Both the position numbers and the translations under genes were made by a program. Positions 1 to 39,772 of a stretch of DNA of 39,772 nucleotides are shown here, one piece after another. Source of the DNA: Candidatus Yanofskybacteria bacterium (GTDB taxonomy: Bacteria; Patescibacteriota; Minisyncoccia; 2-02-FULL-40-12; IGHO2-01-FULL-4-A). Position 1 is the stretch's first letter; each line of letters begins with the position of its first letter. The notes under the pieces were generated by a model. That model had not been told where the DNA came from. It searched no databases and saw nothing but the letters and a program-made list of their open reading frames with translations. Location of the stretch: assembly GCA_016181175.1 (NCBI GenBank), contig JACOZV010000003.1:1-39772 (forward strand), written 5' to 3'.

Positions 1-26
1 CGGAAAGGCGGCGGAGCCGCACGAAT
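1..26. repeat. 26-nt inverted repeat, left copy
   Basis: Positions 1-26 are the exact reverse complement of 980-1005. The core (GCGGC, GGA, GCCGC) is itself a small hairpin, but the match extends into non-palindromic flanks on both sides, so it is a true inverted pair. The two copies bracket the 187-aa gene. The left copy starts on the first base of the window, so its outer limit cannot be seen. Confidence 0.85.
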
Positions 27-121
27 CAAAACCGCAAAAGAACCCGTTAAAAACATCGGCTCGAACCATATTTTGTAGAAGCAGAAAAGAAAAATTTTCA
101 TAAGATTCCTTCAGGATAATT

Positions 122-149
122 TCAGCAAAAGTGCTGATTTTTTATTTGC
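122..149 (+). terminator. Rho-independent terminator of an upstream gene
   Basis: TCAGCA (122-127), loop AAAG and TGCTGA (132-137) form a 6-bp stem followed directly by a T-rich run (138-149). It ends transcription entering from the left and isolates the next promoter. No gene is visible in 27-121. Confidence 0.7.
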
Positions 150-151
150 CC

Positions 152-180
152 TTGACTTGGAGTATGGTATATGCTATATT
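152..180 (+). promoter_or_regulatory. Sigma-70 type promoter of the 187-aa gene
   Basis: -35 TTGACT (152-157), 17-nt spacer, -10 TATATT (175-180), with an extended -10 TG at 172-173. The predicted start is near 187. The leader then carries the hairpin TTGGGC-AATA-GCCCAA (192-207) before the ribosome-binding site. Confidence 0.75.
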
Positions 181-234
181 CTTTATTAGCGTTGGGCAAT
201 AGCCCAAAATCAAGTTCCTTGAAAGGAGAATACA

Positions 235-798
235 ATGTACCCAGTAGAATCCTTGATGCTTGACCGAGTACTCGATTTTCCAGTGACCATCTCGCGTTTG
301 GAATATCGTCAAAGTCTCATAGAGGAGGAGAATGATATACTGACTGCTCTAAACTCGTTCATCCATTCATTGACCGATAAGATGGCCAAGTTTTGTCTCT
401 TTCCTCTTTCTGTTGAAAGTGGGTGGCATAAAGATTGGTACAACAATGGAGTGTGCATGGAGCTGGTTGAGAGCAGGAGGATTTTTGGTGTCTCGATCTT
501 TGAGAACATGTTCTTCCGCAACCACAAGCTGCTGGGTAGGTCATTCACCAGACAGAAGCATCTACGAGTCAATGTACACTACAACTCTCAGCTGAATGAA
601 GTGCATATATACTCCCATTGTCTTGGAGATTACGAGCTGGTAGAGCCACTCATCAAAGAATTTCTTTCCCTACGGCCGAATCTCAAAATCCGGTGTCTAG
701 TTCTTTATCTCTTTGAGGATAGACTTCCCCAAGGCGAATCGACCGCAAAAGGACAGATTCAAAAACTGGAGAGGGTTTTCTTTACTAAGGCTAACTAG
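235..798 (+). CDS. Hypothetical protein, 187 aa
   Basis: I do not recognise a family. The ATG at 235 follows a strong Shine-Dalgarno sequence (AAAGGAG, ending at 229) and a good promoter at 152-180, so expression is likely. The protein is soluble, without signal peptide or membrane segment, rich in Leu, Arg and Glu, with aromatic clusters such as KDWYNNG and ENMFFRNH. A mixed alpha/beta fold is a guess. It is a single-gene unit with its own promoter and terminator, inside a pair of 26-nt inverted repeats, and no neighbour suggests a role. It could be a recently acquired or element-borne gene. Confidence 0.75.
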   Translation: MYPVESLMLDRVLDFPVTISRLEYRQSLIEEENDILTALNSFIHSLTDKMAKFCLFPLSVESGWHKDWYNNGVCMELVESRRIFGVSIFENMFFRNHKLLGRSFTRQKHLRVNVHYNSQLNEVHIYSHCLGDYELVEPLIKEFLSLRPNLKIRCLVLYLFEDRLPQGESTAKGQIQKLERVFFTKAN

Positions 799-828
799 GT
801 AGCAAGTAGAGAGACTTCCTTCCCTCAC

Positions 829-865
829 AAACCGCTACGGCTAACACCGGCGCGGTTTTCTTTTT
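829..865 (+). terminator. Terminator after the 187-aa gene
   Basis: AAACCGC (829-835) pairs with GCGGTTT (852-858), with inner CGG/CCG pairing (838-840 with 847-849), followed by a T-rich run (856-865). It lies 30 nt after the stop codon. Confidence 0.6.
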
Positions 866-898
866 AATTTGAAAGAACAAAGAATTTGCCGCCAATCA

Positions 899-935
899 AT
901 GCATTTTTCAATAATTTTTAGATTGAAAAATGCAT
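899..935. repeat. 14-bp perfect hairpin
   Basis: 899-912 (ATGCATTTTTCAAT) and 922-935 are perfect reverse complements around a 9-nt AT-rich loop. No T-run follows, so it is not a canonical terminator on the + strand. It is the first of two adjacent hairpins inside the right inverted repeat. Confidence 0.8.
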
Positions 936-938
936 CGA

Positions 939-960
939 AATGAGTTATCATTAACTCATT
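939..960. repeat. 9-bp perfect hairpin
   Basis: AATGAGTTA (939-947), loop TCAT, TAACTCATT (952-960). It sits 3 nt after the preceding hairpin and 19 nt before the 26-nt repeat. The 799-1082 gap holds only these structures and the two hairpins that follow. Confidence 0.8.
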
Positions 961-979
961 AGAAAAACTTGAAATTGTC

Positions 980-1005
980 ATTCGTGCGGCTCCGCCGCCT
1001 TTCCG
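980..1005. repeat. 26-nt inverted repeat, right copy
   Basis: Exact reverse complement of 1-26. It closes the approximately 1-kb segment carrying the 187-aa gene. Confidence 0.85.
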
Positions 1006-1026
1006 AATTTTCGCGGGGGTACTTCC

Positions 1027-1045
1027 TCGCCGCCGCAGGCGGCGA
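1027..1045. repeat. GC-rich 8-bp hairpin
   Basis: TCGCCGCC (1027-1034), loop GCA, GGCGGCGA (1038-1045). It is REP-like in appearance, 38 nt upstream of the next gene, with no T-run. Confidence 0.7.
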
Positions 1046-1082
1046 AAGCGGTTCGGACTAATTCAAGTATTCTGCACCTCGG

Positions 1083-1520
1083 ATGAGTACTACTGTTCTT
1101 ATAATCCTTGTAGCTATCCTAAACGGCATGTTTAGTATTTTCGTTTCCAGGGCAAGCGGGAAAATCGACGCCAATCTAAGCCCGTCTATTTTTAACAGTC
1201 TGGGCGCGATAGTGCCCTTGTCGGTTTATTTGTTTTTGAGAATTACAAAACCTCTAGAAATTGCCGCAACCAAAACTTCGGGAATTATGTTTTCTGTTTT
1301 GGCAGGAATTTCAATAGCGCTTTTCTCTATTCTTCTGCTTAAAACATTTTCAAGGGGAATTAATCTGTCTTATGCCTTTCCCATCATATACGGGGGCACC
1401 GTCGTTGTTTCCACGTTAGGAGGACTGATTTTATTTAAGGAACATGTCTCACTTCTTCAGGGTGCCGGCATCATTAGCATCGTATTTGGCCTTGTTCTTG
1501 TCGCCGTTTCTAAGTTTTAG
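1083..1520 (+). CDS. EamA/SMR-like small membrane transporter
   Basis: 145 aa with four or five hydrophobic helices (about 3-24, 33-52, 68-88, 95-115 and 122-143) separated by very short loops. This matches a single EamA (drug/metabolite transporter) half-domain, which would act as a dimer in the inner membrane. The helix 4-5 region (YAFPIIYGGTVVVSTLGGLILFKE in pattern, about 95-120) has the Gly-rich, conserved-Glu ending typical of EamA domains. Substrate unknown. The ATG at 1083 has no clear Shine-Dalgarno sequence. It precedes a PBP gene that has its own promoter. Confidence 0.7.
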   Translation: MSTTVLIILVAILNGMFSIFVSRASGKIDANLSPSIFNSLGAIVPLSVYLFLRITKPLEIAATKTSGIMFSVLAGISIALFSILLLKTFSRGINLSYAFPIIYGGTVVVSTLGGLILFKEHVSLLQGAGIISIVFGLVLVAVSKF

Positions 1521-1544
1521 CAGAATATCCGCTACTCTAATTTT

Positions 1545-1573
1545 TTGAAAAAATAGCTCAAAAATGCTAGCAT
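1545..1573 (+). promoter_or_regulatory. Promoter of the PBP gene
   Basis: -35 TTGAAA (1545-1550), 17-nt spacer, -10 TAGCAT (1568-1573), with extended TG at 1565-1566. Predicted start near 1580, about 33 nt before the TTG start codon. The -10 overlaps the short palindrome ATGCTAGCAT. Confidence 0.5.
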
Positions 1574-1612
1574 CTTTTTAATTAAGTTCATTAACAACTA
1601 CCGGAGATTCTC

Positions 1613-3943
1613 TTGGAAACACCCGCAAGCAGAGATTTCTTGAAAAAGTTTAAAAAGAGACTTAAAAAAGACTACTGGGTCATAAAGATTAGGCGGCAAC
1701 CGTGGTTAAAGTGGGTCCTGCTCGGATTTTTGTCATTTGCCACCGGCAGTTATTATGCTTTCTATTATTACACCGGCAATATCCCCTTTGTGGGCGATTT
1801 AAATGACGACAATGGCAAACCACTGGATTTTAGCAAACTTGCCCATTCTGATTTTAAAAAGGCATCATATGCTTATGCCTACGACAACAAAACCAAAATC
1901 GGAGTATTCAATGACGAAATAAGAGACCCGCTAAGGGCGAGCGAAATACCCGCTGTTGTTAAAAATGCCTTTATCGCAGCCGAAGATCAAAGATTTTATA
2001 ATCACTCGGGTATTGATCCGCTAGCCATAGGAAGAGCCACCTTTGGAAACTTATTATTTAAGATAGGAATTGAGTATTGGACCAAATCCGGCGCCAGTGG
2101 CATTAACCAACAAGTGGCACGGCGGATTTTTGAAGAAGAAGTTGCTGATTTTAGAAACCGCGCGCCAACATTTAAACGAAAAATAAAAGAAGCACGTGTG
2201 GCCATCAAATTGGACCGTATGTACCCCAAAGAAAAAATACTTGAAGCATCTTTGAATCTGCCATGGCTTGGCAACGGCGCATATGGCGTGGCGGAGGCAA
2301 CAAGATTATATTTCGGTAAAAATATCAGAACCGAGCCCATCAACTTAAGAGAAGCATCAATTCTGGCAAGCTTGAATAAATATCCGTCAAAATACTCCCC
2401 TATTTTCAAAAAACCAGAGGAAATTGATTTACGGCCAAACTCAACAGAAAAAGAAAAAGAAGAATTAAAAAAGAGACACGAAACAGAGTTGGCCATAGAA
2501 AGCGCCCGCTTGATCCAAGCAAAGGATCACTATAATTGGGTTTTAAAGCGCATGGAAAAAGAAGGCTTCATAAGCCGCAGTGACTACACCAGGGCCAGTT
2601 TCAAAAAAGAGGAATCACTCCAGCCGGATGTCATAAAGTTAACACCACTAAAAAATCAGGAATTCGGTTATGGAACAAGGCTGGTTAAAGAAATGCTCAT
2701 GCATGATGGCTACAAGGATGAAGAGATTACGACTTTCGGCGGTCTAAGGATAAGAACCTGCATTGATGCCGATATCCAAAAAATAGTAAATGAAGAAATT
2801 GCCCGCTTACTGGCCGAACTTAACAAAGAAGTGGAAAACCCCGAAAAGCTTCACAACGTGGCAAGCAAAACCAACCCGATTGATGGATCGGCGGTAATGG
2901 TTGATGTAAAAACCGGCTGTGTAACAGCAATAGTCGGCGGACACAACTATTTAGAAACGCCATACGACCGGGCAATGGCTCTGCGATCGGTGGGGTCTGC
3001 TGTTAAACCGTTCGTCTATACCGCGGCATTTGAAGCAGGTAAAACTTTTGATGACACGATCGGCAACTCTCCATTTAGGATGCGCGGGGCCTATGGCAAA
3101 CCGTGGGTTCCAAAAAACTTTAGGGAAGACAATCCGGTCCCTCTGGGCCAAATACCTATCTATGTGGGCCAAATCAGATCAGTCAACCTGCCCACACTCC
3201 GTTTGGCAATGGAAATAGGAATGGGCAAAGTGGTCGATACTATGCATAGGATGGGCATTTGGGGCGTCCGAGGAATAATTAAGGATCCAGGCGGCAATAT
3301 AATATTTCGCATGCCCGGCATTAAAGACACCGGCGATGGCATCATTCCCCTGCTCCCAACCGCCATTGGCGCTTCGGATGTTAATCTTCTGGAACTAGTA
3401 AATGCATATGCGGTGTTTTTCAGAGACGGTTTGTACTTGCCGCCCAAACTTGTTTTGGAAGTTAAAGACCAAGACGGTGAACTGCTTTATCAAGCGCCTG
3501 AATCTAAAACATACAGGTCAATTTCAAAAGAAACAGCCCTAAAAGAATTAATCCTGATGCGCGCAACAACAAAGGTTGGCACCGCAAAAATCTCCATGCG
3601 CAACATTGAACAGCAAGTTGCCTGCAAAACCGGCACCTCCAATAATCCAAATGAAGAACTTGGTGAGGGTCCGGGCGATGTTTCTACTGTCTGCGGCACA
3701 CCGGAATTTGTTATGGGTATAAGAATCGGGCACGATATGCCTAGGCCCATCGTAATTCCTCGCTACATGCAACGTGTCAGTGGCCGTGCAAACATGCAAG
3801 TATCCGGCGGCTGGGTTGTCGGGCCATTAACCAGAAGAATATGGGACAAAATATATACCAAAAGACCAAAGGTTAAATTCCCGCAGGAAGTTGAAACCGG
3901 CTTGCAAGAACTACTGGCGATCTACCCGGATAGATACAAATAA
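1613..3943 (+). CDS. Class A penicillin-binding protein (PBP1-type)
   Basis: Bifunctional peptidoglycan polymerase and cross-linker, 776 aa. A basic cytoplasmic N-terminus is followed by one membrane anchor (about 32-52) and an extracytoplasmic GT51 transglycosylase domain with the catalytic Glu in AAEDQRFYNHSG (E124). The transpeptidase domain has SxxK at S462 (GSAVKPF), SxN at S523 (SVN) and KTG at K672 (CKTGTS). All key motifs are present, so both activities are expected. The start is a TTG at 1613 with GGAG 6 nt upstream. It has its own promoter (1545-1573) and terminator (3949-3968), so it is monocistronic. It builds the wall using lipid II as substrate. Confidence 0.95.
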   Translation: METPASRDFLKKFKKRLKKDYWVIKIRRQPWLKWVLLGFLSFATGSYYAFYYYTGNIPFVGDLNDDNGKPLDFSKLAHSDFKKASYAYAYDNKTKIGVFNDEIRDPLRASEIPAVVKNAFIAAEDQRFYNHSGIDPLAIGRATFGNLLFKIGIEYWTKSGASGINQQVARRIFEEEVADFRNRAPTFKRKIKEARVAIKLDRMYPKEKILEASLNLPWLGNGAYGVAEATRLYFGKNIRTEPINLREASILASLNKYPSKYSPIFKKPEEIDLRPNSTEKEKEELKKRHETELAIESARLIQAKDHYNWVLKRMEKEGFISRSDYTRASFKKEESLQPDVIKLTPLKNQEFGYGTRLVKEMLMHDGYKDEEITTFGGLRIRTCIDADIQKIVNEEIARLLAELNKEVENPEKLHNVASKTNPIDGSAVMVDVKTGCVTAIVGGHNYLETPYDRAMALRSVGSAVKPFVYTAAFEAGKTFDDTIGNSPFRMRGAYGKPWVPKNFREDNPVPLGQIPIYVGQIRSVNLPTLRLAMEIGMGKVVDTMHRMGIWGVRGIIKDPGGNIIFRMPGIKDTGDGIIPLLPTAIGASDVNLLELVNAYAVFFRDGLYLPPKLVLEVKDQDGELLYQAPESKTYRSISKETALKELILMRATTKVGTAKISMRNIEQQVACKTGTSNNPNEELGEGPGDVSTVCGTPEFVMGIRIGHDMPRPIVIPRYMQRVSGRANMQVSGGWVVGPLTRRIWDKIYTKRPKVKFPQEVETGLQELLAIYPDRYK

Positions 3944-3948
3944 AAAAC

Positions 3949-3968
3949 ACCGAGCTTTGCTCGGTTTT
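3949..3968 (+). terminator. Terminator after the PBP gene
   Basis: ACCGAGC (3949-3955), loop TTT, GCTCGGT (3959-3965), then TTTT. It begins 6 nt after the stop codon. Confidence 0.8.
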
Positions 3969-3971
3969 AAC

Positions 3972-4000
3972 TTGAAAAAAACAACAAAAAGTGGGATAAT
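3972..4000 (+). promoter_or_regulatory. Promoter of the tRNA-Ser(CGA) unit
   Basis: -35 TTGAAA (3972-3977), 17-nt spacer, -10 GATAAT (3995-4000), with extended TG at 3992-3993. Predicted start near 4007, 4 nt before the tRNA-like 5' fragment at 4011 but about 120 nt before the intact tRNA. Confidence 0.7.
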
Positions 4001-4010
4001 TAAGATTATC

Positions 4011-4127
4011 GGTGGGTTGGCCGAATGGGTTGAACTCAACTGCTTGAGTTCAACGGGAAATTTAGCCGAAGCTACGCGAAGGCGCAAAATTTCCCTGGAA
4101 AGGCACAATGCTCGTCCCGTTCATGGC
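4011..4127 (+). other. tRNA-Ser 5' fragment plus two-hairpin leader module
   Basis: 4011-4034 resembles the first 24 nt of a serine tRNA (acceptor GGTGGGT, then TGGCCGA of the D arm) and matches most of the start of the intact tRNA at 4128. The D-stem partner, anticodon arm and 3' half are absent. Instead there is an 11-bp hairpin (4029-4039 with 4044-4054, loop CTGC), then directly a second hairpin (GGGAAATTT 4055-4063 with AAATTTCCC 4087-4095). It lies between the promoter and the complete tRNA. It may be a remnant of a lost tRNA or a leader module; tRNA-Leu has the same layout. Confidence 0.5.
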
Positions 4128-4214
4128 GGAGGAGTGGCCGAGAGGTTGAAGGCGCGGCTCTCGAAAAGCCGTAAGGGCGCAAGCTCTTCGTGAGTTCGAA
4201 TCTCACCTCCTCCG
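4128..4214 (+). tRNA. tRNA-Ser(CGA)
   Basis: Acceptor GGAGGAG (4128-4134) pairs with CTCCTCC (4207-4213); discriminator G at 4214. The anticodon arm is CGGCT-CTCGAAA-AGCCG, anticodon CGA, reading UCG. There is a long variable arm, as in class II tRNAs, and a T arm GTGAG-TTCGAAT-CTCAC. CCA is not encoded, so a CCA-adding enzyme is required. Confidence 0.95.
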
Positions 4215-4235
4215 CTTTGAACAGAACATTAATCG

Positions 4236-4252
4236 GTCCGGCTTTGCCGGAC
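4236..4252. repeat. 7-bp GC hairpin after tRNA-Ser
   Basis: GTCCGGC (4236-4242), loop TTT, GCCGGAC (4246-4252), with no T-run. It is possibly a processing or REP-type structure. The rest of 4253-4325 shows nothing I can name. Confidence 0.6.
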
Positions 4253-4325
4253 ACGGTTCGACAGAATTTTGCTTTCGCTCGTTCCTCGCTCAAGCCAAGA
4301 ACTGATGGTTCTCTAAAATTATGGG

Positions 4326-4352
4326 AAAAGACAAATTGTTGTCTTTTTCTCC
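4326..4352 (+). terminator. Terminator of the tRNA-Ser unit
   Basis: AAAAGACAA (4326-4334), loop ATTG, TTGTCTTTT (4339-4347), then a pyrimidine-rich run. It probably ends the tRNA transcript. Confidence 0.55.
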
Positions 4353-4391
4353 TTTACCCACCGCAAGGTTGATATCTTCATATTTGTGTTG

Positions 4392-4400
4392 TGGTATAAT
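4392..4400 (+). promoter_or_regulatory. Extended -10 promoter of the 148-aa gene
   Basis: TG (4392-4393) one base before a consensus TATAAT (4395-4400). No -35 at ideal spacing; TTGATA (4369-4374) is 20 nt away. Extended -10 promoters can work without a good -35 element. Confidence 0.5.
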
Positions 4401-4462
4401 AAAAATAGTGGACGTAGAGCTCATTTCAGAACCCTCTTTGAAGCAAAAAGTAGCGTTTTGAA

Positions 4463-4909
4463 ATGGGCTCTCAAATAAGCACAACCATTAGGATTTACTG
4501 GCGCGAGATAACTGGCGTGAGGGATTCTTTATTTCTGTTTTTGGCATCATGGACCGCAATGGTACTAATTATGGGCTGGGCAGATTTTTTGGTCCCCTCG
4601 CTGGACACACCAGATGTAGCAGTAACCAGTTACTTGATACTACTGGGCGTTTACATACTTCATAAAGAGTTCAACCGCTGGACTGGTATAAAAATGGCAG
4701 CTAGGCCAGGTGAGGTTATAGTGTATGTTTGGTGGACTTCACTAATGATTATGGTGCTAGTTAGCTTTCTTACCGAATTACAAGTACCCGAAGCCCTCAA
4801 ATTCATGTCCTACGAAATACTCGGCGCCCTGCTTATTAGTGAAATATCCAAAAGTTTAAATTCTTATAAAATTAAAAACTCAATCCTTTTTAAGAAGATA
4901 AGACATTAA
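4463..4909 (+). CDS. Small integral membrane protein, 148 aa
   Basis: No family recognised. Three hydrophobic helices are clear (about 23-45, 52-68 and 85-106) and a weaker fourth (about 115-130) precedes a basic tail (KNSILFKKIRH), which suggests a cytoplasmic C-terminus. The ATG at 4463 lacks a clear Shine-Dalgarno sequence. It has its own extended -10 promoter and a strong terminator, so it is a separate unit between tRNA-Ser and infB. Confidence 0.6.
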   Translation: MGSQISTTIRIYWREITGVRDSLFLFLASWTAMVLIMGWADFLVPSLDTPDVAVTSYLILLGVYILHKEFNRWTGIKMAARPGEVIVYVWWTSLMIMVLVSFLTELQVPEALKFMSYEILGALLISEISKSLNSYKIKNSILFKKIRH

Positions 4910-4926
4910 TAGTCAGGTTTGCCTTT

Positions 4927-4950
4927 AAAAACCCGTTTTAGCGGGTTTTT
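4927..4950 (+). terminator. Terminator after the 148-aa gene
   Basis: AAAAACCCG (4927-4935), loop TTTTAG, CGGGTTTTT (4942-4950). Strong stem with a T-run. Confidence 0.85.
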
Positions 4951-4988
4951 GTTTGTAAAAAACCCAAAAAAATGTTACTTTTTTTAGC

Positions 4989-6542
4989 ATGTCAGTTAAA
5001 TCAAAAGCCGACGAACAAAATCTAAAAACCAACCATTCACCGCGTCCCCCGATTGTGGTTGTTTTGGGTCATGTTGACCACGGTAAAACCTCAATACTGG
5101 ATAAGATCAGGAAAACAAAAGTGGCCGAAAAAGAGGCTGGCGGAATTACACAGCATATCGGAGCTTATCAAGCAGAACACAATGCTAAAAAAATAACTTT
5201 CCTTGATACGCCGGGGCACGAAGCATTCAGTGCGATCCGTTCACGTGGAGCTAAAGTGGCTGACATAGCCATACTCGTCATAGCCGCTGAAGAAGGTGTT
5301 AAGCCACAGACAAAAGAAGCAATTCAAATTATAAAAAAAGCCGAAATTCCATTTATTGTAGCAATTAATAAAATTGATAAAGAGGGGGCTAACCCAGCCA
5401 GAGTCAGACAGGAACTAGCTGAACTAGAGGTACAGGTTGAAGATTATGGCGGAACAGTGCCCGTAATAGAACTATCGGCCAAAAAGGGCAAGGGCATAAA
5501 CGAACTGCTTGAAATGATACAGCTAGTAGCGGAAATGGAAGAACTTTCTGCGCCAATGGACACGCTAGCCAAGGGTGTGGTTATTGAATCGCATATGGAC
5601 GGTCGCCGCGGCTTGGTTGCCACCCTCATTGTTCACGAAGGAGAACTTAAGATAGGCGATTGGGTTTTTGCCGGCAGTGCAACTGGCAGAGTAAAATCAC
5701 TGGATGATTTTCTTGGCAAATCCATAAGCTTAGCCATCGCTTCACAGCCATGCGTAATGCTCGGCTGGGAAACAGCACCAAGAATCGGACAGGAATTCCT
5801 GGTTACTGCCAACAAAGAATCCGCTCAAAAATCAGCCGCGGGTTTAATGCTGGGCGAATCTTTGAATTTATTCGCCAAAGAGATAAGCACCGAAGAGCAA
5901 AAAAACAACAAAAGAACTGCCAATTTAATAATTAAAGCCGATGTGCAAAGCTCTCTGGAAGCCATAGATCAAGTATTGAAAACAATACATTCTGAAGAGG
6001 TTACTTATAATGTAACAAGTTATGGCATCGGATTGATTGGCGATAATGATATTAAAAATGCCAAGGCCACCCAAGCATCCGTAATCGGGTTCCATGTTGG
6101 TATAGACGGTTCTGCAAAACAACTAGCCGAGAGGGACAACATTAACGTCCGGACTTTTGAAATTATTTATGAACTTGTAGAAGCCGCGCGTTCAATCATG
6201 GCCGATCTGCTAGATCCAGAAATTAAACGTATACCACTTGGTAAATTAAAAATATTAGCTACATTTAAAAATACGGGTAAGTCGCAAATAGTCGGCGGCA
6301 AGGTTGTACAAGGCAAATTAGCACGCGGCACAATGATAGACGTTGTAAGGAATGGGGTCATAGTTTCAAATGGAAAACTAGGCCAATTGCAGCACAACAA
6401 GGCCGATGTTGCCGAGGTTAGCGAAGGATTAGAAGCAGGAATAAGGTTTGACATGCAATCACAACCCGCGCCGGCACAATTAATAAGAGAAGGCGACGTA
6501 TTAGAAATTTATCAGGAAGAGAGGATTAAACGAACAATATAA
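4989..6542 (+). CDS. infB: Translation initiation factor IF-2 (short form)
   Basis: GTPase that places fMet-tRNA on the 30S subunit and promotes subunit joining. G motifs are intact: GHVDHGKT (27-34), DTPGHE (73-78), NKID (127-130), SAKKG (163-167). Domains II, III and IV follow. At 517 aa it is much shorter than the usual 700-900, because the long N-terminal extension is absent and the G domain begins about 20 residues in. This is typical of reduced genomes. No Shine-Dalgarno sequence is visible before the ATG at 4989. rbfA follows 28 nt downstream, a common infB-rbfA pairing. Confidence 0.97.
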
Positions 6543-6570
6543 CCACTTAAACTAATAATCAAAAATTAAC

Positions 6571-6900
6571 TTGTCAGATCGGCTTAAAAAACTAAATGAT
6601 TTACTCCGCGACGAAGTCGCTAAAATACTTTTAATCGAACTGGAAAAAGATGACGGCATCTTGGTAACCGTAATTGGCGCCGATGTTTCCCCTACTTTGG
6701 AGCACGCCACAATCAAAATATCGATTTTTCCAACGGTAAAAGAAAATCAGATTTTAGAAAAAATAAAAAAAAGAATTTATCAGATCCAACAACTATTGAA
6801 TAAGCGGTTAACTATGCGGCCAGTTCCCAAAATCAGATTTGAAGTTGACCGAAGCGAAGAACATGCCAACAAAATTGATGAAATGTTAAAAAATCTATAA
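6571..6900 (+). CDS. rbfA: Ribosome-binding factor A
   Basis: 109 aa, a single KH-like domain that assists late 30S maturation near the 16S 5' helix. Start region (SDRLKKLNDLLRDEVAKIL) and C-terminal pattern (PKIRFEVDRSEEHANKIDEML) are characteristic of RbfA. Length is normal. The start is TTG at 6571. It probably shares the infB transcript. Its last 26 nt contain the -35 and most of the -10 of the tRNA-Cys promoter. Confidence 0.93.
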   Translation: MSDRLKKLNDLLRDEVAKILLIELEKDDGILVTVIGADVSPTLEHATIKISIFPTVKENQILEKIKKRIYQIQQLLNKRLTMRPVPKIRFEVDRSEEHANKIDEMLKNL

Positions 6901-6903
6901 AAT
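6875..6903 (+). promoter_or_regulatory. Promoter of tRNA-Cys, inside the rbfA 3' end
   Basis: -35 TTGATG (6875-6880), 17-nt spacer, -10 TAAAAT (6898-6903). Predicted start near 6910, adjacent to the tRNA 5' end at 6911. Same TTGA-N17-TAAAAT design as the other tRNA promoters here. Confidence 0.6.
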
Positions 6904-6910
6904 TAACTTT

Positions 6911-6983
6911 GGCCGGGTAGCCAAGTGGTTAAGGCGTGAGTCTGCAAAACTCTTATACGTGGGTTCGATTCCCATCCCGGCCT
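6911..6983 (+). tRNA. tRNA-Cys(GCA)
   Basis: Acceptor GGCCGGG (6911-6917) pairs with CCCGGCC (6976-6982); discriminator T at 6983, the expected Cys identity base. Anticodon arm GAGTC/TGCAAAA region with GCA; T arm GTGGG-TTCGATT-CCCAT. No encoded CCA. The next gene starts 3 nt later. Confidence 0.95.
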
Positions 6984-6985
6984 CT

Positions 6986-7699
6986 ATGACTAAAGGGGTG
7001 ATCCTTGCTGGCGGTAAAGGCACGCGCTTACTCCCGCTGACCAAAATTACAAATAAGCACTTGCTCCCGATATTTAATCAGCCAATGATTGAGTATCCGC
7101 TCCAAACCCTTCTGAAAGCCGGCATTAAAGAAGTTCTGATTATCTCTGACCGCGAACACGCCGGTGATTTTGTTGAATACCTTGGTTCGGGCAAGGACTA
7201 TAGTGCCCGCTTTACTTATAAAGTCCAAGACGAAGCCGGCGGTATTGCTCAAGCACTGCTTTTGGCTGAAGATTTCGCCGATAGTAAACCAGTTACTGTG
7301 ATACTTGGCGATAACATTTTTGAAGATAGTATCTCTCGAGCGGTCAAGACGTTTCGTAGTGGCGCAAGTATTTTCTTAAAGAAAGTTGCTGATCCGGAAC
7401 GTTTTGGCGTGGCAGTGCTTAAAAATAAACGCGTCATAAAAATACTGGAAAAACCTGAAAAATCACCAAGCCAATATGCCGTCACTGGTTTATATCAATA
7501 TGACAAAAACGTATTCAAAATAATTAAACGGCTCAAACCATCCGCGCGCGGTGAATTGGAAATTACGGATGTAAATAACGTCTACATAAAACACGGCAAA
7601 CTTAAAACTGAATTGATGAATGGTTTCTGGAGCGATGCCGGAACTTTTGATTCTCTTTCCAAGTCCACAAGCTGGGCTTTGAAAAAATCAAAAAGATAA
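6986..7699 (+). CDS. RmlA-type sugar-1-phosphate nucleotidyltransferase
   Basis: 237 aa. Activates a sugar-1-phosphate with an NTP (glucose-1-phosphate thymidylyltransferase-like), supplying surface-glycan precursors in the cytoplasm. Seen: nucleotide-binding GGKGTRL (9-15), KHLLP, a metal-binding GDNIF segment, FGVAV, LEKPEKSPSQYAVTGLY, and a terminal WSDAGTFDSL typical of the family. I chose the ATG at 6986, giving MTKGVILAGG; an upstream GTG at 6959 would lie inside the tRNA-Cys T arm and is rejected. Only 2 nt separate it from tRNA-Cys and no Shine-Dalgarno sequence exists outside the tRNA, so tRNA processing should release an mRNA with almost no leader. Exact sugar unknown. Confidence 0.9.
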   Translation: MTKGVILAGGKGTRLLPLTKITNKHLLPIFNQPMIEYPLQTLLKAGIKEVLIISDREHAGDFVEYLGSGKDYSARFTYKVQDEAGGIAQALLLAEDFADSKPVTVILGDNIFEDSISRAVKTFRSGASIFLKKVADPERFGVAVLKNKRVIKILEKPEKSPSQYAVTGLYQYDKNVFKIIKRLKPSARGELEITDVNNVYIKHGKLKTELMNGFWSDAGTFDSLSKSTSWALKKSKR

Positions 7700-7707
7700 G
7701 TTAAAAT
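7679..7707 (+). promoter_or_regulatory. Promoter of the tRNA-Leu unit, inside the upstream gene end
   Basis: -35 TTGAAA (7679-7684), 17-nt spacer, -10 TAAAAT (7702-7707). The spacer is nearly identical to that of the tRNA-Ser(GCU) promoter at 34627-34655. Predicted start near 7714. Confidence 0.65.
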
Positions 7708-7734
7708 CACTTTGTCCAGTTGTGTATCAGTAGC

Positions 7735-7845
7735 GCTCGGGTGGGTGAAAAGCGAGCAGACATAGCTTTTCACGGGCAACAAAAAATTGCCCAGGCCAAC
7801 ACCCGAAACAATTTTTTGATTGAGGCTTTGCCGAGAAAATAATAT
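7735..7845 (+). other. tRNA-Leu 5' copy plus two-hairpin leader module
   Basis: 7735-7744 (GCTCGGGTGG) repeats the first 10 nt of tRNA-Leu at 7846. It is followed by a 9-bp hairpin (GTGAAAAGC 7745-7753 with GCTTTTCAC 7765-7773) and directly by a second hairpin (GGGCAA 7774-7779 with TTGCCC 7787-7792). TCGGGTG (7737-7743) can also pair with CACCCGA (7800-7806), closing a three-way junction. The layout parallels the module before tRNA-Ser(CGA). Function unknown. Confidence 0.5.
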
Positions 7846-7931
7846 GCTCGGGTGGTGGAATGGTATACACGCAGCACTTAAAATGCTGTGGCCGCAAGGC
7901 CGTGTGGGTTCGAGTCCCACTCCGAGCACCA
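7846..7931 (+). tRNA. tRNA-Leu(UAA), CCA encoded
   Basis: Acceptor GCTCGGG (7846-7852) pairs with TCCGAGC (7921-7927); discriminator A at 7928 followed by an encoded CCA (7929-7931). Anticodon loop CTTAAAA, anticodon TAA. Long class II variable arm; T arm GTGGG-TTCGAGT-CCCAC. It is the only tRNA in the window with encoded CCA. Confidence 0.95.
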
Positions 7932-7960
7932 GAAGTAACTTGTTCGGAATTGACTGCTCC

Positions 7961-7980
7961 GCGCGGCGAGTACGCCGCGC
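7961..7980. repeat. 8-bp GC hairpin after tRNA-Leu
   Basis: GCGCGGCG (7961-7968), loop AGTA, CGCCGCGC (7973-7980). REP-like and immediately upstream of the terminator. Confidence 0.75.
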
Positions 7981-7990
7981 TCCGCAGGGC

Positions 7991-8019
7991 AAAATCCGCT
8001 AAAAGCGGATTTTGTGTTT
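7991..8019 (+). terminator. Terminator of the tRNA-Leu unit
   Basis: AAAATCCGCT (7991-8000), loop AAA, AGCGGATTTT (8004-8013), then TGTTT. A 10-bp stem. Confidence 0.75.
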
Positions 8020-8046
8020 GACCTTTGGGGCTAGCGGCGGTATAAC
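8018..8046 (+). promoter_or_regulatory. Promoter of the M48 protease gene
   Basis: -35 TTGACC (8018-8023), 17-nt spacer, -10 TATAAC (8041-8046). Predicted start near 8053; start codon at 8087. Confidence 0.75.
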
Positions 8047-8086
8047 AAAAAGGTAAAAGAACCTTAACAATTACCGGGGAGGTAAG

Positions 8087-9736
8087 ATGAGATCAGCAAA
8101 AAACATGTTTTCTATTTTCCTATGTTGGACTATTTTGTGGAGCCAGTCGGCAAATCTCCAAGCCGGCCAAATCAATACAGGCAATACCGCAACGCCGTCT
8201 CTTGATGAGATTATAAAACTTTCATCGTGGCAAATACGCGACATTGCCGAAAAACACGACTTTGCCAAGGGCGAAATTGATAAGAAAAGTAAGGAAATTG
8301 AAAAAGCGGGTAAAGCCGAAGAACAAAATGCTAAAAAAATTGAAAAAGATGCGAAGGTAAAAATCAAAGCTACCGAAAAAAAACTTAAGGACATCCCGCA
8401 ATCCGTTACCGACCCCAAAGCAATTGCCACCCGCCAAAATCTTAAATGCGACATCGTGGCCATCAAAAAAGAGATGGTGCAACAAATAGTTGCTTCTAAT
8501 AGCAAGCAAACCGCCTACGATGTTTCGATCTCTAAACTTACACTCTTGAGGGACTGGCGAAATACCGCGATGGAAATTGATAAAAAAACAAAAGACGGAA
8601 CAATTTCCCAAAGGACACTTGGCGACTCTAAGACACAAATCGGCAATGTTCTTGATATCGGCTCGCGCAGTTCTGAATCGCCGTTTGAAGGACAAGAAAA
8701 AGATATTCAGCTGGGCGCCGACGATCTAAAAAGATTAAAAATGTCGGGACAATTCCCTAAAGAAGTGGTTGATCCGTTAATTACAGAATACGTGAATCGT
8801 TTGGCACAAAATATTGCAAGAAATAGCGATCTCACGGTACCGCTTAGTGTGACGGTTGTGAGCGAAACCGAGAAATGGAACGGCCGTCCCGTTCTTGACA
8901 AGAATGGCCGGAAACGGCAAGTGGTAAATGCGTTCGCTGAACCAGGCGGATTTCTAGTTGTCTATGCCGGTCTTATTTTAGAAGCGGAAAATGAAGCTGA
9001 ATTTGCCGGAGCTTTGGCTCACGAAATTGCTCATGTTACTGCTCGCCATGGCCATCGTATTATGAGCCGGGCCGCCAAGTTCAGCATTTTAAAAACGGCC
9101 GGGCAAATAACCGCACTTATTATTACAAGCGGAGCTAGTTACTTAGTATACATGTTGTTGCAATATGGCTTCAGTGGTTTGGATCTTTTTCTAAACCTTA
9201 ATCTTCTTGGCGTATCAAGAGATTTTGAACTGGAAGCCGACCAACTTGGAATGCAATATGTTTGGCATGCTGGATATGACCCGGCAGGTTTTACGGCGTT
9301 GTTTGACCGCATGGCTTCGGAATTTGGTTACGCAAGCCACACATCATTTTTCCAAACACATCCGGCTTTTGGAGACAGAATTCTTGTGGCCAGCAAAGAA
9401 GAAAAAGCGTTGCGTTCTGTAGATCCTAACAGGGAATACACCAACAACACTTCTGAATTTGACGGAATTCGAGAGCGCGTACGCATGCTTGTTGACATTA
9501 CCCACGAAGAAGAAGCAAAAAACCCTGACCAATACCAGCCGTCTCTTTACGCAAACGAGCAAAAGGATGAGGAAGCCTGCAAAGACATTCTTCCTGTTGC
9601 ACCGCCATTATCATCAGTAAAATCTGTGCCCAATACACCTCCGGTTACTTCAATACCAAAAACAGAAGAAACTGCACAACCAGAACAAAAAACTGACGAA
9701 GAAGACAAACCGCCGGTCCTTAAAAGAAAAGAATAG
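8087..9736 (+). CDS. Exported M48 family zinc metalloprotease
   Basis: 549 aa. The N-terminus (basic, then FSIFLCWTILW, then a QAGQ region near residue 28) looks like a Sec signal peptide, so it should act outside the membrane. Residues about 55-150 are charged and Lys/Glu-rich, probably a coiled coil. The M48 domain has HEIAH (312-316) with the third zinc ligand in FELEADQLG (E383) and THPAFGDRI downstream. The last 60 residues are Pro/Thr/Glu-rich and probably disordered. It resembles BepA/LoiP-type envelope quality-control proteases. Strong Shine-Dalgarno sequence (GGGGAGG, ends 8082) and promoter at 8018-8046; it is a single-gene unit. Confidence 0.9.
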   Translation: MRSAKNMFSIFLCWTILWSQSANLQAGQINTGNTATPSLDEIIKLSSWQIRDIAEKHDFAKGEIDKKSKEIEKAGKAEEQNAKKIEKDAKVKIKATEKKLKDIPQSVTDPKAIATRQNLKCDIVAIKKEMVQQIVASNSKQTAYDVSISKLTLLRDWRNTAMEIDKKTKDGTISQRTLGDSKTQIGNVLDIGSRSSESPFEGQEKDIQLGADDLKRLKMSGQFPKEVVDPLITEYVNRLAQNIARNSDLTVPLSVTVVSETEKWNGRPVLDKNGRKRQVVNAFAEPGGFLVVYAGLILEAENEAEFAGALAHEIAHVTARHGHRIMSRAAKFSILKTAGQITALIITSGASYLVYMLLQYGFSGLDLFLNLNLLGVSRDFELEADQLGMQYVWHAGYDPAGFTALFDRMASEFGYASHTSFFQTHPAFGDRILVASKEEKALRSVDPNREYTNNTSEFDGIRERVRMLVDITHEEEAKNPDQYQPSLYANEQKDEEACKDILPVAPPLSSVKSVPNTPPVTSIPKTEETAQPEQKTDEEDKPPVLKRKE

Positions 9737-9739
9737 CTC

Positions 9740-9763
9740 AAACCCTCAATTGAGGGTTTTTTT
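9740..9763. terminator. Bidirectional terminator between M48 and folD
   Basis: AAACCCTCAA (9740-9749) and TTGAGGGTTT (9750-9759) form a perfect palindrome followed by T-runs on the + strand and A/T-rich sequence on the other. It serves both convergent genes; the folD stop codon lies inside it. Confidence 0.8.
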
Positions 9764-10600
9764 ATACAAGGTAAGTAAGTTTTTCAAAACTGCAGCAATA
9801 ACTATGGGCCCCACGCCGCCGGGAACAGGTGTAATCCAGCTAGCTTTTTTGCTAACTTCATCAAAATCAACATCTTTGGCAAAATCAATTATTACTGAAC
9901 CTTCTTTTATCATGTCCTTCGTAATCAGGTCTTCCTGTCCAGTACCGGCAACAATAATATCTGCATGGCATGAAAGTTCCGCTGGATTGGACGTAAATTC
10001 ATTTATGATTGATACTGTAGCGCCTTGACTGGCCAGCCAATGACCTATCGGCTTGCCCACCAATAAACCATAACCGAAAACGGCACAATTTTTACCTTTT
10101 GGATTGATGTCATACTTTTCAAAAATTATTTTTACGGCTTCAACTGCCGGCGGTAAAATTAACGACCTGTCCGCCAAAAAAGCACCTTGCGATTTTTCAG
10201 ACAAAACATCCACGTCCTTTTCTTGCGGAACCGCATTAATAATATATTGGGTATTAATGTGCAGTGGCAAAGGTAATTCAACTAACACTCCGTGGTTTAC
10301 TCCGGCTTTGGCAATATCGGCGACTTCCTTGTGTAATTTCTGCGTTGTGATGTTTGCTGGAAATTCATATATACGAAAATCAATACCAACTTTCTCTGCG
10401 GCCTTTTTCTTTAACTCCAAAAACTTTTTTACCCCGTTAGAAATCTGATGCCAACCGGCATCAGCTTCATTTCTAATGGGGACGGCGACCATAACTGCCG
10501 CTAGCCTTGGCGGCTTGTCTTTGGTTTGCCGAAGAACTTTCATTTCCTCGGCTAATTCGGCTAACATTTCTTCCGCTATTTTTTTACCGTCAATAATCAT
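9746..10600 (-). CDS. folD: Bifunctional methylene-THF dehydrogenase/cyclohydrolase FolD
   Basis: 284 aa. Interconverts 5,10-methylene-THF and 10-formyl-THF with NADP. Seen: VELPLPLHI, QEKDVDVLS, LPPAVEAVKIIF, a nucleotide-binding VFGYGLLVGKPIGHWLASQGATVS, and the C-terminal PVPGGVGPIVIAAVLKN. Odd: after AAVMVA the usual GDDPAS-Y segment is replaced by about 18 residues (40-57, VPIRNEADAGWHQISNGV) encoded by a palindromic repeat; the active-site Lys motif survives as FLELKKKAAEKVG, with Phe where a Tyr is common. Activity probably persists but is unproven. It lies 4 nt from the glyA stop, so folate C1 genes are co-transcribed. Confidence 0.93.
   Translation of the reverse strand: MIIDGKKIAEEMLAELAEEMKVLRQTKDKPPRLAAVMVAVPIRNEADAGWHQISNGVKKFLELKKKAAEKVGIDFRIYEFPANITTQKLHKEVADIAKAGVNHGVLVELPLPLHINTQYIINAVPQEKDVDVLSEKSQGAFLADRSLILPPAVEAVKIIFEKYDINPKGKNCAVFGYGLLVGKPIGHWLASQGATVSIINEFTSNPAELSCHADIIVAGTGQEDLITKDMIKEGSVIIDFAKDVDFDEVSKKASWITPVPGGVGPIVIAAVLKNLLTLYKKTLN
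10432..10481. repeat. Palindromic element inside folD
   Basis: Outer arms CCCCGTTAGAAAT (10432-10444) and ATTTCTAATGGGG (10469-10481) match except one G.T pair. Inner arms TGATGCC (10446-10452) and GGCATCA (10457-10463) are perfect. It keeps the folD frame open and codes residues 40-57, which have no counterpart in ordinary FolD. Confidence 0.8.
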
Positions 10601-10604
10601 AATA

Positions 10605-11795
10605 CTATTTTAGCAAAACTTTTTTAATTTTTCGCGCAATCTTGACCATTTCTTTTTCTTTCATTCCCCGCGTGGTAACTGCGGGGGTACCAAGACGTAT
10701 GCCAGATGGATCCCATGGTTTACGCTGGTCATAGGGTATAATATTTTTGTTTACAACGATACCGGCGTGCTCGAGCCGCTCCCCCGCCTGTTTGCCGGTT
10801 AGGCCAAGCGGAGTAACATCAACCAACATCAGATGATTATCAGTACCACCGGTGATAACCATAAAACCCAGCCGCTTCAATTCACCAGCCAATACTTTAG
10901 CATTTACAACAACTTGTCTGGCATACTTTTTAAAATCTGGCTTGAGTGCTTCTTCCAAACAAACCCCGATTGCGGCAATAGTGTGCATTTGCGGTCCGCC
11001 CTGCAATCCGGGGAAAATTGCTTTATCAATTTTGTCTGACAAAACTTCTTTTTCATTTTTAACTTTACGTTTTGAGCTTATTATAACTGCACCACGCGGA
11101 CCTCGCAGGGTTTTTTGTGTCGTAGTGGTAATAATGTCTGCATACGGAAACGGTGATGGATGCACTCCGCCAACAACAAGACCCGCAATGTGCGAAATGT
11201 CAGCCATTAGTAATACACCGTCTTGACTTTGCCTGGGATAAACAACCGAATCGGCAATTTGGCGAAATTTTTTAAAATCTAACTTACGCGGATAAGCAGT
11301 GGCCCCACAAACAATCAGCCGGGGTTTGAATTTCCTGGCAATCTTGGCCACTTCATCATAATCAATAAAACCATTGCGTACCACCCCATAATGCTCAAAT
11401 TTAAACAGCTTTCCGGTCAGACTAACATTGTGCCCGTGAGTCAAATGGCCACCATGATCCAAGGACATGGCCAAAATCCTACCACCCAGACTCACAGAAC
11501 CTAGATAAGCCGCAAGGTTGGCGATACTGCCTGAATATGGCTGAACATTAACACCAAATTTTTTCGGTGAAATTTTAAAAACCTTATAAACTAACCGCTT
11601 AACCTCATTCTCAATCTCGTCAACCGCTTTGGTGCCAAAATAATATCGCTGGCCAGAATAACCCTCGGAGTATTTATTGGTCAGCGGCGACCCCAAAGCC
11701 GCCAAAATATTTTTGGAAACATAATTCTCCGAAGGTATAAGATTAATTACCCTCCCTTGACGAACGATTTCTTTTTTTATTAAGTCTTTTATCAT
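10605..11795 (-). CDS. glyA: Serine hydroxymethyltransferase
   Basis: 396 aa, PLP enzyme making glycine and 5,10-methylene-THF from serine, feeding FolD downstream. Seen: LIPSENYVSKNILAALGS near the N-terminus, KYSEGYSGQRYYFG, the DISHIAGLVVGGVHPSPFPYAD segment, and the PLP-lysine motif TTTTQKTLRGPRG (a Gln precedes Lys where His is usual). Slightly shorter than the typical 410-420. Its start overlaps the tsaC stop by 4 nt (11792-11795), so the order of transcription is tsaC, glyA, folD. Confidence 0.95.
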   Translation of the reverse strand: MIKDLIKKEIVRQGRVINLIPSENYVSKNILAALGSPLTNKYSEGYSGQRYYFGTKAVDEIENEVKRLVYKVFKISPKKFGVNVQPYSGSIANLAAYLGSVSLGGRILAMSLDHGGHLTHGHNVSLTGKLFKFEHYGVVRNGFIDYDEVAKIARKFKPRLIVCGATAYPRKLDFKKFRQIADSVVYPRQSQDGVLLMADISHIAGLVVGGVHPSPFPYADIITTTTQKTLRGPRGAVIISSKRKVKNEKEVLSDKIDKAIFPGLQGGPQMHTIAAIGVCLEEALKPDFKKYARQVVVNAKVLAGELKRLGFMVITGGTDNHLMLVDVTPLGLTGKQAGERLEHAGIVVNKNIIPYDQRKPWDPSGIRLGTPAVTTRGMKEKEMVKIARKIKKVLLK

Positions 11796-12430
11796 GTCCC
11801 AAGTAATCTCATTAATTGCCCTGGCTTAGATGGACCGACGCGTAAGATTTTTGGCTTAATGGTAGAGAGGTCCAGTATCGTTGCCGGTAACGATTTCGGC
11901 AAAACTCCGGCATCCAAGATTAAGTCGGGTTTCCAAATCTGGCTACGGAATAACTCAATTATTTTATTTATATCCCCTGTCGTTTCTTGGCCAGATATGT
12001 TGGCCGCGGTAGCCGTAAGGGGAAAACCGTATTTACCGAGAAGTTTATCTACAAAAGTATAATCCGGAATTCGGATTCTCACGTTTTTATTGCCAGCCGT
12101 AACAATCGTGGGGATAACTTTTTTTCGCGGCAATATCACTGTTGTAGTTCCGGGCCAAATTTCTGACAAGAGTTTCTCGAGTTTGGGAGGAACAAAAGCC
12201 AACTCCACGACCCATTTTATATTGCGGGCAATAATCGGCAATGGTTTTGATAACGGACGATTTTTAATTTTAAAAACCAAATCTACGGCATGATGGTCGC
12301 AGGCGTTGGCACCGAGCCCATAAACCGTATCCGTTGGATAAACAATAACTCCCCCATAGCGCAATACGTTAACCGCCTCGAGTAAAACATCAGAATAATC
12401 TTTATTAAAATCAATAGATAAAATTTTCAT
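11792..12430 (-). CDS. tsaC: L-threonylcarbamoyladenylate synthase
   Basis: 212 aa, YrdC/Sua5 fold. Makes threonylcarbamoyl-AMP from Thr, bicarbonate and ATP for the t6A modification of ANN-reading tRNAs. Seen: GGVIVYPTDTVYGLGANA, KIKNRPLSKPLPII, WPGTTTVILPRK, RIPDY, PLTATAANISGQETTGD. Only the YrdC domain is present, with a very short tail, so this is the TsaC rather than the two-domain Sua5 form. First gene of the tsaC-glyA-folD operon; a terminator separates it from yvcK upstream. Confidence 0.93.
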   Translation of the reverse strand: MKILSIDFNKDYSDVLLEAVNVLRYGGVIVYPTDTVYGLGANACDHHAVDLVFKIKNRPLSKPLPIIARNIKWVVELAFVPPKLEKLLSEIWPGTTTVILPRKKVIPTIVTAGNKNVRIRIPDYTFVDKLLGKYGFPLTATAANISGQETTGDINKIIELFRSQIWKPDLILDAGVLPKSLPATILDLSTIKPKILRVGPSKPGQLMRLLGT

Positions 12431-12444
12431 TTAGTTGAATTCAA

Positions 12445-12477
12445 AAAATTTAAAATAAATAACCGCTTAAAAGCGGC
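12445..12477 (-). terminator. Terminator of the yvcK unit
   Basis: CCGCTT (12464-12469) and AAGCGG (12472-12477) pair around AA. On the - strand the stem is followed by a T-rich stretch (TTATTTATTTT). It lies between yvcK and the tsaC start. Confidence 0.65.
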
Positions 12478-12501
12478 AAGTTGTTTCTCTTTTATCCTTT
12501 C

Positions 12502-13470
12502 CTAAAAACCGGATAGTGCCATTAAAACTTTGGCCAGCTTCTTTCTGGGATTATGGCGCACAAAACTGCCTTGGTCAAGTAAGTTGGCAAGCACTAATTT
12601 TGGTTTCTTCCCTTTTAAATCCAACCCCGAGACGTCAACAAAATGCGAATTTTCTTCCAGATATCGTTTTAAAATTTTAGGGGCCGGTTTTTTATTGTTA
12701 AAAACGGCATAATCCAGAGTTTCTTTACCGAGGTATTCTTCAACCTTATTCAAAAAGTCATGCGCTTTGAAACAGTGGGTCTCGCCAAACTTAGTCATTA
12801 AATTACAAACATAAACTTTTTTAGCTTTAGACTTTTTTATCGTGGCGATAACGCCATCAACCAAAAAATTCGGAACAATACTGGTAAACAAATCGCCTGG
12901 ACCGATTACAATCATGTCAGCTGACAATATTGCCTTTTTCGCTTCCGGATTTATACGTGCTTGCGGACTTAACCAAACTTTTTTGATGGGCAATTCCGGA
13001 TTGTGTTTGGGTTTATCTATGTTGGTTTCCCCTTTTATGACAACCCCGTTAGCTAATTGAGCATAGAGTGTAATGTTTTTTAATGTAACCGGCATTACGC
13101 TGCCTTTTATATTCAAAATCTGCGAAACAACTTTTAGCGCTTCAGCGAAGTTTCCTGTCATTTTTTCAAGTGTACTTAAAAAAATATTGCCAAAATTATG
13201 TTCCTTTAGATCGCCTGATGAAAATCGATAATTAAAAAGGTCTCGTAATGTCTGCGGGGCATCGGATAGTGCCACTAAAGCACGGCGCACGTCACCCGGC
13301 GGTAAAACACCGTATTGGTCGCGCAATCGACCGGTTGATCCGCCATTGTCAGCCATTGAAACAATTGAAGTTAAATGAACCGGGTAGCGACGCAAAGCAG
13401 AAAGCACCATAAAACTCCCGGTTCCACCACCGATTACGACGATTTTTTTATTTTTTACTCCGCGCTTCAT
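12502..13470 (-). CDS. yvcK: YvcK/CofD-family gluconeogenesis factor-like protein
   Basis: 322 aa. The family contains CofD-type nucleotide-sugar or phospholactate binding proteins; bacterial YvcK binds UDP-GlcNAc and affects carbon and wall metabolism. Seen: VIGGGTGSFMVLSALRRYP, SMADNGGSTGRLR, LPPGDVRRALVALS, EHNFGNIFL, and VIGPGDLFTSIVPNFLV. Length is normal for YvcK. It overlaps the upstream nucleotidyltransferase by 23 nt (13448-13470), which implies translational coupling and fits a shared role in sugar-nucleotide or wall control. Biochemical role here is inferred. Confidence 0.9.
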   Translation of the reverse strand: MKRGVKNKKIVVIGGGTGSFMVLSALRRYPVHLTSIVSMADNGGSTGRLRDQYGVLPPGDVRRALVALSDAPQTLRDLFNYRFSSGDLKEHNFGNIFLSTLEKMTGNFAEALKVVSQILNIKGSVMPVTLKNITLYAQLANGVVIKGETNIDKPKHNPELPIKKVWLSPQARINPEAKKAILSADMIVIGPGDLFTSIVPNFLVDGVIATIKKSKAKKVYVCNLMTKFGETHCFKAHDFLNKVEEYLGKETLDYAVFNNKKPAPKILKRYLEENSHFVDVSGLDLKGKKPKLVLANLLDQGSFVRHNPRKKLAKVLMALSGF

Positions 13471-14230
13471 GAGACTGGGGACAAAGCAATTTTTCGGCTT
13501 TCTTTATATCTTCGGGGTAACCTATGGGCAACCAAAAGTTAGTTTTAATCGCATATACTTTTATACCAGCCGCAATCATCTGCGCGATACTGTCTGACAA
13601 ATAGTATTCGCCATTAGAATGCTTTCCAGCCGGAAAATTCATAACCTCTTTTGTGAGTAACTGAACCCCTGTTAACACCAAGTTTGTTTTCGGATTATTT
13701 GGTTTTTCCTCAATACCGGCAACACTGCCATCACCGGCCAATTCAACCACACCAAATCTGTTAGGAGTTTTGCTTTCGTCAATTACCAAACTTGGATTTT
13801 CGGATTCAGCACAGAGTTTTAGAGCCCTAGGATCGTGCAGATCATCAGCATATATGAGTAAAAATCGCTCTCCGGAATGCAAAAGATGCTCACAAAGTTT
13901 TAGGGCGTGGTAAGTGCCAAGCTTATTTTCCTGGACAACATAAGTTATTTTAAAACGCCGAACCCCGCACCTTTTGTGGACAGGAAAATTTGAATTGCGC
14001 GAAACGCAGTCCAAAAAAGGTGCGGGGCTGAAATTATCTCCAAAATAGTCCCTAATCTGATCCCGCAAATAGCCTACAACCAAAACAAGTTCATCCACTC
14101 CAGAAGGTAAAGCATCTATAATATATTCCAAAAGCGGCCGACCACAAATTTTTATCATCGGCTTAGGTGTCGCTAGTGTCAACGGCCGCATTCTTATACC
14201 CTCGCCTGCCGCTAAAATAATACAACGCAT
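13448..14230 (-). CDS. Sugar-phosphate nucleotidyltransferase with a palindrome-encoded insert
   Basis: 260 aa, NTP_transferase fold, likely making an NDP-sugar for the envelope. Seen: AAGEGIRMRPLTLATPKPMI (nucleotide loop and KPM), YADDLHD (metal site), RFGVVEL, IEEKPNNP, and the GEYYLSDSI and PIGYPEDI tail. Residues about 69-90 (from SPAPFLDC to RCGVRR) interrupt the usual short link between YFGDNF and KITYVVQ. This stretch is exactly the 65-nt element at 13963-14027 and is probably a surface loop. Overlaps yvcK by 23 nt. Sugar specificity cannot be read. Confidence 0.88.
   Translation of the reverse strand: MRCIILAAGEGIRMRPLTLATPKPMIKICGRPLLEYIIDALPSGVDELVLVVGYLRDQIRDYFGDNFSPAPFLDCVSRNSNFPVHKRCGVRRFKITYVVQENKLGTYHALKLCEHLLHSGERFLLIYADDLHDPRALKLCAESENPSLVIDESKTPNRFGVVELAGDGSVAGIEEKPNNPKTNLVLTGVQLLTKEVMNFPAGKHSNGEYYLSDSIAQMIAAGIKVYAIKTNFWLPIGYPEDIKKAEKLLCPQSHEARSKK
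13963..14027. repeat. 65-nt palindromic element, copy A (in a nucleotidyltransferase gene)
   Basis: Arms 13963-13981 (CCCCGCACCTTTT then GTGGAC) and 14009-14027 pair at 18 of 19 positions around a 27-nt loop. Total 65 nt. A second copy of identical arm and loop lengths is at 30278-30342 inside lepB. Arms are conserved between copies; loops differ. Confidence 0.9.
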
Positions 14231-14281
14231 ACATTTAGAACACCGGCCTCCCTACCGATGGAAAAAACAACATCAAACGGT

Positions 14282-14677
14282 TTAAGCTATTCTAATAAAG
14301 GAGTTGTCCAAACCACGACGAAGCTTACTGGCACGAAGAAGAAAAGCCAGAATACCCAACGCCAAGAGAACATATAAAGCCGCCGGCGAAAGAAAAAATT
14401 CGTAAGCGCCGACAACCAACTGGCCGAATGGCAAGCCAGAAACTGAAAAATAATCACCGCGCACTAAAAGCCAAGCCTCACGTACCGCCAATGGCACCAT
14501 AGACAAAACCACGGCCAAAAAATAACCCGTCCAGCGCTGACGCCGGTTAATCATGCCGATTTTGGCCATAACTTGTCTGGTAAAATCAGCTGGAGGTTCT
14601 ATCAGATATTTAGGCCGGCTTAAATCCTGAACCCTCAACCTAATAAGATCGTCTATTTGTTTGTCGTTATGTTTCAT
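14282..14677 (-). CDS. Small membrane protein, putative anti-sigma factor
   Basis: 131 aa. A soluble N-terminal part (1-45: DDLIRLRVQDLSRPKYLIEPPADFTRQVMAKI in pattern) precedes a helix at about 50-68 and a second at about 92-114, then a basic tail. I do not see a zinc anti-sigma HxxxCxxC motif. The assignment rests on context: its start overlaps the end of the ECF sigma gene by 11 nt (14667-14677), the usual sigma/anti-sigma arrangement, and PPADFTRQVMAKI resembles the stretch before the membrane in many anti-sigma factors. No clear terminator follows. Confidence 0.5.
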   Translation of the reverse strand: MKHNDKQIDDLIRLRVQDLSRPKYLIEPPADFTRQVMAKIGMINRRQRWTGYFLAVVLSMVPLAVREAWLLVRGDYFSVSGLPFGQLVVGAYEFFLSPAALYVLLALGILAFLLRASKLRRGLDNSFIRIA

Positions 14678-15215
14678 AATTTAATACCAAATCTTTTAGA
14701 GTATCGTTTGTCTGAATGGCCTCGAACAAAATTTTTCTTGCTCTATGAAGACGACTTTTTAACGTGTTCTGATTGATGTGCAATAATTCGCCAATTTCTT
14801 TATAAGAAAAACCCTCATAGTAAAGAAGTTTGATAATCGCCCTGTCTTCCTTAATTAGCTGTTCAATGCAATGTTCAAGTTCTTTGGAAGTCTCAAGATT
14901 GGCCACACGTTCTTGATAATCAACCGCCGTGGCTTCGGCAACATTTTCAAGAATGGCACTGTCCAACGCAAACGGCTTGTTTTTATTTTTCCTGAAAAAA
15001 TCTATGACCGTATTGCGCGCTATGCTATAAAGCCAGCTTTTTAGTTTATCAGGCTCTTTGAGCGTATCAAATTTCTTGTACGCCTTTATGAAAGTTTCTT
15101 GGGCCAGATCTTCCGCCTCATAACGATTACCCACGAATCTATAGTGAAAATTGACCAAATCCCGCTGGTACTGGTTTACAATATCCTCAAATTGTTTCAC
15201 TTTGTTTGTCTCCAT
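14667..15215 (-). CDS. ECF-type RNA polymerase sigma factor
   Basis: 182 aa. Region 2 (about 15-80) has YRFVGNRYEAEDLAQETFIKAYK and LKSWLYSIARNTVIDFFRK; region 4 (about 115-168) has IKLLYYEGFSYKEIGELLHINQNTLKSRLHRARKIL, the helix-turn-helix for the -35. No region 1 or 3, which fits ECF sigma factors. It is translationally coupled to the following membrane protein. The regulon and signal are unknown; autoregulation would be usual but I cannot identify its promoter. Confidence 0.92.
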   Translation of the reverse strand: METNKVKQFEDIVNQYQRDLVNFHYRFVGNRYEAEDLAQETFIKAYKKFDTLKEPDKLKSWLYSIARNTVIDFFRKNKNKPFALDSAILENVAEATAVDYQERVANLETSKELEHCIEQLIKEDRAIIKLLYYEGFSYKEIGELLHINQNTLKSRLHRARKILFEAIQTNDTLKDLVLNYET

Positions 15216-15296
15216 TAATAAACCGATACTACCAAAATATTAACAGGATTACCAGTTAAGACGCTAAAAAAACACGACTAGTTGCGGTCATATGTT

Positions 15297-15317
15297 AGAG
15301 GGCACTAGCCCTCTTTT
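15297..15317 (+). terminator. Hairpin with T-run after leuS, + orientation
   Basis: AGAGGGC (15297-15303), loop ACTA, GCCCTCT (15308-15314), then T-rich on the + strand. leuS reads the other way, where the stem is preceded by A and not followed by T. It may still act as a 3' barrier for leuS, or stop antisense transcription. Confidence 0.45.
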
Positions 15318-15324
15318 ATTTTAA

Positions 15325-17745
15325 TTAAATCACAAAATTTACAAGACGATCGGGTATATATATAAACTTCCTGATTTCCTTAAGTCCGATGTGCTTTTTA
15401 ATTTTTTCTGAAGCCAGCGCAGTTTCTCTGACAACGGCCTCGCCCAACCCAACAGGCACTTCAATTATATCACGCGTCCTGCCGTTAACTTGCACCACTA
15501 GTTTGATTACGTCTTCAACAATTAATTTTGGATCATATTCCGGCCATTTTTCCAAGTGGATTGACTTTTTATTTTTCAAAACATCCGTCCATAATTCTTC
15601 TGCAAAGTGTGGAGCAAAAGGAGCAAATAATATAATAAAGGTTTTAATACTGTCTTTGCTTATTTCAACATCCGAAGGCAAACCTTCTAATGAATTAGCT
15701 GTCTTCATTAACTCACTGACTCCGATATTAAAACGCAGATTTTCAATATCCTTTCCTATTTTTTTAATTGCCGAACTAATAATTTTAGCCGCCACTTGAT
15801 CGTGTGTTTTAGAAACAAATCTTCTTGTATTTACGAAATTCCACACTCTATTCAAAAATCTGTATACACCCACGATTCCGCCGAAATTCCACGGCCCGCC
15901 TTGCTCATAAGGGCCCATAAAAGCCAGATACATTCTTACGGCATCGGATCCATATTTTTTTACCAGATCATCGGGGTCAACGACATTTCCGCGCGATTTA
16001 GACATCTTCTGGTTGTCTGCGCCCAATATAACCCCGTGATTTCTACGCACAGTAAACGGCTCACCGAACTCCAACAAACCAAGATCACACATCGCCTTGG
16101 TAAAAAATCTGGAATACAGAAGATGCATCGTATTGTGCTCCGTGCCACCGACATAAATATCGACAGGCAGCCATTGTTTCATTTTGATCGGATCAGCAAA
16201 TGTTTTTTTGTTTTTGGGGTCAGTGTAACGCAAAAAATACCATGACGAATCCACAAAAGTATCCATGGTATCGGTTTCCCGTTCGGCCTCACCGCCGCAA
16301 TTTGGACATTTAACATTGAGCCAGTCTGTTGCTTTGGTTAATGGCGAATGACCGTCTGCGCTTGGTTTATAATCCTCCAATTTTGGCAGTTTGACCGGCA
16401 AATCTTTTTCGGGCACGGGTCTGTAGCCACACCTGCCGCAATTTATCATGGGAATCGGCGTTCCCCAGTAACGCTGACGCGATAAAACCCAATCATGAAG
16501 TTTGTAGTTGTTTTTAAATTCAGCCAAACCTTTTTCTTTGAGTTTTTCCACTATTTCCTCTCGCGCGTCAGCCGAGGTAAAACCGGTAAACGTATCTGAC
16601 TCAACCAAGGTGCCTTCGCCAACAAAAGCAGCTTTCTTAAAATCCCACTCCATATTCGGTCTTACTACGATCTTAACGGGCAAATCAAACCTTTTGGCAA
16701 ATTCAAAGTCTCGGTCGTCGTGAGCCGGCACAGCCATCACCGCTCCGGTGCCATACCAACCGATTACGTAATCAGAAACCCAAATCGGCACCCTTTCGTT
16801 GTTTATCGGATTAACAGCGTGGGCACCGGTAAAAACACCGGTTTTTCCCTTTTCCAGGCTAGTGCGTTCCAGTTCAGATTTTTTCTTTGTTTCCTCTAAA
16901 TACTTACTGACAGAATCAAGATACTGGTCCTTGGTAAGTTTGGTAACCAACGGATGTTCAGGTGCAAGCACCACATAAGTTGCCCCATACAAAGTATCGG
17001 CCCTGGTTGTAAAAACTTTTATTGTCTCCGTTGAATTGGGCAATAAGAAACGGACTTCGGCCCCGCGCGAACGGCCAATCCAGTTACGCTGAGCGGTTTT
17101 GGTAACCTCGGGCCAATCCGCCTTTTCAAGGTCGTCAATTAATCTGTCGGCATAGTCAGTAATTTTATACATCCACTGGAACATTTCTTTTCGTATAACT
17201 TCCGTACCGCAACGATCACAACAGCCATCAACCACCTGTTCATTTGCCAAAACAGTCTTATCATTAGGACACCAATTAACCAGGGTCTTCGCCCGATAAG
17301 CCAAACCCTTTTTATAAAACTGCAAAAAAATCCATTGAGTCCATTTGTAATAATCCGTATCAATAGTTGATATTGTCCGCGACCAATCAAAAGACGCCCC
17401 CATGCTCTTGAGCTGTTTGGTCATGTAAGAGATATTCTTTTTAGTCCAGTCCTCTGGCTGAAGGTTATTTTTTATGGCTGCATTTTCAGCTGGCAAGCCG
17501 AAAGCGTCAAAACCGATTGGATACATGACATTCTTGCCTTTCATGCGCCAATATCGGGCAGCGATATCGGGCACTGAAAACGCATACCAATGGCCAACGT
17601 GGAGATTGCCGGAAGGGTACGGAAACTCCGTCAAAAAATAAAGATTCCCTTTGGATTTCACTGTATCTGACGCAGTAAAAAGTTTCTTGGTATCCCAGTA
17701 TCTTTGCCATTTTTTTTCAATAAGTTGTGGATTATATTTTTTCAT
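15325..17745 (-). CDS. leuS: Leucyl-tRNA synthetase
   Basis: 806 aa class Ia synthetase charging tRNA-Leu. Seen: HVGH (49-52, the HIGH motif), an early zinc site (CDRCGTE), the editing (CP1) domain with GTGAVMAVPAHDDRDFEFA, a second Cys cluster (CGRCGYRPVPEKDLP and CPNCGG), WYFLRYTDP, KMSKS (580-584) and an anticodon-binding C-terminus. Slightly shorter than the usual 860. Single-gene unit; the ATG at 17745 is followed by a Lys-rich N-terminus as expected. A cognate tRNA-Leu lies at 7846. Confidence 0.97.
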   Translation of the reverse strand: MKKYNPQLIEKKWQRYWDTKKLFTASDTVKSKGNLYFLTEFPYPSGNLHVGHWYAFSVPDIAARYWRMKGKNVMYPIGFDAFGLPAENAAIKNNLQPEDWTKKNISYMTKQLKSMGASFDWSRTISTIDTDYYKWTQWIFLQFYKKGLAYRAKTLVNWCPNDKTVLANEQVVDGCCDRCGTEVIRKEMFQWMYKITDYADRLIDDLEKADWPEVTKTAQRNWIGRSRGAEVRFLLPNSTETIKVFTTRADTLYGATYVVLAPEHPLVTKLTKDQYLDSVSKYLEETKKKSELERTSLEKGKTGVFTGAHAVNPINNERVPIWVSDYVIGWYGTGAVMAVPAHDDRDFEFAKRFDLPVKIVVRPNMEWDFKKAAFVGEGTLVESDTFTGFTSADAREEIVEKLKEKGLAEFKNNYKLHDWVLSRQRYWGTPIPMINCGRCGYRPVPEKDLPVKLPKLEDYKPSADGHSPLTKATDWLNVKCPNCGGEAERETDTMDTFVDSSWYFLRYTDPKNKKTFADPIKMKQWLPVDIYVGGTEHNTMHLLYSRFFTKAMCDLGLLEFGEPFTVRRNHGVILGADNQKMSKSRGNVVDPDDLVKKYGSDAVRMYLAFMGPYEQGGPWNFGGIVGVYRFLNRVWNFVNTRRFVSKTHDQVAAKIISSAIKKIGKDIENLRFNIGVSELMKTANSLEGLPSDVEISKDSIKTFIILFAPFAPHFAEELWTDVLKNKKSIHLEKWPEYDPKLIVEDVIKLVVQVNGRTRDIIEVPVGLGEAVVRETALASEKIKKHIGLKEIRKFIYIPDRLVNFVI

Positions 17746-17847
17746 AATTTTCTTAATTTAAGGAGGTTCATAAGTCAACATTTTATTATTTTTACTCGCA
17801 TGATACCCTGCAAGTAGAACCTATACAATAAAACAAGCGGAGAAAAC

Positions 17848-18153
17848 ATGGATAGTGATGAATCAACCGACTTGATAAATTGGGCTCATGTTAAACATAT
17901 TAGTGAAATAAGCCGCGAGGATCAAGAAAAAGCATTTGAAATCCGCGATAAAATAAACCTCATATTAGAAACGTGTCTCCTGTTGCCAGCAGAAGAAACC
18001 AAACTACAAATAAAACAAGTGGCTAACCTAAGAAAGGAAATAGAAAAATTAGGATTTTTCATAAATATTGAATATGCAGAAGATGACTACAAACGTTTAA
18101 TAGCAACAATCCGCCTTTATACTCTCAAATGTAAAACCGAAATTGTTAACTAA
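17848..18153 (+). CDS. Hypothetical protein, 101 aa
   Basis: Unrecognised. The ATG at 17848 has GGAG 6 nt upstream (17838-17841). Small, acidic N-terminus, mostly predicted helical with heptad-like Leu/Ile spacing (about 25-70), no membrane segment or signal. It is the only + strand gene between 9737 and 30476 and converges on tatD with no intergenic base: its stop ends at 18153 and the tatD stop begins at 18154. It could be a small regulator; there is no direct evidence. Confidence 0.55.
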   Translation: MDSDESTDLINWAHVKHISEISREDQEKAFEIRDKINLILETCLLLPAEETKLQIKQVANLRKEIEKLGFFINIEYAEDDYKRLIATIRLYTLKCKTEIVN

Positions 18154-18936
18154 CTAGATAAAAAATAATCTTCTGATATTCTCGCTGGTCTGTGTTTCAA
18201 TATTTTCTAGCTTATCGCCCCTCAATTGGGCGATTTTTTTAGCAACTTCGATTATGTATGCCGGCTCGTTGCGCTGGCCACGATATGGTTCCGGGGTCAG
18301 ATACGGCGCATCAGTTTCCAACAATATCATATCTGGCGATGCGTACTTTACCACCCCATCATACTGTTTAGCGAACGTAACTATACCGTTGAAACCAAGA
18401 CACAAGCCCAAATTCAAAAACTGTTTCGCATCATCCAGACTACCCGTATAGGAATGCACCACTCCCCCATTTTTGGCATAACCATTCCTTAGAATATCGA
18501 TCATCTGCGGATATGCTCTGCCCGTACTGCCAGCTTTGGAATCACGGCAGTGCAAAATAATCGGCTTTTTTAATTTATCGGCAAGTTCTAACTGCTTTAT
18601 AAATCTTTCTTTTTGCAACTTTTGATCTTCAGGATTTTCGGTTCTGTAATAATCCAGCCCGATCTCGCCCATCGCTACAACCTTGGACATTTTTAATAAC
18701 TCTTCATACGCTTTTTCGTCAAAACTTTCATTTAAATTATCATTCGGGTGCAAACCAACTGTCGCCCAAATACCGTCATATTCTGCCGCCAGTTCAATTC
18801 CTTTTCGTGATGTTTCAAGATCCGTCCCAACGCAAATCATTTGGATTCCAGCATCCAACGCGCGCTTGATAACTTCCTTTCGGTCTTGGTCGTATTGAGA
18901 AAACTGCGGATGGCAATGTGAATCTGTTATCGTCAT
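18154..18936 (-). CDS. tatD: TatD-family metal-dependent DNase
   Basis: 260 aa TIM-barrel hydrolase of the amidohydrolase superfamily; TatD proteins are 3'-5' exonucleases or D-aminoacyl/DNA repair enzymes. Seen: HCH near the N-terminus (SHCHPQF), VGLHPND, MGEIGLDYYR with the metal Glu, ILHCRDS, VVHSYTGS, and ETDAPYLTPEP with the terminal Asp. RDSKAGSTGRAYPQM is slightly longer than usual. Its start overlaps the metG stop by 4 nt, a common metG-tatD pairing. Confidence 0.93.
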   Translation of the reverse strand: MTITDSHCHPQFSQYDQDRKEVIKRALDAGIQMICVGTDLETSRKGIELAAEYDGIWATVGLHPNDNLNESFDEKAYEELLKMSKVVAMGEIGLDYYRTENPEDQKLQKERFIKQLELADKLKKPIILHCRDSKAGSTGRAYPQMIDILRNGYAKNGGVVHSYTGSLDDAKQFLNLGLCLGFNGIVTFAKQYDGVVKYASPDMILLETDAPYLTPEPYRGQRNEPAYIIEVAKKIAQLRGDKLENIETQTSENIRRLFFI

Positions 18937-20426
18937 TTTAACCTTGGAAACAACGGCTCTGTTTTTGTTACAATAAACTTCTGCCCCGCCAATTTATCGA
19001 CTTGCGATGTCGAAAGATTAAACCCAAAGGCATTGCCTATTTTTTGTGAAGTTTCAGGTAAAAACGGCTCTGAAAGTTTTGCTCCATTTATTATGACAGC
19101 AACAAGGCTCGTAATGGTTTTGAGAAAATGCTCCGGATGATCGGCTAAATCCGCCCACGGCTTTTTCTCGTCAATATAGGCATTGGCAAAAGTAAAAAGA
19201 TCCCAAATACGCGTTAATGCTTCGTGCAATTTAAATTCTTCTATCGCTTTATGGTAATCTTTTCTTGTTTTTTCAATCTTCGCTCCGACTTCTTTGTCAA
19301 AAAATTTATCATCAAAATTCAACTCGCCTTCAAGTTTTGTTTCAATCAATTTGGCCACGCGACTAATGAGATTGCCAAGATTATTCGCCAAATCACCATT
19401 GTATCTGTCCTCAAGTTTTTTATATGAAAAATCGCCGTCTTCTGTTGTCGGTATCTCTCGAAGCAGATAATAGCGCACCGGATCAATACCATATTTGCTA
19501 ATGGCATCTTTGGGCGAGACCACATTTCCAAGAGATTTACTTATTTTTTCACCGTCAATTGAAACATAGCCATGGATATATATCGACTTGGGCAATGACA
19601 AGCCGGCAGACAAAAGCATGGCTGGCCAGTAAATCGCGTGAAAACGTAAAATTCCCTTACCTATAACGTGAGTATCGGCCGGCCACCATTTTTTAAAATT
19701 CTCCTCATCTCGGCCATACCCAACTGCCGTAATGTAGTTGGCTAGTGCGTCAAACCACACATATTGAACTTGTGTAGTATCGTCCGGTACCGGTATGCCC
19801 CAGCTGATTTTTTCAATCGGTCTGGAAACGCTGAAATCTTCCGCGTCGTTAAGCAAGTTTAGTATTTCGTGGCCCCGGTTTTCTGGCACAATTTTTAATT
19901 CGCCGGATTTGATTAACTCGCTGATTTTTTTCTTGTACTTGGTCAGTTTGAAAAAATAGTTTTTTTCTTTCACTTTTTCCGGCCTGCTGTGATGTTCGGG
20001 GCACTCTCCGTCAATTAGGTCTTTTTTATTTACAAATGCCTCACAACCAACACAATAAAGACCCTCATACTCTTTGGCATAAATATCTTCGGCGCAAGCA
20101 CGCCAAAGTTTTTGCGCTCCCGGCCAATGCCGCGTCCTGTCGCTCGTCCTGATAAAATCATCATATGAGATGTTGAGGATTTCTTTGAGCTTAGCAAATT
20201 CGGCGGAATTGCGGTCAACATATTTCTGGAAGCTGATTCCTTCCATTTGAGCACTGCGATATACCTTAAGGCCGTGCTCATCCACGCCAGTCAAAAACCA
20301 TACATCATTACCCAGCGCACGATGATAACGAGCCAATACGTCAGCTTGAACTATTTCCAAACCAAAACCCACGTGGGGATTCCCATTTGGGTATGGAATC
20401 GCGGTCGTTACGTAAAATTTATTCAT
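18933..20426 (-). CDS. metG: Methionyl-tRNA synthetase
   Basis: 497 aa. Charges initiator and elongator tRNA-Met. Seen: HVGF in place of HIGH (18-21, AIPYPNGNPHVGF), a zinc-knuckle-like CVGCEAFVNKKDLIDGEC, WFDALANYITAVGY, IHGYVSIDGEKISKS with KISKS at 294-298, and the helical anticodon domain. It lacks the C-terminal tRNA-binding dimerisation domain of longer forms. A strong terminator lies just upstream (20429-20469), so transcription must start in a very short interval or read through. Operon metG-tatD. Confidence 0.96.
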   Translation of the reverse strand: MNKFYVTTAIPYPNGNPHVGFGLEIVQADVLARYHRALGNDVWFLTGVDEHGLKVYRSAQMEGISFQKYVDRNSAEFAKLKEILNISYDDFIRTSDRTRHWPGAQKLWRACAEDIYAKEYEGLYCVGCEAFVNKKDLIDGECPEHHSRPEKVKEKNYFFKLTKYKKKISELIKSGELKIVPENRGHEILNLLNDAEDFSVSRPIEKISWGIPVPDDTTQVQYVWFDALANYITAVGYGRDEENFKKWWPADTHVIGKGILRFHAIYWPAMLLSAGLSLPKSIYIHGYVSIDGEKISKSLGNVVSPKDAISKYGIDPVRYYLLREIPTTEDGDFSYKKLEDRYNGDLANNLGNLISRVAKLIETKLEGELNFDDKFFDKEVGAKIEKTRKDYHKAIEEFKLHEALTRIWDLFTFANAYIDEKKPWADLADHPEHFLKTITSLVAVIINGAKLSEPFLPETSQKIGNAFGFNLSTSQVDKLAGQKFIVTKTEPLFPRLK

Positions 20427-20428
20427 GT

Positions 20429-20469
20429 GAGTAAGATAAAAACAGCCTTTGGCTGTTTTTATCTTACTC
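20429..20469. terminator. 19-bp perfect bidirectional terminator
   Basis: 20429-20447 and 20451-20469 are perfect reverse complements around TTT, with GC core ACAGCC/GGCTGT and T-runs in both orientations. It lies between the PerM-like gene and metG (both - strand), ending only 3 nt before the metG start. Confidence 0.85.
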
Positions 20470-20497
20470 TAAAATTTAAGAAAAATCTACCTTACCA

Positions 20498-21550
20498 CTA
20501 TCTAACCACTACCGCTTTGCGGCTTTCTTTGTGTTTGGCCATGTCGTCGAAAATTTCAACTATAATCACGGCTACCGGCACTGCCAATAAAATACCCAGA
20601 ATACCGGCGATCTTGCCACCGACAAGAAGGGCGATGATTACCGTGACTGGGTTAAGTCCCAGCGTTTTTCCAAGTATGAGTGGCGCAAAAATATGGCTCT
20701 CTACTTGTTGAACCGCAACATAAAAAACCACAACCCAAACACCCAGGGTCGGCGATTGGGTAAAAGCAAAAATAACGCCCGGTATGGCTGAAATAACCGG
20801 ACCGACAACTGGAACAATTTCTAAAATCATAGCTAAAACCCCCAATAATAAAGCGTACCTTACATTCAATAATGAGAGGCCGACAAAAACTATCAAGCCA
20901 ACCGAGAGCGCCATCAAAAGTTGTCCCTGCAACCAGCGTCCCACCTTATATTCTGCTCTCTTCCAAAGACTCACAACATAATCCTCGTATTTTTCAGGCA
21001 AAACAGAACTGATAAAGCCTATTATGCCACGGCGCATCACTGACAAATAAAAGGATATAATAATTATCGCGACAAACGACAAAATACCTCCGAAAATATT
21101 GACTATCAAATTAATCGCCGACTGGGAATAAACTTGTAAAAACTGTGCGAAGCTGTCCAGCAAATTCTGGATTTCGCTAAAAAAATCAAAGTAGCGGCTT
21201 GAGGAAGTTTGTTGGGCTTTTTCAAGAGCACCGGAAAGACTGGAAACAAATTTGGGAAGAGCTTGCGTCAATTGGCCTAGTTCTGACGCTAAAAATGGGA
21301 CCACCAGCGACAAAAGGAAAACTACCAGCCCAAAAAATGCCAGGTACAAAAACAACACTCCCAGAAGACGAGGAATTTTTTTCTCTTCAAGCCAGTTTGC
21401 GAAAGGGCCGACGGCTGATGCGATAATTATGGCCAAAAACAAAATAATAATCACGTCTCTGACAAGATATAGAAAAACCAAACCCAGGAGGATGAATACC
21501 ACCTTGAAAATTGCTGATGTATGGATGTCGATGGTTTGATGGTCTGGCAT
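20498..21550 (-). CDS. AI-2E family (PerM-like) membrane transporter
   Basis: 350 aa with about eight membrane helices: a pair near the N-terminus (about 13-47 and 60-85), a central soluble stretch (about 90-145), then closely spaced helices to about 335. The C-terminal VPVVGPVISAIPGVIFAF and LGLNPVTVIIALLVGGKIAGILGILLAVP segments are typical of the family. Members export small molecules or act as Na+/H+ antiporters; substrate here is unknown. The start is 9 nt from the M16 protease stop, so they share a transcript. Confidence 0.88.
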   Translation of the reverse strand: MPDHQTIDIHTSAIFKVVFILLGLVFLYLVRDVIIILFLAIIIASAVGPFANWLEEKKIPRLLGVLFLYLAFFGLVVFLLSLVVPFLASELGQLTQALPKFVSSLSGALEKAQQTSSSRYFDFFSEIQNLLDSFAQFLQVYSQSAINLIVNIFGGILSFVAIIIISFYLSVMRRGIIGFISSVLPEKYEDYVVSLWKRAEYKVGRWLQGQLLMALSVGLIVFVGLSLLNVRYALLLGVLAMILEIVPVVGPVISAIPGVIFAFTQSPTLGVWVVVFYVAVQQVESHIFAPLILGKTLGLNPVTVIIALLVGGKIAGILGILLAVPVAVIIVEIFDDMAKHKESRKAVVVR

Positions 21551-21559
21551 TTTGTTATT

Positions 21560-22870
21560 CTACCACGAATTCAAAATTTCTTTAATCTCTTTGTTTTCCC
21601 CCTTAAGCGGCCCGATTATTGCAAGATTAAGTTTTTCCGGCTTGAAAACATCGCGGGCCACCTCCAAAATATCCTCGCGTGTTATCGCGGTTATCTTGGC
21701 AAGACGCTGTTCAGGTGTTTCAATTTTATGTTCCAGCAGTTCCTGCTCACCGTAAAATGAGGCCATATCATCTGACTGCTCCAATCCTATGACAAACGAA
21801 CCAAGAATCTGATCTTTTACTCTTTTTAATTCTTTTTCATTGACTAATTCTTCAACAAGTTTTTTATGCTCAGCAAGAATTACTTTTAAACCTTCGTTTA
21901 GGTTGGCGTTATTTAATCCTGCATAGGTAACCAGATTGCCGGTTTCATTATAGGCTGTCACGCCAGTTCTAACCCTATAGGCCAAACCGCGTTTTTCCCT
22001 GATTTCCACAAAAAGACGGGAACTCATTCCCCCGCCAAGTATTATAGCTAATATTTCCAAGGCTTCATATTTAGGATGAAAACGGCTATATGAACGAAAG
22101 CCGACGTTAATGTGTGTCTGGTCTGTTTTTTTATATTCAATTATAAGCCGGGGCTGTTTTTGGTCATCGTCCGTTACCGGCGGTTCAGTTCGTTGGCCAT
22201 TGCGAATGTTGTCAAAATATTTGTTAATTTTTTCCTTAATTTCACCGCTAACAATATTTCCGGCAACAGCAATAACAGTATTGTTGTCAAAATAGTGGCT
22301 TTTGAAATAGTCCAGAAGATCTTGATGGCGCATCTTGTCTATATTTTCTTTTGTACCGCCTATATCCCATCCCAACGGCTGATCGCCATACATAAGAGTC
22401 TCGAAGATCTCAGCAACTCGGCGAGGCGGATGATCCATATACATATTTATTTCTTCTTTGATCGGACCTCTCTCTTTATCCATTTCGTGAGTATCAAATT
22501 TGGAATTTTGGAAAATATCAGAAATTACATCTAAAGCAATATCAACTTTTTCTGCGGCACATTTCACATAATAGCCGGTATATTCTTTTGAAGTAAAAGC
22601 GTTGTATTCAGCGCCGAGCGAGTCTAGCTCTTGCGATATATCCAGAGAACCAGGACGCTTAGTGGTACCTTTGAACATCATGTGCTCCAAGAAATGCGAT
22701 ATGCCGTTTATCTCTTTGGCCTCATAGCGGGAACCGGTGGCCACCATTACCAAAACCGTTACGCTTTTTGTATGCTCCATTGGCACGGTTATCAGCCGTA
22801 ATCCGTTAGAGTAGGTGTGGAGATCGTAGTGATTGTTAGATTTTGACCGCATTGGACTTGATAATAACAT
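21560..22870 (-). CDS. M16 family zinc metallopeptidase
   Basis: 436 aa. Inverzincin motif HFLEH (59-63) with the third zinc ligand in the EE pair at 139-140, the correct 76-77 residue spacing; the C-terminal half has the R-Y pair region (GLAYRVRTGVTAYNETG). It is a mitochondrial-processing-peptidase-like single-unit enzyme, probably a homodimer degrading peptides. No signal peptide. The ATG at 22870 gives MLLSSPMRSK; a start at the second Met (residue 7) is possible. First gene of a two-gene unit with the PerM-like gene, after a long palindrome. Confidence 0.93.
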   Translation of the reverse strand: MLLSSPMRSKSNNHYDLHTYSNGLRLITVPMEHTKSVTVLVMVATGSRYEAKEINGISHFLEHMMFKGTTKRPGSLDISQELDSLGAEYNAFTSKEYTGYYVKCAAEKVDIALDVISDIFQNSKFDTHEMDKERGPIKEEINMYMDHPPRRVAEIFETLMYGDQPLGWDIGGTKENIDKMRHQDLLDYFKSHYFDNNTVIAVAGNIVSGEIKEKINKYFDNIRNGQRTEPPVTDDDQKQPRLIIEYKKTDQTHINVGFRSYSRFHPKYEALEILAIILGGGMSSRLFVEIREKRGLAYRVRTGVTAYNETGNLVTYAGLNNANLNEGLKVILAEHKKLVEELVNEKELKRVKDQILGSFVIGLEQSDDMASFYGEQELLEHKIETPEQRLAKITAITREDILEVARDVFKPEKLNLAIIGPLKGENKEIKEILNSW

Positions 22871-22875
22871 GATTT

Positions 22876-22923
22876 AAGCCCAAAGACAAACCACGCTTTA
22901 AAGCGTGGTTTGTCTTTGGGCTT
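22876..22923. terminator. 48-bp perfect palindrome between glyS and the M16 gene
   Basis: 22876-22899 is the exact reverse complement of 22900-22923, with no spacer (centre GCTTT|AAAGC). It begins 8 nt after the glyS stop on the - strand and ends 6 nt before the M16 start. It is likely a terminator of the glyS operon, although only short T-runs (TTTGTCTTT) follow the core. Cruciform potential is high. Confidence 0.75.
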
Positions 22924-22930
22924 CGGAACA

Positions 22931-24277
22931 CTATGAATTTAATTTGCCTAACAAATGTTCGCTTAGGTTTGCAATCTCTATTCTTTCCTGCTCCATAGTA
23001 TCGCGGTCACGGACGGTAACTTTTTTGTCATTGATTGAATCAAAATCGTAAGTTACACAAAACGGGGTGCCGATTTCATCTTGGCGACGATAACGCTTGC
23101 CGATGGATGCCGTCTCGTCATACTGGCACATAAAGTGCTTCTGAAGATCACGGTAAATTTGGTAGGATGGCTTGGTTAATTCTTCTTTACGAGACAGCGG
23201 CAACACGGCAACTTTTATCGGCGCAAGAACCCTTGGCAAACGCAAAACAACCTCTTTCTCGTGTACTGCCTCCTCATCGCCTGATCTTGCTTCAACTTCT
23301 TCATAACTATTCACCAATACGGCCAACATTAATCTTTCCAAACCACAAGTTGGCTCTACAACATAAGGTAAAAATTCATCTTCTGTTTCAGGGTCTCGGT
23401 ATTTCAAGTTCTGACCCGATAACTTCTCGTGATTTTTCAAGTCAAAATCAGTTCTTGAGGCAAGACCCGTCAGCTCGCCCCAACCGAAAGGAAATTCGTA
23501 TTCCAAATCCGCCGTGCCCTTTGAGTAATGGGCCAATTTTTCTTTTGGATGCACATATCTTCTTATTTTGTTCTTATCCAACATTAGATTGTCAGTTAAA
23601 AACTTTTCGAGAAGTTCATCCCAATTTTTATAATGCTCGTCCTCAGTCCCGGGCTTAACAAAATATTCCAGTTCGGCAATGGTAAATTCTTTAGTGCGAA
23701 AAATAAAATTGCCCGTCGTAATCTCGTTGCGGAATGCCTTGCCAATCTGAGCAATGCCGAATGGTAGTCGTTTGCGAGTAGTTTCAAGTATTGTTTTAAA
23801 ATCCGTAAACATTGTCTGCGCCAATTCCCCCCTTAAATAGGCCAGGTGCTGTTGATCTTCCACCGGACCGATATAAGTTTTGAAAAGCAGATTAAAGTTT
23901 TTGGGTTCTGTCCACTCGGCTTTGCCTTTGTGCAATTCGGCATGCTCTTTTAACTCCTCTTCTTTGTCCTGACGAAATCTTTCATGGCAAATTTTGCACT
24001 CCACCAACGGATCAGTAAAACTTTGCAAGTGCCCCGATGCTTCCCAGACCTTGGGATTCATGATAACCGGCCCGCGCAAACCAACAATGTCATCTCGCTC
24101 CTGCACGAATGTCTTCCACCACAAACTGGCGATATTATTAAATAACTCATTACCAAGATGCCCAAGGTCCCAACTATTTGCTAAACCGCCGTAAATCTCG
24201 CTCCCGGGAAAAACAAAACCACGCCGCTTGCAAAGCGACACTACTTTTTCTAGCAAATTTTCGTTTTCTTTTTTCAT
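22931..24277 (-). CDS. glyS: Glycyl-tRNA synthetase, dimeric class II type
   Basis: 448 aa, the eukaryote/Gram-positive alpha2 type rather than the two-subunit form. Seen: FPGSEIYGGLANSWDLGHLG at the start, IMNPKVWEASGHLQSFTDPLVEC with CxxC, the motif 2 region QIGKAFRNEI, WGELTGLASRTDFDL, VEPTCGLERL (motif 3) and the anticodon domain with ASIGKRYRRQDEIGTPFCVTYD. It begins 3 nt after the preceding surface-protein gene. The upstream operon is yqeY, recO, surface protein, glyS; terminated by a 48-bp palindrome. Confidence 0.96.
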   Translation of the reverse strand: MKKENENLLEKVVSLCKRRGFVFPGSEIYGGLANSWDLGHLGNELFNNIASLWWKTFVQERDDIVGLRGPVIMNPKVWEASGHLQSFTDPLVECKICHERFRQDKEEELKEHAELHKGKAEWTEPKNFNLLFKTYIGPVEDQQHLAYLRGELAQTMFTDFKTILETTRKRLPFGIAQIGKAFRNEITTGNFIFRTKEFTIAELEYFVKPGTEDEHYKNWDELLEKFLTDNLMLDKNKIRRYVHPKEKLAHYSKGTADLEYEFPFGWGELTGLASRTDFDLKNHEKLSGQNLKYRDPETEDEFLPYVVEPTCGLERLMLAVLVNSYEEVEARSGDEEAVHEKEVVLRLPRVLAPIKVAVLPLSRKEELTKPSYQIYRDLQKHFMCQYDETASIGKRYRRQDEIGTPFCVTYDFDSINDKKVTVRDRDTMEQERIEIANLSEHLLGKLNS

Positions 24278-24280
24278 TAT

Positions 24281-26083
24281 TTAGGGCTGGACCGCTCCGC
24301 TTTGATTCGTATCGCTCATGTTGTTCGTGCTTACGTCAATTATTGTACGGGTTATTTTTTCTTTAGTAAACGTATCCACACCGTCCAATCTCACGTTCTT
24401 CAAAAGTGCCACCAATTCTCCAACCTGGTTAGTTGACGGAGTAATTGATATTTGGAAATAAGATTCAAATTTCGGAAAACTAACCCCGGTTCCCGCAGGC
24501 AAGGTACCCAAATCCCAAACGACAGCGTTCAATCGCGTGTCATAAATCGGCTCAATGCCAGTTCCGCTGACTTTACTCACATTTTCCCAATTAACCCCGG
24601 GAGCCAGGGTCGCCGTAACTTTGGCTTGTGATAAGTCGTTGGATGGATTGACCAAATTCCAATTAACAGTAAGACTCGTTTTCTGATTGACTTTGGGCGG
24701 AAAAGGGCCGCTTGAACCGGAAGTTGGATTACTTACTAAAAGTTTTTGGTCAAATGTCGGCGCCGTAGATATGCGGGTTACCAACTCACCACCAGCGGTC
24801 AGTTTATCAAGATCAAGACCAGATGGCACGTTTGGCGTTTCCAGACGAGCAGTCACCTTAACAAAAGAGTCGCTCGCACCAAAACTGCCCGAAAAACTTT
24901 TTCTCAGATAAACCTCAAACTCAACTGACCCATCTCGATTCCTTGGTAAAAGGTTAAGCGTTGACACAGTTGAAGCGTTCCAGAATATAGTATTTTGCCG
25001 GCTATCAAAAAATCCGTCAGACTTTACGGTGACAAAATCATACATGTCGCCGTCCAAGCGCACTGACAAACTTAATCCTGTTATATCCGCATCATTATTA
25101 TTCCGGAAAAGTATTTTGTATTTTAAAACATCACCCAAATGGGCTACATAGTCAGCAGAGTCATTAATCTTAAGCTCAAGAGAAAGAGGCGGGGTAGAAA
25201 TAACCGAAGAGGCTTGGGATTTTTCAAAATCAACATAGACATCACCGCTCGGCGTGGTTATTTTTTTCTGGAGAGTAACCGATACGGTTTTGGTTTCTTT
25301 CTCGTTACCGCTAAGTATTCCTTGAATGGTAATTCTTGAACTGTCGCCCTGTTTTAGCTTGGGTATATCCCATATCGCTTGACCCCGCACGTTTAACGAT
25401 GAACTAGGTGAAAATTTATTAGGTAAGAAACCTTCTGGATATTTAAATATGAAACGTAGGTTTTCAAGATCTTGGCTAGACTGGTTACGATAATCTATAA
25501 GATAACTTGTGCTCTGGCCGCTTATAACCGTAGGAGTCGCAACAAATGTAATAGGCACAGCCAGGGTTGTTATGGTAGTTGCAAGAGACGCCTCTTTTTG
25601 AAACGTTGAACTTAATTTACCAGCTCTATAAGTAAGTACCGCCTTGAGCGTCTTAATATTTCCGCTATCACCCACAATATATGCCGTTAATTCTTTCTCT
25701 CCAGCTTCATTACTATTAACAGTGCCTAAGTCAAAATTTTCTGTTGTCAGATTTATGATGTTACCATCCCTGACAACTATAGAGTCTGTCGGATAAAAAA
25801 TATTAAGTTTTACGTCTGAAAGAGAAACTGCGCTGCTATTTTTGTAAGTTAATTTATATGTTACCAACTCACCACCAGTTACTTCTTTCGAACCATCAAC
25901 CTTCAATTCAACGCCACTTTCACGAAATGACCCACGCCCCCAAAAGAAAAAAATAACGGCAATCAACAAAAGTATTACTAAACCATAAATAATATGCTTT
26001 GTTTTTAAGAAGTTAAAAATTGGCCACCTTGATAGCTGTTCAATAATAGAAGGATTTTGCAATGGTTCAACTTTGAATTCCAT
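24281..26083 (-). CDS. Membrane-anchored surface protein with Ig-like/DUF11-type repeats
   Basis: 600 aa. A cytoplasmic N-terminus of about 33 residues is followed by one anchor (HIIYGLVILLLIAVIFFFWG, about 34-53) and then an extracellular part rich in Thr, Ser and Val. Beta-sandwich repeats recur, marked by GGELVTYKLTYKNSS, GQSTSYLIDYRNQSSQDLENLRF, GDVLKYKILFRNNNDADITGLSL and KTSLTVNWNLVNPSNDLSQ: each has a tyrosine-containing strand, then an Asn-rich turn. No sortase motif. Probably adhesive or structural. Unusual place, inside an operon of recO and glyS. Confidence 0.75.
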   Translation of the reverse strand: MEFKVEPLQNPSIIEQLSRWPIFNFLKTKHIIYGLVILLLIAVIFFFWGRGSFRESGVELKVDGSKEVTGGELVTYKLTYKNSSAVSLSDVKLNIFYPTDSIVVRDGNIINLTTENFDLGTVNSNEAGEKELTAYIVGDSGNIKTLKAVLTYRAGKLSSTFQKEASLATTITTLAVPITFVATPTVISGQSTSYLIDYRNQSSQDLENLRFIFKYPEGFLPNKFSPSSSLNVRGQAIWDIPKLKQGDSSRITIQGILSGNEKETKTVSVTLQKKITTPSGDVYVDFEKSQASSVISTPPLSLELKINDSADYVAHLGDVLKYKILFRNNNDADITGLSLSVRLDGDMYDFVTVKSDGFFDSRQNTIFWNASTVSTLNLLPRNRDGSVEFEVYLRKSFSGSFGASDSFVKVTARLETPNVPSGLDLDKLTAGGELVTRISTAPTFDQKLLVSNPTSGSSGPFPPKVNQKTSLTVNWNLVNPSNDLSQAKVTATLAPGVNWENVSKVSGTGIEPIYDTRLNAVVWDLGTLPAGTGVSFPKFESYFQISITPSTNQVGELVALLKNVRLDGVDTFTKEKITRTIIDVSTNNMSDTNQSGAVQP

Positions 26084-26100
26084 AACTCTAAAAACTTATT

Positions 26101-26619
26101 TTATTCTAGCACTTTTCTTGCAAATTGTGATGACTTGAATTGTGCATTAGCCACGTACTCAATAGGCACACTCGGATCGTAACCTAGAGTTTTTAGAATT
26201 TCCTGGCGAGTTTCAGCAATTAATTTGGGCCAGTCGATCGCCAATAATGATTGCCCGTTATAAATCTCTAATCGCGTCAACAAAAAATCCCACAACTTGG
26301 GATCAGACTCGCCCTCAAAAACCAGTTTATCAAAACATTCAAGTAAAAAAAACGCCGCGGCCATAGCTGAAAGCGATGATTTTAAATGTGGAAACGCCTT
26401 AAGACAGTATGCACTGGTTATAATAGGATGACTATTTTTATGTACCAGTGAAAAATCAACCAAATTAAGTATATCAAGATGGCCGGCCTGTTTGGATGTG
26501 GGCTGTAATATACCTTTGGCTTGATAAATCTGTTTACCCGAGTCTTTGATATAACAAATCACCAGCGCATCATATTCCCGAATCGGAATTTTTTTTAGAA
26601 TTATTGCTTGAGTTCTCAT
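26101..26619 (-). CDS. recO: DNA repair protein RecO (short form)
   Basis: 172 aa. The OB-fold start (RTQAIILKKIPIREYDALVICYIKDSGK, AKGILQPTSKQAGHLDILNLVDFSL) is RecO-like; RecO loads RecA on SSB-coated DNA with RecR. It is shorter than the usual 230-260 residues; the zinc-binding C-terminal part is missing, and the helical middle (SAMAAAFFLLECFDKLVFEGE) ends the protein soon after. Starts with a 4-nt overlap of the yqeY stop (26616-26619). Confidence 0.8.
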   Translation of the reverse strand: MRTQAIILKKIPIREYDALVICYIKDSGKQIYQAKGILQPTSKQAGHLDILNLVDFSLVHKNSHPIITSAYCLKAFPHLKSSLSAMAAAFFLLECFDKLVFEGESDPKLWDFLLTRLEIYNGQSLLAIDWPKLIAETRQEILKTLGYDPSVPIEYVANAQFKSSQFARKVLE

Positions 26620-27104
26620 CCCAAAAGTTCTTTTACTATTTTGCTCACCGCACCGCCATCTGCTTTACCTTTGAGTTTTGCCATAACCGCTCCGATTACT
26701 TTGCCCATATCCTTGATCCCAGCGGCACCAAGTTCAGAAATAGTTTTTTGTACTTCAGCGCGAATTCCGTCCTCGCTAAGCTGTTCCGGCAGATATGTCA
26801 GCAAAATATCTAATTCTGACTTTTCTTTTTGTGCCAGATCATCACGGCCGCCAGTCTTAAATTGCTCCATCGCCTCTTTTCGTTTCTTCACCTCACTCCC
26901 AATTACTCCAATAATTTCCTCGTCCATCAGCTGGCTCTGTTTCTCAAGCTCACCAGCATCACTGATTGTTTTACTTAATTGCTGGCGTTTCATCAATTCC
27001 TTATTTTTAACCGCAGTCATCAACATACCCAAAACCAACCGTTTGAGCTGGTCCTTTTCCTTTAGTGCCATATTTAAGTCGTTTTGTAGTTGTTGTTTTA
27101 TCAT
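26616..27104 (-). CDS. GatB/YqeY domain protein
   Basis: 162 aa. Matches the stand-alone YqeY family, the tRNA-binding tail domain of GatB, although the cellular role of YqeY is unsettled. Seen: LKRLVLGMLMTAVKNKELMKRQQL, IIGVIGSEVKKRKEAMEQFKTGGRDDLAQKEKSELDILLTYLPEQLSEDGI, and GAAGIKDMGKVIGAVMAKLKGKADGGAVSKIVKELL. Length is normal (about 150). First gene of the yqeY-recO-surface protein-glyS operon. Confidence 0.92.
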   Translation of the reverse strand: MIKQQLQNDLNMALKEKDQLKRLVLGMLMTAVKNKELMKRQQLSKTISDAGELEKQSQLMDEEIIGVIGSEVKKRKEAMEQFKTGGRDDLAQKEKSELDILLTYLPEQLSEDGIRAEVQKTISELGAAGIKDMGKVIGAVMAKLKGKADGGAVSKIVKELLG

Positions 27105-27150
27105 AAAATCCTTATTTTAAGCCATTTTTTAGCATTTTCCAGTAAAATAC

Positions 27151-27180
27151 TTGACAAACACACACCGAATTTGCTATACT
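27151..27180 (+). promoter_or_regulatory. Strong sigma-70 promoter of a non-coding transcript
   Basis: -35 TTGACA (27151-27156, consensus), 18-nt spacer, -10 TATACT (27175-27180), extended TG at 27172-27173. It is the best promoter in the window; predicted start near 27187. No protein gene follows on this strand. Confidence 0.8.
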
Positions 27181-27186
27181 TAAGTG

Positions 27187-27468
27187 ACAGGCTGGTGATC
27201 CGGGCACAGCGGTTTTATGCAGCACCCACAGACATTTTTGATTGTGGTCTACCGGACCCAGCCTTGTTCTTTCTTCACCTTCGTAAAAAGGGGTGAAATT
27301 CCTCGGCCTCTGGAATCTTCCAGTATTCAGGGGCGGCAAGCTTGGCTAGGCCAAGACTTACTTTATTCGCATTGGACCGAAAAACTGGACGGTCCCGCCA
27401 ATACTCCTTTATGGCGCAAGGGAGACGTGCTCGGCAAGCTATCACGATAGGCCGAGCTTTTTATTTTT
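27187..27468 (+). ncRNA. Predicted stand-alone structured RNA, about 280 nt
   Basis: It runs from the promoter at 27151-27180 to the terminator at 27429-27468. Visible helices: AGGCTGG with CCAGCCT near the 5' end, with inner TCCGG/CCGGA; TTCACC with GGTGAA; CTGGAA with TTCCAG; CTTGGC with GCCAAG; AGTATT with AATACT, closing an inner hairpin of GGACCG with CGGTCC. No GAGGAAAGTCC of RNase P, no TTCGA tRNA-like arm of tmRNA, and no GGAAG loop of SRP RNA were found, so I do not identify it. A 77-residue open frame inside (27217-27450) has no Shine-Dalgarno sequence. Confidence 0.6.
27429..27468 (+). terminator. Terminator of the structured RNA
   Basis: GCTCGGC (27429-27435) with GCCGAGC (27451-27457), inner CTATC (27439-27443) with GATAG (27446-27450), then TTTTTATTTTT. 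Confidence 0.85.
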
Positions 27469-27499
27469 CAAAACTACTCAAAAAATTACAACTGCGGGA

Positions 27500-27522
27500 G
27501 CCGATACCAATCGGCGATTTTT
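27500..27522 (+). terminator. Small hairpin with T-run
   Basis: GCCGAT (27500-27505), loop ACCA, ATCGGC (27510-27515), then GATTTTTATT. It could be a back-up terminator for the preceding RNA. Confidence 0.5.
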
Positions 27523-27600
27523 ATTACTCCACACAAGATGTAGGTGAGACGAGCGACTATAGTGAGTTACCGGATTTTCGTCATTCGTCTGCCGACTAAC

Positions 27601-27729
27601 AAATTGCCGAGTTGAGCGTACCTGCCTGCCGGCAGGCAGGTATTGTTCCGTTTGAAATATGCGGGTTGCGAAGCAGGAATGGATAACCGCATATTTCCAG
27701 GAACAATAGCTCAACGAGAATAATTTGTA
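27601..27729. repeat. Long imperfect stem interrupted by a 24-bp palindrome
   Basis: Nested perfect helices: GTTGAGC (27611-27617) with GCTCAAC (27709-27715); ATTGTTCC (27642-27649) with GGAACAAT (27700-27707); GAAATATGCGG (27654-27664) with CCGCATATTTC (27687-27697). A perfect palindrome, 27619-27642 (core CTGCCGGCAG), interrupts only the 5' side between the first two helices; the 3' side has a single base there. It lies 37-165 nt beyond the rpsU stop. Strand of any RNA is unknown. The rest of 27523-27600 shows nothing I can name. Confidence 0.7.
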
Positions 27730-27765
27730 GGAAGACATGACGTTGAAAGAAAATCAGGTAACGAA

Positions 27766-28029
27766 CTATAGTCCGAGCTTCTGTTTTAATTTTTTCTTTT
27801 CGTCTTCAAATACCTCTTCTTCATACTGCCCGAATCGTTCCATTCTTTTCCTTAGCCCACGTAATTCCTCGCGCATAATCGCACGGTTTTTTTCAACGCG
27901 CTCATTTGGCTTCTTGGTAAAGTATCTGGCAGATTTAGCTCGAACCAAAAGCCGGCTCTGCTGAACCAACCGACTAAAGCGCCTCATCAGTGAACCTACG
28001 CTTTCATTTGGTTTTCGTTTAACTTCCAT
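27766..28029 (-). CDS. rpsU: Small ribosomal subunit protein bS21
   Basis: 87 aa. Basic, helical protein near the 16S 3' end that helps mRNA selection. The pattern ESVGSLMRRFSRLVQQSRLLVRAKSARYFTKKP followed by basic RKRMERFG matches bS21, with an acidic/Lys-rich tail (EEEVFEDEKKKLKQKLGL) longer than usual. I chose the ATG at 28029, which has a perfect Shine-Dalgarno sequence (GGAGGA, 28034-28039). An in-frame upstream start at 28080 would add 17 residues of leader and is less likely. Last gene of lepB-hisS-hit-rpsU. Confidence 0.85.
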   Translation of the reverse strand: MEVKRKPNESVGSLMRRFSRLVQQSRLLVRAKSARYFTKKPNERVEKNRAIMREELRGLRKRMERFGQYEEEVFEDEKKKLKQKLGL

Positions 28030-28082
28030 AAAATCCTCCTTCCTTGCCTCGCCATAGCCACAAGGACGAGGGCGGGTCAAAA

Positions 28083-28439
28083 TTATTTTGTGTCACTTAC
28101 GATTTTAGCTCCCAACTTCTTCCCTCCCAATAAATGTACGTGCAAATGCGGAACTAGCTGTCCGCCGTGCTCCCCATGATTTATTATCAGACGAAATCCC
28201 TTTTCTTCCAACCCTAATTTTTTTGCAACCTGACTTGCAGCCATCATTAATTCTCCAAGTAATTTGGCATCATTTTCAGTAACTGAACAAATATCAGCCA
28301 AGTGCTTCCTGGGAATAATCAAAACGTGAACCGGTGCCTGCGGGTGTATATCATTAATCGCAATCCAACCGTTGTCCTCTGCCACAATATCAGACGGCAA
28401 TTCTTTATTTAAAATTTTACAGAAAACATCTTGAATCAT
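28083..28439 (-). CDS. HIT family nucleotide hydrolase (HinT-like)
   Basis: 118 aa. Purine-nucleoside phosphoramidase fold. The histidine triad is seen in HLHVHLLGG near the C-terminus, preceded by INHGEHGGQLVPHL. The N-terminus CKILNKELPSDIVAEDNGW and HVLIIPRKH are typical of HinT. Length is standard. Its start overlaps the hisS stop by 4 nt, suggesting coupled translation; HinT enzymes act on aminoacyl-adenylates, which fits the synthetase neighbour. Confidence 0.94.
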   Translation of the reverse strand: MIQDVFCKILNKELPSDIVAEDNGWIAINDIHPQAPVHVLIIPRKHLADICSVTENDAKLLGELMMAASQVAKKLGLEEKGFRLIINHGEHGGQLVPHLHVHLLGGKKLGAKIVSDTK

Positions 28440-29728
28440 TCTTTTTTGAGGCGTTGTTTTACAGCCACCAGTATTTTTTCCTGCGAAATAGTCTCCTGCA
28501 CTCCGGAATCCATTTCCCGCAATATAACCGTTCCATCCAACGCCTCTTTCTGGCCGATTATTAGTGTATATTTTATTCCAAGACGATTTGCAATTCTTAA
28601 TTGCGACTTGATGCTGTCCCTACCAAACGAAGCTCTGGTCGCAACACCGTGCTTACGAAATTCTTCAAAAAGAAGCAAACCCTTTCTTTTGGCTAACTCG
28701 CCCAATTGAGTAACAAAAACTCTGGCTTGCGGGTGATGTTCTGGTGCCTCAATGCCGGCTTCTTTAAGTTTCAATATAACGCGTTCAATACCCATACCCC
28801 AACCAGATGCTGGAGTCTTGGGCCCGCCAAGCATACTTACTAGTTTGTCGTACCGTCCTCCACTGCATAATGCCCACATTAACTGGCTATCACCTTCTTT
28901 TTCCTCTGGCCAAATTTCAAAAACAGTTCGCGTATAATAATCTAGTCCCCTGACTAAACGCGGCTCAAGCAAGTACGGAATCTTGGTTTCATCTAAAAAT
29001 TCCAGCACATTCTTAAAATGCAGCTTGCAGTCTTCATCAAGAAAATCAACCATCTGAGGCGCATCCTTGCCTAAGTCTCTACAATTCTGCTCCTCACAAT
29101 CCAACAAACGCAAAATATTTGTTTTCAATCTTTTCTTGCATTTATTGCAAACTTTTTTGCCGCGGTTACGATAAAAGTCCTTCAACGCTTTCAAATATTG
29201 CGGCCGGCAACTGGAATCACCTATACTGTTCACTTTAACAATTAGGTTTTTAAGACCAAGGCTTTCCAGCAATTTATATCCAATAAAAATTAGAGACGCA
29301 TCGGTAGCTGCATTATCGTCGCCGAATGACTCAACGCCCAATTGGTGAAATTGGCGAAATCTGCCAGCTTGCGGATTGTCATGCCTGAAAAATTGGCCTG
29401 CATACCAAAGCTGAACCGGATGAGGCATAACGGACATTCCATGTTCAATATATGCCCTGGCAACCGCCGCGGTACCTTCTGGTCTTAATGATAATTCATC
29501 TCCGCCTTTGGTTTTAAAATTATACATTTCTTTCTCTATTATATCGCTCGCCTCACCGACAGAACGAGTAAAAAGCTGAGTCGACTCAACTATTGGAGTA
29601 TCAATTTTTTCAAAACCATAATCAGACAGAATAGCTGATGCTTTTTTTAACACAAAATACCAATACGGCTGATCTGCCGGTAATATATCATTCATGCCCT
29701 TAACAGATTGTATTGATAGTTTAGCCAT
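28436..29728 (-). CDS. hisS: Histidyl-tRNA synthetase
   Basis: 430 aa class II synthetase. Seen: GMNDILP, motif 2 RPEGTAAVAR (82-91), WYAGQFFRHDNPQAGRFRQFHQLGVE, the HisA motif RGLDYYTRTVFE, motif 3 with GWGMGIERV, and a C-terminal anticodon domain. A Cys cluster (CNKCKKRLKTNILRLLDC in pattern) sits in the insertion domain, as in many bacterial HisRS. 12 nt separate it from lepB. Confidence 0.96.
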   Translation of the reverse strand: MAKLSIQSVKGMNDILPADQPYWYFVLKKASAILSDYGFEKIDTPIVESTQLFTRSVGEASDIIEKEMYNFKTKGGDELSLRPEGTAAVARAYIEHGMSVMPHPVQLWYAGQFFRHDNPQAGRFRQFHQLGVESFGDDNAATDASLIFIGYKLLESLGLKNLIVKVNSIGDSSCRPQYLKALKDFYRNRGKKVCNKCKKRLKTNILRLLDCEEQNCRDLGKDAPQMVDFLDEDCKLHFKNVLEFLDETKIPYLLEPRLVRGLDYYTRTVFEIWPEEKEGDSQLMWALCSGGRYDKLVSMLGGPKTPASGWGMGIERVILKLKEAGIEAPEHHPQARVFVTQLGELAKRKGLLLFEEFRKHGVATRASFGRDSIKSQLRIANRLGIKYTLIIGQKEALDGTVILREMDSGVQETISQEKILVAVKQRLKKE

Positions 29729-29740
29729 AGTCTAAATAGT

Positions 29741-30421
29741 CTAATATGTTGCCGTAGGCACACCTCCGAACTCATTAACAGGCCAAGCCCTAAAAAAAAC
29801 TCTGCCGGTAATTAAAGCTCTGTTTAGCGGGCCCCAGCGGCGTGAATCAGAACTGCGCAGACGGTTATCTCCAAGCACAAAGTATTCGTTGGGATCTAGT
29901 TTCATTCTCATATCGCCCATTGTGTGTTGTCCGGCTGATAAATATTTTTCTTCCAAAATGAAACCGTCTGGATGTTGTTTATTGTAAATAATAACATCGT
30001 CGTTTTTAATCTCCACGGTTTCTTCTGGCAAGCCGATAATTCTTTTTATAAAAAACTGGGTTTTATCTTCCGGAAAACGGAAAACTACGACTTCGCCCCT
30101 TGTTGGATCACGAAAACGATAGCTTATCTCATCTATTAATATGTAATTGCCGTCCTCAAAGGTTGTCTCCATGGACGCACCTTTAACGAAAAATGGTTGG
30201 ACAAGAAAATAACGGACCGGGACTATGATCGCAAGTGATATAACTACGATCTTGACAGTCTCCCAGATAAAAGTAAGCCCCGCACCTTTTGGGGACTCCG
30301 CTTCGCGCTGGCCCTTTGGGCTTGTCCCTAAAAGGTGCGGGGCAAGCGCCTCCTGGCGCGCCTGCGATTTAGGTTCCTGGCTGGATTGGGGTCCAAATTC
30401 TTCCGTCATTTTAGTGATCAT
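29741..30421 (-). CDS. lepB: Signal peptidase I with palindrome-encoded insert
   Basis: 226 aa. Cleaves Sec signal peptides at the membrane outer face. The catalytic Ser is S83 (VKGASMETT) and the Lys is K126 (FFIKRIIGLP); LGDNRLRSSDSRRWG forms the conserved box E. One membrane helix (about 52-75). The cytoplasmic N-terminus carries residues 27-48 encoded by the 65-nt element at 30278-30342, before the first helix, so it should not disturb the active site. An alternative start is Met5. First gene of lepB-hisS-hit-rpsU, divergent from pth. Confidence 0.94.
   Translation of the reverse strand: MITKMTEEFGPQSSQEPKSQARQEALAPHLLGTSPKGQREAESPKGAGLTFIWETVKIVVISLAIIVPVRYFLVQPFFVKGASMETTFEDGNYILIDEISYRFRDPTRGEVVVFRFPEDKTQFFIKRIIGLPEETVEIKNDDVIIYNKQHPDGFILEEKYLSAGQHTMGDMRMKLDPNEYFVLGDNRLRSSDSRRWGPLNRALITGRVFFRAWPVNEFGGVPTATY
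30278..30342. repeat. 65-nt palindromic element, copy B (in lepB)
   Basis: Arms 30278-30296 and 30324-30342 (CCCCGCACCTTTT plus GGGGAC) pair at 18 of 19 positions, the exception being a G.T pair, around a 27-nt loop. Same size and arms as copy A at 13963-14027, but translated in another frame: CCC GCA CCT in copy A against G CCC CGC ACC offset in copy B. Confidence 0.9.
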
Positions 30422-30476
30422 AGCAGAAAATTTGGGTTTTGCAAACTAAGTCAATTTGGTTATACTTAGTTATAAT

Positions 30477-31067
30477 ATGAAACTAATCATTGGCTTGGGC
30501 AACCCGGGCGAAGAATATAAGAATACCCGTCATAATGTCGGGTTTGCGGTAGTAGAGGAAATTTTGAAACAAAGTGGGCCCTCCTACGCTAAAGCTTCAG
30601 AGGGTGAAAACTTTCAGTTTTCAAAAAAGTTTAATGCCGAAATCTCCAAGACGAGATTTAGCGGCAAACCGATTGTGCTGGCCAAACCGCATACATTTGT
30701 AAATAAATCGGGTGAAGCTGTTCGCAAGCTAAAATTATTTTATAAAATGAAGCCGGAAAATATTGTGGTGATACATGACGACTTGGATATTGAGTTTGGC
30801 AATTTTAAAATGTCATTTGCCAAGGATTCCGGAGGCCATCGTGGCATACAATCAATTATTGATCATCTTAAAACCAATAAGTTTTGGCGACTACGAATTG
30901 GTACCTCAAACCGCAAACTGACTACCGCTCGGCATCAACGAACGCTCAAAGCCAAAAAAGAATCCGTTGGTAATTTTGTTTTGTCCAAATTTACTCCAAC
31001 CGAACAAGCAGAACTTAAAAAAGTAATCAAACAAGCGCTAGCAAGACTAGCGGAATCCTTGCCTTAG
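30477..31067 (+). CDS. pth: Peptidyl-tRNA hydrolase with an inserted repeat peptide
   Basis: 196 aa. Recycles peptidyl-tRNAs released from ribosomes. Seen: GLGNPGEEYKNTRHNVGF with the conserved Asn (N9) and catalytic His (H19), KPHTFVNKSG (N76), HDDLDIEFG (D101), and GGHRGIQSI. Residues about 33-44 (SGPSYAKASEGE) are an insertion, encoded by the palindrome at 30579-30604. I chose the ATG at 30477, giving MKLIIGLGNPG; the TTG at 30456 is not supported. A TATAAT sits immediately before it and there is no Shine-Dalgarno sequence. Monocistronic, closed by a 22-bp-stem terminator. Confidence 0.94.
   Translation: MKLIIGLGNPGEEYKNTRHNVGFAVVEEILKQSGPSYAKASEGENFQFSKKFNAEISKTRFSGKPIVLAKPHTFVNKSGEAVRKLKLFYKMKPENIVVIHDDLDIEFGNFKMSFAKDSGGHRGIQSIIDHLKTNKFWRLRIGTSNRKLTTARHQRTLKAKKESVGNFVLSKFTPTEQAELKKVIKQALARLAESLP
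30579..30604. repeat. 26-nt imperfect palindrome inside pth
   Basis: CCCTC (30579-30583) with GAGGG (30600-30604) and inner GCT/AGC. It codes SYAKASEG, a peptide I associate with repeats in Parcubacteria genomes. It adds about 12 residues to Pth and keeps the frame. Confidence 0.65.
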
Positions 31068-31112
31068 ACTAAAAAATAACGGCTCACCCAGGTGAGCCGT
31101 TATTTTTTAGTC
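31067..31112. terminator. 22-bp perfect terminator after pth
   Basis: 31067-31088 and 31091-31112 are perfect reverse complements around CA, with GC core ACGGCTCACC and a T-run (TTATTTTTTAG) on the 3' side. It begins at the last base of the pth stop codon. Confidence 0.85.
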
Positions 31113-31113
31113 G

Positions 31114-31197
31114 TTGTTGCCCAATCACAAAGAAGCTAGTCCGTCGGTTTTTAGGAGGGGTAAACCGATGTTTCACCGCCTTGCGACGGGACAACAA
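31114..31197 (+). promoter_or_regulatory. Structured leader upstream of dprA
   Basis: TTGTTG (31114-31119) pairs with CAACAA (31192-31197); GTCCGTCG (31139-31146) pairs imperfectly with CGACGGGAC (31184-31192); TCGGTTT (31144-31150) pairs with AAACCGA (31162-31168) and partly competes with the former. It lies between the pth terminator and dprA. No promoter or T-run is clear, so it is either a leader or a short RNA. Confidence 0.4.
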
Positions 31198-31267
31198 AAA
31201 CCAAACGTGTAAAAACTATCTCTGGGTATAGCAAGCTACCAATAGACCGTCAAGCATTATCAGAAAT

Positions 31268-32401
31268 TTGCAAAATTTAAGTTTTGCGCCTAATATCTGC
31301 GAAATGACCGAGGTAAATCTAAAATTTCTTAACGCAATTAACATTCTGGCAACCGCCAAAAGCGGTGCACTGCAAGCAATCCATGATGCTTTTGGCGATG
31401 ATTGGGAGCGGGCATGGCGCGCCAATCTTACTAAACACATACCGCGAGATAGAGATATTGAAGGCAGATTGATTGCCGCGGATTACGCCAAATTACAAAA
31501 GAAAATTAATCCCGACAAAGAATGGACGCAACTTATAAAAGAGGGCATCAACCTGATGACAATTTTAGATGAAGATTACCCCGAGCCACTGCGCCATATC
31601 CCCGACCCTCCTTTCCTATTATATGTAAGGGGTTCGCGGGAAGTACTGAGCAATAATTGCTTCGCCATCGTGGGCACACGGGCATTGTCAGAATACGGCA
31701 AGCGAAGCGCGCCGAATATCACTTTTGACATAGCCAAAGCCGGTTTTACAATTGTAAGCGGCTTGGCGATGGGCATTGATACGCTGGCCCATAAAGCCGC
31801 ACTCGATACCGGCGCAAAAACCATCGCCGTACTCGGTACCGGTATTGATGGTGAGACTATTTTCCCCGCGCCTAATCTTGGACTTGCTCGCAAAATTATA
31901 GAAAAAGGTGGAGCAGTGATAAGCGAATATGCGTTTGGAACACATGGGACAAAATTCTCTTTTCCCCAGCGCAACCGGATTATAAGCGGGCTGTCACGAG
32001 GGGTATTGGTGGTTGAAGCAGACGAACAAAGCGGGGCAATGATTACGGCCAGGTTTGCCGCAGAGCAAGGACGCGATGTTTTCGCTATCCCCGGAAATAT
32101 ATTTGCCAAAACTTCCCAAGGCACGAATAATATAATAAAGAAGGGCGCGAAGATGGTAACTTGCGCCGAGGATATACTGGAAGAGTATGAAATTTATTTG
32201 AAAAAAATTGAGCGTAAAATAAAAGCAGACAACGAGACTGAAGAAAAAATACTTAGCGTATTGAGTAGCGAACCGACAACTACGGATGAGGTAATCCGAC
32301 AAACCAGACTGGACGCTGGACATGTCAATGCGACATTGACAATGATGGAATTAAAAAAGAAAATTAAAAGCTCTGGTAAAGGATTTATTTTATTTCAATG
32401 A
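31268..32401 (+). CDS. dprA: DNA-processing protein DprA
   Basis: 377 aa. Loads RecA on incoming single-stranded DNA during transformation. Rossmann core: DEDYPEPLRHIPDPPFLLYVRGS, AIVGTRALSEYGKR, IVSGLAMGIDTLAHKAALD, IAVLGTGID, FPQRNRIISGLSRGVLVVEAD, GSGAMITA-like EQSGAMITARFA, AIPGNI, SQGTNNIIKKGA. A winged-helix tail (VLSSEPTTTDEVIRQ) follows. Start uncertain: TTG at 31268 or ATG at 31304 (MTEVNLKF); the latter is my preference by sequence but has no clear Shine-Dalgarno sequence. topA overlaps by 4 nt. Confidence 0.94.
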   Translation: MQNLSFAPNICEMTEVNLKFLNAINILATAKSGALQAIHDAFGDDWERAWRANLTKHIPRDRDIEGRLIAADYAKLQKKINPDKEWTQLIKEGINLMTILDEDYPEPLRHIPDPPFLLYVRGSREVLSNNCFAIVGTRALSEYGKRSAPNITFDIAKAGFTIVSGLAMGIDTLAHKAALDTGAKTIAVLGTGIDGETIFPAPNLGLARKIIEKGGAVISEYAFGTHGTKFSFPQRNRIISGLSRGVLVVEADEQSGAMITARFAAEQGRDVFAIPGNIFAKTSQGTNNIIKKGAKMVTCAEDILEEYEIYLKKIERKIKADNETEEKILSVLSSEPTTTDEVIRQTRLDAGHVNATLTMMELKKKIKSSGKGFILFQ

Positions 32402-34647
32402 ATTTAATAATAGTAGAATCCCCGACTAAAGCTAAAACAATTTCCAAGTTCCTCGGGAGCGAGTTTTTGGTGCGCTCATCTATGGGCCATGTACGCGACT
32501 TGCCCAAGTCAACAATGGGCATAGATGTAGAGCATGGGTTCAAACCCAAGTACACTGTGCCAGCCAAAGCCAAGCCTATTATCGCCGAGCTAAAGGAAAC
32601 GGCAAGCAAATCAGACACCGTAATACTGGCAACCGACGCCGATCGTGAGGGTGAGGCAATTTCTTGGCATTTATTGGAGGCGCTCGGACTCCAGAAAAAA
32701 AATCCGCAACGGATCGTATTCCACGAAATCACCAAACCGGCAATAGAAAATGCGCTCAAAAACCCCAGGGAAATTGACTACAATCTTGTGGACGCCCAAC
32801 AAGCCAGACGCATACTTGATCGCCTAGTTGGTTATGAGCTTTCGCCGTTTCTGTGGAAAAAAATACGCTACGGATTGTCGGCAGGAAGAGTACAAAGCGT
32901 AGCTTTGCGACTGGTTGTAGAGCGTGAACGTGAAATAGAAAAGTTTATCAAGCAGGAGTATTGGACTATTGAAGTAGATCTCTCAAAAAATAACCAGGAA
33001 AAAGTATTTAGAGCACGTCTTATAAAAATTGGGGAAAAATCCCTTGATAAATTAGATATACCAAACCAGTTGGAAGCAGAGAAAGTGGCAACCAGTCTTG
33101 AAAACGCAAAATATAAAGTTTTAGATATCAATCGCAAAGAAGTCGTCCGTAATCCCGCTCCCCCGTTTATCACATCTACACTTCAACAAGAAGCCTCGCG
33201 CAAACTAGGAATGTCAGCAAAACAAACCATGATGATCGCTCAGCAACTATATGAGACCGGCTATATAACTTACATGAGGACCGACAGTGTTAATCTTGCA
33301 GATTTAGCGCTCCATCAAGCACAAGAGGTTATAAAAGAAAGTTTCGGAAATGAATACGCATTGAGCCAACCGCGACACTATACGACCAAATCCAAAGGTG
33401 CCCAAGAAGCCCATGAAGCAATCCGGCCGACTGACTTAGCTCAAAAAACAGAAATCCTCAAAAACTCGTTGGATTCAAGGCAATTGAAACTATACGACCT
33501 TATCTGGAAACGAACGATAGCCAGCCAGATGCAGTCGGCTGTTTTTGACCAAACCGCAGTGGACATAGTTACCAGTTACCAGTTACCAGTTACCAGTTAC
33601 ACATTTCGTGCCAACGGCCAAGTCGTAAAATTTGACGGATTTATCAGGGCATACACAGAGGGACGCGACGAAAAAGACGAGGACGAAGCGGAGGGCATTC
33701 TGCCGGAACTGGAATCAAACGAAACGTTAAACTTTGTTGAACTCTTTAAACTCCAACACTTTACCGAACCTCCGCCCCGGTACACAGACGCGACTCTGAT
33801 CAAAATCCTCGAAGCTCACGGAATCGGCAGACCGTCTACATATGCGCCAACCCTAGCTACCATACAGGAACGTGATTATGTTGAAAAAATTGATCGTCGC
33901 TATTTCAAGCCGACGGAAGTTGGTTTTTTGGTAAACGATATGCTTGTGGAAAATTTTCCGGAAATAGTTGATATTAATTTTACCTCTCATATTGAAGAGG
34001 AATTTGACGATATTGCCGAAGGTAAGATTAAGTGGGTACCGGTAATTGAAGAGTTTTATATACCCTTCAAAAAAAATCTTGACGAAAAAACTGCGAGCGT
34101 AGAAAAGTTAGTTGAAACCTCCAGTACGCCATGTCCGCATTGCGGTAAAATGATGATCATAAAATTCGGCCGCACCGGTAAATTTTTAGCTTGTCCGGAA
34201 CCGGGTAGCAAAATTACACAACCCTTGCCGGAAGAAGCGGCAAAGATTAAAGAACTTACAGAAAAAACAAAAGATGAAAGATGCCCTATTTGCGGTAAAC
34301 AGATGGAGGTCAAACGCGGCAGATTCGGCTACTTCCTCGGTTGCACTGATTATCCAAAATGCAAAGGCATTAAAAAAATATTCAACAAAACCGGATTCAA
34401 GTGCCCAAATTGTCGAGCACTGCGAGATGGTGAGCAAAGTCGAACCACGGAAGTTGGAGATTTGGTTGAACGAAAATCACATGGTCGGGGCAGGATTTTT
34501 TACGGTTGCAGCCGATTCCCTGAATGTAATTTTTTAGTTGGTAAAAAACCGGAAAATGAAGAAGAATTGAAAGTCGCCTTTGAAGAATGGAAAACCAACC
34601 CGCCTAAGACTAAAGATAAGAAACCATTGAAAAAATCAGAAAAATAA
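32398..34647 (+). CDS. topA: DNA topoisomerase I
   Basis: 749 aa type IA enzyme relaxing negative supercoils. Toprim domain at the start (MNLIIVESPTKAKTISKFLG), ATDADREGEAI, SAGRVQSVALRLV, active-site Tyr in YMRTDS (Y292). Three C-terminal zinc ribbons are present. Odd points: residues about 390-401 (VTSYQLPVTSY) are coded by a heptamer tandem repeat, and the third zinc ribbon has an extra stretch CRALRDGEQSRTTEVGD between its Cys pairs. Start overlaps dprA by 4 nt, so dprA-topA is one unit. Its last codons hold the tRNA-Ser(GCU) promoter. Confidence 0.96.
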   Translation: MNLIIVESPTKAKTISKFLGSEFLVRSSMGHVRDLPKSTMGIDVEHGFKPKYTVPAKAKPIIAELKETASKSDTVILATDADREGEAISWHLLEALGLQKKNPQRIVFHEITKPAIENALKNPREIDYNLVDAQQARRILDRLVGYELSPFLWKKIRYGLSAGRVQSVALRLVVEREREIEKFIKQEYWTIEVDLSKNNQEKVFRARLIKIGEKSLDKLDIPNQLEAEKVATSLENAKYKVLDINRKEVVRNPAPPFITSTLQQEASRKLGMSAKQTMMIAQQLYETGYITYMRTDSVNLADLALHQAQEVIKESFGNEYALSQPRHYTTKSKGAQEAHEAIRPTDLAQKTEILKNSLDSRQLKLYDLIWKRTIASQMQSAVFDQTAVDIVTSYQLPVTSYTFRANGQVVKFDGFIRAYTEGRDEKDEDEAEGILPELESNETLNFVELFKLQHFTEPPPRYTDATLIKILEAHGIGRPSTYAPTLATIQERDYVEKIDRRYFKPTEVGFLVNDMLVENFPEIVDINFTSHIEEEFDDIAEGKIKWVPVIEEFYIPFKKNLDEKTASVEKLVETSSTPCPHCGKMMIIKFGRTGKFLACPEPGSKITQPLPEEAAKIKELTEKTKDERCPICGKQMEVKRGRFGYFLGCTDYPKCKGIKKIFNKTGFKCPNCRALRDGEQSRTTEVGDLVERKSHGRGRIFYGCSRFPECNFLVGKKPENEEELKVAFEEWKTNPPKTKDKKPLKKSEK
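33567..33600 (+). repeat. Heptamer tandem repeat inside topA
   Basis: Unit AGTTACC, four full copies (33567-33594) plus AGTTAC. Because 21 nt equals 7 codons, the frame stays open and codes VTSYQLPVTSY. It looks like a short tandemly repeated heptamer as known from other bacteria, here expanded in a coding region. Confidence 0.9.
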
Positions 34648-34655
34648 GTTAAAAT
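34627..34655 (+). promoter_or_regulatory. Promoter of tRNA-Ser(GCU), inside the topA 3' end
   Basis: -35 TTGAAA (34627-34632), 17-nt spacer, -10 TAAAAT (34650-34655). The spacer differs at about two positions from that of the tRNA-Leu promoter. Predicted start near 34662, 3 nt before the tRNA. Confidence 0.7.
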
Positions 34656-36337
34656 AGGAAAAATGGAGGGGACGCATATCGGCTCGTGCAGAGGTTTGCT
34701 AAACCTCGACCCCGTAAGGGGTCAGGTGGGTTCGACTCCCACTCCCTCCGCAGTATTGGACTGCTCGCGTATAAATGTGCGAGTTGTTCTTTATTTGCGC
34801 TATTTTTGTGAGGTTCTACCCGGCTATGTATTCGCTTTAATTCCTTTGACGCATCTTCAAGATACAAAAGCGGTTTTTCTATGGTAATACTTATCTTTTT
34901 ATCTTTTAGGAGGAGGTCCGACCCTAAATTAGCCAAGATGTTTTTTCTTGTTTCTATCCCGCCATTTTCAAAAGCATCTTTTGCCGTTGTGGCAAATTGA
35001 AACATCTCATCGGCTTTCTTTAGCCATTTGCCTATCCGGTCGCTTGTATCTTTCAGCAGTTCTTCTAGGCGGATTCTTTCTTTGTTGAGGTCGCCCTTCA
35101 TTTCTTTGTATTCTTTGTCTGCTAGTTCTTCGTCAGCGCGCATATTATTAACCCTCTTTATTTTCTCAACGACCGCTTTATACGCCTTTTGGACATTATC
35201 AATAATTTTAGTGATGTTGCCGGCTTCTTTCTTATTCTCCTTTTTATATAAATCTAAAGCCCATTCTGTAAATTCGGGGTAAAGAGCAATTTTGTCTATC
35301 TTTACCCGTATTTGCCTGTTTAACTCTTTTTCCTCAATACATTTTTGGGTGCAATTCGGGTTTTTCTTTTTGCCGCAGTGATAATAAATATAATGGTGGA
35401 CGTTGCCATTTTTCTGCCGCTTGGTTTTTTCTTCGGCTGTTATCATGCCTCTGCACTCACCGCACCTAATCATACCTGTAAAAGCAAATTCGTGGCTTCT
35501 GGGGCGTGGTTTTCCGTCTCGGCCAAGGATTGTTTGTATCTTGTCGTATTCTTCCTCTGCAATCATCGGCTTGTGTATGCCTTTATACCAGTTGCCGCTT
35601 CTGCGAGGATATTCAAACGAGCCGTAATAAAACGGATTGGTAAAAAGATAATAGGTGGCGGTCTTGCTTATTGGCCTGCCGCTAGGCATAGTAAGTCCTA
35701 ATTTTTTGTGTGCTATCTTCTGTATCTGCGGAACGGTATGCGTGCCGGCAAGCATTAGGTCAAATAACTTGCGGACTAAATTAAAGCGTTCCTCATCTGG
35801 TATTATCGTCTTGTCGCCCTTAACAGCATAAGGGTCGTTTTTATAACCTATTGAAGCCGGCGCTGGATAAATGCCGCGTTCAGCTCTGGCGTGTAACCCG
35901 CGCTTAACATTTTGGCTTAAGTCGCGTAGATACTGGTTTGCCATGCCAAATTCTACACTCATCATTAAAACATTATCCGTTGGGTAATAGTCCCTATCGT
36001 AAGCGCGGATATGTTTTATCACTCCCTGTTGTAACATCCAGTTAATACTTCCGCCATCAACCGGGTTTCGGGCCAAGCGGTCTAGTTTCCAACAAATTAT
36101 TCCCTGTGCTTCGCCCTTATGTATTCGTTCTAACATTTGGTTAAAAATCGGCCGGCCCGGCTCTTTAGCCGATTGGGATTCGGATAGTGGTTCGCCTATT
36201 ACTTCTAATCCCTCTTTTTGGGCCAACTTTTTTAATTCGTCTATTTGCGAATCAATGGACAAAACCTGCCGGTCTTCTGATTCGGAAGATTTACGTGCGT
36301 ATAGAAAGTATTTAATTTTCGTTGCGTTAGTATTCAT
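34649..36337 (-). CDS. Large serine site-specific recombinase (integrase)
   Basis: 562 aa. Catalytic resolvase domain (about 8-155) with nucleophile S17 in YARKSSESE and CWKLDRLARNPVDGG; a Recombinase domain (about 170-265, TVPQIQKIAHKKLGLTMPSGRPIS and NPFYYGSFEYPR); a zinc ribbon (CGEC...CGKKKNPNC, about 285-325); a long charged coiled coil (about 340-470). It integrates or excises the element. Its last ~33 residues are the antisense translation of tRNA-Ser(GCU), and the stop overlaps that tRNA's promoter, so the true element-encoded end was probably altered by integration. A pseudoknot-forming leader precedes the ATG at 36337. Confidence 0.93.
   Translation of the reverse strand: MNTNATKIKYFLYARKSSESEDRQVLSIDSQIDELKKLAQKEGLEVIGEPLSESQSAKEPGRPIFNQMLERIHKGEAQGIICWKLDRLARNPVDGGSINWMLQQGVIKHIRAYDRDYYPTDNVLMMSVEFGMANQYLRDLSQNVKRGLHARAERGIYPAPASIGYKNDPYAVKGDKTIIPDEERFNLVRKLFDLMLAGTHTVPQIQKIAHKKLGLTMPSGRPISKTATYYLFTNPFYYGSFEYPRRSGNWYKGIHKPMIAEEEYDKIQTILGRDGKPRPRSHEFAFTGMIRCGECRGMITAEEKTKRQKNGNVHHYIYYHCGKKKNPNCTQKCIEEKELNRQIRVKIDKIALYPEFTEWALDLYKKENKKEAGNITKIIDNVQKAYKAVVEKIKRVNNMRADEELADKEYKEMKGDLNKERIRLEELLKDTSDRIGKWLKKADEMFQFATTAKDAFENGGIETRKNILANLGSDLLLKDKKISITIEKPLLYLEDASKELKRIHSRVEPHKNSANKEQLAHLYASSPILRREWESNPPDPLRGRGLANLCTSRYASPPFFLF
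34665..34750 (+). tRNA. tRNA-Ser(GCU)
   Basis: Acceptor GGAGGGG (34665-34671) pairs with TCCCTCC (34743-34749), G.T at the last pair; discriminator G. Anticodon arm GAGGT-TTGCTAA-ACCTC, anticodon GCT, reading AGC/AGU. Long variable arm GACCCCGTAAGGGGTC; T arm GTGGG-TTCGACT-CCCAC. No CCA. The integrase frame runs through it on the other strand. Confidence 0.95.
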
Positions 36338-36341
36338 AAAA

Positions 36342-36467
36342 CCTTAAAGGGGCGACCTAGTTGCCCAACCACTTGCTCCGAACGGAGTAGTATTGCTGGT
36401 AGATCGCCCCATTAAGGGGAACAATACCAAACAAAAACCGTTCGGGTAGTATGTGGTTATGGGCAAC
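36342..36467 (-). promoter_or_regulatory. Pseudoknot-capable leader covering the recombinase ribosome-binding site
   Basis: Nested helices, given by + coordinates: 36360-36372 with 36453-36467 (2-nt bulge); CCGAACGG (36378-36385) with CCGTTCGG (36438-36445); GTATTG (36390-36395) with CAATAC (36422-36427). The apical loop region 36404-36417 pairs with 36342-36355 at 13 of 14 positions. On the - strand the second segment is TCGCCCCTTTAAGG, with the only Shine-Dalgarno-like AAGG, 4 nt before the ATG. Pairing therefore forms a pseudoknot that would hide the ribosome-binding site. A local CCCC/GGGG hairpin (36407-36410 with 36416-36419) is the alternative. Confidence 0.7.
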
Positions 36468-36499
36468 GATATAAATATATCATATTTTTGTTAGAGCAA

Positions 36500-37309
36500 C
36501 TATCGTCTTTCTGTATACCTTTTAATCTGGTCATTAAAGTATCTTCTCTTATCTCTTACCTTGCCTTGGCGTTCTGCGTCTTTAGTTATACTAAAACATT
36601 CTTCTATTCCATTCATACCGCATTGCGGATTTTTTCTAGCACTTAATATAAAGTTGATATGCTTTTCTCCTAACCACTCCGCTATCTCTGAACATCTAAA
36701 GTCGTCTCCGCTTTGTGCTTGGTCTCTAAATTCAGACGGCGTTGTCCCATTAAAAGAGAATATCTTTATAAGCGATTGCCTCTTATCGTTATTATAAATA
36801 TTGTTTACCGAGGGGTTATCGTTTGTTGGCAGTTCTTCCGATGACGGAAAAACTTCTGGCGGTAGCAAGGTTTTACCTTGTTTTATCTGCTCTTTGTCCG
36901 TAGGAAGATTTCTTCCTCCGGTATAGTAGCGGGTTAGCAGGTCTTCCAAAATGGGTTTTGATATTGAATATTGATTACTGCTCCAAATTATTTGTCCTTT
37001 ATCTATTTCTTTATTCTGTCTTGCTGTTATAACGGGCTGTCCGCGATATGTTGTTTTCTTGGCAATAGATACCCATGTGCTTATAGTTCGTTCGGTTTTG
37101 TTAAATATTCTGGCCAGCGTGCCCTCTTTTGGATTACACTCGCCGTTCTCATTTATGAAAGGTGCTAAGCCAATAAGCAATAGAAAAACCCTCTCGCCAA
37201 TTTGAGGGATAATTCCGGACTTAATACCATCATCAAATATTTGACTATATTGTTTCGTTATCTCGGTCATTAAATAATTCATTAACCTTTTCTGTGATTG
37301 CATCTTCAA
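36500..37309 (-). CDS. HTH_36-like DNA-binding protein, possible replication protein
   Basis: 269 aa. Residues about 35-100 (LIGLAPFINENGECNPKEGTLARIFNKTERTISTWVSIAKK) have the layout of the HTH_36 winged helix of plasmid/phage replication and regulatory proteins: helix, GECNP wing turn, then ARIFNKTERTISTW recognition helix. A Pro/Asn-rich linker (about 145-185) leads to a basic C-terminal part ending KRYFNDQIKRYTERR. It overlaps the spoVG-like gene by 65 nt from the first ATG; ATGs at 37282 or 37270 are plausible and the former follows AAAGG. Role (replication initiation or control) is inferred. Confidence 0.65.
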   Translation of the reverse strand: MKMQSQKRLMNYLMTEITKQYSQIFDDGIKSGIIPQIGERVFLLLIGLAPFINENGECNPKEGTLARIFNKTERTISTWVSIAKKTTYRGQPVITARQNKEIDKGQIIWSSNQYSISKPILEDLLTRYYTGGRNLPTDKEQIKQGKTLLPPEVFPSSEELPTNDNPSVNNIYNNDKRQSLIKIFSFNGTTPSEFRDQAQSGDDFRCSEIAEWLGEKHINFILSARKNPQCGMNGIEECFSITKDAERQGKVRDKRRYFNDQIKRYTERR

Positions 37310-37538
37310 TACTTTTTCCTGCTTCCTGACTAATGGGGTGAAAAAAGTTTAGATTCTTCTCTCCTAGTTTCTTGGCCGGATAAACAAGGCGGTAGCCGGA
37401 TTTTCCTAATCTGGTAAAAATCGCCACACTTCCGACATAATATTTTCCGTCCAGCACAAAAGAAGCAAAGGCGATTAGCCCATCTTTTGGCTTTACTGGA
37501 GATATTTGGATTTCACTTATTGAGGATTCGTGGTTCAT
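37245..37538 (-). CDS. spoVG: SpoVG-like RNA/DNA-binding regulator
   Basis: 97 aa. Matches SpoVG in pattern: ISEIQISPVKPKDGLIAFASFVLDGKYYVGSVAIFTRLGKSGYRLVYPAKK, then FFHPISQEAGKSIEDAITEKV. SpoVG proteins bind nucleic acid and act as regulators in Firmicutes. Length is right. Overlaps its upstream neighbour by 26 nt and its downstream neighbour by up to 65 nt, so the three genes are translated as a coupled set. SpoVG-like genes also occur on phages and mobile elements. Confidence 0.8.
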   Translation of the reverse strand: MNHESSISEIQISPVKPKDGLIAFASFVLDGKYYVGSVAIFTRLGKSGYRLVYPAKKLGEKNLNFFHPISQEAGKSIEDAITEKVNELFNDRDNETI

Positions 37539-37704
37539 ATGTATTCGCTACTTCTTTAGTTTCGCGAGACAGAAAATCAAAAATGGTTTTATGGAGTTCA
37601 TAAACTCGGTTGGCCTTTTCTATGGCCTCCTTGTCACTCAATTCCTCCCCGAATTTTCGGGAGTATATTTGTTTAAATTCTTGGACGGCTTCTTTGGACA
37701 ACAT
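37513..37704 (-). CDS. Small conserved-looking protein, 63 aa
   Basis: Function unknown. MLSKEAVQEFKQIYSRKFGEELSDKEAIEKANRVYELHKTIF has a two-helix pattern that I have seen in short proteins of Patescibacteria mobile regions (recollection, not a search). Helical, charged, no membrane segment. First gene of a three-gene overlapping run: 63 aa, SpoVG-like, HTH protein. The terminator at 37735-37757 isolates it from the gene upstream. Confidence 0.6.
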   Translation of the reverse strand: MLSKEAVQEFKQIYSRKFGEELSDKEAIEKANRVYELHKTIFDFLSRETKEVANTYEPRILNK

Positions 37705-37734
37705 AGTTTTGCGCCCACTTTTTGAGAATAAAAA

Positions 37735-37757
37735 AGTAGGATTACTTTAATCCTACT
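37735..37757 (-). terminator. Terminator of the 262-aa gene
   Basis: AGTAGGATTA (37735-37744), loop CTT, TAATCCTACT (37748-37757); on the - strand it is followed by TTTTTTATT. A 10-bp perfect stem. Confidence 0.85.
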
Positions 37758-37796
37758 CCTGTACAGAATGAGTCATTTTAGAGTCATTACGCAGTC

Positions 37797-38585
37797 CTAA
37801 TGCTTTCTATAAAATGCTAATTCTGCCCATATAAACAGGTCTTTTTTGGTTTTATCTTTAATCTTGTCATTAACCATGTGCATTAAATCATATATTAATT
37901 GGCGTCCATGCTTTGGGTCATCTGCTAAATCTGTACCCATCTTTTCCGCCATTATATCCCACGAGATTACTTCTCCCGGGCCAAACCCGAACGCTTCTTT
38001 ACAGAAAGCAAATTGTTTCTTTCCGGCTGGTATTTCTATTTCAAAACTGCCCCAGCGAATACGCGGTGGATTATCTAAAAATTCAGAGGGGGTATTGTTT
38101 AATTTTTCCCGTAGTTCTTTGGGGTTATTAAACTCTACTCCAAGCATTTTAGCTTTTTCCTTTAACCCGGCGGGATTTTTAGCTTCTAAGTAAAAAATTG
38201 TGCCAAATTCGCTGTTAGGTCCGATTTCGGCTACTTCTATTTGGCAAAGTCCGTCTAGCAGTTTGCGAGTGTATGTAATAACCAAATCTTTCTTAACACG
38301 ATTAATATCGTCTTTGGTTATAGGAAATGTTTTGCCTTCAAGATTTGAGTTTGGGAAGAATTGTAGCCAATGCTCACCTCCTTTTGTCATTCTGGCAACT
38401 AATTCCTCGTGGCTTATATTGTCCTCATTTATTATTTCAATTTCGGGGTATGGTGTTGATTCTTCAGCCACCCTTAATTCTACGGGTTTTTTACTCCGTT
38501 TAGATGAATGTTTTAATACCTTACTTAATAAATATTTCTGATAATCAGTTGTTGCCGCGGAGTTTTCCGCTATTTGTAAAAACAT
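37797..38585 (-). CDS. Hypothetical element protein, 262 aa
   Basis: No family recognised. N-terminal third is polar and probably flexible (KHSSKRSKKPVELRVAEESTPYPEIEIINEDN), the middle is mixed alpha/beta, and the C-terminal 80 residues (EVISWDIMAEKMGTDLADDPKHGRQLIYDLMHMVNDKIKDKTKK) could form a winged helix: helix, SWDIMAEKMG, then an Arg/Gln recognition-like helix. That suggests DNA binding but is a guess. No signal or membrane segment. Followed by a strong terminator; separate from the spoVG-like run. Confidence 0.6.
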   Translation of the reverse strand: MFLQIAENSAATTDYQKYLLSKVLKHSSKRSKKPVELRVAEESTPYPEIEIINEDNISHEELVARMTKGGEHWLQFFPNSNLEGKTFPITKDDINRVKKDLVITYTRKLLDGLCQIEVAEIGPNSEFGTIFYLEAKNPAGLKEKAKMLGVEFNNPKELREKLNNTPSEFLDNPPRIRWGSFEIEIPAGKKQFAFCKEAFGFGPGEVISWDIMAEKMGTDLADDPKHGRQLIYDLMHMVNDKIKDKTKKDLFIWAELAFYRKH

Positions 38586-38617
38586 AATTACTTTTTCATT
38601 ACTTATTAAAATGACTT

Positions 38618-38863
38618 TTATAAGCCGGGGTTAAATCTTAGCTTTTTGAAGGGTCTAGTTCGTGTTAATGGTCTGCACCTCCTTATTCTACCCAACAAAT
38701 AGGTCAATTTGCTTAATCCGTTACAAAAAACGCTGGAATCTAAATCCCGGGCATCTAAATATACGCTTTCAAACACGTCTTTAGCGGCTTTTTCATAATC
38801 AGGAAGAGTTATTAACCTTTGTGTCTCTTTTATTTTCTTGGTTTTCTTCATTTCATAATTCAC
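38618..38863 (-). CDS. Hypothetical protein, 81 aa
   Basis: Small, strongly basic at both ends (KKTKKIKETQR and RIRRCRPLTRTRPFKKLRF). No known family. The frame starts at GTG (38863), immediately after a purine-rich AAAGGGG stretch; an ATG at 38851 lies 12 nt after GGGGG and is an alternative. First - strand gene of the element as seen; the preceding 39 nt show nothing I can call a promoter with confidence. Confidence 0.45.
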   Translation of the reverse strand: MNYEMKKTKKIKETQRLITLPDYEKAAKDVFESVYLDARDLDSSVFCNGLSKLTYLLGRIRRCRPLTRTRPFKKLRFNPGL

Positions 38864-39032
38864 CCCCTTTGTTTAGATATAATCTGGCCTAAAATAGCCC
38901 TTTCGTCAATTTTCCGATAGTCCTTTAGGAGGAGGGACATACCCATACCCTTTTAGAATTTTTTATTTTTCAGGAGTTACGGTATTCATTTGCCCCCGCC
39001 CCTCATTTTTCATCCTCATTTTTTCCAGCACT

Positions 39033-39090
39033 AATATATTTATTTATATCTTAAAAATTTAAGTGTGTTTGAGAAAAATACTTTAATTTT
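39033..39090. repeat. 58-nt perfect inverted repeat, left arm
   Basis: Exact reverse complement of 39576-39633. AT-rich. Outside the arms the sequences diverge at once and no target-site duplication is obvious. Confidence 0.95.
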
Positions 39091-39575
39091 AGCCATCAGA
39101 TGATTACCATTAGCCGGCTTTAGAGATATTGTGCCGCTTCGTGGCACTGCGCCGGTGTTTGCAGGATTGCATCGCCCAAAACATAACTTTGGCTTTACCG
39201 CTTAAAAAATATGGATTAAGCCAAAGTTATTGCTGATAACGACCCCTAGAGTAATAATCAAAAAGGAAGCCCGTTTACAGGTGTTATACCTCTCGGGTTT
39301 CCTTTTTGATTTCCTATAAATGATTTTATGAGGTCGTTTTCAGCAGATTTGGGCGATCCGGCGTCTTTGGGGAAGTTCTCGGGGTAAAACCTGCCGAAGA
39401 CCCTTTAGGGTCTTTATTAGCGAATTTTAGCCCGATACGGGCAAGCGAATAGCGCGAGGAACATTCGTGCCGCTTGTCCGTGAAGGTGCTAAAATTCAAC
39501 CTTTAGTAATCGCCGGCTGGTTTTATACCGCTAGTTCCTCCACCAAGCCCTGTGAGTTCAGGCGTAGCCCACTTG

Positions 39576-39633
39576 AAAATTAAAGTATTTTTCTCAAACA
39601 CACTTAAATTTTTAAGATATAAATAAATATATT
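39576..39633. repeat. 58-nt perfect inverted repeat, right arm
   Basis: Exact reverse complement of 39033-39090, 485 nt away from its inner end. Confidence 0.95.
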
Positions 39634-39772
39634 TATTTTGGCCTGATTTTGTGGTATATTTTACCCGTCTACCCATTATTCATTATGCCTGAAGGTGTAA
39701 GCCGCTCGTCTTTCCCGATTTGCGATTAAAGACGGGTGGCTGACCGCCACAAGTCGGACTGCCTTCGGGCAC
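39634..39772. other. Gene-free, structured end of the window
   Basis: No open frame. ACCCGTC (39663-39669) can pair with GACGGGT (39731-39737), competing with CGTCTTT (39708-39714) and AAAGACG (39728-39734). GTGGC/GCCAC forms a small hairpin near 39736-39750. It may be a 3' part of the RNA locus or a second one. The stretch 38864-39032 before the locus shows a pyrimidine-rich run and no clear promoter. Confidence 0.4.

Follow-up and report, generated by a model that had tools for sequence, protein, structure and literature searches.

The leader of a large serine recombinase gene in the 39,772-nucleotide window (the whole stretch of DNA analysed, part of contig 3 in the 776-kb genome of a Candidatus Yanofskybacteria bacterium) appears, from its own sequence and that of its relatives, to belong to an undescribed family of cis-acting, 5′-terminal pseudoknot RNAs of Patescibacteria, located mainly on serine-recombinase mobile elements. 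The recombinase (562 residues, minus strand, 34649–36337, ATG at 36337–36335) matches the Pfam families Resolvase (1.1e-20), Recombinase and Zn_ribbon_recom, and the reported leader spans the gap between the end of the upstream open reading frame (36500) and this start codon. The minus strand from 36467 to 36342 carries the three-part hairpin, P1–P2–P3, described in the initial annotation, which is also the predicted fold of the segment (z = -3.6 versus dinucleotide shuffles). From 5′ to 3′ the hairpin runs through P1 and P2, then through an internal loop rich in U, and ends in P3 with the apical loop. The 5′ strand of P1, GTTGCCCA (36467–36460), pairs with 36367–36360, with covariation in all seven tested P1 pairs, and is followed by an inner part, ACCAC (36457–36453), whose partner is 36372–36368; both parts thus face the single P1 3′ strand GTGGTTGGGCAAC (36372–36360). 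P2 is formed by CCGAACGG (36445–36438) and CCGTTCGG (36385–36378), is paired in 97% of cases and displays changes on both sides in 7/7 pairs. The U-rich internal loop that follows, TTTTTGTT (36437–36430), is conserved in most leaders and reads UUUUUUAUU in most relatives. P3 is built from 36429–36420 and 36397–36388, with both-sided changes in 9/9 pairs. An inverted-repeat search of the window reported none of these helices because they are short and interrupted.

The apical loop contains segment A, CCTTAATGGGGCGATCTA (36417–36400), which is complementary to A′, TAGGTCGCCCCTTTAAGG (36359–36342), a strand whose first nucleotide directly follows the P1 3′ strand and which ends 4 nt before the ATG. 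The pairing of CCTTAATGGGGCGA (36417–36404) with TCGCCCCTTTAAGG (36355–36342) at 13 of 14 positions was found exactly as originally proposed, as was the AAGG lying 4 nt upstream of the ATG at 36337. The complementarity extends further than had been claimed, to 17 of 18 positions (36417–36400 with 36359–36342), a value reached by 0/200 shuffles of the 3′ segment. The energy of A:A′ is nominally -20 to -38 kcal/mol and is favourable relative to the local hairpin. A rough estimate of linker lengths suggests that an A:A′ helix of 17–20 bp would be incompatible with a fully closed P3, while one of about 13–14 bp would be compatible. The rival partner within the loop is the local hairpin CCCC-TTAAT-GGGG (36419–36407, with strands 36419–36416 and 36410–36407), proposed earlier as the alternative state. 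This hairpin is indeed present, and common (59/64 leaders); taken alone it barely exceeds chance, with an observed mean of 3.9 against 3.1 in shuffled sequences, so that its standing as a separately selected state is weak. Both leaders that precede genes other than recombinases carry it in an extended form. A′ and the local CCC/GGG hairpin compete for the same strand, which would make a natural switch, albeit one in which the hairpin itself is only weakly supported. The core of A, GGGCGGU, is conserved in most leaders and is complementary to ACCGCCC in the universal decoding region of 16S rRNA; this match may well be a coincidence.

Covariation among related leaders, the comparison by which the pseudoknot had been suggested to be judged, is strong both in P1–P3 and in A:A′. 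Across 25 leaders the P1–P3 positions hold standard pairs in 93.4% of cells, compared with 62.9% after shuffling, both partners have changed in 25 of 29 pairs, and the covariation score is 0.76 versus 0.21 for shuffled and at most 0.09 for slid registers, values obtained on an alignment that was fitted to the structure of the model and therefore leans towards it. The MAFFT alignments A1 and A2 misplaced the helices and were excluded from the analysis. The A:A′ pairing is absent from the covariance model. Its 10 core pairs are kept in 39/39 distinct leaders, compared with 58.8% when strands are swapped between leaders, and all 10 display changes on both sides. As the A:A′ register was itself picked by best pairing, the comparison was repeated with re-optimised non-cognate pairings, which gave a cognate mean of 15.7 versus 10.0, the observed sum being reached in 0/5000 permutations. 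Judged by these comparisons of sequence, with their strong compensatory change, the pseudoknot between the loop and the region before the start codon is a real and conserved RNA structure.

The structure was also recovered blindly. Trained on four other leaders, with neither the window nor a pseudoknot term, a covariance model located the window leader at 36467–36335 with 60.7 bits (E = 2.5e-11, 383 whole genomes), and the structure of this leader is thus more than chance. A blind 17-mer pattern run over 84,980 genomes gave 67 matches, against about 60 calculated by chance. The covariance model confirmed 13 of the matching stretches, every one of which precedes a serine recombinase; 10 of these carry titles of Patescibacteria groups and three are titled only ‘bacterium’. 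A second covariance model found the leader in 27/379 genomes across the phylum and in 18/342 genomes of another class. Altogether 69 leaders with the P1–P2–P3 and A:A′ layout were tabulated across Patescibacteria, all but two lying directly before serine recombinases from deeply separated clades, and the leaders of homologous recombinases share the layout while differing in sequence. Four of them (L023, L028, L036 and L045) were found by reading instead of by the model and count as weaker members, L045 having no promoter box. Two further model matches (L079 and L080) were discarded, with no promoter, no recombinase and marginal E values. The genome of the window itself holds a second member (L069, G000:C4:70406-70528, plus strand) before another serine recombinase, 27% identical to that of the window, with its own P1, P2 and P3 and its own loop-to-leader pairing. 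A protein scan of viral contigs returned no relatives of the recombinase; the best matches in plasmid and phage collections were only recombinases of <30% identity and were left out of the leader comparison. Several relatives of the recombinase, among them those of L010, L041, L043, L045, L047 and L055, contain one in-frame stop within the matched stretch. One leader-carrying contig also holds a LOOT RNA (L121, 2440–2561) and another a group I intron (L118, 4266–4627), both on the minus strand.

The leader is precisely placed with respect to a predicted promoter. A predicted -10 box, TATATT (36479–36474, 5/6 versus TATAAT), lies 6 nt upstream of P1, so that the window promoter reads TATATT-N6-G36467; no clear -35 box was seen in the window leader. 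A -10 hexamer stands exactly 6 nt upstream of the first nucleotide of P1 in 30/33 of the leaders first collected, each other offset occurring at most three times, and at this conserved offset in 60 of the 69 tabulated leaders. Because of this fixed spacing, P1 very probably starts at +1. The predicted start, G36467, therefore lies upstream of the entire structure and not downstream of 36417, where transcription would have left segment A out of the RNA. The 3′ side is anchored just as closely, A′ following the P1 3′ strand with no gap in 55/69 leaders and with a gap of 0 or 1 nt in 65/69.

The relation of A′ to the start of translation is looser. In 41/69 leaders no more than 12 nt separate the end of A′ from the start codon. 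It ends mostly 0–12 nt upstream of the start codon in SD-poor lineages, the host of the window included; in SD-using lineages it stops immediately upstream of a good SD, which remains free outside the A′ core. Several leaders have their start codon 20–49 nt downstream. SD-like 4-mers occur in 15% of 196 open reading frames of the window’s genome versus 8% in the control, and before the start in only one of the 33 first leaders. Sequestration of the SD, the principle on which the initial annotation had based its reading, therefore does not hold for the family at large: the host rarely uses an SD, a single early leader carries one, elsewhere the SD is free and some starts are distant. The class of SD-sequestering leaders, with the SD inside the paired segment, was likewise set aside, the SD lying outside the A′ core in SD-using lineages. 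An RNA thermosensor, also suggested at the outset, seems unlikely given the nominal stability of A:A′ and an SD that is not a conserved target.

The reading towards which we lean, if only slightly, is that of a leader that is off by default, in which closure of A:A′ blocks expression, in the window by blocking initiation. Comparison of the sequences shows a predicted transcription start at the first nucleotide of P1 and a single P1–P2–P3 hairpin, whose apical segment A pairs with A′, the strand that continues the 3′ side of P1 and usually ends near the translation start. In a geometry inferred from linker lengths, A:A′ may form a coaxial stack with P1 in which the nick falls at the 5′ nucleotide and the arm is bent back at the internal loops, which the similar lengths of P1 and P2–P3 would permit. 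The closed A:A′ would place a GC-rich helix against the landing site of the 30S subunit, keeping the recombinase off or low by default. Where the start codon or SD lies within about 12 nt, as in the window, closure would block 30S loading. Such direct occlusion cannot work in the at least 11 leaders whose start codon lies at least 25 nt past the A′ core; since the U-tract is also stronger in these leaders with a distant start, A:A′ may serve there as a terminator. A signal, be it a ligand, a host protein or an RNA, would make the apical G-run leave A′ for the local hairpin and so open the gene. The U-rich strand may in addition join the A-U portion of A:A′ in a triple helix, by analogy with SAM-II, which contains a triplex (PMC5352136).

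The stronger U-tracts bring in a transcription attenuator, in which A:A′ would be mainly the hairpin of an intrinsic terminator and P1–P3, with A in the loop, the antiterminator or sensor. The order of A-run, GC stem and U-run fits this design: the four bases after the GC core of A′ average 3.4 U, with U always at position 2, and the tails are stronger in leaders with a distant start codon (mean tail score -3.8 versus -2.8), which would account for the leaders with starts 25–49 nt away. However, many tails read merely UUUU-RG-UU, the U-run of the window is UUU-AAGG-UUUU, and the U residues are mostly explained by covarying pairing with the A-run of A (UGGG/CCA). Attenuation as the main function is the leading alternative to the initiation block, though an unlikely one. 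The sign of the regulation could also be reversed, with the pseudoknot recruiting or positioning the 30S subunit, or shielding the 5′ end, in SD-poor hosts and thereby raising recombinase expression. The rarity of SDs in the window’s genome and the burial of the +1 nucleotide in P1 are consistent with this, and the repZ pseudoknot of ColIb-P9, which activates translation in competition with an antisense RNA (PMC8383071), is a precedent for activation. The same RNA nevertheless occurs with ordinary SDs in other lineages and at variable spacing to the start codon, and a positive element appears improbable.

The repZ system also suggests control by an antisense RNA of the IncI-plasmid type. Here, as in repZ, a mobile-element gene is preceded by a 5′ stem-loop whose apical loop pairs with a segment ahead of the gene start, and the loop sequences often match, by eye, the U-turn pattern; but a -10 box on the opposite strand is not conserved, reaching at most 7/68 leaders at any one offset. 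Unlike IncI, in which an antisense RNA competes with an activating pseudoknot, the leader family has no conserved antisense promoter, and antisense control seems very improbable. Least credible of all is that the inverted repeats, which do adjoin the recombinase gene, are binding sites on DNA for the recombinase or a regulator, since four nested or interleaved helices stay paired while their sequence changes, are registered exactly to +1 and recur upstream of a methyltransferase operon. The probable attachment site lies, moreover, at the other end of the gene, where a tRNA-Ser(GCT) gene predicted by ARAGORN (plus strand, 34665–34751) is overlapped in antisense by the 3′ end of the recombinase gene. 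A tRNA gene occupies the same end in 17/22 other loci with the motif. The leader, at the 5′ end, is therefore not taken to be a serine integrase attachment site. No long direct repeat of the tRNA was found within 60 kb of it, as expected for a serine integrase with its 2-bp core. Another recombinase subgroup (MKYIIYARKST; L002, L011, L012, L030 and L031) shares a sequence of about 90 nt, CACGTTGGAAA...GGCGGGTCTCGGCGACC..., directly after a tRNA 3′ end in several cases, which is perhaps the attachment region. The window’s mobile element apparently extends just past the window (L205, 6475–8069; G000:C3, about 40474–42068), with a gene for a DNA methyltransferase and one for a probable restriction enzyme.

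The leader is not tied to one recombinase lineage. On a tree of 90 recombinases, of which 66 have the leader and 24 lack it, the leader must have been gained or lost at least nine times along well-supported branches, and the proteins most closely related to the window recombinase have no leader. The two leaders before other genes extend this pattern. One (L188, and L204 at about 5927–6073, minus strand) precedes a type III-like restriction-modification operon encoding an N6_N4 methylase and an 854-residue helicase-like protein, on an island where a serine recombinase is encoded as well. The other (L187, 1501–1644, plus strand, with L203) precedes a 57-residue, single-pass membrane-like open reading frame adjoining an XRE-HTH and M78 (IrrE-like) peptidase pair. 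Because the leader precedes different recombinases as well as these genes, a common host signal is likelier than autoregulation by one product. A wider reading, which we offer tentatively as possible and rather short of probable, is that of a phylum-wide, modular 5′-terminal coaxial pseudoknot switch, with +1 at the junction and exchange of the G-run, that senses one common cellular signal and times the expression of recombinases and, once, of a restriction-modification system.

The leader probably works like known pseudoknot leaders, yet it belongs to no class tested. The original statement that no described class is known with this layout for large serine integrases agrees with Rfam 15, no family of which matches the leader: at the gathering threshold the leader was unmatched in the window and in the loci of 16 relatives, where only chance or unrelated hits appeared, and the best sub-threshold match, MIR398 (22.9 of the 55 bits needed), reflects only the A:A′ duplex. 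A search of open full texts on RNA structure in serine integrase untranslated regions and on structured RNAs of candidate phyla likewise found no such leader described. T4 gene 32 and rpsO have 5′ or RBS-proximal pseudoknots that control translation, each autoregulated by one product, whereas the present family precedes unrelated proteins. Intrinsic-terminator attenuators share the A-run, GC-rich helix and U-run but not the interleaving of these strands with another hairpin, and in the leaders the U-run is usually short. There is also a likeness to SAM-II and preQ1-II, H-type pseudoknots near the initiation region with a U-rich strand close to the A/U part of the pseudoknot helix. For SAM-II, a transcription terminator was predicted ahead of one gene and control of translation ahead of another, so that one fold can act on either process (PMC9373788), as the leader may. 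Unlike these riboswitches, the leader is much larger (about 125 nt), with three stacked helices before the loop and P1 at +1, precedes mobile-element recombinases and has no Rfam match.

Its repeated gain and loss beside different recombinases makes the leader resemble a portable expression module. The control of large serine integrases is usually discussed in terms of directionality factors and transcription. If unrelated recombinases throughout a bacterial phylum have a dedicated RNA leader in common, the control of mobile DNA would gain a further layer, and the leader would represent a new family of structured RNAs in organisms for which few regulatory RNAs are known. The recurrence of the leader, with its compensating changes, before many recombinase genes points to an undescribed RNA switch whose probable role is to hold mobile DNA quiet.

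Follow-up and report, generated by a model that had tools for sequence, protein, structure and literature searches.

Long stems flank bacterial rRNA precursors and are cut by RNase III. Among large ornate RNAs, GOLLD and ROOL occur in phage and prophage genomes, in many cases close to tRNA islands, and OLE functions together with a membrane protein (PMC12286853). At the DNA level, a review of prokaryotic MITEs describes intergenic, gene-less elements with stable stem-loop transcripts, usually with terminal inverted repeats of 4 to 30 bp and a total length of <500 bp (PMC10969869). Here, we analyze a locus from Candidatus Yanofskybacteria that lies in a window of 39,772 nt (the whole stretch of DNA analyzed). 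This window opens a contig of 126 kb, one of the seven that make up the 776-kb genome. The locus is real, unusual, and an orphan. The reading that we rank first, tentatively and with somewhat less than even confidence, is that of an accessory module encoding a transcribed, structured noncoding RNA from which RNase III trims the closing helix.

A gene-less locus closed by a perfect inverted repeat

The locus, hereafter the module, spans 601 bp in total and consists of two arms, complementary at 58 of 58 positions, that enclose 485 nt.

39033..39090: left arm of the perfect 58-bp inverted repeat, 12% G+C
39576..39633: right arm of the perfect 58-bp inverted repeat

These coordinates confirm the initial annotation, which had described a 58-bp exact inverted repeat around 485 nt with no gene inside. 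Indeed, no open reading frame (ORF) of ≥80 aa was found within the module, where the longest stop-free frame to end has 58 codons; a hidden protein was rejected for want of a credible ORF. The longest inverted repeat in 300 dinucleotide shuffles of positions 38864 to 39772 was 12 bp (mean, 9.4), and the minimum free energy of the whole module is −273 kcal/mol (z = −15.5 relative to shuffles). The arm tips are palindromic (AATATATT).

A perfect 58-bp repeat without mismatch is equally typical of a DNA element and of an RNA. Its perfection argues for recency or active homogenization and is, for that reason, the strongest argument against an old RNA helix. The repeat might also have been made during assembly or amplification, given that the genome is metagenome derived and that chimeras can yield perfect inverted repeats. 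We regard such an artefact as highly improbable, however: the sequence on either side leads into genes that belong to one coherent element, the repeat lies inside the 126-kb contig, and the interior is itself structured.

The module fills a divergent gap in an element integrated at tRNA-Ser

Leftward from position 38863, the host element encodes an 81-aa ORF, a 262-aa protein of unknown function, a SpoVG-like protein, a helix-turn-helix (HTH) protein resembling replication initiators (it weakly matches phage replication-initiation families), and a large serine recombinase. The closest named relatives of the recombinase come from Patescibacteria metagenome-assembled genomes (MAGs), the nearest being a Yanofskybacteria MAG (79% identity). 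Rightward from contig position 39864 lie genes for two small putative membrane proteins (predicted as such by eye), an N6/N4 DNA methyltransferase, and an MvaI/BcnI-type nuclease. Since the left genes read leftward and the right genes rightward, the module fills the divergent gap between two operons.

34649..36337, minus strand: large serine recombinase with Pfam Resolvase, Recombinase, and Zn ribbon matches; the reading frame extends across tRNA-Ser
34665-34751: tRNA-Ser

The host is a tRNA-Ser-integrated element carrying restriction-modification cargo. The module had been placed on an integrated element beside a tRNA; the element does recombine at a tRNA gene, but that gene is not adjacent to the module: it lies at the recombinase end, at a distance of 4.3 kb. 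No right attachment repeat longer than 11 nt was found, so the right boundary of the element is not fixed. A related element in a second genome (G042) has a similar order of recombinase, HTH protein, and 262-aa homolog, followed by rightward cargo. Its divergent gap measures 356 nt and contains no comparable structure; the module is therefore accessory to this element type. The genome carries an RNase III gene (match above the curated cut-off). A consensus scan of positions 38560 to 39772 returned no promoter-like site, where 2.5 would be expected by chance. At the contig start, a separate perfect 26-bp inverted repeat (window 1-26 / 980-1005) surrounds a lone 187-aa ORF of unknown family; this unit has no second copy in the genome.

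The rightward operon is preceded by a structured feature of its own.

39663..39772, plus strand: leader of the rightward operon with nested hairpins, truncated where the window ends
39651-39772, continuing to position 5838 of locus L056 (contig C3, ~39838): attenuator-like leader as a whole, with extended −10 element, nested hairpin, and terminator

The stem region of this leader (L056 5660-5830) folds with a z score of −7.7. The predicted stability of the leader is −74.4 kcal/mol on the plus strand versus −64.5 kcal/mol on the minus strand. Its signals comprise an extended −10 element (TGGTATATT) and an outer stem (CTACCCATTATTCAT/ATGAATAGTGGGTAG), together with a terminator (GGGTAG...CTGCCC-TTTTTT) that overlaps the outer stem and needs the same GGGTAG, making the two mutually exclusive. 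This layout is attenuator-like and may govern transcription of the restriction-modification operon. The leader has no match in Rfam. It is separate from the module and a candidate in its own right.

The interior comprises two imperfect palindromes with inserted hairpins

Folding of the interior without its arms is far beyond chance, reaching −201.5 kcal/mol on the plus strand (z = −11.1) and −191.1 kcal/mol on the minus strand (z = −11.1), and no shuffle equaled either value. Approximately 15 interior helices are predicted, several of 11 to 18 bp; the initial annotation had listed at least nine further helices, several of 10 to 18 bp. The main features are as follows.

39131..39147: small hairpin, GTGCCGC-TTC-GTGGCAC
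39149..39364: domain A, imperfect palindrome whose left arm carries an inserted hairpin (z = −9.1 on the plus strand, −9.3 on the minus strand)
39183..39230: hairpin with a 13-bp perfect stem, separating two helix segments of domain A that would otherwise be continuous
39256..39311: hairpin with an 18-bp stem (one G-U), an A-run before it and a T-run after it
39367..39546, plus strand: domain B, imperfect palindrome with hairpins at 39397-39414 and 39422-39497

The initial annotation had proposed a nested multibranch layout with stacked GC-rich helices. The stacked helices were placed correctly, with 39149-39155 and 39171-39182 both pairing with the continuous segment 39346-39364. Nested hairpins are likewise present, but the overall layout is not multibranch: within the arms lie two adjacent imperfect palindromes, each of which largely matched its own reverse complement in a single-sequence profile search.

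Domain A is built on three helices (39149-39155/39358-39364, 39171-39182/39346-39357, and 39231-39246/39330-39345). Within its near-continuous arm pair, ATCGCCCAAAAC and TGCTGATAACGACC are together complementary at 24 of 26 positions to the uninterrupted right side, and a self-contained 48-nt hairpin splits the left side between them. A GCGCCGG helix lies beside this split pair, set off by a 15-nt insert. So clean an insertion of a hairpin into a helix resembles the accretion of large RNAs, although nested palindromic DNA insertions would give the same look. Helix bounds are sharp, with 13/13, 17/18, 7/7, and 11/12 pairs formed beside wholly unpaired loops. Domain B contains two hairpins, a short one of 7 bp and a long one whose basal stem has mismatches; the predicted stability of the domain is −82.9 kcal/mol on the plus strand versus −72.1 kcal/mol on the minus strand, a difference of 10.8 kcal/mol, whereas the strands of domain A differ by only 2 kcal/mol. 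At imperfect helix positions, nine G-T pairs on the plus strand stand against five A-C, an excess that is not significant. The hairpin at 39256-39311 looks like a bidirectional intrinsic terminator, since the A-run before its stem and the T-run after it give terminator likeness in both directions; a consensus terminator scan missed it because its loop is 20 nt.

The module matches no known family and is present in a single copy

Rfam release 15 gave no match at gathering thresholds across the whole window, and the best match at E ≤ 5 was at chance level (Thr_leader, E = 0.8). GOLLD, ROOL, OLE, HEARO, and group I/II introns were each rejected, none of their covariance models having reached its family threshold. 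Within the reach of Rfam release 15, then, the module belongs to none of the known RNA classes, as had been claimed.

The module and its arms each lack a second copy in their own genome, and a multicopy repeat was rejected on this ground. DNA searches of sampled genomes (8 from the family, 384 from the class, and 380 from the phylum, ~770 relatives that sample these groups) returned no homolog. Weak matches in the class and phylum genomes spanned only 20 to 45 nt, and those in the 380 phylum genomes all fell within the AT-rich arms, none with a partner arm. Two covariance models, each built from one sequence, found only the query over 61 related loci (R1, the model of domain B, and R2) and, for R1, also over the 384 genomes. 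Exact patterns of the module were absent from viral contigs, where neither the 262-aa protein nor the recombinase had a relative, and sensitive blastn with the module found no match in phage and plasmid collections.

These results bear on a close rival, which we consider possible though less likely: a fold-back, MITE-like, nonautonomous DNA element. The arms would be terminal inverted repeats that a transposase supplied elsewhere once recognized, the interior palindromes would be nested fold-back insertions, and the site would be an AT-rich gap of the host element. Consistent with such an element, the module has perfect terminal repeats, no gene, and an intergenic AT-rich insertion point; it is absent from the related element of similar gene order in G042; and it matches several published MITE traits, those of intergenic, gene-less, foldable DNA with AT-rich ends (PMC10969869). 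It is nonetheless found once in its genome and nowhere in the ~770 sampled relatives, and no autonomous transposon sharing its ends was found in its own genome. No clear direct repeat indicative of a target duplication lies outside the arms, but the palindromic tips could conceal one. Arms of 58 bp and a total of 601 bp exceed the usual MITE dimensions (PMC10969869), and the interior is G+C-richer than the host element. Should the module be a DNA element, a very small genome would carry a fold-back insert that is unusually structured.

Repeat-bounded and structured loci elsewhere

In ten Patescibacteria loci, near-perfect inverted repeats of tens of bp to 179 bp bound a segment of ~2 to 2.5 kb that contains or overlaps a serine recombinase gene; in most of these loci, the right arm abuts an apparent tRNA 3′ end.

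L019 3258-5669: repeat-bounded recombinase segment
L021 146-2777: repeat-bounded recombinase segment
L037 115-2763: repeat-bounded recombinase segment
L048 2467-4543: repeat-bounded recombinase segment
L022, L026, L027, L038, L040, and L046: further repeat-bounded recombinase segments

A further rival is that the module acts as DNA: it could serve in the initiation of replication or transfer as an origin, form hairpins in single-stranded DNA, or invert, with recombination keeping its ends identical. Inversion or gene conversion would maintain a perfect inverted repeat, several recombinase relatives lie in or overlap segments with long near-perfect inverted repeats, and the HTH protein of the element has its weak match to phage replication initiators. 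We judge a DNA-level site improbable, however: an essential origin would hardly be expected to be missing from a related element, yet the G042 element lacks such a region; the repeats around the recombinases of relatives are dissimilar in sequence; and the module has no internal promoter-like site for inversion to switch.

Other structured loci were also observed. One family without an Rfam match comprises loci of ~320 to 390 nt closed by 22- to 31-bp inverted repeats (CGCTAGGGCT...AGCCCTAGCG) and occurs in 8 of 61 relatives of the L019 genome, partial matches counted.

L019 182-520: family member
L044 100-490: family member
L040 2359-2747: family member
L118, L119, L120, L121, and L124: further family members

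The closing helix of this family has one compensated change between L019 and L044, and in L112 the edge of the locus adjoins the zinc-ribbon part of a recombinase gene. In L005, a structured hairpin cluster (3060-3390) lies upstream of a 407-aa ORF that by eye is phage replication initiator-like; the recombinase of this element shares 58% identity with that of the module's host. The cluster is unrelated in sequence to the module, and the structured region upstream of the L005 recombinase was rejected as a relative because its sequence is likewise unrelated and neither R1 nor R2 recognized it. A LOOT RNA (RF03000, 74 bits) was detected on a Parcubacteria contig with a related serine recombinase (L013 481-600, minus strand); LOOT was rejected as the identity of the module, the match being in L013 only.

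The module as a candidate structured RNA

For the structured RNA that we rank first, we infer that the module is transcribed, most likely as a noncoding RNA and probably from the plus strand. The two arms would then pair in the transcript as a 58-bp double-stranded helix, and cutting of this duplex by RNase III would free a two-domain core of ~485 nt. The core may act on the element or on its cargo, the downstream restriction-modification operon, through its fold or a bound protein. In favor of an RNA, we count the folding of the interior far beyond shuffles without the arms, the sharp helix bounds (not expected of a uniformly decaying palindrome), and the hairpins that appear cleanly inserted into an otherwise continuous 24/26-bp helix. 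We also count the plus-strand preference of domain B, which is similar to that of the adjacent leader; the RNase III gene of the genome; and an interior of 47% G+C in an element of 38% G+C, with arms of 12%. Against it, the module has no homolog and hence no covariation support, the whole-interior z score is equal on both strands with no significant wobble excess, and the consensus scan returned no promoter-like site in or around it. A closing helix without G-U or mismatch is unusual for an old RNA helix, and the terminator-like hairpin would halt transcription from either side before the end of the module.

A further step, which we hold to be doubtful, is that the module represents a new class of large structured RNA on integrated elements of Patescibacteria, with two accreted domains and an RNase III-cut perfect repeat as its boundary. 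Should the module prove to be an RNA, the few ornate bacterial RNAs would gain a class of ~600 nt whose limits are marked with unusual clarity by a 58-bp helix. It would come from a defense-carrying mobile element and from a phylum in which noncoding RNAs have received little attention.

Comparison with known systems

Like the RNase III-cut stems of rRNA precursors, the module has a long inverted repeat around a structured core and, by this analogy, would be an RNase III substrate. Its core is not rRNA, however, and rRNA processing stems usually contain mismatches, unlike the arms of the module. With prokaryotic MITEs (for example, QMITE2, Correia, and Chunjie; PMC10969869), it shares terminal inverted repeats, an intergenic position, a lack of genes, and foldability; it differs from them in its single copy, 58-bp arms, 601-bp length, lack of a clear target duplication, and G+C-richer, independently structured interior. 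LOOT RNA differs from the module in its length of 121 nt and its structure, and has no match there.

From GOLLD, ROOL, and OLE, the module differs in having neither an Rfam match nor a homolog and in being an RNA by prediction. We know of no 58-bp perfect closing repeat in these three families. The likeness, which we take as a lead only, is one of size and setting: a noncoding locus of ~600 nt with an elaborate predicted fold, carried by a mobile element whose integration site is a tRNA gene and, as a parallel to OLE, with two small predicted membrane proteins encoded downstream.
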